From positions 1-35,601 of the forward strand of contig JACPPA010000059.1 in NCBI GenBank assembly GCA_016191285.1: a stretch of 35,601 nucleotides of DNA, in the 5' to 3' direction. The stretch comes from Gammaproteobacteria bacterium (lineage in GTDB: Bacteria; Pseudomonadota; Gammaproteobacteria; Ga0077536). Shown in pieces: positions 1 to 35,601 of the stretch (positions within the stretch are counted from its first letter, which is position 1; every line of letters begins with the position of its first letter). The notes under the pieces are model-generated. The model was not told the origin of the DNA. It searched no databases and was given only the letters and a program-made list of their open reading frames with translations. The position numbers were made by a program, and so were the translations under genes.

Positions 1-140
1 CAATAATGCTGATGAGTCGTGGTATAAAATCGCATGTGAGGTCTCCTGTTGGGCATTGAGTCGATGAACTCTCAATTTACTAGGACCGTCAGCATGCTGA
101 TGAAGCCTGAAAGTCCCAGCAGGGGGCCTCAATGAGTATC
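1..140 (-). mobile_element. IS110-family element, 5' end only (copy 1), running off the window
   Basis: The reverse complement of this stretch matches the start of the complete IS110 copy at 31400-31543. It includes the roughly 106-nt leader and the first codons of the transposase (ATG at 36-34 on the minus strand). I count three mismatches over about 140 nt. The rest of the transposase lies outside the window. The element end is placed at 140 because copies 1, 2 and 3 all agree up to the motif TGATACTC and copy 1 then diverges into a nitronate-monooxygenase reading frame. The element is therefore inserted in, or bordered by a deletion of, that gene. Confidence 0.9.
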
Positions 141-632
141 AGGTACGCAGCCTGACCGACAAACCCGTGTGCGTGGACATCGGCTTTCCGGCGCGCGCGC
201 CGAAGGAATTGTCGGAAGTGAAGCTGGACGATTTGCCGGGACCGATCAAGCAGCTCCAGGGCGAGGTCGAAGCGCTCGGCGTCAAGGTCGCGCCGGTAGA
301 CGATCAGGCCATGAGCATGGACGACGCCAAGGCCAAGCTCGAGATCTGCTTTCGGCACAAGGTGGAAGTGGTGGCCTGTGCGCTCGGTACGCCGAAGTGG
401 GCGGTCGATGCGTGCCACGAACATGGGGTCAAGGTCATCAGCGTCGTCGGCAAGGCCGCCCACGCCCGCTCCGCGATCCGTAACGGTGCCGACGTCGTGG
501 TCGTGCAGGGCACTGAAGGCGGCGGTCACACGGGCGATGTCGGCTTGATCACCCTGCTCGCCGAGGTCATCGAGTTCGCGACCGTGCCAGTGGTCGCGGC
601 CGGCGGCATCGTCAACGGGGCGCAGACTGACG
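141..632 (+). pseudogene. Nitronate monooxygenase (2-nitropropane dioxygenase family), internal fragment
   Basis: An open frame reads VRSLTDKPVCVDIGFPARAP directly out of the IS110 end. It continues through VEVVACALGTP, HGVKVISVVGKAAHA, NGADVVVVQGTEGGGHTGDVG and VPVVAAGGIVNG, which are hallmark strings of the FMN-binding TIM-barrel NMO/NPD family. The glycine-rich GTEGGGHTG and AAGGI stretches are the flavin/phosphate-binding loops. The N-terminal barrel strands are cut off by the IS. The C-terminal part stops right after GGIVNG, where the sequence jumps into a CoA-transferase gene. It cannot make a working enzyme. In a related intact locus it would sit in an operon with the CaiB and MaoC genes downstream. 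Confidence 0.85.
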
Positions 633-1300
633 GGTGATTTCGGTGGCGGTTCGCTGTATCTCGCGCTCGCATCGTCAGCGCGCTGCTCGAGTGTCGCACC
701 AGCGGCCGTGGCCAGGTCGTCGATGCCGCGATGATCGATGGCAGCGCGTCCTTGATGACGCTCATGTATGGCATGCGCGCGGGCGGCTTGTGGAGTGATG
801 AGCGCGGCACCAATCGTCTCGACTCCGGTGCGCCCTATTACAACGTCTACGAGACTCGGGACGGCAAGCACATCGCAATAGGGTCCAGCGAACCGCAGTT
901 CTATCGCAATACCCTCGAGCTACTGGGTCTTGTCGCCGAGAACCTGCCGGCTCAGGAAGATCGCAACCAGTGGCCTGCGATGCGCGAACGCTTCGCTGCG
1001 ATCTTCAAAACCCGCACGCGCGATGAGTGGTGCGCGATCATGGACGGCAAGGAAGTGTGCTTCGCGCCGGTGCTGTCGATGGGTGAAGCACCTGAACATC
1101 CCCACCTCAAGGCGCGCACCACCTTCGTCGAGTTTGACGGCGTGGTGCAACCCGCGCCGGCGCCACGCTTCAGCCGTACCCCGCCCGGCATTCAGCGCGG
1201 CGCGCCAAGCCCCGGCCAGCATACCGACGAGGTTCTCGCCGACTGGGGCTTCGACGTGGGTGAACGCGCCGCGCTGATAGAAGCCGGCGCCATTAAGTGA
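633..1300 (+). pseudogene. Family III CoA-transferase / alpha-methylacyl-CoA racemase (CaiB/BaiF), truncated and frameshifted
   Basis: The frame resumes with GDFGGGSLYLAL, the conserved glycine loop of AMACR-like family III CoA-transferases. It then shifts by one base and goes on as ALLECRTSGRGQVVDAAMIDGSASLMT to a natural C-terminus (DVGERAALIEAGAIK). A single missing G near 669 explains the shift, because restoring it gives the family-like string LALGIVSALLE. The first half of the protein, including the catalytic aspartate region, is missing at the 632/633 junction. Family members move CoA between acyl groups or epimerise 2-methylacyl-CoA. This copy is a broken remnant. The base loss could also be a sequencing error, but the missing N-terminal half could not. 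Confidence 0.85.
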
Positions 1301-1346
1301 CCGCCAAACTAAACGCACTCAACCCACTGCACAGAGGAAACGAACC

Positions 1347-1800
1347 ATGACCGGCAAGTATTACGAAGAGCTCACGCCCGGACTCTTGATCGAGCATTCG
1401 ATTCGTCGCACGGTGAGCGACTATGACAATACCCTGTTTTCCGCCATCACCCACAACCTGGCACCCTTGCATCTCGACGAGGAGTATTCGAAGACGACCC
1501 TGTACGCCGGACGCATCATCAACAGCATGTTCACGCTCGCGCTGGTGTGCGGCGTTACTGTCGGCGAGCTGACGCAGGGCACGACCATGGGCAACTTGGG
1601 TTTCGAGCAGGTCAAGTTCCCCACTCCGCTGTTCCCGGGCGACACGGTCAAGACGCGTACCGAAATCGTCGATCGCCGCGAGTCGAAGAAATACCCCACA
1701 GGCCGGCATCGTCACCTTCAAGCACGTCGGACTCAATCAGAAGGACGAGATCGTGTGCGAGGCAACGCGTCTGGGCATGATGTTGAAAAAGCCGGCGTAA
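1347..1800 (+). pseudogene. MaoC-family (hot-dog) acyl-CoA dehydratase, one-base frameshift near the C-terminus
   Basis: ATG at 1347 follows an AGGAAA ribosome site. The protein MTGKYYEELTPGLLIEHSIRRTVSDYDNTLFSAITHNLAPLHLDEEY matches MaoC/mesaconyl-CoA-hydratase-type dehydratases, with the hydratase D-x4-H-like segment (DNTLFSAITHNLAPLHLD). At about 1694-1697 a run of four C has one base too many. Removing one C restores YPQAGIVTFKHVGLNQKDEIVCEATRLGMMLKKPA with a TAA at 1798-1800, the normal family C-terminus. Read as is, the tail is nonsense. The gene lies 46 bp after the CaiB remnant on the same strand, so this was one acyl-CoA catabolic operon. Whether the indel is real decay or a read error cannot be told from this sequence. 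Confidence 0.8.
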
Positions 1801-2460
1801 GACGCCGCGCAGGGGGATAAATCGCCGGGTATCGATGACAGGCAGCGTCACGTCGAAATCCTGCTCGACGACAACTTGTGCGTACCGCGTCCAGATGCGC
1901 GGATGATGCGGGACGCATGAAGGCCGTCGGCAGGCTACGACAGAACCGAAAACCTATCAGCCGCGATCGAGGCCGTGATCACCGAAGTCGTCATCGCCTC
2001 GCCTGAGGGCACCGAAGCAGCGGCGGCCCTTGGCGGCGCGCCGCCCTTGTTCAGGAGATACGGAATCGCGTCAAAAAGTGTCGGACGCAGTCGATCCGCA
2101 ACGGACCCGCGCAACAGAAGAACAGCTTTAGGCCGCGCGCGGGCGAATTCGCCGCTTGAGCGTGGCCCCCAAGCGCTTGTCCTGCTTCTTTCAAGTCGTA
2201 AGCCGCCTGCAATGCCATCCAGAATTCGGGGGTGGTACCAAAGTACTGAGCCAAACGCAGTTACTGCAGTGATTAGCGCTCGTCAGGTCGTGGAGCTATA
2301 TCGGCGAGGCCTTCTTCGAACACCGATGACGACATACGTCCTCTGCGGTTGTGCGGCGCTCCTGATTACGTCTTTGTATCTCGTGGCCTTAGGGTTCGCA
2401 GATCGCCACGCGGCGGCGTTTTACTTCACTCTGCTGCTGTTCGCGGGATGATCCTGTGTT
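1801..2460. other. Decayed stretch without a supported intact gene
   Basis: Apart from the HigA fragment on the minus strand, nothing here reads as a gene. A plus-strand frame from 1975 to 2451 is open but starts in low-quality sequence. Only its end (TTYVLCGCAALLITSLYLVALGF, about 2330-2400) looks like a real membrane segment, possibly of a small inner-membrane protein. Given pseudogenes on both sides I regard the interval as eroded DNA. Confidence 0.5.
2150..2260 (-). pseudogene. HigA-type (XRE) addiction-module antitoxin, C-terminal fragment
   Basis: The minus strand reads LRLAQYFGTTPEFWMALQAAYDLKEA, the very characteristic second half of HigA-family antitoxins (the FGTxPEFWxxLQxxYDL signature after the helix-turn-helix). 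A stop codon (TAA) lies immediately upstream in frame, so the helix-turn-helix is gone. No HigB toxin is visible nearby. It is a relic of a toxin-antitoxin module in the decayed zone next to the IS. Confidence 0.7.
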
Positions 2461-2899
2461 CCTAAGCCCTTCACCGGGTTCATCGGTGCCGAGCTGATCC
2501 CGCCAAGCGCGACGGACGACAGCTATCGTGTCGTGGTCAAGTTCGCGAGCGAGGCAACCTTGCAGACCTGGGACGTCAGCGCGCAGCGGCGCCAATGGCA
2601 TCATCGAATGTCGGCGGTTGCGGAAGGCGATCCGGACTATCAATGGCTGACCGGACTTGAGGCGTGGTTTAGGCTGCCTTCGATCCCGAGTGGTCGGCCA
2701 CCCAAGCGCTCCGCATGGCTACCGTAACATGGCTCGGGATATTTCCGACCGTTGCCGCCCTTTAAGAATTCATTGCGCCGCTGTTGCGCCGTTATCGGTG
2801 GTTCTTCGAGTCGTGTTTACGGCGCTCGTGACCGCCATGATGACGTGGGGCGTTATGCCATGGCTCACACGCTGGCTTCGCGCATGGCTCACTGCTTGA
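2461..2899 (+). pseudogene. Antibiotic-biosynthesis-monooxygenase (ABM) domain protein with membrane C-terminus, multiply frameshifted
   Basis: Three pieces in three frames join into one family-like protein. The first (2461-2725) reads FTGFIGAELIPPSATDDSYRVVVKF and then EATLQTWDVSAQRRQWHHRMS, an ABM-type alpha/beta dimer domain. The second (2715-2762) reads MATVTWLGIFPTVAAL and meets a TAA. The third (up to 2899) reads RVVFTALVTAMMTWGVMPWLTRWLRAWL, a membrane segment with basic end. ABM proteins with a two-helix membrane tail are common conserved hypotheticals. At least two frameshifts and one stop make this a pseudogene. Confidence 0.65.
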
Positions 2900-3001
2900 T
2901 CTGCGCCGCATGTGCGGCCGCTTCACTAAATGGCCCGCATTGCCATGGGCTCAAGAAGAGGCACCCGGCCTGAATGGCACTTGTTTAAGTGCGGTTTACG
3001 T

Positions 3002-3106
3002 CGTCACCCCGTGCGCCGAGCACGGGGTCCAGTGAAAAATGAATTCATTGTTTAACTGGATTCCTCCCGGCGAAAGCCGGGAATTCGCCGGCATGACGAA
3101 GGGCCA
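3002..3106. repeat. REP/MITE-like palindromic repeat, inverted pair
   Basis: Left arm CGTCACCCCGTG...GGGGTCCAGT and right arm ACTGGATTCCTCCCGG...CATGACG are imperfect inverted copies, each itself a small hairpin around a GC-rich stem. They are separated by an AT-rich loop near 3035-3050. The CGTCATnCC / GGATCCAGT edges are those of a widespread class of bacterial intergenic palindromes. No protein is encoded. Confidence 0.65.
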
Positions 3107-3171
3107 GGACTGCATCTTTCCCGGCATTTCAGCTTTTGTAAGTGCGATTCGAACCCGACCTAAATTGTGAG

Positions 3172-3290
3172 ATCCGTCATCCCGGGCGAAGCGGCGTCAG
3201 CCGCGCCGACCCGGGAGCCAGGGGCGCCTGACATACTAGCGAGATCCCGCCCCGGATATTCGCTGCGCGAATTCCGGGGTGAGGTCTATA
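3172..3290. repeat. Second REP-like palindromic stretch
   Basis: A second CGTCATCCCGGGCGAAG start occurs about 100 bp after the first repeat. It contains nested GC-rich inverted segments (GTCAGCCGCGCCGAC-type and CCCCGGATATTCGC/GCGAATTCCGGGG) and ends at GGGGTGAGGTC. It is related in style to the unit at 3002-3106 but not the same sequence. The remaining 3291-3477 shows no gene. Confidence 0.5.
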
Positions 3291-3477
3291 AGGGCTGCGC
3301 ACTTTCCAGGCTGACGGGGTTCTCAGCATCCGGTGTCGACACCGCCTCGAAGCCTGCGTTTGTCTCTCGAAGGGTTTCGAGGGAATCTATACTAAGGAAA
3401 CTCTGAATAAGTCCTGCAAAAGTCATGTTTGATATTGCAGCTTCTTGCTTAGTATGGACAGCGCGTTGACGATAAGG

Positions 3478-5271
3478 TCATGTGACGTTTTCACGATCGT
3501 TCCTGGTACTGAGGTGGGACGATAAGGACTCCTCTATCGCCGGCTCGCATTCGACTCGCAGGCCTGTTGCCAAAGTCCTGACTGCATCGAACTGTGATAA
3601 AAATATTTGCCCTTTGAAATGCTCGAAGAAATCCGAACGCTTCAATGCATCCATAACCGGCCCTTTCACTTCGGAAAGATGGAATCCGACACCAGCCTCT
3701 TGAAGTCTGTGCGCGATCGCTTCGATGCTCTCGAGAGCACTAGCGTCGATTAGATTCACCGCGGGGCACATGAGGACCACGTGTTTTAGCTCCGGTCGCG
3801 TGGCAACCGAATCGTAGATCGTGTCTTCGAGGAAACGCGCGTTCGCGAAATACAAGCTCTCGTCGACGCGAATTGACAGGATTTCCGGATACGTAATGAC
3901 CTTATGTCGTTCGGCATTACGAAAATGTTCGGTGCCCGGCACTTGGCCGACGATCGCGATGTGCGGGGTGCTCGTGCGCCATAGATAAAAGATGATCGAA
4001 AGTACGACGCCAACCACGATTCCGGCCTCGACGCCGACGGACAGCACAAACACGATAGTCGCCGCCATCACCGTAAAATCCGCTTTTGAATACCCGAAGG
4101 TTCGCCACAGCGCTTTGAGATCGACCAGCGACAACACCGCGACTATGATGGTCGCTGCCAGCACGGCTTGCGGCAACAGACGAAACATTGGGGTCAGGAA
4201 CAACGTCGCGGCGAGAATCCCGATTGCAGTAAAGACCCCGGCCAACGGCGTCTCCGCGCCAGCGTCGAAATTAACCACTGAGCGCGCGAAGCCGCCGGTG
4301 ACAGGGAATCCTGCCGAGACCGCGGCGGCGATGTTGGCGGCGCCAAGCGCGAAAAGTTCTTGGTTCGCGCCAATCCGCTGGCGACGTTTCGCAGCGAGGG
4401 TCTGCGCCACTGAGATCGATTCGACGAAGCCGACCAAGTTTATGAGGATGGCGGCAGGCAGCAGGTCGAGCCAAAGCTTTAGGTCGACGACGGGTATCGC
4501 AAAAGGAGGAAACCCGGCCGGGATATTGCCGACGATCTTCACTCCCTTGAGCTGCAGCGTAAGCAGATCGACGCTGAGAATCGACAGTGCGATCACCGCC
4601 AGTGGGCCGGTTTTGGCAATCAGATCCGCCGTACGCGCAGCCACTCCAGCATGGACGAGATGCGGCTTCAGATTTTTTCGTACCCAGAACAAAAGTGCGA
4701 GTGCCGTCACCCCAATAAATAGCGTGTAGAAATTCGTTCCTCCGACATTGTTCGTCAATGCGAAGATAATTGTCGGTAGCGTGTCTCCACCGGCCGTAAC
4801 GCCAAGAAGATATTTCAACTGGCTCGCAGCGATCAAAATGCCGGAGGCCGTAATGAAGCTCGAAATGACGGAGTGGCTAAGAAAGTTCGACAAGAATCCA
4901 AGGCGCGACGCGGCCATTGCCAATGAGACGAGTCCGGAAAGCAAAGCTAACGTGGCGGCGGCTGTAAGGTATGCGGAGGTCCCTTGTGCCGCAACTCGAC
5001 CGATGGCTGCGGCGGTCATCAGCGAAACGACGGCGACTGGACCTACCGCAAGCGTTCGACTGGTGCCGAAGAGTGCATAGGCGACAAGCGGCAGGATAGA
5101 AGCATAAAGTCCAATATGAGGCGGGAGACCGGCGAGCATCGCATAAGCGAGGCTCTGCGGCACGAGCATGATCGTTACAATCGCCGCGGCGACAAGATCA
5201 TTTAGCGCATTTGTCTTGGTGTAAGACGGCAGCCACTCGATAATAGGCAGAATTCTCTCGGCTTTTATCAT
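3478..5271 (-). CDS. SulP-family inorganic anion (sulfate) transporter with STAS domain
   Basis: The 597-residue protein has the SulP N-terminal signature (LNDLVAAAIVTIMLVPQSLAYAMLAGLPPHIGLYAS, residues about 23-59), a 10-14 helix membrane core to about residue 430, and a C-terminal STAS domain with the loop NLIDASALESIEAI. SulP proteins move sulfate, bicarbonate or other anions across the inner membrane, usually as importers. It is the last gene of the minus-strand sox block, 56 bp after the CsoR-family repressor gene. Its place suggests sulfate handling during thiosulfate oxidation, but direction and substrate are inference, and bicarbonate is a fair alternative in an autotroph. ATG at 5271 is the first start compatible with the family N-terminus. 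Confidence 0.9.
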   Translation of the reverse strand: MIKAERILPIIEWLPSYTKTNALNDLVAAAIVTIMLVPQSLAYAMLAGLPPHIGLYASILPLVAYALFGTSRTLAVGPVAVVSLMTAAAIGRVAAQGTSAYLTAAATLALLSGLVSLAMAASRLGFLSNFLSHSVISSFITASGILIAASQLKYLLGVTAGGDTLPTIIFALTNNVGGTNFYTLFIGVTALALLFWVRKNLKPHLVHAGVAARTADLIAKTGPLAVIALSILSVDLLTLQLKGVKIVGNIPAGFPPFAIPVVDLKLWLDLLPAAILINLVGFVESISVAQTLAAKRRQRIGANQELFALGAANIAAAVSAGFPVTGGFARSVVNFDAGAETPLAGVFTAIGILAATLFLTPMFRLLPQAVLAATIIVAVLSLVDLKALWRTFGYSKADFTVMAATIVFVLSVGVEAGIVVGVVLSIIFYLWRTSTPHIAIVGQVPGTEHFRNAERHKVITYPEILSIRVDESLYFANARFLEDTIYDSVATRPELKHVVLMCPAVNLIDASALESIEAIAHRLQEAGVGFHLSEVKGPVMDALKRSDFFEHFKGQIFLSQFDAVRTLATGLRVECEPAIEESLSSHLSTRNDRENVT

Positions 5272-5327
5272 CGCGTTACGCCTTGCAAATAGTATCCCAC
5301 CGATGATGGAAGCATCGCGTTCGCTGC

Positions 5328-5603
5328 CTAACCATACTTCGCGAGAATTTTGGCGACGTGCGCCCCCGCAGCTTTAGCGGCGCGGACGGTACCTGCGGAT
5401 TCAAATTCGACTTCCATCGTACAGGCGATCAATTCGTAAAACGCGCGATCGAGCGCGCGCCGCGCCGCCGCGACCTGTTGTGCGACAGCTTCACAAGTAG
5501 AATCCTGCTCGATCATGCCTTGAATCCCGCGGATCTGGCCTTCGATGCGACGCAGTCGGGTAATCATGCCGCGCTTATGCGTTTCACGATATTTATCATC
5601 CAT
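5328..5603 (-). CDS. CsoR/FrmR/RcnR-family transcriptional repressor, two-cysteine type
   Basis: The 91-residue all-helical DUF156 protein starts at ATG 5603 (GGAG six bases upstream; a GTG one codon earlier is less likely). It has the family core RLRRIEGQIRGIQGMIEQDSTCEAVAQQVAAARRALDRAFYELI. Family members are tetramers that bind GC-centred palindromes and let go when the ligand site changes. Here the first-site cysteine is present (C37). The second site has C61 one position before the place where metal sensors carry histidine, and the third CsoR cysteine position is occupied by a glutamate. No histidine lies in the site. Copper or nickel sensing is therefore unlikely and a thiol/sulfane-sulfur sensor of the CstR style is more plausible (inference). 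It lies 42 bp after soxB and before sulP, on the same strand. Confidence 0.88.
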   Translation of the reverse strand: MDDKYRETHKRGMITRLRRIEGQIRGIQGMIEQDSTCEAVAQQVAAARRALDRAFYELIACTMEVEFESAGTVRAAKAAGAHVAKILAKYG

Positions 5604-5645
5604 CACTCACTCCATGCCAATTACAAAATGATCCGGTGCGCTCCG

Positions 5646-7367
5646 CTAACCGCACGATCGGCCGAGCCCTGGGTTGTCGTCGACTCCACGCAAGATCGGC
5701 AAATTGAGGACTGGCGGCGGCAGCGTCTTATGCGCGCGCAGATACTGCGCCACCACTTCCCACACCGGCGGACCTTCGACATGTTCGGCGACCGACGCCC
5801 ACCCCGCCACTTTGTATTTGCGCGCGGCATCGAGTGGCTTCCCCTCTAGCCGCAGATCGCTGATCCGTTTACCCATCGCGGCCATCGGTTCACAGGCGTA
5901 ACTTAAGCCACCGACGCGCACCATGTCCCCGCCCTGCTGATAGTACGGATCGGGATTGAACAAGTTATCGCAGACATCCTCGAGAATGGCCTTGATGCGC
6001 GCTCCGGTAAATTCGTTGACCGTGGTCGCCGGATACGTGATCGCAGTTTGATCGAGCAATCGCTCCATCGTTATCGCCTCGCCAGGAAGCAAGCTGGTGC
6101 CCCACCTGAACCCAGGCGAAAGCGCGATTTCCGCACCCTTCACTGCGCGTAGTGCGTCAAGGATTACTTGATCGAAGCTACCATTAAAGTTGCCGCGTCG
6201 GTAAAGCAAACCATCGGTCACCGCCAACACTTCCTGCAGCGCTTTGGTGTAAGGCCGGCGGTGCCCCTCAATGACCTTCTTCATCATGGGGTCAGGCGTT
6301 AATAGGTTTGCGAAAACCGGCAGCAAGCGATATTTCGCATCGCGAACTTTGCCGTCACGCACCTCAAAATCGAGTACGCCAAGAAACTTGGCATTGCTCC
6401 CGGCGTTGGTGACCAAGGTTTTGCCAGCGCGGTTTTTAACTGTGATTGGCCGCGGTACGCCATCATGCGTGTGTCCACCCAGGATTACGTCCAACCCGGT
6501 GATGCGGCCGGCGAGTTTTAGATCAACGTCCATGCCGTTATGCGACAGCAATACCACGACCACCGCACCGGCCGCGCGAGCCGCGTTCACCGTTTGCTGC
6601 AAATGCGCTTCTTGCAGGCCAAATGTCCAATCGGCGACGAAGTGGCGGGGATTCGCCACCGGGGTATAAGGAAAGGCTTGGCCGATAACCGCGACGGCGA
6701 CGCCGTTTACCGAACGCAACACGTACGGCGGGAATACCGGATCGCCAAACTCCGCGGTGGCAATGTTCTGTGCGACGAATTCAATACGTCCCTTCAGGGG
6801 TCCGTTGACCAATTCTTGGACTCGCGCCATGCCGTAGGTGAATTCCCAATGCCCAGTCATGACATCGACGCCGAGCGCCAGTTGGGCGTCGACCATGTCC
6901 GCGCCCTTGGTCCACAGCGCGGTCGCGGATCCCTGCCAAGTGTCGCCGCCATCCAGTAATAGCGCTCCGGGTCGATTGGCGCGTACGCGCTTGACCAAGG
7001 TGGCGAGTTCGGCATAGCCGCCAACGCGGCCATAGATCCGCGCGGCGTTAACGAAATCCACGCAGCTGAGAGCATGGGCCTCGCGCGAACCCGGCGCGAT
7101 CCCGAAATAATGTAGAAATTTCTCCCCCACGAGGTGTGGCGGTTGCCCTTGCCCTTCACCCACGCCTAGATTGACGTCGGGTTCGCGGAACCACACGGGC
7201 AGCAGTTGCGCATGCGAATCGGTGTAGTGCAGAAGGCTACAGTTACCGAAGGGCGGAATCGCGTAGAACGCATCGCCATCGGCATTGGCCAGGACGCGCC
7301 GATCATGCAGCGCTAGCCCGCTTGCAGTCGCAGCCGCAAGTACTTGCAGAAACTCTCGGCGCCGCAT
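5646..7367 (-). CDS. soxB: Thiosulfohydrolase SoxB
   Basis: The 573-residue periplasmic enzyme hydrolyses the terminal sulfone from the SoxY-cysteine-S-thiosulfonate, releasing sulfate. The N-terminus MRRREFLQVL is a twin-arginine (Tat) signal. The di-manganese metallophosphatase motifs are in order: HYTDSHAQL (D50, H52), LLDGGDTWQG (D142), GHWEFTYG (H173, the SoxB version of GNHEF), LLSHNG (H276) and GGHTHD (H299, H301), followed by the 5'-nucleotidase-type C-terminal domain. The length is typical. ATG 7367 follows the soxX stop by three bases, so translation is coupled. Confidence 0.97.
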   Translation of the reverse strand: MRRREFLQVLAAATASGLALHDRRVLANADGDAFYAIPPFGNCSLLHYTDSHAQLLPVWFREPDVNLGVGEGQGQPPHLVGEKFLHYFGIAPGSREAHALSCVDFVNAARIYGRVGGYAELATLVKRVRANRPGALLLDGGDTWQGSATALWTKGADMVDAQLALGVDVMTGHWEFTYGMARVQELVNGPLKGRIEFVAQNIATAEFGDPVFPPYVLRSVNGVAVAVIGQAFPYTPVANPRHFVADWTFGLQEAHLQQTVNAARAAGAVVVVLLSHNGMDVDLKLAGRITGLDVILGGHTHDGVPRPITVKNRAGKTLVTNAGSNAKFLGVLDFEVRDGKVRDAKYRLLPVFANLLTPDPMMKKVIEGHRRPYTKALQEVLAVTDGLLYRRGNFNGSFDQVILDALRAVKGAEIALSPGFRWGTSLLPGEAITMERLLDQTAITYPATTVNEFTGARIKAILEDVCDNLFNPDPYYQQGGDMVRVGGLSYACEPMAAMGKRISDLRLEGKPLDAARKYKVAGWASVAEHVEGPPVWEVVAQYLRAHKTLPPPVLNLPILRGVDDNPGLGRSCG

Positions 7368-7370
7368 TAT

Positions 7371-7985
7371 TTACTGATTGACCGGCGAGGCGGAATCGAA
7401 CAGATACGCCATCACATCTTTGAGTTGCTGTTCAGTCAGGATCCCACGATGACCGAACCGCGGCATGTTCGAGCACGGCGTTTGTGCATTGGAGTTGTAC
7501 AACTTGCCCCAGGCCATTTCGAGCACCACGGTGGTGGCGCCGCGAAGTTTGCCGTAATGGCGTAGGCTGGGACCGATCGTGCCGAACGCCATTTCGACCC
7601 CCGAAAGTTCGTGACACGCATAGCAATTGCCACCCGCCGGTTTACTGGGATCGTCGCTGAATTGTAAGCCGGTACCGGTCTCCGCGATTTGTTCGCCACG
7701 CTTCCAATCGCCAAGATACTGGCCGGCGGCCGGTGGGCGAATAGTGGCGCGGTTAGCCGCCGCAATTCGTTGTGCTATGGCCGGCGGCAGGGGGGAATCG
7801 GTATAGGAAGTACAGAGCGCCTGCGTCTCATCCTGGTCAAGCCGGTCCAGCGTTGCCTGTCGCTTGGCCTCGAATGAATTCTTCATTGCGGCAGTAACGC
7901 GCATAAGTTCGGCGTCCGCGGCAGTTACCTTTGCAGTGAAGCTCGCCGCTGCCAAGGCCATTAACCAGATAGAAAGCTGGGGCAT
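7371..7985 (-). CDS. soxX: SoxX, c-type cytochrome subunit of L-cysteine S-thiosulfotransferase
   Basis: The 204-residue monoheme subunit partners SoxA to attach thiosulfate oxidatively to SoxY. I take ATG 7985 as start, with AAGGA nine bases upstream, rather than the TTG at 8003. It has an N-terminal signal peptide ending near TAADA. The heme site CYACH is at residues 121-125, and the methionine ligand is in CSNMPRFG (M164). A long helical N-terminal extension with an unpaired cysteine (C58) precedes the cytochrome fold. It starts just after the soxA stop. Confidence 0.95.
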   Translation of the reverse strand: MPQLSIWLMALAAASFTAKVTAADAELMRVTAAMKNSFEAKRQATLDRLDQDETQALCTSYTDSPLPPAIAQRIAAANRATIRPPAAGQYLGDWKRGEQIAETGTGLQFSDDPSKPAGGNCYACHELSGVEMAFGTIGPSLRHYGKLRGATTVVLEMAWGKLYNSNAQTPCSNMPRFGHRGILTEQQLKDVMAYLFDSASPVNQ

Positions 7986-7999
7986 GAGAATTAATCCTT

Positions 8000-8815
8000 T
8001 CAACGCTTAATGGCGGGCGCGGTCATCACGCCGCCGTTGGCGTTCTTGGCGAGGAACATCGTGAGGCCGATTGCGATCTCGGAGCCGTATTTGAGCTGCG
8101 GCAATCGTTGCTGTCGAAAACAGTCCGCGAGTCGCCATTCCATTGTCCTAAGTTCTCCTTGGGAGACGCGGTAGGCCGGCCAACTGGTATACGCCGAGCG
8201 TGCGCCCTCAACCTCGGTAAGCTTCGGCAACACCTGCAGACGGATCCGTTTGCCGGCCTCGCCATGACAGGTTGCACAGGCAAAATCGTGCGGACCGGCA
8301 CGATAGAAAAACGCGCCACGACCTAAATCGTAGGCGGCTTGCTCGGCCGGGTGCGTCAGCGACACTGCGACCTTGTGGCCGCGCGAAGCGGCGACAAGGT
8401 AGGCCGTCAGCGCCTCGAGTTCCGACTTCTTCGGACCATCACCGAAACGCGTCTTTAACAGTCGTTCTTCTGCGAACCCCTGCAACGTGACCATGCAGAA
8501 TACTAGACGTGACTCGAGATCCTGCACGCGTTGCGTGTCGTCGAACCAGCGCGGGAGTTGGGCATACGCGCCGTCGATCACGCCAGCGCCGAGACCGAGG
8601 TCACATTTGGACAACGCTACATTTTTCGGCCCGCGCGGCTGTTCCCACAAATTTTTTCCGCGCAATTGCCACAGCTCAGCGGGGTTTTCGTCGCCGAACA
8701 TCGCGTGGTATTCGGCGATTGCATCGACCGTCGACGTTTCTGCGCGCAGCGTCGCCGGACTGCTGACTATCAACACTGCCAGGCTCACGAGTGTGGTGCA
8801 ACGAATCATGCTCAT
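8000..8815 (-). CDS. soxA: SoxA, catalytic subunit of L-cysteine S-thiosulfotransferase (monoheme type)
   Basis: The 271-residue subunit starts at ATG 8815, five bases after AGGAG. The signal peptide runs to about residue 25. The C-terminal cytochrome domain has CATCH (180-184), and the active-site cysteine, expected as persulfide heme ligand, is C232 in ADCFRQQR. The N-terminal domain has no CxxCH; instead C71 (SKCDLG) and C107 (LVFCM) are placed for a disulfide, so this is the single-heme SoxA variant. It forms the SoxXA complex with the next gene. It lies downstream of soxZ, with the gap carrying its own ribosome site. Confidence 0.95.
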   Translation of the reverse strand: MSMIRCTTLVSLAVLIVSSPATLRAETSTVDAIAEYHAMFGDENPAELWQLRGKNLWEQPRGPKNVALSKCDLGLGAGVIDGAYAQLPRWFDDTQRVQDLESRLVFCMVTLQGFAEERLLKTRFGDGPKKSELEALTAYLVAASRGHKVAVSLTHPAEQAAYDLGRGAFFYRAGPHDFACATCHGEAGKRIRLQVLPKLTEVEGARSAYTSWPAYRVSQGELRTMEWRLADCFRQQRLPQLKYGSEIAIGLTMFLAKNANGGVMTAPAIKR

Positions 8816-8877
8816 AAGTTCTCCTTGCCCATTACCCGGCATGACGCCCGCAGATTGTTTGGCTTATACACAGCAAT

Positions 8878-9189
8878 TCACCCAATCGCGACTTCGTCGG
8901 TCCGGGTATCGCCGCCGGTGTCAGTCCAGGTGACGGTCAACTTGTCACCCTTTTTGGCATGACGAAAACGGAACGATAGGAAGGGATTTTTAGCGATCGA
9001 AGGTCCCCACTGCGCGGAGAGTACGGTACGGCCATTACAGGTTGCACCGATGCTAACGATGTAATGCGCAGGCACCGTATTTCCGTCGACATCCTTGCGC
9101 TGGCCGGTTTCCATGTCGTGCGCCATTAAAACCTTAACCTCCACGAGGTCGCCGATAAGCATGGCGCGAATTCGCATCGGATCTGCCAT
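8878..9189 (-). CDS. soxZ: SoxZ, partner of the thiosulfate carrier
   Basis: The 103-residue immunoglobulin-like protein forms the SoxYZ heterodimer and travels to the periplasm with the SoxY Tat signal. It has no signal of its own. Family strings are IRAMLIGDLVEVKVLMAHDMETGQRKD and GPSIAKNPFLSFRFRHAKKGDKLTVTWTDTGGD. ATG 9189 is preceded by AGAGGAGA. The soxY stop is 26 bases upstream. Confidence 0.96.
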   Translation of the reverse strand: MADPMRIRAMLIGDLVEVKVLMAHDMETGQRKDVDGNTVPAHYIVSIGATCNGRTVLSAQWGPSIAKNPFLSFRFRHAKKGDKLTVTWTDTGGDTRTDEVAIG

Positions 9190-9215
9190 CGATAAATCTC
9201 CTCTAAGTATTTCGC

Positions 9216-9683
9216 TCAGCCGCCACAGCCGCCGAGCGTGACCTTAACAAGCTTCGTCGCGTAAAAAGCACCGGCGTCGGTTTTAACGATTGCGTGGACG
9301 TTCGAACTTTCGGCTACCTTGACCCGCGTCGCGATAAACGGTTCGGTACCTTCGGGGATCGAAAAATCCGCGGTCATCACGTGGGGATTTTTTTCCACCA
9401 CCAGGATGATTGAACGCGTTTGCGGTAACTTGCTTTCGACCTCAAGCGGAACCACCGCACCGTTTTCGGCGATTTCCGGCGCCTTGAACGTGATGTCAGT
9501 TGACTGCTGGGGGTGGCTAATTCCCAACGCTTTGAACACCTCGTCCAGGGTCCGCGATTCGAACGCCGGTCGCGATTCCGCCGCCCAGCTGAGTGCGGAG
9601 CGCAAACCGAAACTCACCATTAGCGCGGATAATCCGACGCGGCACGTGACGTGGAAGAAAGCTCTTCGATGACTATTGATCAT
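9216..9683 (-). CDS. soxY: SoxY, sulfur-carrier subunit
   Basis: The 155-residue carrier ends in VTLGGCGG, so thiosulfate is bound covalently to C153 on the flexible C-terminal arm, the defining SoxY feature. The N-terminus SHRRAFF resembles a twin-arginine signal, as expected for co-export with SoxZ. I choose ATG 9683, eight bases after GGAG; a TTG two codons earlier is in frame but unlikely. The mature part shows the KAPEIAENGAVVPLEVE and ATRVKVAESSNVHAIVKT strands of the family. Confidence 0.96.
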   Translation of the reverse strand: MINSHRRAFFHVTCRVGLSALMVSFGLRSALSWAAESRPAFESRTLDEVFKALGISHPQQSTDITFKAPEIAENGAVVPLEVESKLPQTRSIILVVEKNPHVMTADFSIPEGTEPFIATRVKVAESSNVHAIVKTDAGAFYATKLVKVTLGGCGG

Positions 9684-9720
9684 GTGCAAGACTCCAGTGA
9701 CTACGGTGTGACTTGGAAGG

Positions 9721-10695
9721 CTATTCGCTCGGCGCGCCGGACTTAATCCAGTTTAAAATTGTTGCCAATGCAACATCCGAGATCTGAGATTGCGGCGGCA
9801 TTATCGCCGTGCCCCAGACGCCGGATCCGCCCTCTCTGATTTTCGCGGTCAGCTTAGCCGAGGCATCAGCGACTGCGGCGTAGCGCTTCGAAATATCCGT
9901 AAATGCCGGACCGACAATGCCTTGATCTCGGCCGTGGCACACGCCACAGCCATTGGCCTTCAATAATTCCGGTGCGCTCGCCGCGCCCGCAGCCGTTGAC
10001 GGCGAAGGAGCCGCACCCTGATCTTGCAGCGTAAATTGGCGAAACTGTGCCCGGATATCGCCGTACATCTGCTGCGTAAAATCGGGCGGAATTTCGGCGG
10101 ATATTTTCACTTCCTGCGCGCAATTCCGCATACACGCAACGTTGTGCACGTCAGGCTTGCCGTGCACGCTGCGCATTCCATGCGCCAAGGTAAAACCGTC
10201 GCGATTCGGCATTTTGACCTGCGGCAGACTTATTTCGTCGAGCACTGCGTCGGCCGACACTATTCCATTCAAGTTGAGTACGTAGGCGACGACCGCATAA
10301 ACCTCGTTTGGCGCCAGCGACTTGGAATTATTGAACGGCATGGCCCGATTAATGTAATCCCAAAGCGTGGTGGCGTAATTAAGCTTGCTCCCGACGGTCC
10401 GTTGCGGCGTGCTCGTTTTTAACGATCCGATACCGCCCGCCAGCGCGACGAATTGAGGGCTATCGCCAAACGTACCGTGACAAGCTGCACATTGCGCGTC
10501 ATAGATTATCTGTCCTTCCGCGACACTGCCACGACCCTTCGGCAGTCCAACTCCGTCCGGTCGCACGTCGATGTTCCAGTCTGCAATTTCGTCGGCGGTA
10601 ATCGCGCGACCCAAGGTATTCCAAGGCGCCGCTTGTCCGGTCCATGGGACCAATAGGCCAGCAAGTAGGATTACCCGGCGGTTAAACCTGGACAT
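9721..10695 (-). CDS. soxD: SoxD, diheme cytochrome c subunit of sulfane dehydrogenase
   Basis: The protein is 324 residues from ATG 10695; ATG 10704 is an alternative. Both overlap the soxC stop, so translation is coupled. A signal peptide ends near TGQAA. Two heme sites, CAACH (69-73) and CGVCH (250-254), lie in two cytochrome domains. The linker carries GFTLAHGMRSVHGKPDVHNVACMRNC, typical of SoxD. It accepts electrons from SoxC during six-electron oxidation of the SoxY-bound sulfane and passes them to small cytochromes. A longer open frame upstream runs inside soxC and is not used. Confidence 0.95.
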   Translation of the reverse strand: MSRFNRRVILLAGLLVPWTGQAAPWNTLGRAITADEIADWNIDVRPDGVGLPKGRGSVAEGQIIYDAQCAACHGTFGDSPQFVALAGGIGSLKTSTPQRTVGSKLNYATTLWDYINRAMPFNNSKSLAPNEVYAVVAYVLNLNGIVSADAVLDEISLPQVKMPNRDGFTLAHGMRSVHGKPDVHNVACMRNCAQEVKISAEIPPDFTQQMYGDIRAQFRQFTLQDQGAAPSPSTAAGAASAPELLKANGCGVCHGRDQGIVGPAFTDISKRYAAVADASAKLTAKIREGGSGVWGTAIMPPQSQISDVALATILNWIKSGAPSE

Positions 10696-11992
10696 CGCGT
10701 ACATCACCGCTGTCAGTAACCTGCCAGGTTTGAATTCCGTTGTTGTGGTAAATCGAATGCGTGCCGCGCACCTCCCGCAATTGGCGGATTGTCGGTTGCA
10801 CATACCCCGTGTCGTCGATACATCGGCTCTGCAACAGCGTCGGCGCACCGTCCCAGCTCCAGTCACACCGGAACCGCGTTAAGCTCTTGGGCATTATCGG
10901 TTCTTGTAATCGCGTAGGCCGCCAGTTACGCCCGCCGTCGGTGGAGACGTCGACACGCTTGATACGCCCGCGGCCCGACCACGCAAGACCCGTAATCTGA
11001 TAGTAACCACCCTTATCCATTAACTGTTGACCGCCGGATGGCGAGGTGATCACCGATTTGGCTTCCTGGATATACGTGTACTGGCGGCTCGATCCATCAG
11101 GCATCAGATCGGTGTAGTGAATCGTTTCCTCTCGCGTATGCCAAGGCTGATCGCCGATCTTGATTCGGCGCAACCATTTGACGCTCGACACACCCTGGAC
11201 GCCGGGTACTATCAGGCGAACCGGATAGCCGTTTTCGGGCCGTAGCATCTCGCCGTTTTGACCGTAGACAACCAACACATCGTCAAGCGCCATCTCAATG
11301 GGCAGCGTACGTGTCAGCCCAGCCGCATCCGCGCCTTCGGCAAGGATGAACTTGGCGCGTTTCGCGTCGTAGCCAACATCATCGAGGAGCGTCGATAACG
11401 GGACGCCGGTGTACTCGGCGCACGACAACATGCCGTGCGTGTATTGCACGGTGGGTGCCGCGACCGCTGCCCACTCCATCGCCGAATTGGCGCCGCACTC
11501 CAGAAAGTGGACACGCGATACCGACGGGAACCGCAAAATGTCCTCCATCGTGTAGATCTTTGACTGTTTGGCCAAGCCGTGCACAACCAGTCGATGCCGA
11601 TACGGATCCACTTCCGGCAAGCCGTTGTGGTTACGCTCGAAATGGAGACCATTAGGCGTAATGATGCCAAAGAGATTCTGTAACGGCGTAAAGGCCACGG
11701 ACGATTCCGATGTGGTCGTGAGGCCCGGGTTAATCCGGCGAATGATGTTCGACTCGTAATGCGACGGCAGTCCATAGGGTTGCGACGCGACCGGTTTGCC
11801 GAGTTGCTTCGACCACGGCGGTACAGCGAGGCGCTGAACAGCCTTGTCGGCGGCGGTTGCGCGAACGCCAAATAACGCCGCAGCCGTGCCCACGATCCCA
11901 CCAAGGAGTCGCCGCCGCTCTTCATACTGTGGTGAGAGCTTATTCTCGGACGCGGCAATCACCCGACCGGGTCTCAATGATTGTTCCTGCAT
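10682..11992 (-). CDS. soxC: SoxC, molybdenum subunit of sulfane dehydrogenase
   Basis: The 436-residue enzyme starts at ATG 11992 with GGAG eight bases upstream. An upstream in-frame ATG at 12037 would add 15 residues without a ribosome site. A Tat-like segment (EERRRLLGGIVGTAAALFG, from about residue 25) gives periplasmic export. The sulfite-oxidase fold is clear, with the molybdopterin cysteine C166 in VHFLECGANSAMEW, and YPVRLIVPGVQGVSSVKWLRRI and the C-terminal dimerisation domain. With SoxD it oxidises the SoxY-cysteine sulfane to the sulfone level, so the full Sox cycle should yield sulfate without stored sulfur. First gene of the operon. Confidence 0.96.
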   Translation of the reverse strand: MQEQSLRPGRVIAASENKLSPQYEERRRLLGGIVGTAAALFGVRATAADKAVQRLAVPPWSKQLGKPVASQPYGLPSHYESNIIRRINPGLTTTSESSVAFTPLQNLFGIITPNGLHFERNHNGLPEVDPYRHRLVVHGLAKQSKIYTMEDILRFPSVSRVHFLECGANSAMEWAAVAAPTVQYTHGMLSCAEYTGVPLSTLLDDVGYDAKRAKFILAEGADAAGLTRTLPIEMALDDVLVVYGQNGEMLRPENGYPVRLIVPGVQGVSSVKWLRRIKIGDQPWHTREETIHYTDLMPDGSSRQYTYIQEAKSVITSPSGGQQLMDKGGYYQITGLAWSGRGRIKRVDVSTDGGRNWRPTRLQEPIMPKSLTRFRCDWSWDGAPTLLQSRCIDDTGYVQPTIRQLREVRGTHSIYHNNGIQTWQVTDSGDVRDVQV

Positions 11993-12124
11993 TGTCTCGA
12001 CTCCACGTTCATGAATATGAAGAGACACCGTGAGCACCTTCTGCGGCCATCGCGCACGCGATACGCGCGATCCATGGCGGCAGGTGAGTTCGATACATGA
12101 ACTTTTCCTCGATCGCCATAATTT

Positions 12125-12156
12125 ATTATATACCCCTACGGGTATTAGTATGACAA
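12125..12156 (-). promoter_or_regulatory. Putative sigma-70-type promoter of the sox operon
   Basis: On the minus strand TTGTCA (12156-12151) is followed after 18 bases by TATATA (12132-12127), or after 20 bases by TATAAT (12130-12125). It points to soxC and leaves a leader of about 120-130 nt. It is the only good -35/-10 pair I see upstream of the seven tightly packed sox genes. The spacer holds a palindrome, listed separately. Confidence 0.6.
12130..12145. promoter_or_regulatory. Palindromic operator of CsoR-family type in the sox promoter
   Basis: The sequence ATACCC-CTAC-GGGTAT is a perfect six-base-arm inverted repeat with a four-base centre. ATACCC/GGGTAT arms around a short GC-bearing centre are the known operator form of CsoR/CstR-type repressors (established for the family; the exact match to this protein is inference). 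It occupies the promoter spacer and overlaps one -10 option, so binding should block RNA polymerase. The only CsoR-family gene in the window is at 5328-5603, in the same block. Confidence 0.65.
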
Positions 12157-12278
12157 TATAGAAATCGCCTCACTTCATGTCAATAAGGTAGTGGTCTTGC
12201 CGTCGGCGTCGAGGCGCTCGCAGCGACGTCAATTCGAGCCATTCGAGCGTAACAGCCTCGACTGATCGATGCGATTGC

Positions 12279-12294
12279 GGTTAATCGATTAACC
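12279..12294. promoter_or_regulatory. Perfect 16-bp palindrome of unknown use
   Basis: GGTTAATCGATTAACC is fully self-complementary and sits about 125 bp upstream of the sox -35 and upstream of the decayed Rieske fragment. It could be a dyad for a dimeric regulator. Nothing else identifies it. Confidence 0.35.
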
Positions 12295-12354
12295 AGCGAC
12301 GGAAAGTATGCCGGGTCGTTAATTTCGTTCTTGCCGAGAAGGCGCCTTGCGGCA

Positions 12355-12501
12355 CTCAACCTCCTCTTCTATCGCACGCCGCAAGGTGAGGTGACTGCAC
12401 TCGCCGATCGCTACCCGCATCGGCTGACGCCGTTATCGCGCGGCAGGATTGTCGGCAATATCCCATCGCCCAACAGCGGAAATGATCCACCATTGATGTG
12501 A
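12355..12501 (+). pseudogene. Rieske-type oxygenase alpha subunit, N-terminal fragment
   Basis: The frame LNLLFYRTPQGEVTALADRYPHRLTPLSRGRIVGN matches the start of the Rieske [2Fe-2S] domain of VanA-like oxygenases (usual form LYRTxxGxxxALxDRCPHRxxPLSxGR). The first cluster cysteine is replaced by tyrosine (RYPHR), and the frame stops after 48 codons, before the second CxxH half. No start codon or remaining domain is present, so it is a relic. Confidence 0.6.
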
Positions 12502-12526
12502 ATGTGTTTAATACTGGCAACACAAT

Positions 12527-12604
12527 GTGGGAACCCACTTCGTGGGAGCCGCTTTAGCGGCGAATCTCATTAAATTCCCTTTCGCGGCTAAAGCCACTCC
12601 CACC
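12527..12604. repeat. REP pair (BIME-like), unit 1
   Basis: Begins TGTGGGAACCCACTTCGTGGG, then GAGCCGCTTTAGCGGCGAA, an AT-rich centre, and the inverted TTCGCGGCTAAAGCCACTCCCACC. GTGGGAGC...GCTCCCAC arms with internal GCCGCTTTAGCGGC stems are typical of REP palindromes of gammaproteobacteria, which are moved by RAYT (TnpA-REP) enzymes. No RAYT gene is in the window. Confidence 0.8.
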
Positions 12605-12637
12605 AGAATGACCCATCCATCGCTGAAGGTTCGTTAT

Positions 12638-12717
12638 TGTGGGAACCCACATTGTGGGAGCCGCTTTAGCGGCGAATCCTCATTAAATTCCCTTTCGCGG
12701 CTACAGCCGCTCCCACC
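12638..12717. repeat. REP pair (BIME-like), unit 2
   Basis: A near-identical second copy of the unit at 12527-12604, 33 bp further on, differing by a few bases (CACATTG for CACTTCG; ACAGCCGCT for AAAGCCACT). Same orientation, so the two form a direct tandem of inverted pairs between the GGDEF/EAL gene's 3' end and the sox operon's upstream region. Confidence 0.8.
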
Positions 12718-12787
12718 TTGGCAATCGACCGATTTTTGCAAGACCAGATTGATTGGGTGTCCCCGCTTCGTGCAATCCGCGTTGCGA

Positions 12788-15163
12788 TTAATTCATGCGG
12801 CGCGACGCGGCGCGACGCGGCGCGCGAGCGAAGTCGGCGAGCCACTGTTCGAACTTATCGACCGCGAGCGGCCGGCAGATGTGATAGCCCTGTGCGATGT
12901 CGCAGCCGAGCTCGCCTAGCAGTTGCAGGGTTTCTTCGCAGTCGACACCCTCGGCGACTACTTTCAGATCCATATTGTGTCCGAGATCTATGGTGCTGCG
13001 CACGATGACGGCATCGTCGTGGTCCTTATTCATATTCAGCACGAAGCTCTTGTCGATCTTCAATTCATCGACGGGCAGCCGCTTGAGATACGCAAGCGAT
13101 GAATAGCCCGTGCCGAAGTCGTCGATCGACAGATGCAAACCCATGTTGTGCAGTTCTTCTATGACTTGCTGCGCGCGGATCGGGTCATCCATGATCGCGC
13201 TTTCGGTGATCTCGAGCCAGATCCAATCGGGATTGACCCCGTACCGTTTCAGTAGCCGCGCGATGTGTTGGGTTAGGTCGGGATTCAGCAGATCGCGGGC
13301 CGAGATGTTGACACACATATTCAGTTCGAGACCGCGCAGGCGCCAGGCGGCCGTTTGTTTGAGCGCTGTGTCGAGCACCCATTGCGTGATCACGCGGATA
13401 TAGCCGGTTTGTTCCGCAAACGGGATAAATTCATCGGGAGCAACGAAACCGCGGCGCGGGTGCTGCCAGCGCAGCAGCGCCTCGACGTAGGTGATCTGTC
13501 CCGCGGCGATATCGAGTTTGGGTTGATAGTACAGAACCAACTCGTCATTTTCGGTCGCCTGCCTGAGTTCACTCAGCAGCGACAGTCGTTCAGGACTCTG
13601 ATCGTAGCTGACGTCGTATTCGGCGAATCCAGACTTGTTGCGTTTGGCGACGGCCATCGACAGATCGACGCGACTCATCAGCGTCAGAACCTCTTGCCCA
13701 TGTTGAGGACAGCTGACGATGCCGATGCTGGCAGCTACGTCGACGGTATGGCCCTCGATCGAGAGAGCTGCTTCAAGAACCTTCAGGACACGATTCGCGA
13801 TCTCGCGGGCGCCAACGAGATCGGCAGCCGGTAGCAGAATCGCGAACTCGTCGCCGCCCAGACGGGCGAGCGTATCCGTCTGCCGCAGCAGCGCACTCTG
13901 GATCCGCAACGCCACCTGCTGCAACAGCAGATCGCCATTCGCATGTCCTAGCGTGTTATTCACGTAGTTGAAGTTGTCCAGATCGAGAGTCAGCACACTG
14001 ATTGCCGTACCGCTGCGCTTCGCGCTCGTGATCGCCTGTTGCAGACGCTCGTTAAACAAGGCGCGATTCGGCAGCCGGGTCAGTGGATCGCGATAGGCCA
14101 GATCCATGATCGTCGCTTCGCGCGTGGCGATGTCCGTGCGCATATGGTGCAACGCCGCCGCGAGTTCGCCGACTTCGTCCTGCTTGGTCACCGCGATCGG
14201 CTCGCTATAGTCGCCCTTGGCAATTCGCCGAGCAACATCGGACAACGTACTCAACGGCCCAGTAATGCCGCGCGCGATCGCCACACTGCCGAGCACCGTG
14301 GCCGCAAGTCCCAACGCCGCAAGCGCAGCGAGGAGGTTACGCAGTTGATCGAAGGGTTGGAGCGCTTCGTGCAATGAGCGCTGAAGCACGGCAACCGCTG
14401 GCTCGCCGTTTTCGATCATGAGCGGTGCGAGCAGGGTTAGATCCTTGGCAATGACAGTGGGCCGGCCAGAGTAGTCGTTGGCGGCTGTGAGCAACGGCAT
14501 CAAACTCGTCTTTAGTCGAGGCTGCGCCGCCTTGTCGATCGTGGTAGCGATCAGATGCCAATCGTTGTTCGCGGCGCGCGCCAACACCGAGACTTGCAAG
14601 GAAGTGAGCGCGCCGAGATCGCGCGCTCCCGAGTCATTGACCGCGAAACCCATTGCCACCCAACCGATGACCGCTGGCGCACGTACGGCCACGAGTACTA
14701 GCTGATAGAGCCGATCTCCGGTGCTCACTATGCCCGAAGCACGCCCGGTTGCCCGTGCTCGCTCGAGCAGCGCGGGGTAACCGAACCGACCGGGCGTCGC
14801 GTCCTCGTCGAGCGTGTTCGCGGTAAGATTGCCGTCCGGATCGATCATCATCATGAGATTCGCATGGATCCGCCGGCCGTGATTCTCCAAGGCCGACAAC
14901 AACGTGTCGCGGTCGCGGGTCGCGACCGCCTCGCGAAACGCAAAGTCGGCAGCCAGCACGCCGGCTGCTTGCTCCAGCTGATGGCTCTTGTCCGACAGCG
15001 TACGGCGGAGCACGCGATCGCCGATCAGCAGTTCTTCGGCAATCTGCGCCTGCGCGTTCCGGTTGATGAAGAAGTTCATTACGCCCAGTCCGGCGATCGA
15101 GATCAGTAGCGACAGCACGGTATAGAACGCGACGATTCGACTGCGCAGACGATGCAAACGCAT
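12788..15163 (-). CDS. Membrane-anchored bifunctional diguanylate cyclase/phosphodiesterase (sensor-HAMP-GGDEF-EAL)
   Basis: The protein has 791 residues: TM1 about 10-33, a periplasmic CACHE-like sensor about 35-270, TM2 about 275-297, HAMP about 298-350, GGDEF domain about 355-515, EAL domain about 530-780. The cyclase motif GGDEF is intact (436-440) and an RxxD inhibitory site (R427-D430) lies five residues before it. The EAL signature is EALLR (561-565) with SIDDFGTGYSS (679-689) and LKIDKSF, so both activities look possible. ATG 15163 lies seven bases after the stop of the blue-copper gene, third in a globin/cupredoxin/GGDEF-EAL operon. The C-terminus (RAPRRAASRRMN) is coded by an imperfect 10-bp repeat of GCGGCGCGAC near 12797-12825. 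Confidence 0.93.
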   Translation of the reverse strand: MRLHRLRSRIVAFYTVLSLLISIAGLGVMNFFINRNAQAQIAEELLIGDRVLRRTLSDKSHQLEQAAGVLAADFAFREAVATRDRDTLLSALENHGRRIHANLMMMIDPDGNLTANTLDEDATPGRFGYPALLERARATGRASGIVSTGDRLYQLVLVAVRAPAVIGWVAMGFAVNDSGARDLGALTSLQVSVLARAANNDWHLIATTIDKAAQPRLKTSLMPLLTAANDYSGRPTVIAKDLTLLAPLMIENGEPAVAVLQRSLHEALQPFDQLRNLLAALAALGLAATVLGSVAIARGITGPLSTLSDVARRIAKGDYSEPIAVTKQDEVGELAAALHHMRTDIATREATIMDLAYRDPLTRLPNRALFNERLQQAITSAKRSGTAISVLTLDLDNFNYVNNTLGHANGDLLLQQVALRIQSALLRQTDTLARLGGDEFAILLPAADLVGAREIANRVLKVLEAALSIEGHTVDVAASIGIVSCPQHGQEVLTLMSRVDLSMAVAKRNKSGFAEYDVSYDQSPERLSLLSELRQATENDELVLYYQPKLDIAAGQITYVEALLRWQHPRRGFVAPDEFIPFAEQTGYIRVITQWVLDTALKQTAAWRLRGLELNMCVNISARDLLNPDLTQHIARLLKRYGVNPDWIWLEITESAIMDDPIRAQQVIEELHNMGLHLSIDDFGTGYSSLAYLKRLPVDELKIDKSFVLNMNKDHDDAVIVRSTIDLGHNMDLKVVAEGVDCEETLQLLGELGCDIAQGYHICRPLAVDKFEQWLADFARAPRRAASRRMN

Positions 15164-15170
15164 GTCAGAC

Positions 15171-15842
15171 CTATTCCAGCGGCGGTGGTACGGGCGCGTC
15201 CGGCTCCACTTTCAGCGTCACCGCGGCGCTGGCGCCCTGCGCGCGAACGGCGATCGGCTGGCTGACGGCGGCTGTGCTCGGCATGCGGAAATGCCACACG
15301 TGAAGGGTGTAATCGGCCGGCGGAACGCCGCCGAGTGTCGCTTTGCCTGTTGCGTCGGTAAGCGCGTGATAGGGGCTGTCAACAACGTAGACATAGGCGA
15401 TCATGCCGTCGTGGATGTTGCAACCAAGGGTGACGATCCCCGGTCTCTCGAACCTCACCGGTTTGGCTGGGATGCCAGAATAAAGTTTCAGTTCAAAGAC
15501 CTTCGCCGGTGAAAACGAATAAACGTGGTGCTTGATGTTGTCCTTATTCGGGAAAGTCACTTCAGCACCGGCCTCGACGATACTGACCTTCGGCAGAAAC
15601 GCTTTGGCGACCTGGTCGATCACGGCTGGCGTGGGGCTGGCCGGGGACGCGCCGGACTTCGGCACCACGAACACCACCGCATTCTCGAGGGCCGCGCCGA
15701 GCTGATCGTGGACGACCAGCTCGACAGTGGCGGCGTGACAGGGTAGACCGCTACCAGCATGCAGCATAAAACCCACCGCAAGCACGCGCAGCCGGCCCGC
15801 GACGCGGCGTGTCTGGCATGCCGTCTCCGCTAAGCGCAGCAC
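15171..15842 (-). CDS. Secreted blue-copper (cupredoxin) protein, 'methylamine utilization'-like
   Basis: The 223-residue protein has a signal peptide ending near LPCHAA. The cupredoxin domain at about residues 40-155 shows type-1 copper ligands: H106 in NIKHHVYSFS and C141, H144, M147 in LGCNIHDGM. A C-terminal carboxypeptidase-regulatory-like beta fold (ALTDATGKATLGGVPPADYTLHVWH) follows, and a proline-rich end. It is probably a periplasmic electron carrier or copper-based sensor. The name 'methylamine utilization' is by family habit only; no amine dehydrogenase is here. The start is the GTG at 15842 overlapping the last codons of the globin gene; an ATG at 15767 would remove half of the signal peptide. 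Confidence 0.85.
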   Translation of the reverse strand: MLRLAETACQTRRVAGRLRVLAVGFMLHAGSGLPCHAATVELVVHDQLGAALENAVVFVVPKSGASPASPTPAVIDQVAKAFLPKVSIVEAGAEVTFPNKDNIKHHVYSFSPAKVFELKLYSGIPAKPVRFERPGIVTLGCNIHDGMIAYVYVVDSPYHALTDATGKATLGGVPPADYTLHVWHFRMPSTAAVSQPIAVRAQGASAAVTLKVEPDAPVPPPLE

Positions 15843-16291
15843 GGCCGTGCGCCCTGCATACCGTGCCCAGCCGCCACAATATCGCGTTGCATCGGCGCCA
15901 GCAGCTGCAGCAGCTCGTTTTTCTCGCGTTCGGCGACGCCACGACGATTCAACACATCGCGCAGAATTTCGACGATCGCGTTGAATTCACGTTCCGAAAT
16001 CTTGAGCCCGGCATGCGCGAGCTTCATGTCGTCGCCGGTGTAGCGACAGGGGCCGGCGGTCAGTGCGCAGAACTGTTGCGCGATTTTCTTCTTCAGCCGC
16101 GGAAGATTGACCCGGTCCATGGTCCGCCGTCCATCTGGTGACGCGGCCAGTGTGTCGACCGTCGCGGCGGCGATTTCCGCCATCGCGGACTCGCCACCCA
16201 AGCGCTCATACAGGGTGGCGTCGGTCCGCAGCCTATTCGCACAGGCAGTTAAACCCAACACGAGGATCGTGCAACTCAAAAACCTCATCAT
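15830..16291 (-). CDS. Lipoprotein truncated hemoglobin, group 1
   Basis: The 153-residue protein starts at ATG 16291 (AAGGAAA upstream) and has a lipoprotein signal, FLSCTILVLGLTAC, with lipobox LTAC. This puts the globin outside the cytoplasm. The trHb fold shows LYERLGGESAMAEI, the QQFCALTAGPCRYTGDDM segment and the proximal histidine in LAHAGLKIS. Ordinary trHbs are cytoplasmic, so membrane anchoring in the periplasm is notable and suggests O2/NO or redox sensing or scavenging there (inference). The C-terminus has a CC pair. First gene of the minus-strand operon, divergent from the DUF3034 gene. Confidence 0.88.
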   Translation of the reverse strand: MMRFLSCTILVLGLTACANRLRTDATLYERLGGESAMAEIAAATVDTLAASPDGRRTMDRVNLPRLKKKIAQQFCALTAGPCRYTGDDMKLAHAGLKISEREFNAIVEILRDVLNRRGVAEREKNELLQLLAPMQRDIVAAGHGMQGARPCCA

Positions 16292-16390
16292 GCGAGCTGT
16301 TTCCTTTCGCGCGCGCGCCCGATTCAAGAGAGACGCAAAGTTACCGCTACAGGTATCGGTCTTCCGCTTATGTTTCTTGAGGACTTGTAG

Positions 16391-17260
16391 ATGGCCCGAA
16401 TATCGGCGAGTTGCGCGGCCGCGATAGTGTTATTGAGTTGTTTCAGTGCGGCCTGCGCGGCCTTCGGCGGTGGCCGGATCCTAGCGACCGGTGGCGTGAC
16501 GCAATTGGAAGGCGCTGGCGGCGGCGGCATTACGCCGTGGGCCTTGATCGCGGGCTATGGCACGCGCGACGAAGTCGGCGGCACCGGATTTGCGACTTAC
16601 GTCGACACGGGGGACTTTAACCTGCAATCGTTCGGCGGTGCGATTGGGCTCTACGATCGGCTGGAATTATCGTTCGCGCGGCAGCGCTTCGAACTCGGCG
16701 ACACGGTGCCGGGAGAGACCATCGAACAGAACGTGGTCGGCGCGAAGCTCAAGATCTATGGCGACGCCATCTTTGCGCAGGATCAGGCGTGGCCACAGCT
16801 CGCGCTGGGCGTGCAGTACAAGCACAACCTCGATTTCGATTTCGTGCCGAAGCTATTGGGTGCGCGCGATGGCGACGGCTTCGATTTTTATCTTGCGGCG
16901 ACCAAGCTCTATCTCGGCGCGCTCGCCGGTCACAACTTGCTGGTAAACGGCGGGGTCCGCGCCACGCGCGCGAATCAATTTGGCATCTTAGGTTTCGGCG
17001 GCGACCGCGCTGACGGCTACAGCCCGCAGTTTGAAGGCAGTGTGGCGATCTTTCTCAGCGATGCGCTGCTCGTGGGCGCCGAGTTTCGCACCCGGCCAAA
17101 CAATCTACGGGTCTTTGCCGAAAACGATATCTACGATGTTTTCATCGCCTATGTGCCCAGCAAACATCTGGCATTGACCGTCGCCTACGCCGGCCTGGGT
17201 CGAATCGCCAACAAGACCGGACAAAACGCACCCTACGTTTCTCTGCAAGTGAGCTTCTGA
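16391..17260 (+). CDS. DUF3034 outer-membrane beta-barrel-like protein
   Basis: The 289-residue protein has a signal peptide (AAIVLLSCFSAACA), then FGGGRILATGGVTQLEGAGGGGITPWALIAGYG, the DUF3034 signature, and alternating amphipathic strands ending in aromatic SLQVSF, as in outer-membrane barrels. Function is unknown. It is divergent from the globin/cupredoxin/GGDEF-EAL operon with only 99 bp between starts, so they probably share a control region. The family is recurrently found next to such blue-copper genes (family knowledge). ATG 16391 has GAGG eight bases upstream. Confidence 0.85.
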   Translation: MARISASCAAAIVLLSCFSAACAAFGGGRILATGGVTQLEGAGGGGITPWALIAGYGTRDEVGGTGFATYVDTGDFNLQSFGGAIGLYDRLELSFARQRFELGDTVPGETIEQNVVGAKLKIYGDAIFAQDQAWPQLALGVQYKHNLDFDFVPKLLGARDGDGFDFYLAATKLYLGALAGHNLLVNGGVRATRANQFGILGFGGDRADGYSPQFEGSVAIFLSDALLVGAEFRTRPNNLRVFAENDIYDVFIAYVPSKHLALTVAYAGLGRIANKTGQNAPYVSLQVSF

Positions 17261-17697
17261 GCATCCCGCTACGTCACACATCGTTTCAATTCGTCGATGT
17301 GCCTTAAGACCGCCTGAGCGTCCCTGAGCGTCGCTTTGCCGGAGTTCCGAAGGGGTCAATAAGGCGATCCACTTTGCGGAGGGCGGGACCAACGGCGGCA
17401 AGAATACCTGTCCAATAACGTCTCTTTCATCGCTCCGGATGGCCGTTATATCGGTGTCGCGCCAGAAAGATGCGGCCATCAGTGACTCTGACCCCTTGAA
17501 CCCATGACCCCTTGAACCCACCGATTCATATGCCGGGACGGGCGGTGCGGTGCCTGCTTGGCGCCAACTCTGTCGCCTGGCCGGGCTATTTTTTTCTCGG
17601 CGGTGATCCAAATTCGACGACGCATCGTAATAGCGTTCGCATTCATAAATTGAACGCCTAGAACAAGAGACACATTCCACGTCCTGGAGGATTAGAC
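17261..17697. other. Intergenic stretch with a 16-bp perfect tandem duplication
   Basis: No gene is convincing in these 437 bp. The unit TGACCCCTTGAACCCA occurs twice in direct succession at 17489-17520. A GAGCGTC doublet occurs near 17308-17333. The end carries the GGAGG ribosome site of the PEP-CTERM gene (17685-17689). Confidence 0.6.
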
Positions 17698-18366
17698 ATG
17701 CTCAAGTTAAATACACGCTTCACTCGATCAAGTCGAACGTCGAACGCCGGTGTTCGGCGCTCGGTGCTTTGGACCTTCGCGTTCCTCGCAACGGTCGCGC
17801 TGCCGGCCAGTGCGATCCCGATCACGATCAACACCGCTGGTCATATTGGCGAGGCAGCGATCTTCAGCGTGACGTTATTTGATGGCGACTTCGTCGCGAA
17901 TAATACCGCTAATATCAGCAATTTCACGACCGATGCGATAACGGCAGGCGCGCCTAATTGTACTAACGGTTGCCAAAATATTCCGCCATTTCGGTTGGAC
18001 GATACCAACCTCTTGGGCGAGTTTACGCAGAATATTTCCGCGCTCGGTAATTTCATCCGCTTCGATCTAACGTTTGCTAATGCGTTCGATAACCTTCATC
18101 CGTCGGCGGTATCGGATACGGTGATCGGTGAACTCCTCAACCTGGTCAACTTTCATACCGATTTAACCGATCCGCTAGCCCAACCCATTGGCTATCAGGA
18201 TGCGGTATTTGTCGCCAATCTCGCTAGTAATCGCATTCTTGGCGCGACCGGCATCACGACCGTACCCGAGCCTGGTTCGCTCGTTCTCTTCGCTTCCGGC
18301 CTGGCGCTCTTGAGCCGCCGCGCCGTGCGTTCCGCCTTAAAACACCCCGCGCTCTCAGTGCATTAG
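17698..18366 (+). CDS. PEP-CTERM sorting-signal protein
   Basis: The 222-residue secreted protein has an N-terminal signal (SVLWTFAFLATVALPASA), an asparagine- and threonine-rich body without recognised domain, and a C-terminal VPEPGSLVLFASGLALLSRRAVR. This is the PEP-CTERM tripartite signal (PEP motif, hydrophobic helix, basic end) recognised by exosortase for anchoring or release at the surface. The exosortase gene is not in the window. It starts a plus-strand cluster, 21 bp before the DUF4331 gene, so the two are likely cotranscribed. GGAGG precedes ATG 17698. Confidence 0.85.
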   Translation: MLKLNTRFTRSSRTSNAGVRRSVLWTFAFLATVALPASAIPITINTAGHIGEAAIFSVTLFDGDFVANNTANISNFTTDAITAGAPNCTNGCQNIPPFRLDDTNLLGEFTQNISALGNFIRFDLTFANAFDNLHPSAVSDTVIGELLNLVNFHTDLTDPLAQPIGYQDAVFVANLASNRILGATGITTVPEPGSLVLFASGLALLSRRAVRSALKHPALSVH

Positions 18367-18386
18367 AAAATGACAAGGAGAATTTT

Positions 18387-20024
18387 ATGTTGACCCCCAG
18401 AAAACCAAAACTTCGTATCCTGCCCGCGATCCTCGCCGCCCTGTGCAGTGCCGGCACCGGCACCGTGGCCCAGGCTGCCAATCACCGCGAAGCGCCGCTG
18501 ACCGCGCTCGACAGCAAGGCTGACATCACCGATTGGTTCGCCTTCGTCAGTTATAACGATCCGACCAAACTGACGATGATCCTGAACGTCGATCCGCTGC
18601 TCCAGCCGTCGAACGGTCCCAATTACTTTCCGTTCGATCCGGAAATTCAATACGAAATGAAGGTCGACAACAACTTCGATGCGGACGAGGACCTGATCGT
18701 GCGCGTCCGCTTCAAGACCGAGATCCGCGCTCCGGGGGTGTTTACGGGGTTGCTGGGAGTTGGCAATGGGATTGCGACGCCGAGCACCGCACCGCAACCG
18801 CCACCGCCGGGCAGCCCGCTGTTGCCGCCGGCGATTACGGCGCTCGATGGACCGGGTTCGGAAGGATTCAATCTGCGTCAAAGTTACACCGTGAGTATCC
18901 TCAAGAAGCAAGCTAATGGGCAATTTACCGAGATCATGAATTCCGGTAGCAAGAAGCTGTTCGCCGTGCCGTCCAATGTGGGACCGCGCACGATGCCGAA
19001 CTACCCGGCGTTGGCGCAACAGGGGATCTATGACCTTGGCCAGGGAGTTAAAGTCTTTGCCGGGACGGTGGACGATCCGTTCTACATCGATCTGGGCGCG
19101 GCCTTCGATACCCTGAACTTTCGCGCCGGCGCGAGCAAGTTCGGGATCCCCGCGGTCTTAAGCGATGCACAAGACGGCGCGGACGACGTCAACTTCGCGC
19201 ACGACAGTGTGTCCGGCTTTAACGTGAACTCGATCGCCATCGAACTGCCGATCACGCTGCTGACCAGCGACAACGCCCTGCATGCGGCCGGGGAGGCGAA
19301 AGCGGTTCTCGGCACCTATGCCACCACCTCACGCCCGCGGATCAAGGTGCAGCCGCTCGTTCCCGGCGGCAAGGCGGCGCTCTCGACCGTCTTCACGCAG
19401 ATCCAGCGCATGGGTAATCCGCTGATCAATGAACTCATTATCGGGACCGGCGATAAGGACAAGTTCAGCATGAGCGAACCGAAAGGCGACGGTCAGTTCG
19501 CGAATTATTTTCTCGATCCCTTGTTGGCGCGCGCGATCAACGCAGCCTACAAAGCCGCGTTTAATGCCGACGTGCTGATCCCGCCGCCACCGCGCCTCGA
19601 CCTGCTACCGTTGGTCAAATACGTCGCGCCGATCTGCCCCGGTTGCACGGCCCAGCAAGCCGGTCCGATCGCAGATCTGCTGCGCATTAATACCGGCATT
19701 GGGCCGACCGCGAAGGCTAACCGTAAACGGATGGCGGTGCTGGCCGGCGATTTCGGAGGGTTCCCGAACGGGCGGCGGGTATCGGATGATGTCACGGACA
19801 TCGCCGCGCGCGCCGTAGTCGGCGTGTTGAACCCAGCCTTCAACGTGTTCCCGAACAACCGCATCGGCGATGGCACCAACACTAACGACCGCCCGTACCA
19901 GGAAACCTTTCCGTACGTCGCGTTCGCCAATGATGGCCGCAACAGCCGGCATGTCGATGCGGGTGAACCGGGCTGTGCCGACGTAACACCGCCGTTCTTG
20001 CCGAAGAACTGCCCACTTAACTAA
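18387..20024 (+). CDS. DUF4331 family secreted protein
   Basis: The 545-residue protein has a signal peptide (ILPAILAALCSAGTGTVAQA) and the DUF4331 start SNHREAPLTALDSKADITDWFAFVSYNDPTKLTMILNVDP. Later family strings are FDTLNFRAGA, NFAHDSVSGFNVNSIAIELPI, GNPLINELIIGTGDKDKFSMSEP and NRIGDGTNTNDRPYQETFPYVAFANDGRNSRH. Function is not known; the family has an acidic HREAP/D-rich front that may bind metal. AAGGAG lies before ATG 18387. It is followed by HupE/UreJ-like and TPR genes, a neighbourhood the family tends to keep. Confidence 0.9.
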   Translation: MLTPRKPKLRILPAILAALCSAGTGTVAQAANHREAPLTALDSKADITDWFAFVSYNDPTKLTMILNVDPLLQPSNGPNYFPFDPEIQYEMKVDNNFDADEDLIVRVRFKTEIRAPGVFTGLLGVGNGIATPSTAPQPPPPGSPLLPPAITALDGPGSEGFNLRQSYTVSILKKQANGQFTEIMNSGSKKLFAVPSNVGPRTMPNYPALAQQGIYDLGQGVKVFAGTVDDPFYIDLGAAFDTLNFRAGASKFGIPAVLSDAQDGADDVNFAHDSVSGFNVNSIAIELPITLLTSDNALHAAGEAKAVLGTYATTSRPRIKVQPLVPGGKAALSTVFTQIQRMGNPLINELIIGTGDKDKFSMSEPKGDGQFANYFLDPLLARAINAAYKAAFNADVLIPPPPRLDLLPLVKYVAPICPGCTAQQAGPIADLLRINTGIGPTAKANRKRMAVLAGDFGGFPNGRRVSDDVTDIAARAVVGVLNPAFNVFPNNRIGDGTNTNDRPYQETFPYVAFANDGRNSRHVDAGEPGCADVTPPFLPKNCPLN

Positions 20025-20081
20025 GCCGCCAGCGCACCGCCCCGTCACGCGGCAGGGCGGCGGCGCATCGAACACTGACCG

Positions 20082-21230
20082 ATGCCACCACTCAGCCGCA
20101 CACGCGCCCCCGCCGGGCGCGTCTTGCTAATGGCACTCTTGGTGCTGACTTGCGCCGCGGCGTGGGCGCATAAACCCAGCGACAGCTATCTCACCTTACG
20201 CGTCGCCGGGCAACAAATAGCAGGGCAATGGGATATCGCACTCCGCGATCTGGAGTACGCGCTCGGCCTCGACACCAATCAAGACCATCAGATCACCTGG
20301 GGCGAATTGCGCGCGCAGCAGGAAGCCATTGCAGCCTATGCCTTATCGCATCTGCACCTCACGGCCGATGCCCACGCGTGTCCCGTGACGACGAGGGCTC
20401 ATCTGGTCGACGCGCACAGTGACGGCGCCTATGAAGTCCTGCGCTTCACCGCGCGCTGTCCGGCGACGATCGCGCAGCTCGGCGTTGACTATCGCTTGTT
20501 CTTCGATCTCGATCCGCAACACCAAGGCCTGTTGCACCTCGAATCCGGCGCGGTTACCCGCACGGCGATTCTTGGCATCGAGAACCCCGCGCAGACTTTT
20601 GACGTGCATCGAACCGAGTGGTTTGCCGACTTTCGCCAATACCTGTGGCTTGGGATCTGGCATATCTGGACCGGCTTCGATCATCTGCTGTTTTTGTTGT
20701 CGCTGTTGCTGCCGGCGGTGCTCACGCGACACCACAAGGCATGGCAGGCTGCGCCGGATCTGCGCCTGAGCCTGTGGGCGGTGGGCAAAGTCGTCACGGC
20801 GTTTACGCTCGCGCATTCGGTCACCTTGAGTCTGGCGGCGCTCGGCTTCGTTTCGATCCCCTCCCGCCTGGTCGAGTCCACCATTGCCGCCTCGGTGGTG
20901 CTCGCCGCCTGCAATAACCTCTACCCGCTATTCCTCGCGCGGCGCTGGCTCCTCGCCTTTACCTTTGGCTTGATCCATGGCTTTGGATTTGCGAGCGTGC
21001 TGGCTGATCTCGGCTTGACGTCCGGCACGCTGCTAACGCGTTTGATCGCGTTTAATGTGGGTGTGGAAGGCGGGCAACTCGCCTTGGTCTGTCTCTTCAT
21101 TCCTGTGGTCTGGCGACTCCGCGGCGGCTTTTTTTATCAACGCCTGGTGATGAATGGGGGCTCCTTTGCGATTGCGGTGTTGGCCTTGGGGTGGTTTAGC
21201 GAACGCGCCTTGCTGATTAAGTTCCTATGA
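20082..21230 (+). CDS. HupE/UreJ-like membrane protein with EF-hand-like loop
   Basis: The 382-residue protein has a signal/anchor, a periplasmic N-terminal domain of about 170 residues, then six or so membrane helices with the HupE/UreJ_2 strings GIWHIWTGFDHLLFLLSLLLPAVL, FTLAHSVTLSLAALG and FGLIHGFGFASVLADLGL. The histidine- and aspartate-bearing helices recall metal (Ni/Co) transporters, but transport is unproven for this branch. In the soluble part DTNQDHQITWGE (residues about 65-76) is a near-canonical 12-residue calcium-binding EF-hand loop. It overlaps the TPR gene by four bases (ATGA), so the two are translationally coupled. Confidence 0.87.
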   Translation: MPPLSRTRAPAGRVLLMALLVLTCAAAWAHKPSDSYLTLRVAGQQIAGQWDIALRDLEYALGLDTNQDHQITWGELRAQQEAIAAYALSHLHLTADAHACPVTTRAHLVDAHSDGAYEVLRFTARCPATIAQLGVDYRLFFDLDPQHQGLLHLESGAVTRTAILGIENPAQTFDVHRTEWFADFRQYLWLGIWHIWTGFDHLLFLLSLLLPAVLTRHHKAWQAAPDLRLSLWAVGKVVTAFTLAHSVTLSLAALGFVSIPSRLVESTIAASVVLAACNNLYPLFLARRWLLAFTFGLIHGFGFASVLADLGLTSGTLLTRLIAFNVGVEGGQLALVCLFIPVVWRLRGGFFYQRLVMNGGSFAIAVLALGWFSERALLIKFL

Positions 21231-22402
21231 ACGGCCGGTGTGCGACGGTTGGCGCGCTCTTGATCGGCAGCCTCCTCGGCATGCCAGTGGGGGCGACACC
21301 CTACGTGCCGGCGGCGGACAATGACGTGCTCGAACGCCTGCCGGACACTGTGGCCGATGGTCGCGCCCGCGAACTTCGCGGCTTGCGCAACGCACTCACC
21401 ACCGAGCCCGACAATCTCACGCTGGCGGTGCAACTCGCGAGCGATTACATCGAGATCGGCCGGATCACCGGCGATCCGCGGTACGCCGGCTACGCACAGT
21501 CGGCGCTCGCGCCGTGGTGGCAGGAGCCCACACCACCCGTCCAAGTGTTAGTGCTGCGCGCGCAACTGCGGCAACGCGTACACGCGTTCGCTGCCGCGTT
21601 GGCCGATCTTGATCTCGTGCTTAACACCAATCCGCGTGAAGCGCGGGCGCGGCTCTTACGGGCGACGATTCGTCAAGTGATCGGGGACTACCCGCGAGCG
21701 GCGGCGGATTGTGCGATGCTCGCGCGGATCGCGAACCCGCTCCTCGGTACGCAGTGTCGGGCGAGCGTCATGAGCCTGACCGGCGCGCTCCCCGCGGCCT
21801 ATGCGCTGCTGGCGCCAGCGGCCACGCAGAGTACGGGTTTGGACGCGGGCACGGCGGCGTGGATTCTAACCAGTCTCGCCGACATGGCTGAACGCCTGGG
21901 CGATCCCGTGCGCGCCACGGCGTTGTTCAAGCAGGCGCTCGCGCTGACGCCGACTGATCAATATCTGTTGATCGCTTACGCGGATTTTTTACTCGCGGAA
22001 GGCCGGGCAGAAGAGGCACTGCCGCTGCTTGCGCCTTATCCGCGGGTCGACGGGCTGCTGCTGCGCTATGCGCTCGCGCTCCACGCGACCGGCGCCGACA
22101 ACACGGAGGCGGTCGCCCAATTGCGCGCGCGCTTTGCGGCGAGTGCCGCGCGCGGCGAAACCGTCCATCGCCGCGAGCAGGCGCGCTTCGTGCTCGAAAT
22201 CGAGCACGATCCGGTGCAGGCCGTCCACCTCGCGCTCGACAACTGGGCCGTGCAGAAAGAACCGGCTGATCTGCGGATCCTGGTGGCAGCGGCGCGCGCC
22301 GCGCAGTCGGAAGCGGCGTTAACGACCGCTCGGGACTGGATCGCCGACCATCACTTGCAAGATTTTCGACTGGCATCATTAAGGCGAAGCGCCAGACGCT
22401 GA
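21227..22402 (+). CDS. Secreted tetratricopeptide-repeat protein
   Basis: The 391-residue protein has a signal peptide (ATVGALLIGSLLGMPVGA). Helical TPR repeats follow, for example NALTTEPDNLTLAVQLASDYIEIGR, ALADLDLVLNTNPREARARLLRATI, LGDPVRATALFKQALALTPTDQYLLIAYADFLLAEGRAEEALPLL. Probably a periplasmic scaffold for the DUF4331 or HupE-like partner. ATG 21227 overlaps the HupE-like stop. The last codons (LRRSARR) run up to a REP element, and the true C-terminus may have been altered by it. Confidence 0.83.
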   Translation: MNGRCATVGALLIGSLLGMPVGATPYVPAADNDVLERLPDTVADGRARELRGLRNALTTEPDNLTLAVQLASDYIEIGRITGDPRYAGYAQSALAPWWQEPTPPVQVLVLRAQLRQRVHAFAAALADLDLVLNTNPREARARLLRATIRQVIGDYPRAAADCAMLARIANPLLGTQCRASVMSLTGALPAAYALLAPAATQSTGLDAGTAAWILTSLADMAERLGDPVRATALFKQALALTPTDQYLLIAYADFLLAEGRAEEALPLLAPYPRVDGLLLRYALALHATGADNTEAVAQLRARFAASAARGETVHRREQARFVLEIEHDPVQAVHLALDNWAVQKEPADLRILVAAARAAQSEAALTTARDWIADHHLQDFRLASLRRSARR

Positions 22403-22550
22403 TCCCTTCGCCGCTAAAGCGGCTCCCACCAGAAGTAGCAAGCGCTATTGTGGGGGGAATGATTGCGCGCGTCTTGCCCGCTAAGGCCGCGGCTCCCACC
22501 GGACGTAGCAAGGGTTATGGTGGGAGCGGATTTATCCGCGAATCTTCCAC
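22403..22550. repeat. Cluster of REP hairpins
   Basis: Three REP-type units occur: 22407-22430 (TTCGCCGCTAAAGCGGCTCC plus CACC), 22450-22500 (GTGGGG... to GGCTCCCACC around CTTGCCCGCTAAGGCC), and 22517-22546 (GGTGGGAGCGGATTTATCCG onward). They share the GTGGGAGC/GCTCCCAC core with the units at 12527-12717. AGTAGCAAGCG / CGTAGCAAGGG spacers repeat between units. They lie between the TPR and cstA genes. Confidence 0.75.
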
Positions 22551-22616
22551 GGCAAATATTGTGACCTTACTGCCAGCACGTTATCGTACTGCCACTCCGG
22601 TTCGTAATTCGCAAGT

Positions 22617-24743
22617 ATGGTCAATCCCGACAAGCCAATCGCAATTCACGACCAATCACTAGAGCCTCGACTGCGGCGGCAAACTGGCGTGGCCCTGCCA
22701 TCGCTGCTGCTATGGCTCGCCGTGGCCGTGCTCGGCGCCAGCGCCTTAGGCGCCATCGCCCTACATCGCGGCGAAACCATCAATAGCTTCTGGTTTGTCA
22801 CCGCCGCGGTATGCACCTACGCCATCGGGTTCCGTTTTTACAGCTTATTTATCGCGACCAAAGTCCTAATCCTAGACGGCAGCCGCGCGACGCCGGCTGA
22901 ACGCTTGAACGATGGTCGTGATTTCGTGCCGACCAATCGCTGGGTGGTGTTCGGCCACCATTTTGCCGCGATCGCCGGACCCGGTCCGCTGATTGGCCCG
23001 ACCCTCGCCGCTCAATTTGGTTACTTGCCCGGCACCCTGTGGATTTTGATCGGCGGCGTGTTAGGCGGTTGCGTACAGGATTTCGTCATCTTATTTTTCT
23101 CGCTTCGTCGCGATGGTCGTTCCTTGGGCCAAATGGCGCGCGATGAACTCGGTCCCGTGGGCGGTTTCGCGGCCACGCTTGGCGTGATGATGATCAGTTT
23201 GATTTTGATCGCGGTGCTCGGACTGGTCGTCGTCAACGCGATGAAACACAGCCCATGGGCCACTTTCACCGTCACTTGCACCATCCCCATCGCGCTCCTG
23301 ATGGGAGTGTATATGCGGACCCTGCGACCCGGCCAAATTCTCGAAGGCACGGCACTTGGGGTGACGTTGTTGCTGTTTGCCGTCGTCGGCGGTGGGGCGC
23401 TCGAGCAGTGGCCTTTGGTCAGCCAGTGGTTTGATTTCGATGCCCCAACGCTCGCGCTCTGCATTATTGCCTATGGCTTTTGCGCCGCGGTGGTACCGGT
23501 GTGGTTGCTGCTCGCACCACGCGATTATCTGTCGACCTTCATGAAAATCGGCACCATCCTCGCCCTCGCCGTCGCCATCTTGCTGTTGCGACCCGAGATC
23601 AAAATGCCGGCGTTGACGCAGTTCATCGACGGCACCGGCCCAATCTTCTCGGGCAAGCTTTTTCCCTTTGTGTTTATCACCATCGCCTGTGGGGCGATCT
23701 CCGGTTTTCATTCGCTGATTTCGTCCGGCACCACGCCGAAGCTCCTGTCCAATGAAAGTGACGCGCGCATGATCGGCTATGGCGCGATGATGATGGAATC
23801 GTTCGTGGCGATGATGGCGATGATCGCCGCCACGGTGCTCGACCCTGGCGTCTATTTCGCCATCAATAGTCCCGCTGGCGTGGTCGGCAAGGAAGCGGCG
23901 CAAGTCGTGCAGACAATCTCCGCGTGGGGCTTTCCCGTCACCGTTGAACAAATGGCGAACTTGGCGCATCAGATGGGCGAAGCAACGCTGTTTGCGCGCA
24001 CCGGCGGCGCGCCGTCGCTCGCGGTGGGTATGGCGAATATTTTTTCGAACCTAACCGGCGGCGCTTGGCTCGCGGTGTGGTATCACTTCGCGATTATGTT
24101 CGAAGCCTTGTTTATCCTGACGACGTTGGATGCGGGGACACGCGTCGCGCGCTTTATCCTGCAAGATTTTCTCGGCAATTTTTACGCGCCGTTGGGCCGC
24201 ACCAGTTGGTATCCAAGCGTGCTGATAACCAGTGCGTTGGTGGTCACGGCGTGGGGTTATTTTCTCTATCAAGGGACGCTTGATCCGCTCGGTGGCATCA
24301 ACAGCATGTGGCCGTTGTTTGGCATCGCGAATCAAATGTTGGCGGCCATCGCGCTGTGCGTGGCAACGACCATCATCATTAAATCGGGTCGCGCGCGGTA
24401 TACCTGGGTAACCGCCCTGCCATTGTCCTGGCTGCTCACGGTGACGAGTACGGCCGCGCTGCACAAGCTCTTTAATCCGGCGCCGCGCATTGGGTTTATC
24501 GCGCACGCCCGCGAACTCACGACCAAACTCGACGCGGGAACCTTGACGCCCGATCTCGTCCAGCAAGCGCCACGATTGATTTTTAACGATCGCTTAAACG
24601 CCGCCTTGACGCTGATCTTCTTGCTGGTCGCGTGGACCCTCACGTTTGATACGGTCCGTGTCGCGCTCCGTCACCGCCGTGGGCTTAAGACCCGTTCGTT
24701 CTCCGAAGTGCCGTATGTCCGTACGCAACTTGCTCAGTCTTAA
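22617..24743 (+). CDS. cstA: CstA family transporter (carbon starvation protein)
   Basis: The 708-residue inner-membrane protein has about 16 helices. Family strings are YAIGFRFYSLFIATKVL, GRDFVPTNRWVVFGHHFAAIAGPGPLIGPTLAAQFGYLPGTLWILIGGVLGGCVQDFVILFFSLRRDGRSLGQMARDELG, GAISGFHSLISSGTTPKLL and WPLFGIANQMLAAIAL. CstA/BtsT proteins take up pyruvate (and were first linked to peptide use) under carbon limitation. ATG 22617 fits the family N-terminus; the ribosome site is weak. Its 3' end overlaps the small YbdD-type gene, the usual cstA partner. Confidence 0.95.
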   Translation: MVNPDKPIAIHDQSLEPRLRRQTGVALPSLLLWLAVAVLGASALGAIALHRGETINSFWFVTAAVCTYAIGFRFYSLFIATKVLILDGSRATPAERLNDGRDFVPTNRWVVFGHHFAAIAGPGPLIGPTLAAQFGYLPGTLWILIGGVLGGCVQDFVILFFSLRRDGRSLGQMARDELGPVGGFAATLGVMMISLILIAVLGLVVVNAMKHSPWATFTVTCTIPIALLMGVYMRTLRPGQILEGTALGVTLLLFAVVGGGALEQWPLVSQWFDFDAPTLALCIIAYGFCAAVVPVWLLLAPRDYLSTFMKIGTILALAVAILLLRPEIKMPALTQFIDGTGPIFSGKLFPFVFITIACGAISGFHSLISSGTTPKLLSNESDARMIGYGAMMMESFVAMMAMIAATVLDPGVYFAINSPAGVVGKEAAQVVQTISAWGFPVTVEQMANLAHQMGEATLFARTGGAPSLAVGMANIFSNLTGGAWLAVWYHFAIMFEALFILTTLDAGTRVARFILQDFLGNFYAPLGRTSWYPSVLITSALVVTAWGYFLYQGTLDPLGGINSMWPLFGIANQMLAAIALCVATTIIIKSGRARYTWVTALPLSWLLTVTSTAALHKLFNPAPRIGFIAHARELTTKLDAGTLTPDLVQQAPRLIFNDRLNAALTLIFLLVAWTLTFDTVRVALRHRRGLKTRSFSEVPYVRTQLAQS

Positions 24744-24936
24744 CCTTGGTACACGCCTGATGCGCGGAGTCGCGGGAGGACGCGCGTGGCTTGCGCAATT
24801 AAACGGCGATGCCGCGTACGCGCATTATTTAGAGCACTGGGGTGAGAAGGCGCACGCCGGCATTCCGCTCAGTCGCGCCCAGTTTTATTGCAGTGAACTC
24901 GAACGCCGCTGGAATGGGGTTCGGCGCTGCTGCTAA
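24715..24936 (+). CDS. ybdD: YbdD/YjiX-type small protein (DUF466), CstA partner
   Basis: The 73-residue protein starts at ATG 24715, inside the end of cstA. The family hallmarks LNGDAAYAHYLEHW, PLSRAQFYCSELERRWNGVRRCC are complete, including the NGVRRCC end. YbdD-type proteins accompany CstA/BtsT transporters and are needed for their full activity. A start further upstream in the same frame is possible but would read through more of cstA. Confidence 0.9.
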   Translation: MSVRNLLSLNLGTRLMRGVAGGRAWLAQLNGDAAYAHYLEHWGEKAHAGIPLSRAQFYCSELERRWNGVRRCC

Positions 24937-24951
24937 ATCCGCAAGATTCTC

Positions 24952-25737
24952 TTAACGATGCGGGCCCAGATCGTCGATAAACAAGCCATCGCGCGTCGCG
25001 GAGGTCAAGATCCGCACATGGCTTGGCAGCGTCGTTTGATCCGGATCGGTGATGTTGATGAGATGGGTGCCATGCCATACGGTCAACATCTCCGAGGCCT
25101 GCTCGGTGTGCTCTTTATAATAGGCCTTGTTCGCTTTGATCTCGCGATATTTGCAACCATATTCTTCAGCCGTTTGCGGAATCGCGCTGACGCCACGCGT
25201 GTTCGAAATACTCAGCAGTTGGTATTTTTCCGTCCCCCACAACGGCAAGTTGATGGCGAGATAGGCTTTTAAATGCGTCCGCCACTCGGCATTCGCAAGT
25301 CGAATCAACGGGTCGTAGATAATGATATTGGAAGTGTCCAAGCGCCCGATTTCCCGCTGCCACAACGCGGGGATCGCACAATTCGACGGCGCGTTGCGAA
25401 ACAGCGGCGCCATGTCGCGGTCTAGATAGGCGTCCTTTTCACAGCCAAAGCGCGCGACGCGAAAGATGGTCGCCGGGTGTGATTTGGCGAATTCGAGAAA
25501 GGTCGCGACGTACTCCGAAAGATGTTTCGCCCCCAACAGTTTGCGGTCACTGCTGCGATAGGGGATTGCGTAGGAATTACCCGCCATCCCGTTCCAGACG
25601 CCAGCCGTCGCGCCGTGGAAACGCGTCGCCGCCACCGCCGTTCCTTCGTCGTGCACTCCCGCAACGTTGGTTCCAAAGACAAATACCGGTTCGGCAGCTT
25701 CTCCCGCGACTGGTTTACGTTGCGCGCTGGTATTCAT
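24952..25737 (-). CDS. Hypothetical protein with A1S_2505-like phage non-structural N-terminal region
   Basis: The 261-residue soluble protein has an N-terminal third, VFVFGTNVAGVHDEGTAVAATRFHGATAGVWNGMAGNSYAIPYRSSD, that resembles a widespread family annotated as phage non-structural protein A1S_2505. That family shows the FGSNxxGxHGxGxA...GxxGxSYAIPT pattern, which is of unknown activity. The rest (IIIYDPLIRLANAEWRTHLKAYLAINLPLWGTEKYQLLSI) I do not recognise. It has no signal peptide. It stands convergent to ybdD with 15 bp between stops. ATG 25737 is the likely start; the GGAG upstream is rather far. Confidence 0.65.
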   Translation of the reverse strand: MNTSAQRKPVAGEAAEPVFVFGTNVAGVHDEGTAVAATRFHGATAGVWNGMAGNSYAIPYRSSDRKLLGAKHLSEYVATFLEFAKSHPATIFRVARFGCEKDAYLDRDMAPLFRNAPSNCAIPALWQREIGRLDTSNIIIYDPLIRLANAEWRTHLKAYLAINLPLWGTEKYQLLSISNTRGVSAIPQTAEEYGCKYREIKANKAYYKEHTEQASEMLTVWHGTHLINITDPDQTTLPSHVRILTSATRDGLFIDDLGPHR

Positions 25738-25903
25738 AGGGCGTCATTACTCCATCTTGAAATCGATTCATCGGTCGGTTCGGTACTGTGCCGACTGTAG
25801 CGGCCGAGGTTGGAAATCTTTTAGGGGGTCGAGACCTGGGAATCGATCTCTATAAGCTCGCACCCACTTGAATCTCAAAAGAGCCATATAAGCAATACGG
25901 GGC

Positions 25904-26569
25904 TTATTTGGTCGAAGGGCCAGCGGCCGGTGCCGGCAGTGGTTTAGCGTGGCGTTGCAAATAGGCGTAAGGCCGCGAGATATCGAAATACAGTCGATAA
26001 ATCGAGTTGGTGCTGTGCTCGGTGACTTCGTACACATTGCACGGGATGTCGTTCTTGCACTCCACACCGAATTGACTCTGCAATCCGAAATGATGCTGGG
26101 CCAAGTAAAACAACTCTTCGTCGATGGATAGCACGACGCACGGCGCATCGGAAGATTGGCCTTGGCCGGGGGCGCAAATCGAATCCGCGATGCCCTGCAC
26201 GATGCGCCGATGAAGGTTCGCCTCTGCTTTTTGCCCCAATCCTTCGTGCGCACGCGCCGCGCCCATCTGGGCGAAGGGATTTAAATACTCGTCCGCCAGC
26301 CAGGCGTCGGCAATTTTTAACGCGTCGGTAAATTTCTGCGCGTCCAGTGCGGCTTGTAATCGTTTGCGGAAATCTAGCGTGGCGAGCGAATTCGGGTGGT
26401 AGCCCTCGGTTTCGGCAAAGGCCAAGCGGGCCGCTTTAAAATCGACTACTTCGCCCTTCTCCAATCGCGTCTTGAGCGCGGTATAGGCCGATTCCTCCGC
26501 CACCGCGCGCTGCGGTAAGCCGAGGCCGATGCCGAACGAGACAAAAAGGACGATTGCCAGGGTTTTCAT
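25904..26569 (-). CDS. DUF4919-like periplasmic protein
   Basis: The 221-residue protein starts at ATG 26569 with signal peptide TLAIVLFVSFGIGLGLPQRAVA. The mature part (YTALKTRLEKGEVVDFKAARLAFAETEGYHPN) has the spacing of DUF4919-type proteins, followed by TPR-like helices (KFTDALKIADAWLADEYLNPFAQMGAARAHEGLGQKAEANLHRRIVQGI). Four cysteines occur (CAPG, PCVV, VECKNDIPCN), possibly two disulfides. A P/A-rich tail ends the chain. Function unknown. It shares strand with the decarboxylase upstream, 66 bp away. Confidence 0.6.
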   Translation of the reverse strand: MKTLAIVLFVSFGIGLGLPQRAVAEESAYTALKTRLEKGEVVDFKAARLAFAETEGYHPNSLATLDFRKRLQAALDAQKFTDALKIADAWLADEYLNPFAQMGAARAHEGLGQKAEANLHRRIVQGIADSICAPGQGQSSDAPCVVLSIDEELFYLAQHHFGLQSQFGVECKNDIPCNVYEVTEHSTNSIYRLYFDISRPYAYLQRHAKPLPAPAAGPSTK

Positions 26570-26635
26570 CGTGCGATCCAATCTGCTGGAACCCCGGTTA
26601 ACGGCACCGGCGACCTGAAGGTTAAAGGGTCGGCG

Positions 26636-28108
26636 TTAACGCGCTGGCGAGCCGGCGCGCTCGAGCCCGCTCGCGAGGCGCGCGATTGTGGCCCACGCCG
26701 ACATGATGTGCGCACTGGTGGTACGCGGCTGACCAACGCAGAATCGCAACACATACTGCGTGCCCAACAGGGTATGCGACAGATACAGCGCGCCACTTGA
26801 ATTCAGTGCTTCAAGTAATTGTTGGTTCCGTTGGTTGTCGCCACGATAGCGGAAACACACCAAGTTAAGCGCGACGGGCGCCACAATTTCAAACCGCGGA
26901 TCCGCGTCGACCAGCGCGGCGAACCTTTGCGTTAGCGCGACATGCTCCCGAATATGCGCTTGTAACCCGGCCACGCCATAACGCCGGATCACGAACCACA
27001 GCTTCAAAGCGCGAAAGCGCCGGCCCAATGGGATCTGCCAATCGCGATAATCGGTGACGCTGCCGGTGTCAGTCGCGGCATTGCGCAGATATTCCGGCGT
27101 GATACTCAAGGCATCGGTCAAACTCCGACGGTCGGCGACAAAGAGGCAACTGCAGTCGAAATTGGTCAACAACCATTTATGCGGATTGAAGCAATAACTA
27201 TCCGCGGCTTCGAGACCAGCGAGTAGCGCCTGATATTCCGGACACACCGCGGCGCTGCCGGCCAGCGCGGCATCGACGTGCAACCACAGTCCTGCGCGAC
27301 GACAGAGGTCGCCTATCGCAGGCAAGGGATCAAAGGCGAGCGTCGAGGTGGTGCCAAGGGTCGCGCAGACAAAGGCGGGGGTTAGGCCGGCCGCGCGGTC
27401 GAGATCGATTTGCCGCGCGAGTGCCGATGCATCCATCGCGAGCGCATGATCAACTGGAATCTTGCGCAAATTGCGTCGTCCCAGACCTGCGATCATCACG
27501 GCTTTGTCGAGCGAGGAATGCGCGTGACTTGAGCCATACGCCACCAATTGTTGAGTACATCCAGATTCATTGGCCTGGCCATCGCTCGCGCGTTCACGCG
27601 CGGCCAACAACGCACACAGCACGGCACTCGACGCCGAGTCTTGCAGGACGCCGCCACCGGTTCCCGTCGATTTAAAACGCGCCGGCAATCCACATAAGTC
27701 CACCAGCCAATCGAGCAGGTGGGTTTCAAGCTCGGTACACGCCGGACTCGTCACCCACAGCATGCCTTGCACCCCAAGCACGGCGCTCACGAGCTCGCCC
27801 ATGATCGAGGGCACCGAATGATTGGCGGGAAAGTACGCGTAGAAATTGGGCGACTGCCAGTGCGTGAGGGCGGGCACGATGATCCGATCCAGATCCGCGA
27901 TCAACTGTTCGAGCGATTCGCTGTACAGCGGCGCGGCGGTGGGGAGTTGGGCGCGGACGGCGCCTGGTTGTACCGCGGCGAGCACCGGCAAGGTTTCTGA
28001 TTGCGTCAGATAGTTCGCGGCCCAGTCGATAAACGCCTGGGCTTCGTGCCGGAACGCGTCGGCATCACACGCGGGCGCAGACCCGACGAGATCCTTCACT
28101 ACAAGCAC
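26636..28108 (-). CDS. PLP-dependent group II decarboxylase (aromatic amino-acid decarboxylase-like)
   Basis: The protein has up to 490 residues. PLP lysine is K311 in CFNPHKWLLTNFDC; the cofactor aspartate is in LWLHVDAALAG (D279); the stacking histidine region is YGSSHAHSSLDKA (about 191-203). It resembles tryptophan/DOPA/tyrosine decarboxylases or cysteine-sulfinate/aspartate decarboxylases; substrate cannot be fixed from sequence alone. The start is uncertain: no ATG exists near the expected N-terminus, and the candidates are GTG at 28108 or 28099. Both lie right after the T-run of the peroxiredoxin terminator, so expression may depend on read-through or an unseen promoter. Confidence 0.88.
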   Translation of the reverse strand: MLVVKDLVGSAPACDADAFRHEAQAFIDWAANYLTQSETLPVLAAVQPGAVRAQLPTAAPLYSESLEQLIADLDRIIVPALTHWQSPNFYAYFPANHSVPSIMGELVSAVLGVQGMLWVTSPACTELETHLLDWLVDLCGLPARFKSTGTGGGVLQDSASSAVLCALLAARERASDGQANESGCTQQLVAYGSSHAHSSLDKAVMIAGLGRRNLRKIPVDHALAMDASALARQIDLDRAAGLTPAFVCATLGTTSTLAFDPLPAIGDLCRRAGLWLHVDAALAGSAAVCPEYQALLAGLEAADSYCFNPHKWLLTNFDCSCLFVADRRSLTDALSITPEYLRNAATDTGSVTDYRDWQIPLGRRFRALKLWFVIRRYGVAGLQAHIREHVALTQRFAALVDADPRFEIVAPVALNLVCFRYRGDNQRNQQLLEALNSSGALYLSHTLLGTQYVLRFCVGQPRTTSAHIMSAWATIARLASGLERAGSPAR

Positions 28109-28110
28109 TC

Positions 28111-28142
28111 AAAAAACGAAAGGGGCAGGCTCGCCCCCTTCG
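28111..28142 (-). terminator. Rho-independent terminator after the peroxiredoxin gene
   Basis: On the minus strand a GC-rich stem (CGAAGGGGGCGAG / CTGCCCCTTTCG, 28142-28117) is followed by six T (28116-28111). It begins ten bases after the peroxiredoxin stop. The next gene's possible GTG starts are within a dozen bases of the T-run. Confidence 0.85.
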
Positions 28143-28151
28143 TGCATGACA

Positions 28152-28634
28152 TTATAAATTCGCGAGTACGTGCTCGGCCGCGCTGACTTTGAATTCCATC
28201 GGCGCCTCGATGAACACGTGTTTAACCGTGCCATTGTCGACCACTAACGCGAAGCGTTGACCGCGTTGTCCCATGCCGAAGCCGCTGGCATCGAGCTCGA
28301 GGCCCAGAGCTTTGGTGTAAACGCAATTGCCGTCGGCAAGCATCGAAATTTTACCGTCAGCACCCGCCTGTTTGCCCCACGCGCCCATGACGAAGGCATC
28401 GTTGACCGCGAGGCAGGCAATGGTGTTTACCCCTTTCGCCTTGATCTTGTCCGCGTTTTCGATAAAGCCGGGCAAGTGCTTGGCCGAACAAGTCGGCGTG
28501 AACGCGCCAGGCACGGAGAACAGCACCACTTTCTTGCCGTCGAACAATTCAGCGCTGGTGAGTTGCCCAGGTCCTTTGTCGGTCATGACGCCAAAAGAAC
28601 CGGTGGGCATCTTGTCGCCTACTTTGATAGTCAT
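28152..28634 (-). CDS. Peroxiredoxin, Prx5-type redoxin
   Basis: The 160-residue thiol peroxidase has the peroxidatic cysteine in VPGAFTPTCSAKHLPGFI (C49), and further Prx5 strings FVMGAWGKQ and LADGNCVYTKALGL. It reduces H2O2 or organic peroxides using glutathione or glutaredoxin. ATG 28634 has GGGAG upstream. It is closed by its own terminator, and so is probably a single-gene transcript. In a sulfur oxidiser it may also deal with per- and polysulfides (inference). Confidence 0.95.
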   Translation of the reverse strand: MTIKVGDKMPTGSFGVMTDKGPGQLTSAELFDGKKVVLFSVPGAFTPTCSAKHLPGFIENADKIKAKGVNTIACLAVNDAFVMGAWGKQAGADGKISMLADGNCVYTKALGLELDASGFGMGQRGQRFALVVDNGTVKHVFIEAPMEFKVSAAEHVLANL

Positions 28635-28752
28635 GTTGGGCTCCCTTTGTTTGATATGACAGGCTCCATTGTGCCATTGGCCCTGGACTCAAGATAGCCT
28701 GCGGCGCAGGCTACTGCGTCGCGAGTTATTACCGACGTAGGGGTTCACACCA

Positions 28753-28812
28753 GATAAGGTGCCGTCGTCGGATAAGGTGCCGTCGTGGTTATTAAATATC
28801 CACGACGGCACC
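28753..28812. repeat. Tandem 18-bp repeat with a perfect 13-bp-stem hairpin
   Basis: GATAAGGTGCCGTCGTCG (28753-28770) is followed at once by GATAAGGTGCCGTCGTGG (28771-28788). GGTGCCGTCGTGG (28776-28788) pairs perfectly with CCACGACGGCACC (28800-28812) around an 11-base AT-rich loop. It lies 3' of the DUF2442 gene on the minus strand. It could be a terminator for that gene or the border of a mobile segment; there is no T-run. Confidence 0.75.
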
Positions 28813-28833
28813 ATTTCCTGCTCGATACGCTTG

Positions 28834-29109
28834 TTATGTGTCTGCCTGGGATACAAGCGGAAATTGTTCGGGGTGACGGATTGAATCAACCGCAAGGTCG
28901 ACATCTAGTTCTGGCCAGTACAGATGTGCGGGAGACGGCCATTCCACATTAGTAATCTTTTGTATCGATGCGTTCCTAAACCACGGAAACAGGTCGAAGG
29001 ACAGAAAAAGCTCCTCAGCCCCGAGTAGCAACCAGAAACCATGCCTTGTAACGTTGGTTACTTCAGCCGCCGAAGTGTCGTGACCATGCTGCACGGAGTT
29101 CATTGGCAT
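28834..29109 (-). CDS. DUF2442 protein
   Basis: The 91-residue protein reads VTNVTRHGFWLLLGAEELFLSFDLFPWFRNASIQKITNVEWPSPAHLYWPELDVDLAVDSIRHPEQFPLVSQ, a full DUF2442 family member of the HGFW...LYWPDLDVDL type. Starts at ATG 29109 or 29103, both overlapping the end of the DUF4160 gene by over 40 bases. The DUF4160/DUF2442 order is a frequent two-gene unit of unknown activity in bacteria and has the look of a toxin-antitoxin-like pair (inference). Confidence 0.8.
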   Translation of the reverse strand: MPMNSVQHGHDTSAAEVTNVTRHGFWLLLGAEELFLSFDLFPWFRNASIQKITNVEWPSPAHLYWPELDVDLAVDSIRHPEQFPLVSQADT

Positions 29110-29302
29110 TCGCCTCTATAAGGGATTGAACAGAACGTAATTGACGCTCTGTTAGTTTGAAATTCTGCGCTACCTCAATCTCGGGCTCAAGCCAGAATTT
29201 TGCTTCGCCGTCCGCACACTGTACGTGCACGTGCATCCTTGGCTCTTCCCTAGAGAAGAAATAAAACCGAAAGCCGCCTTCGAGAAAGATAGTTGGACTC
29301 AT
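29063..29302 (-). CDS. DUF4160 protein
   Basis: The 79-residue protein MSPTIFLEGGFRFYFFSREEPRMHVHVQCADGEAKFWLEPEIEVAQNFKLTERQLRSVQSLIEANANELRAAWSRHFGG is a complete DUF4160 sequence, with the RFYFFSxEExRxHVHV and AKFWLEPxIEVAxxxxL hallmarks. The HVHV histidines could be catalytic or metal ligands. The downstream DUF2442 overlaps it. Small, adjacent to insertion sequences, and typical of accessory DNA. Confidence 0.82.
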   Translation of the reverse strand: MSPTIFLEGGFRFYFFSREEPRMHVHVQCADGEAKFWLEPEIEVAQNFKLTERQLRSVQSLIEANANELRAAWSRHFGG

Positions 29303-29416
29303 GCTTTCCCGTTGGCTTGGCTACTTTTAGACATATAACGCACCGATGATCGGCACTGAAGTGCGCAGCACTGCACGGAGGCGGAGAGTTCCGTCGTAAA
29401 AGTGGACACCCGTTGT

Positions 29417-30300
29417 TTAGGCACACGCCGCTTCGAACTCTGCTGGTGTTCGGTAGGCTAGCGACGAGTGTAGCCGCACCCTGTTGGAGAAATCTATGTA
29501 ACCACTCATAGCCCGGCGCAGCGCCGAATCGCTGGCGAAGGTATGCCGGTGGTACAGGTCCGATTTCATCGTCTTGAACCACGACTCGATGTGCGCATTG
29601 TCATTCATGCGACGCGGTCGATTGACACTCTGGACCATCCCGATACGATCCATTTCCCGCTTGAACTCGCCTGCGAGATATTCCGTCCCACGGTCGCTGT
29701 GGAATATCGGTAGCTTCGCCGGTCGGCGACTCATCAGCGCCTGCCGCAACGCCCGCCGGGTCAACGCCGTTGTCTTCTCCGCTCCGAGTGACCAGCCGAT
29801 GATCCGGCGCGTATAGCGGTCCATCACGGTGGCCATGTACCGCCATTCTCCCGCGACCTTCAAATACGTGATGTCGCTCACCCATACTTGATCTGGGGCG
29901 CTCACCTCCAGCTCCCTCACCTGGTTCGATACACTTCCAAAGAATCGATGAAGTCCAGGCAGCCGCCGGTACAACGTTGCCGAGCATGCGCGCACACCAT
30001 TTTCCCGCATCACGCGCTCAACTCGTCGACACCCAACCGCTTCACCTTCCCGGTGCAACGTCGCATGGACGCGCGGGCTACCGTATGTCTCGTCGCTCGC
30101 CCGATGAATCTTCTTCACCTGCAGGAGCAACCGCCCGTCTTCCTGCGACCGTGCACTCGGAGGACGATCCCGCCAGGAATAAAAACCACTCGAGCTCACT
30201 CCGTACAATCGACACATCACTCGGACCGGGAACGTTTCCTGGTGGTGCTCGATGAAGGCGAAGACGTCGCCTTTCTTTGCGAAGTGAACTCGATGGCTTT
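29417..30300 (-). pseudogene. IS3-family transposase OrfB (DDE domain), 5' junction disrupted
   Basis: The frame reads [43 protein letters not shown], then the HTH_21 segment, then the DDE integrase core with [11 protein letters not shown] (first D), [14 protein letters not shown] (second D) and [16 protein letters not shown] (E), ending [13 protein letters not shown]. All catalytic residues are present from the ATG at 30220. However the upstream joining to OrfA is lost, and a stop codon lies immediately before the frame at about 30302. It may still be translated from 30220, but without OrfA fusion it should be transposition-deficient. Confidence 0.85.
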
Positions 30301-30301
30301 C

Positions 30302-30815
30302 CTAAGAAACACATTCGGGGACCATCGCGTTTTGCGGTTGTAACGTCAATCCGAACTGCGCCGCTCGGCGGTGGAGTTGCTTGAGTACACGGTCTCGGTA
30401 TTGTTGTTCATAAGTGAGATGCAATTGCAGATTCATGAAAGTCAGCGCTTTTTGCATATGCTGGATGTGCGCTGCGGAATAGTCCAAATGTCGCTACTCT
30501 TTCTTCCCGGAACCGCACGCGCTTCGCGCGCATTGGCAAGAATGACGTCGAGCCCGCGCGATTCGAGTACCTCATACGCTGCGACCCAATACACACCGGC
30601 CGATTCCATCGCGACCGTTTTGATCCCGACCTCGAGGAGCCAGTCCGCCATGCGATGTAGCTCGGTCGTGAAGGCTTGAAACGTTTGTACCGGCTCATCA
30701 CTCAGCTCGGGGCTCAGCGCCACGACATGAAAGCGGGAACCTACATCAATCCCTGCGGCAAACTCGTGAATGATCGGTAACCCGGTGGGCTTAGATTTTG
30801 CTTTAATTCCAGATA
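30302..30815 (-). pseudogene. IS110-type transposase with internal deletions
   Basis: Piece 1 (about 30815-30505) reads FAAGIDVGSRFHVVALSPELSDEPVQTFQAFTTELHRMADWLLEVGIKTVAMESAGVYWVAAYEVLESRGLDVILANAREARAVPGRKS: the RuvC-like N-terminal domain with the first D (GIDVG) and E (MESAGVYW). The DxxD motif that should follow GRKS is deleted. After a frame change, piece 2 reads DYSAAHIQHMQKALTFMNLQLH (mid-protein helix) joined to YEQQYRDRVLKQLHRRAAQFGLTLQP (C-terminus). The catalytic serine domain is missing. Inactive. Confidence 0.75.
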
Positions 30816-31043
30816 GGCAGTCCTCCTATCGGATAGACGCAGGACGGGGGACTCGGATTAAATCAATTTCCTAAACGGGGTCACCCGAAGGCGCCGCCAC
30901 AGCTCGGTCCGCAGCTTCCCCTGGGCCAGGTTTTTTGACGGGGTCGAAACCTCCAAGAAGCTGTCGGCCACTGTCCTTGCGCGTCTCCAGTGTACGCAAC
31001 CAGTGTTTCTACGCATAAGGGAGGCGGTGAGCCGGTTGAGCGG
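30302..31043 (-). mobile_element. Remnant of a second IS110-type element inserted in the IS3 element
   Basis: Between orfA and orfB lies about 740 bp reading, in order, a roughly 220-nt non-coding leader (31043 to about 30815), the start of an IS110-type transposase, and two short later pieces of it. It is not the same element as the copy at 31400: the protein sequences share only general family features. The leader is the place where IS110-group elements encode their bridge RNA. Confidence 0.7.
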
Positions 31044-31324
31044 TTTTTTAGGATGTCGTGCTCCAGCTTCAGACGTTCGTAATCTCGCTTCACTTTCCGC
31101 AGCACCTTCAATTCCGCTGCGGTCGCCCTATCGATCTCGACCTTTCGAGTCACGATCAATCCCTCCCGTGCCTGCTTGCGCCAACGAGACAACATGAAGG
31201 GATGAATGTAAAGCGAGGCCGCCACTTCCTGGACCTGTACGCCAGGAATCTCACTGAAGCGAACCGCTGTCGCCTTGAACTCGTCGCTGAATTTATAGGT
31301 CGTTCTCGAACCTGGTTTTGGCAT
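31044..31324 (-). pseudogene. IS3-family OrfA, cut at the frameshift site
   Basis: Reads MPKPGSRTTYKFSDEFKATAVRFSEIPGVQVQEVAASLYIHPFMLSRWRKQ, the helix-turn-helix of IS3 OrfA, and then the leucine-zipper stretch VLRKVKRDYERLKLEHDILK. It is intact to residue 93, at the run of six A on the minus strand (31049-31044), which is the programmed slippage site. The next bases belong to the inserted IS110-type element, which adds about 50 foreign residues to the frame (to 30881). Confidence 0.85.
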
Positions 31325-31399
31325 TGATGAACACTCCTGAATAGTTAGTTCAGGGTGTCCACTAAACCGAAGGAACTATCGGTGTCCGCTCCATTGGTT

Positions 31400-32552
31400 T
31401 GATACTCATTGAGGCCCCCTGCTGGGACTTTCAGGCTTCATCAGCATGCTGACTGTCCTAGTAAATTGAGAGTTCATCGACTCAATACCCAACAGGAGAC
31501 CTCACATGCGATTTTATACCACGACTCATCAACATTATTGCGGCATCGATTTACATACGAAGCAGATGTATGTCTGCATCATCAACCAAGCCGGTGAAAC
31601 GGTCCTTCATTGCAATATGAAAGCGAGCCCCGAACCGCTCGCCGCCGCCATCGCACCGTATCGCGAAGGCTTGGTCATCAGCGTTGAATGCTTGTTCACC
31701 TGGTATTGGCTCGCCGATTGGTGTGTGCAGCAAGGAATCCCCTTCGTCCTCGGCCATGCCCTGTACATGAAAGCCATCCACGGCGGGAAAGCCAAGAACG
31801 ATAGAATCGATTCCGAGAAAATCGCACACCTACTTAAAGCCGGCATGCTACCCCAAGCCTATGCCTATCCGGCCAGGATGCGCGCCACCCGCGATTTATT
31901 GCGCCGACGCATGATGTTTGTACGCTACCGCGCTGATCTCAGTGCCCACGTCCAGAACACCGTCAGCCAATACAACCTACCGCCCCTGAACCTGCGGACC
32001 GATAAGCGCAGTGATTTGCCCCTCATCCCCGATCACTTTCCCGATCCCGTGGTCCGCCAAATGGTCACCCTCGATACCACCGTCATCGACCATCTCGATG
32101 AACAATTGCGCGTGCTGGAACAAGATTTGGCGATGCAAGCCAAAGCCCATGATGCCTTCGCCTATCACCTGCTGCGCTCGGTTCCGGGCATCGGCCGTAT
32201 CCTCGCCTTGGTGATCCTGTACGAAGTCGAAAACATTCATCGCTTTCCAACAATAGGACAGTTCGCGTCCTATGCACGCTTAGTGAAGTGTGCCAGTGAA
32301 TCGGCGGGGAAGAAATCCGGCTACTCGGGCAAGAAGATTGGCAATGCGTATCTCAAGTGGGCTTTCAGTGAAGCTGCCGTGCTATTCCTGCGTGGCAACC
32401 CCGACGCTCAGAAAGCCATTGCACGATTAGCTAACAAACACGGCAAGGGCAAAGCGTTATCGATATTAGCGCACCGCATCGGCCGGGCCGTCTACGTGAT
32501 GCTCACGAAACGACAACCGTTTGATAAGGACCGCTTCATGGCGAGCCTGTAA
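31400..32552 (+). mobile_element. IS110-family element (copy 2), left end and transposase; right end not resolved
   Basis: The left end is set at TGATACTC by comparison of three copies. A 106-nt leader with small hairpins (TTGAG/CTCAA at about 31465-31484; CAGCATGCTG at about 31443-31452) precedes the transposase. There are no terminal inverted repeats, as usual for the family, and no second complete right end for comparison, so the element probably extends some way beyond 32552. Confidence 0.85.
31506..32552 (+). CDS. IS110-family transposase (RuvC-like DEDD plus serine domain)
   Basis: The 348-residue recombinase is complete. N-terminal RuvC-like domain: GIDLHTKQ (D15), VISVECLFTWYW (E61), KNDRIDSEK (D99, D102). 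A coiled middle follows, then the C-terminal Tnp_20 domain with RSVPGIGRILALVILYEVENIHRFPT and CASESAGKKSGYSGKKIGNAYLKWAFSEAA, which carries the serine (S264-S274 region) used for strand exchange. ATG 31506 follows AGGAGACCTCAC. IS110 recombinases are guided by a bridge RNA encoded in the element; whether that is in the leader or downstream here is not certain. Confidence 0.95.
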   Translation: MRFYTTTHQHYCGIDLHTKQMYVCIINQAGETVLHCNMKASPEPLAAAIAPYREGLVISVECLFTWYWLADWCVQQGIPFVLGHALYMKAIHGGKAKNDRIDSEKIAHLLKAGMLPQAYAYPARMRATRDLLRRRMMFVRYRADLSAHVQNTVSQYNLPPLNLRTDKRSDLPLIPDHFPDPVVRQMVTLDTTVIDHLDEQLRVLEQDLAMQAKAHDAFAYHLLRSVPGIGRILALVILYEVENIHRFPTIGQFASYARLVKCASESAGKKSGYSGKKIGNAYLKWAFSEAAVLFLRGNPDAQKAIARLANKHGKGKALSILAHRIGRAVYVMLTKRQPFDKDRFMASL

Positions 32553-33105
32553 CGCATCGGCGGCGACCGTGACGTTCAAAGCCTAACTGATGAACATCAA
32601 CACACGACTTCGAACTCGAGCGAAAATATCCGTTTATCCTACGCTCGTGAAGCACCGTGGTTCGTCCACTGGGTTGATTAACGCGCGGTCGCGCGCCTTA
32701 TAGTCAGTATTCGAATCGGTGTCTGCCCCTGTGCCAAGCCCGCGCTCAACTCCGTCATAAGACGTTGACGGTTTGAAGGGGACGTCACAGGGTATGGAAT
32801 GAATTCTAGTGTTGGTGATGCAGCGCTCGCGCCGCATCACCGGGAAAACTCGATAGGTGTTTAGTGCAGGCATGGTCCTGACACTGCTGGCAAGAATCCA
32901 AGTCAGCGCACTGAAGCGAATATTTTATTTTCGAAATGCTTTCGACGGGCAACTATTGCCCTTGACAACCGGGGGCCTCATAAGGGTTTGGCGGCAACTT
33001 GCTCATATGAGAACCCAACCCCTCGCCGTAGCAAAGCGAAGGCGTGGGGGTCGGGTACAACGCTTTGTTGAGTGGCAGATTTCATAGATGAACTACAGCT
33101 TGCCA
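32553..33105. other. Non-coding stretch after the IS110 transposase, with hairpins
   Basis: No gene is supported. Structured spots are GCGCGGTCGCGC at about 32682-32693, a GGTGATGC...GCATCACC hairpin at about 32814-32841, and a long imperfect hairpin at 33013-33056 (ACCC...GGGT outer arms, CCCCTCGCC against GGCGTGGGG). The IS110 right end must lie somewhere in the first part, and the region is a candidate for a 3' bridge-RNA of the IS1111 kind. Confidence 0.5.
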
Positions 33106-33855
33106 CTACCCCGGCTGACATTCTTGCTTGTTGACATCGCACATGAGCAGCAGGTCGGTAATGCTAGGCCCGCTGTGCAACTGAAAGCCGATTTTACCCT
33201 CGAAAGTTTGGGGATTGTGGAAGCTGCCAAACACCATATCCCATAGTGGCAAATCACTGTAATTGCGGGCATGGACGTTGTACTCATGGTGCAGGCAATG
33301 CGACTCCGGACGTTGCACAAAATAGCCTAACCAGCGTGGCGTGGTGATATTGGTGTGCTGGAACATGCTGACCGATGCGGTGAACACGCCTGCCAGTGCG
33401 GTGGCAAGCGGGGTTAAGCCCAGCAAATAAGCAGTAACGACCGCAGCGAGACTTACCTTTGCCACAATCTCAAGCGGGTGAGCAAAATACGCACCTGCCA
33501 AGTCCACGCGCTGTGCGCCGTGGTGCAGCTGGTGTGTTGCCAGCCACAAGGGATGAAAGCAGTGCATGGCGCGGTGCAGCCAATAGCCAAAAAACGTAGT
33601 GGCCAATATGCCCACTGGCACGCCCCACCAACCCAAGCCGCCCAAGTTAAGAACGCTGTGCTGCGTTAGCCATTTAACGGGAATGAGTAGCGGCACGATA
33701 GAACCCACCACCAACACCATTACAAAAAACAGTGCGCCCGTTCTGCGCCAATTTTTGACGGGTTCAAAGATTCTAGCGGTGTAACGGGATTCGATAACGA
33801 GCAGCAGTATAAAAAGCAAGGGAATGGCGATGCCAACAAGTTCTTCGGGTTTCAC
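33106..33855 (-). CDS. Sterol desaturase / fatty-acid hydroxylase family membrane protein
   Basis: The 249-residue di-iron membrane enzyme has four helices and the histidine boxes HRAMHCFHPLW, HQLHHGAQRVD and ESHCLHHEYNVH in the order of the FA_hydroxylase family. It would hydroxylate or desaturate a lipid-like substrate using O2. ATG 33855 lies 29 bp after the hydrolase stop, and the three minus-strand genes form an ArsR-led operon. The C-terminus (CDVNKQECQPG) has two cysteines. Confidence 0.88.
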   Translation of the reverse strand: MKPEELVGIAIPLLFILLLVIESRYTARIFEPVKNWRRTGALFFVMVLVVGSIVPLLIPVKWLTQHSVLNLGGLGWWGVPVGILATTFFGYWLHRAMHCFHPLWLATHQLHHGAQRVDLAGAYFAHPLEIVAKVSLAAVVTAYLLGLTPLATALAGVFTASVSMFQHTNITTPRWLGYFVQRPESHCLHHEYNVHARNYSDLPLWDMVFGSFHNPQTFEGKIGFQLHSGPSITDLLLMCDVNKQECQPG

Positions 33856-33884
33856 AGGTTCTCCAAATGGTGGTTATGGGGTGA

Positions 33885-34979
33885 TTACTCTTGGCTGGCG
33901 CGGGCCGCAGCTAATGCTTGCTTGGCATGGGCTGCAACGGTGCCGGACTGCATAAAACCCAGCATAGCCTGCGTGTATTCGGTTGGTTCTTCTTCAAACG
34001 GCATGTGCTCCGAGCGATGCAAATAGTGAATGCCCTGCACACCGGGAATATCCCGCGCCAAACGCTGGGCCAGTTGCGGACCAAAGTTGCCGTCCTGCTC
34101 GCCCCACAGCAGCAGCGTGGGTGCTTGGAATGCCCGCATAGCGGGGACGGCGGTTAAGGTGGTGGTGCGCGAATGGGCCGGGTCTAATTGCCAAGCGAAG
34201 AAGCGGCGCAGACGCTGCCAACGCTCTGCCGTGGCGACATGCGGCAGGGAATAGCCGCGTGCCACGTCAGCAGTGATTTTTGCATCATCAAAAAACGCGA
34301 TGGAAAAAACTTTTTGCTGTACCGATGAAAACTGGAGCGCGTGATACATCAGCGGGCTGGTCGACGGATTGACGATCAGCTTCAAAGTCGGGATTTCAGG
34401 CTTGCTGGGCCACTGGTCGTAGGCTTCCACGTTGGTGAGGACCAATTTTTGTATGCGCGTTGGGTCTTGTTGCATCAGCAGTTGCGCGATTGCGCCGCCG
34501 TGGTCGTGCGCCACAAAATAAGCCGATTTGATGGCGAGCGTGTCCATCAATTGCTGCAGCATTTTTACGTCGGTGAGCAGACGGTAATCGTCATTCAGAC
34601 GCACTGGCGTGTCGCCCAAGCCCCGTAAATCGGGGGCAATCACCCGGTAGTGTTTGGCAAGCTCTGGGATGACCTTGTTCCACTCATAGACGCTGAACGG
34701 GCAGCCGTGCAGCAGGATCAGCACCGGCCCTTGCCCCACGTCCAGATAGGCAACCTTTGAATCGGGCAAAGCCAGTATTTTTTTCTGGGAAGAAAAACCG
34801 TCGTCGGTGAACTCCCCGGGTGTTACCGCCCAGCGTTCATCGTTTGGTATGAACAGCCCAGAGTTCCAGGCGAGTGCCAGCCAGCCTAGAAGCAAGGTGA
34901 ATGCAAAACCCCCCAGCCGTTTTGCGAGGGTGCGGATGATAGGTCTGATGCTTTGGTTGTTACTTGGATTACTGCTCAT
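33885..34979 (-). CDS. Membrane-anchored alpha/beta-hydrolase (epoxide hydrolase/haloalkane dehalogenase-like)
   Basis: The 364-residue protein starts at ATG 34979 (an upstream start at 35009 would read into the operator). The N-terminal anchor is LGGFAFTLLLGWLALAWNSGLFIP. The fold follows with LLHGCPFSVYEWNKVIPEL (oxyanion HG), nucleophile aspartate in FVAHDHGGAIAQLL, the LLLWGEQDG acid region, and the catalytic histidine in YLHRSEHMPFEE. An aspartate nucleophile marks epoxide hydrolase or dehalogenase chemistry rather than esterase. Paired with the desaturase-like gene, it may process an oxygenated lipid (inference). Confidence 0.88.
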   Translation of the reverse strand: MSSNPSNNQSIRPIIRTLAKRLGGFAFTLLLGWLALAWNSGLFIPNDERWAVTPGEFTDDGFSSQKKILALPDSKVAYLDVGQGPVLILLHGCPFSVYEWNKVIPELAKHYRVIAPDLRGLGDTPVRLNDDYRLLTDVKMLQQLMDTLAIKSAYFVAHDHGGAIAQLLMQQDPTRIQKLVLTNVEAYDQWPSKPEIPTLKLIVNPSTSPLMYHALQFSSVQQKVFSIAFFDDAKITADVARGYSLPHVATAERWQRLRRFFAWQLDPAHSRTTTLTAVPAMRAFQAPTLLLWGEQDGNFGPQLAQRLARDIPGVQGIHYLHRSEHMPFEEEPTEYTQAMLGFMQSGTVAAHAKQALAAARASQE

Positions 34980-34998
34980 GGATTTTCCTTCATGTGTG

Positions 34999-35020
34999 TA
35001 TAGGCGCATATATGCCTATA
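34999..35020. promoter_or_regulatory. Operator-like palindrome upstream of the hydrolase gene
   Basis: Perfect seven-base arms TATAGGC (34999-35005) and GCCTATA (35014-35020) flank an eight-base centre. It lies 20 bp before the hydrolase ATG and 25 bp after the arsR-type gene. A core GGCGCATATATGC within it recurs as GGCGCACACATGC at 35410-35422 upstream of the regulator gene, which suggests both are bound by that regulator. Confidence 0.6.
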
Positions 35021-35045
35021 TAAAAGTAAAAAAAGAGGAGTAAAA

Positions 35046-35393
35046 TCAGCGGGGTTTTCTGGGGCAGCACAACGGCACCAGCGTGTGCATCAAACCGACA
35101 ATCTGTTCTAAACGTGCGGCGATAATGGGGCCATCAATTTCGTAAAAGGTATGTCGCCCTTCGGTTTGGCTGTGCAGCAGCCCTGCGCGTTGCATGGTTT
35201 GTAAGTGTCGTGCAATCACAGAACGATCTTGCGGCAGTGCTTCTGCAATCGTACCGATGTCCGAGCGGCCTTTTAGTACGAGCTGTCTAAAAATTTGGAT
35301 ACGTGCGGGTTCGCACAGAGCACGAAAAAAATCCGTATCAAAGATTTTTATGCAGGCGTTTGCGGCCTCGGTGCGGGTGTGCGGTTTCGTCAT
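35046..35393 (-). CDS. ArsR-family transcriptional regulator
   Basis: The 115-residue winged-helix protein starts at ATG 35393. The HTH is in ALCEPARIQIFRQLVLKGRSDIGTIAEALPQDRSVIARHLQTMQRAGLLHSQTEGRHTFYEI. The ELCVCDL metal site of ArsR/SmtB is not present, and single cysteines (C14, C27) and the C-terminal CCPRKPR are the only thiols, so the ligand is unknown and need not be a metal. It heads the operon with the hydrolase and desaturase-like genes and probably represses it and itself through the palindromes on both sides. Confidence 0.88.
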   Translation of the reverse strand: MTKPHTRTEAANACIKIFDTDFFRALCEPARIQIFRQLVLKGRSDIGTIAEALPQDRSVIARHLQTMQRAGLLHSQTEGRHTFYEIDGPIIAARLEQIVGLMHTLVPLCCPRKPR

Positions 35394-35402
35394 TTGCAAT
35401 AA

Positions 35403-35426
35403 GTATATGGGCGCACACATGCATAC
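35403..35426. promoter_or_regulatory. Second operator-like site, upstream of the ArsR-type gene
   Basis: An imperfect palindrome with outer arms GTAT (35403-35406) and ATAC (35423-35426) contains GGCGCACACATGC (35410-35422), matching the core of the site at 34999-35020 with two C/T differences. It lies about 10 bp before the regulator's ATG, placed for autoregulation. Confidence 0.5.
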
Positions 35427-35546
35427 GTCAAGGCCAAAAACGCTGTCGTGAACCGCTGCTTTGCCACCCAACGCCGCCGATGAGCCGCGCGGGCCACTAC
35501 ACTAAAACCTCGATGCCGATGTGTCACCGCGTCGGCGCCATTGGCT

Positions 35547-35601
35547 TGATACTCATTGAGGCCCCCTGCTGGGACTTTCAGGCTTCATCAGCATGCTGAC
35601 G
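35547..35601 (+). mobile_element. IS110-family element, left end only (copy 3), running off the window
   Basis: From TGATACTC onward the sequence equals the first 55 nt of copy 2 apart from its last base, where it agrees with copy 1. Only the leader is inside the window. Its orientation is the same as copy 2. The eleven bases before it (CCATTGGCT and surroundings) closely resemble those before copy 2. Confidence 0.9.

Follow-up and report, generated by a model that had tools for sequence, protein, structure and literature searches.

The sox operon described here, soxCDYZAXB of a gammaproteobacterium and of its relatives, is probably controlled by a repressor of the CsoR/RcnR (DUF156) family that is encoded at its own end and would be relieved by sulfane sulfur. 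Within the window, the whole stretch of 35,601 nucleotides that was analysed, the block is flanked at one end by a palindrome (12130-12145) and at the other by a DUF156/CsoR-family gene (5328-5606), which is the only PF02583 gene that the genome as a whole yielded. At the level of sequence there is good support for a repressor and its operator, and that the protein acts on the site upstream of soxC seems very likely.

Layout of the sox block

In the profile search soxC, Y, Z, A, X and B exceeded their NCBIfam cut-offs. All genes of the block lie on the minus strand. The first is soxC (10682..11992; TIGR04555, 624.6 bits against a cut-off of 420), whose ATG was chosen from the protein length in relatives, the longest frame beginning at 12037. 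It is followed by soxD (9721..10704), a c-type cytochrome gene identified by its place between soxC and soxY and by its two stretches of cytochrome c domain; its start is uncertain, with the longest frame beginning at 10866. Then come soxY (9216..9689; TIGR04488, 147.7 bits, cut-off 125), soxZ (8878..9189; TIGR04490, 119.7 bits, cut-off 76), soxA (8000..8842; TIGR04484, 233.6 bits, cut-off 110), soxX (7371..8003; TIGR04485, 87.7 bits, cut-off 61) and soxB (5646..7367; TIGR04486, 851.9 bits, cut-off 550). The intergenic gaps are short, and 39 bp separate soxB from the predicted DUF156/CsoR-family repressor of 92 amino acids (5328..5606; PF02583, 72.4 bits, cut-off 22.8). The sequence-only reading had placed the sole CsoR-family gene of the window at the far end of the block, which was borne out. 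Since the repressor gene lies inside the operon that it would control, a closed feedback loop is predicted. A SulP transporter gene (3478..5271, minus strand; TIGR00815, 448.1 bits, cut-off 380) starts 56 bp further on, and judging from this arrangement it is possibly part of the same transcript.

Promoter and candidate operator upstream of soxC

The predicted soxC promoter consists of a -35 element TTGACA (12178..12183, minus strand), which all nine relatives have as TTGA(C/T)N in the corresponding position, and, 17 bp past it, a -10 element TATATT (12155..12160, minus strand), present as TAnnnT at a spacing of 17 or 18 bp in nine of nine. TTGACA-N17-TATATT (12183-12155) has 11 of the 12 consensus bases. 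The candidate operator ATACCCGTAGGGGTAT (TAC-N8-GTA; 12130..12145, minus strand) lies 9 nt past the -10 element, and in all nine relatives it is at or just past the expected start point. The palindrome ATACCC-N4-GGGTAT had been noted before and exists exactly as described, at 12130-12145. Its proposed position, in a promoter spacer exactly between TTGTCA and TATATA, had to be abandoned: TATATA (12132-12127) shares the three last palindrome bases, TTGTCA (12156-12151) overlaps the -10 element of the better promoter, and this pair is not conserved, whereas TTGAnn-N17/18-TAnnnT just upstream is kept in nine of nine.

The exact palindrome has a single match in the 5.1-Mb genome. By simple arithmetic about 0.3 occurrences of an exact 12-base match are expected there by chance, so the palindrome by itself is weak evidence and the weight lies on its being conserved in position. 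The search of this genome gave no second convincing target, with the one-mismatch pattern occurring at 7 places against 4 for a control pattern.

Co-occurrence of site and repressor gene

Orthologues of the repressor were found in 11 of 36 family genomes, and 10 of these 11 lie beside soxB, either directly or across one MBL gene; the repressor frame of G035 diverges past about 50 residues. Nine genomes keep both the repressor and the 5' end of the operon soxC and could be used to look for the site. A variant of the palindrome is located before soxC in every one of them (shuffle mean 0.005 of nine), which is co-occurrence beyond chance of the kind that the sequence-only reading had named as support. 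The gene for the two-cysteine CsoR-family protein is thereby paired with a candidate operator before soxC in all nine. Loss of the palindrome in relatives that keep the repressor, which the sequence-only reading had named as evidence against itself, was seen in none of the nine. A motif fitted to the nine sites themselves has one match each in nine of the 36 family genomes, every one before soxC, and the reversed control has none; all nine site-bearing genomes belong to one family. G024 has the repressor, yet its soxC-like locus is without the site. This locus is a paralogue (88% identity to that of G018, about 51% to the operon soxC of G010) and G024 is therefore outside the set of nine. The other soxC-like loci without the site are mostly paralogues or members of distant clusters. 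The congener G001, whose colinear sox operon is the only one of this type to lack the repressor, has an identical sox gene order, carries neither repressor orthologue nor site, and has an ArsR-family gene upstream of soxC.

It is very improbable that the palindrome serves another regulator and that the DUF156 gene, last in the operon, is a mere passenger. The distance of about 6.5 kb between the two would fit a passenger. However, operators of this protein family are known to be palindromes in which TAC/GTA arms enclose G/C tracts (PMC3902906), the site occurs in the family genomes where the gene is present, and in distant members a site of this type, spaced according to their cysteine class, precedes the regulator's own gene.

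Outside the family of the window, a contig scan of the best 80 of 426 relatives showed no sox linkage. A class-wide search in 369 genomes taken from a larger group gave seven strong matches (E <1e-20) beyond the own genome, none of them adjoining soxB in the loci of about 3 kb that were covered.

Fold and cysteines of the predicted repressor

The protein passes the PF02583 cut-off and is modelled as three helices (pLDDT 92.9), and in this model it is of the CsoR-type fold. The best PDB matches are CsoR, InrS, FrmR and CstR, with E values of 1.2e-3 and weaker and TM-scores of at most 0.78 by query length. The FrmR model gave 40.9 bits against a cut-off of 133, and the N-terminus is without Pro at residue 2; the RcnR model gave 29.5 bits against a cut-off of 138.

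The two thiols are Cys38 and Cys62 (CX23C), compared to a CX28C pair in CstR and in Thermus TTHA1953. Both are invariant in ten aligned proteins, nine sox-linked ones from complete genes and one from Solimonas. The earlier description of these thiols as sulfur-sensor-like is upheld for Cys38, which is the conserved family cysteine found in 91 of 91 aligned rows, and fails for the position of the second cysteine. At the position of CsoR Cys65 and of the second thiol of Streptococcus pneumoniae CstR, on whose alignment the placement rests, the protein has Glu67, and Cys62 is located five residues ahead of it. The E. faecalis CstR is printed with C31 and C62, which does not fit the CX28C spacing (PMC9405070). 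We lean slightly towards a switch between Cys38 and Cys62.

Many CsoR/RcnR proteins sense metals, but a sensor of copper or another metal, tying sox expression to metal status, is quite unlikely here. The protein is a PF02583 member and its best solved relatives include InrS and CsoR, but the Cys-His-Cys triad of copper CsoR is replaced by Cys38, Thr63 and Glu67, which disfavours a copper CsoR, and the InrS ligand positions His78 and Cys82 are occupied by the same Thr63 and Glu67. The proven copper sensor CsoR of P. putida, in contrast, retains Cys40/His65/Cys69 (PMC11978298). Furthermore, none of the sox-block neighbours that were examined was recognised as a copper gene.

The CX23C subgroup and the nature of the signal

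The shifted cysteine goes along with a shorter operator. In the CX23C subgroup all 21 site-bearing loci have the spacing TAC-N8-GTA, compared to none of the six site-bearing loci set against it (N9), and operator spacing tracks cysteine class also in distant members. The same palindrome also precedes the regulator gene in relatives without sox linkage, in 19 of 74 loci within two mismatches, where about 1.6 are expected, and in 13 within one mismatch; most of the 74 are without such a match. In a tree of 101 rows the ten sox-linked rows group together (98/90) and Solimonas is their neighbour (99/92); deeper forks are unsure because of few columns and long branches. Named same-genome duplicates, the truncated or diverging L038, L039 and L089, and also L040-L043 and L047 were left out of this tree.

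Subgroup members without sox linkage often neighbour persulfide-dioxygenase-like genes, found at 54% identity or more in 16 of 81 loci of the wider clade, and the Solimonas sister protein and other relatives adjoin persulfide-dioxygenase-like, TauE and YeeE genes. These neighbours point to a sulfur species as the likely signal, and sulfane sulfur is, on this genomic context, the fairly likely effector. The persulfide-dioxygenase-like protein of Perlucidibaca is without a close orthologue in the own genome, where its matches are at 30-38% identity. The thiols might instead sense oxidative or general redox stress, forming a disulfide via peroxide or oxygen. Under non-reducing conditions TTHA1953 no longer bound DNA when H2O2 or Cu(II) was added, whereas NaHS had no such effect (PMC10318464). 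NaHS, however, is not itself a persulfide, and the sulfur-related neighbours argue against a general redox sensor, which we regard as unlikely.

Joining these observations, we slightly favour the following view: a large subgroup in Gamma- and Betaproteobacteria, with the second thiol shifted by five residues on helix 2 and an N8 palindrome, would act as a persulfide sensor for sulfide-detoxification genes in many lineages, and one branch would have become a self-regulating switch of the sox operon, recruited independently of Thermus and exchanged with an ArsR-family regulator. No paper treating the CX23C subgroup was recognised in the literature searched, which was short of most subscription journals.

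Proposed mechanism and its significance

The mechanism that we infer builds on the gene order, the conserved promoter and operator and the co-occurrence of repressor and operator, and further on the ArsR-family replacement in the congener, the invariant cysteines and the combination of shifted cysteine and shorter operator. The reduced repressor would bind the 16-bp palindrome where transcription from the sigma-70-type promoter starts and silence a common transcript of the sox operon and its own gene. Thiosulfate or sulfide would lead to a build-up of sulfane sulfur (persulfide or polysulfide), whereupon Cys38 and the Cys62 of the partner subunit would be joined or persulfidated and the DNA released. 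Sox enzymes would then be made, and newly made repressor would reset the system as sulfane sulfur drops. Against this mechanism count the second cysteine, which is off the CstR position, and the Thermus relative, which keeps its DNA binding with NaHS (PMC10318464).

How sox genes are controlled is known for few organisms, the regulators being the ArsR-type SoxR, two-component systems and Thermus TTHA1953. If the mechanism is true, the CsoR fold would have been recruited for sox a second time, here operon-encoded and swapped for an ArsR-family gene within one genus, and the sulfane-sulfur switch of sox operons would be exchangeable. In addition, the paired shift of cysteine and operator amounts to a simple rule that can be read from sequence, CX23C with N8 and CX28C with N9, and that may predict what many unnamed "metal-sensitive" regulators control and respond to.

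Comparison with known systems

CsoR-family control of sox had been proposed as a different wiring, but it has already been published for Thermus thermophilus HB8, where TTHA1953 represses sox genes in vitro and in vivo (PMC10318464). In the literature searched, with most subscription journals outside its scope, this was the sole link found between the CsoR family and sox. Like the repressor described here, TTHA1953 is a two-cysteine CsoR-family protein with a palindrome containing TAC/GTA elements at promoters; a site of this kind at a sox promoter is present here by sequence. The differences are Cys39/Cys68 (CX28C) in Thermus and Cys38/Cys62 here, a selected consensus TACNNTACNNNNGTANNGTA in Thermus and ATAC-N8-GTAT with G/C tracts here, and a regulator gene far from its targets in Thermus and just behind soxB here (PMC10318464).

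The persulfide-sensing CstR of Firmicutes and YrkD of Bacillus licheniformis also have two thiols in a CsoR fold and control sulfur genes (PMC9918477), similar to the non-sox members described above, which adjoin persulfide-dioxygenase-like and sulfurtransferase-like genes. The second cysteine of CstR, however, aligns with Glu67, Cys62 is without a CstR counterpart, and the CstR targets named in the literature examined are not sox operons (PMC9918477). Streptomyces lividans CsoR shares the fold (4adz and 4uig are the best structure matches), and its type 2 operators have the TAC/GTA dyad around G/C tracts found here, whereas they are spaced TAC-N9-GTA, and a copper ligand set is absent here (PMC3902906). 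SoxR and sHdrR of Hyphomicrobium denitrificans are sulfane-sulfur-responsive repressors of sulfur oxidation genes as well, but they are ArsR-type and thus of a different protein family (PMC10451225, PMC12423496), the family that is represented before soxC in G001. Taken by sequence, the sox wiring found here appears to be Thermus-like in kind and built from a different branch of the CsoR family.

Results

The sox block and its regulator gene

On the minus strand of the window, the genes soxC-soxD-soxY-soxZ-soxA-soxX-soxB are followed by a DUF156/CsoR-family gene encoding 92 aa (5328-5606, minus strand, 39 bp past soxB) and then by a SulP transporter gene (3478-5271, minus strand, 56 bp further on). 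In the profile search, soxC, soxY, soxZ, soxA, soxX and soxB passed their curated cut-offs, and the name soxD rests on position and cytochrome domains. The sequence-only reading had found a single CsoR-family gene in the window, and this gene turned out to be the sole PF02583 gene found across the whole 5.1-Mb genome. The palindrome it had described before soxC, ATACCC-N4-GGGTAT, was recovered by pattern search (ATACCCGTAGGGGTAT as read on the soxC strand, 12145-12130, minus strand) and has no other exact match genome-wide; the two loci encoding extra SoxC-like proteins above the TIGR04555 cut-off (C31:190953-192161 and C40:27032-28240, 568 and 560 bits) carry no exact copy.

A SulP gene is also located 3´ of the regulator in the family genome G003 (84%), and in G005 it is convergent with 43% identity only (genes compared: window 3478-5271 and, in locus L028, 2457-4187). 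The transporter may move anions for the sox pathway. Short GTGGGA...GCCGCTTTAGCGGCGAAT repeats, possibly an intergenic repeat family, are found at 12525-12700, in the gap on the upstream side of the soxC promoter.

Predicted repressor and operator across the family

Among the 36 genomes of the family set, own genome included, 11 contain a close repressor orthologue, with 66-83% identity in the nine relatives giving a full-length match. Ten of the 11 lie by soxB, either adjacent or separated by a single MBL gene, and the eleventh (G024) is found near a contig end, behind an apparent copy of that MBL gene. Comparison of 30 soxC-like loci, one per genome, revealed the upstream site in nine (the window's own G000, G002, G003, G004, G005, G010, G011, G027 and G032); it was not found in the other 21, but since two of these lack the 5´ region (G035 and G026) and several others are paralogues, such as that of G024 (88% identity to the G018 locus, only ~51% to the operon soxC), few like-for-like comparators remain.

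The proposal that palindrome and repressor form a pair held up in these relatives: in the 300-bp upstream regions the site was present in 9/9 loci with the repressor and in 0/4 sox clusters without it (G001, G015, G021, G037). Dinucleotide shuffles of the same regions gave a mean of 0.005 of 9 and a maximum of 1. The pattern ATACSSRYRGGGGTAT matched once per genome in the nine site-bearing genomes, always before soxC, and nowhere in the remaining 27; since it was fitted on the nine sites, the one new result is the lack of other matches. A reversed control pattern had zero matches in the 36 genomes, and the unfitted window pattern placed the soxC site top or joint top of the block in six of seven loci and second in G004. 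With high probability, operator and repressor belong together, and binding is predicted.

In several relatives, soxB and the regulator are separated by a SoxH-like metallo-beta-lactamase-fold gene that the window lacks (L028 4488-5447; TIGR04559 171 bits, below the cut-off of 280), with similar frames in L029, L030, L033, L035 and L038. In G035 the regulator frame diverges past ~50 residues, running into a long frame (L038 15235-16962), and G003 C54 contains a second regulator fragment of 46 residues with 80% identity (L039 near 5386-5508); either an assembly break or genuine decay would account for these.

The soxC promoter

One claim of the sequence-only reading has to be revised. It took TTGTCA and TATATA as the promoter hexamers, with the palindrome in their spacer; neither hexamer is conserved, and TATATA shares bases with the palindrome. 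Each of the nine site-bearing loci (seven of them aligned) has its best sigma-70-like pair, TTGA(C/T)N and TAnnnT, directly upstream, with a spacing of 17 bp (18 in G027 and G032) and 3-10 nt from the TAnnnT end to the palindrome. The window promoter, TTGACA-N17-TATATT, has 11 of 12 consensus bases. With a conserved promoter just upstream, the operator would therefore overlap or abut the expected start point.

Sox loci without the repressor

G001, which is of the same genus as the window genome, has the identical soxCDYZAXB order but neither repressor orthologue nor site, and elsewhere just one weak distant DUF156 match. Its soxC is preceded (L234 3435-4253, G001 C18) by an ArsR-family gene ~0.3 kb away on the same strand (HTH_5 50.3 bits, cut-off 22; BigR model 81.9 bits, under the cut-off of 155) and, further out, by a divergent rhodanese gene. 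An ArsR-family gene here versus a terminal CsoR-type gene in the window is a regulator exchange inside one genus. SoxB exceeds the cut-off in 20 of the 36 genomes; of these, the repressor is missing from G001, G008 (whose 3.2-kb contig covers soxA-soxB but not soxC), G012, G018 and G019 (divergent SoxB, 52-54% identity) and six of genus g3.

Cysteines and operator length

The regulator, with a predicted three-helix CsoR fold, contains the CsoR-family cysteine as Cys38. In an ungapped profile alignment, the second Cys of S. pneumoniae CstR (7mq1, 7mq3) and InrS Cys82 both fall on Glu67 and InrS His78 on Thr63, and Cys62 has no counterpart in CstR or InrS. By its Cys38/Cys62 pair the regulator is therefore not a CstR; it may well work like one. 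After removal of seven duplicate or truncated rows, the alignment covered 91 relatives: 80 with Cys62 but not Cys67, nine with Cys67 but not Cys62, and two lacking both, namely L038 with its diverging frame and L047, apparently FrmR-like.

Operator length tracks cysteine class. For 123 DUF156 genes, the preceding 300 bp were searched for ATAC-Nx-GTAT (x = 6 to 11, spacer G/C-rich), which was present in 21/86 CX23C loci (Cys38/Cys62, N8 in 21/21), 6/27 CX28C loci (second Cys at the CstR position, N9 in 6/6) and 1/10 with neither pair (N9), the majority in each class having no site within this stretch. All nine sox operators are N8; N9 is the spacing of several published CsoR sites (PMC3902906, in part). 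With stricter arms and 2 kb either side of the gene, the 16-bp form was found in 14/80 CX23C and 0/21 CX28C loci and the 17-bp form in 1/80 (L119, 3´ of the gene) and 14/21, plus 3/19 unclassed loci; the counts are of raw loci, kin included, some of them nearly identical or drawn from one genome two times over (L037/L180, L056/L177, L054/L055), and at least one of the 14 counted loci has its match inside soxB (L036).

In the CX28C loci L040, L041, L042, L044, L191, L194 and L202, a 17-bp palindrome lies ~1.4 kb before the DUF156 gene, a distance constant across several genera, and this is probably another conserved regulon.

Origin and likely effector

The 10 sox-linked proteins cluster as a single group (98/90) in a tree of 101 rows; adjoining them is the protein of Solimonas aquatica (99/92), whose gene points towards a YeeE pair, a persulfide-dioxygenase-like gene and TauE. 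The persulfide-dioxygenase-like protein is 68% identical to its Perlucidibaca counterpart, and an MBL gene of this type (at least 54% identity) occurs in 16/81 loci; the Blh and GloB models matched under their cut-offs, and the name is tentative. The palindrome, within two mismatches, lies upstream of the regulator gene in 19/74 non-sox loci versus ~1.6 expected. Given this and the sulfur-gene neighbours, the likeliest effector is sulfane sulfur, which the regulator's thiols would likely sense.

Comparison with known systems

An ArsR-type SoxR is described for Hyphomicrobium (PMC10451225, PMC12423496). According to part of the published description (PMC10318464), the Thermus thermophilus CsoR-family protein TTHA1953 (Cys39 and Cys68, consensus TACNNTACNNNNGTANNGTA) controls sox from a gene distant from its targets; sox genes are derepressed in the mutant, and DNA binding is abolished by thiol oxidation, not by NaHS. 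The principle of CsoR-family sox control, predicted here, is thus common to both and already known from Thermus, whereas, measured against that description, cysteine spacing, operator and gene placement differ in the system presented here.
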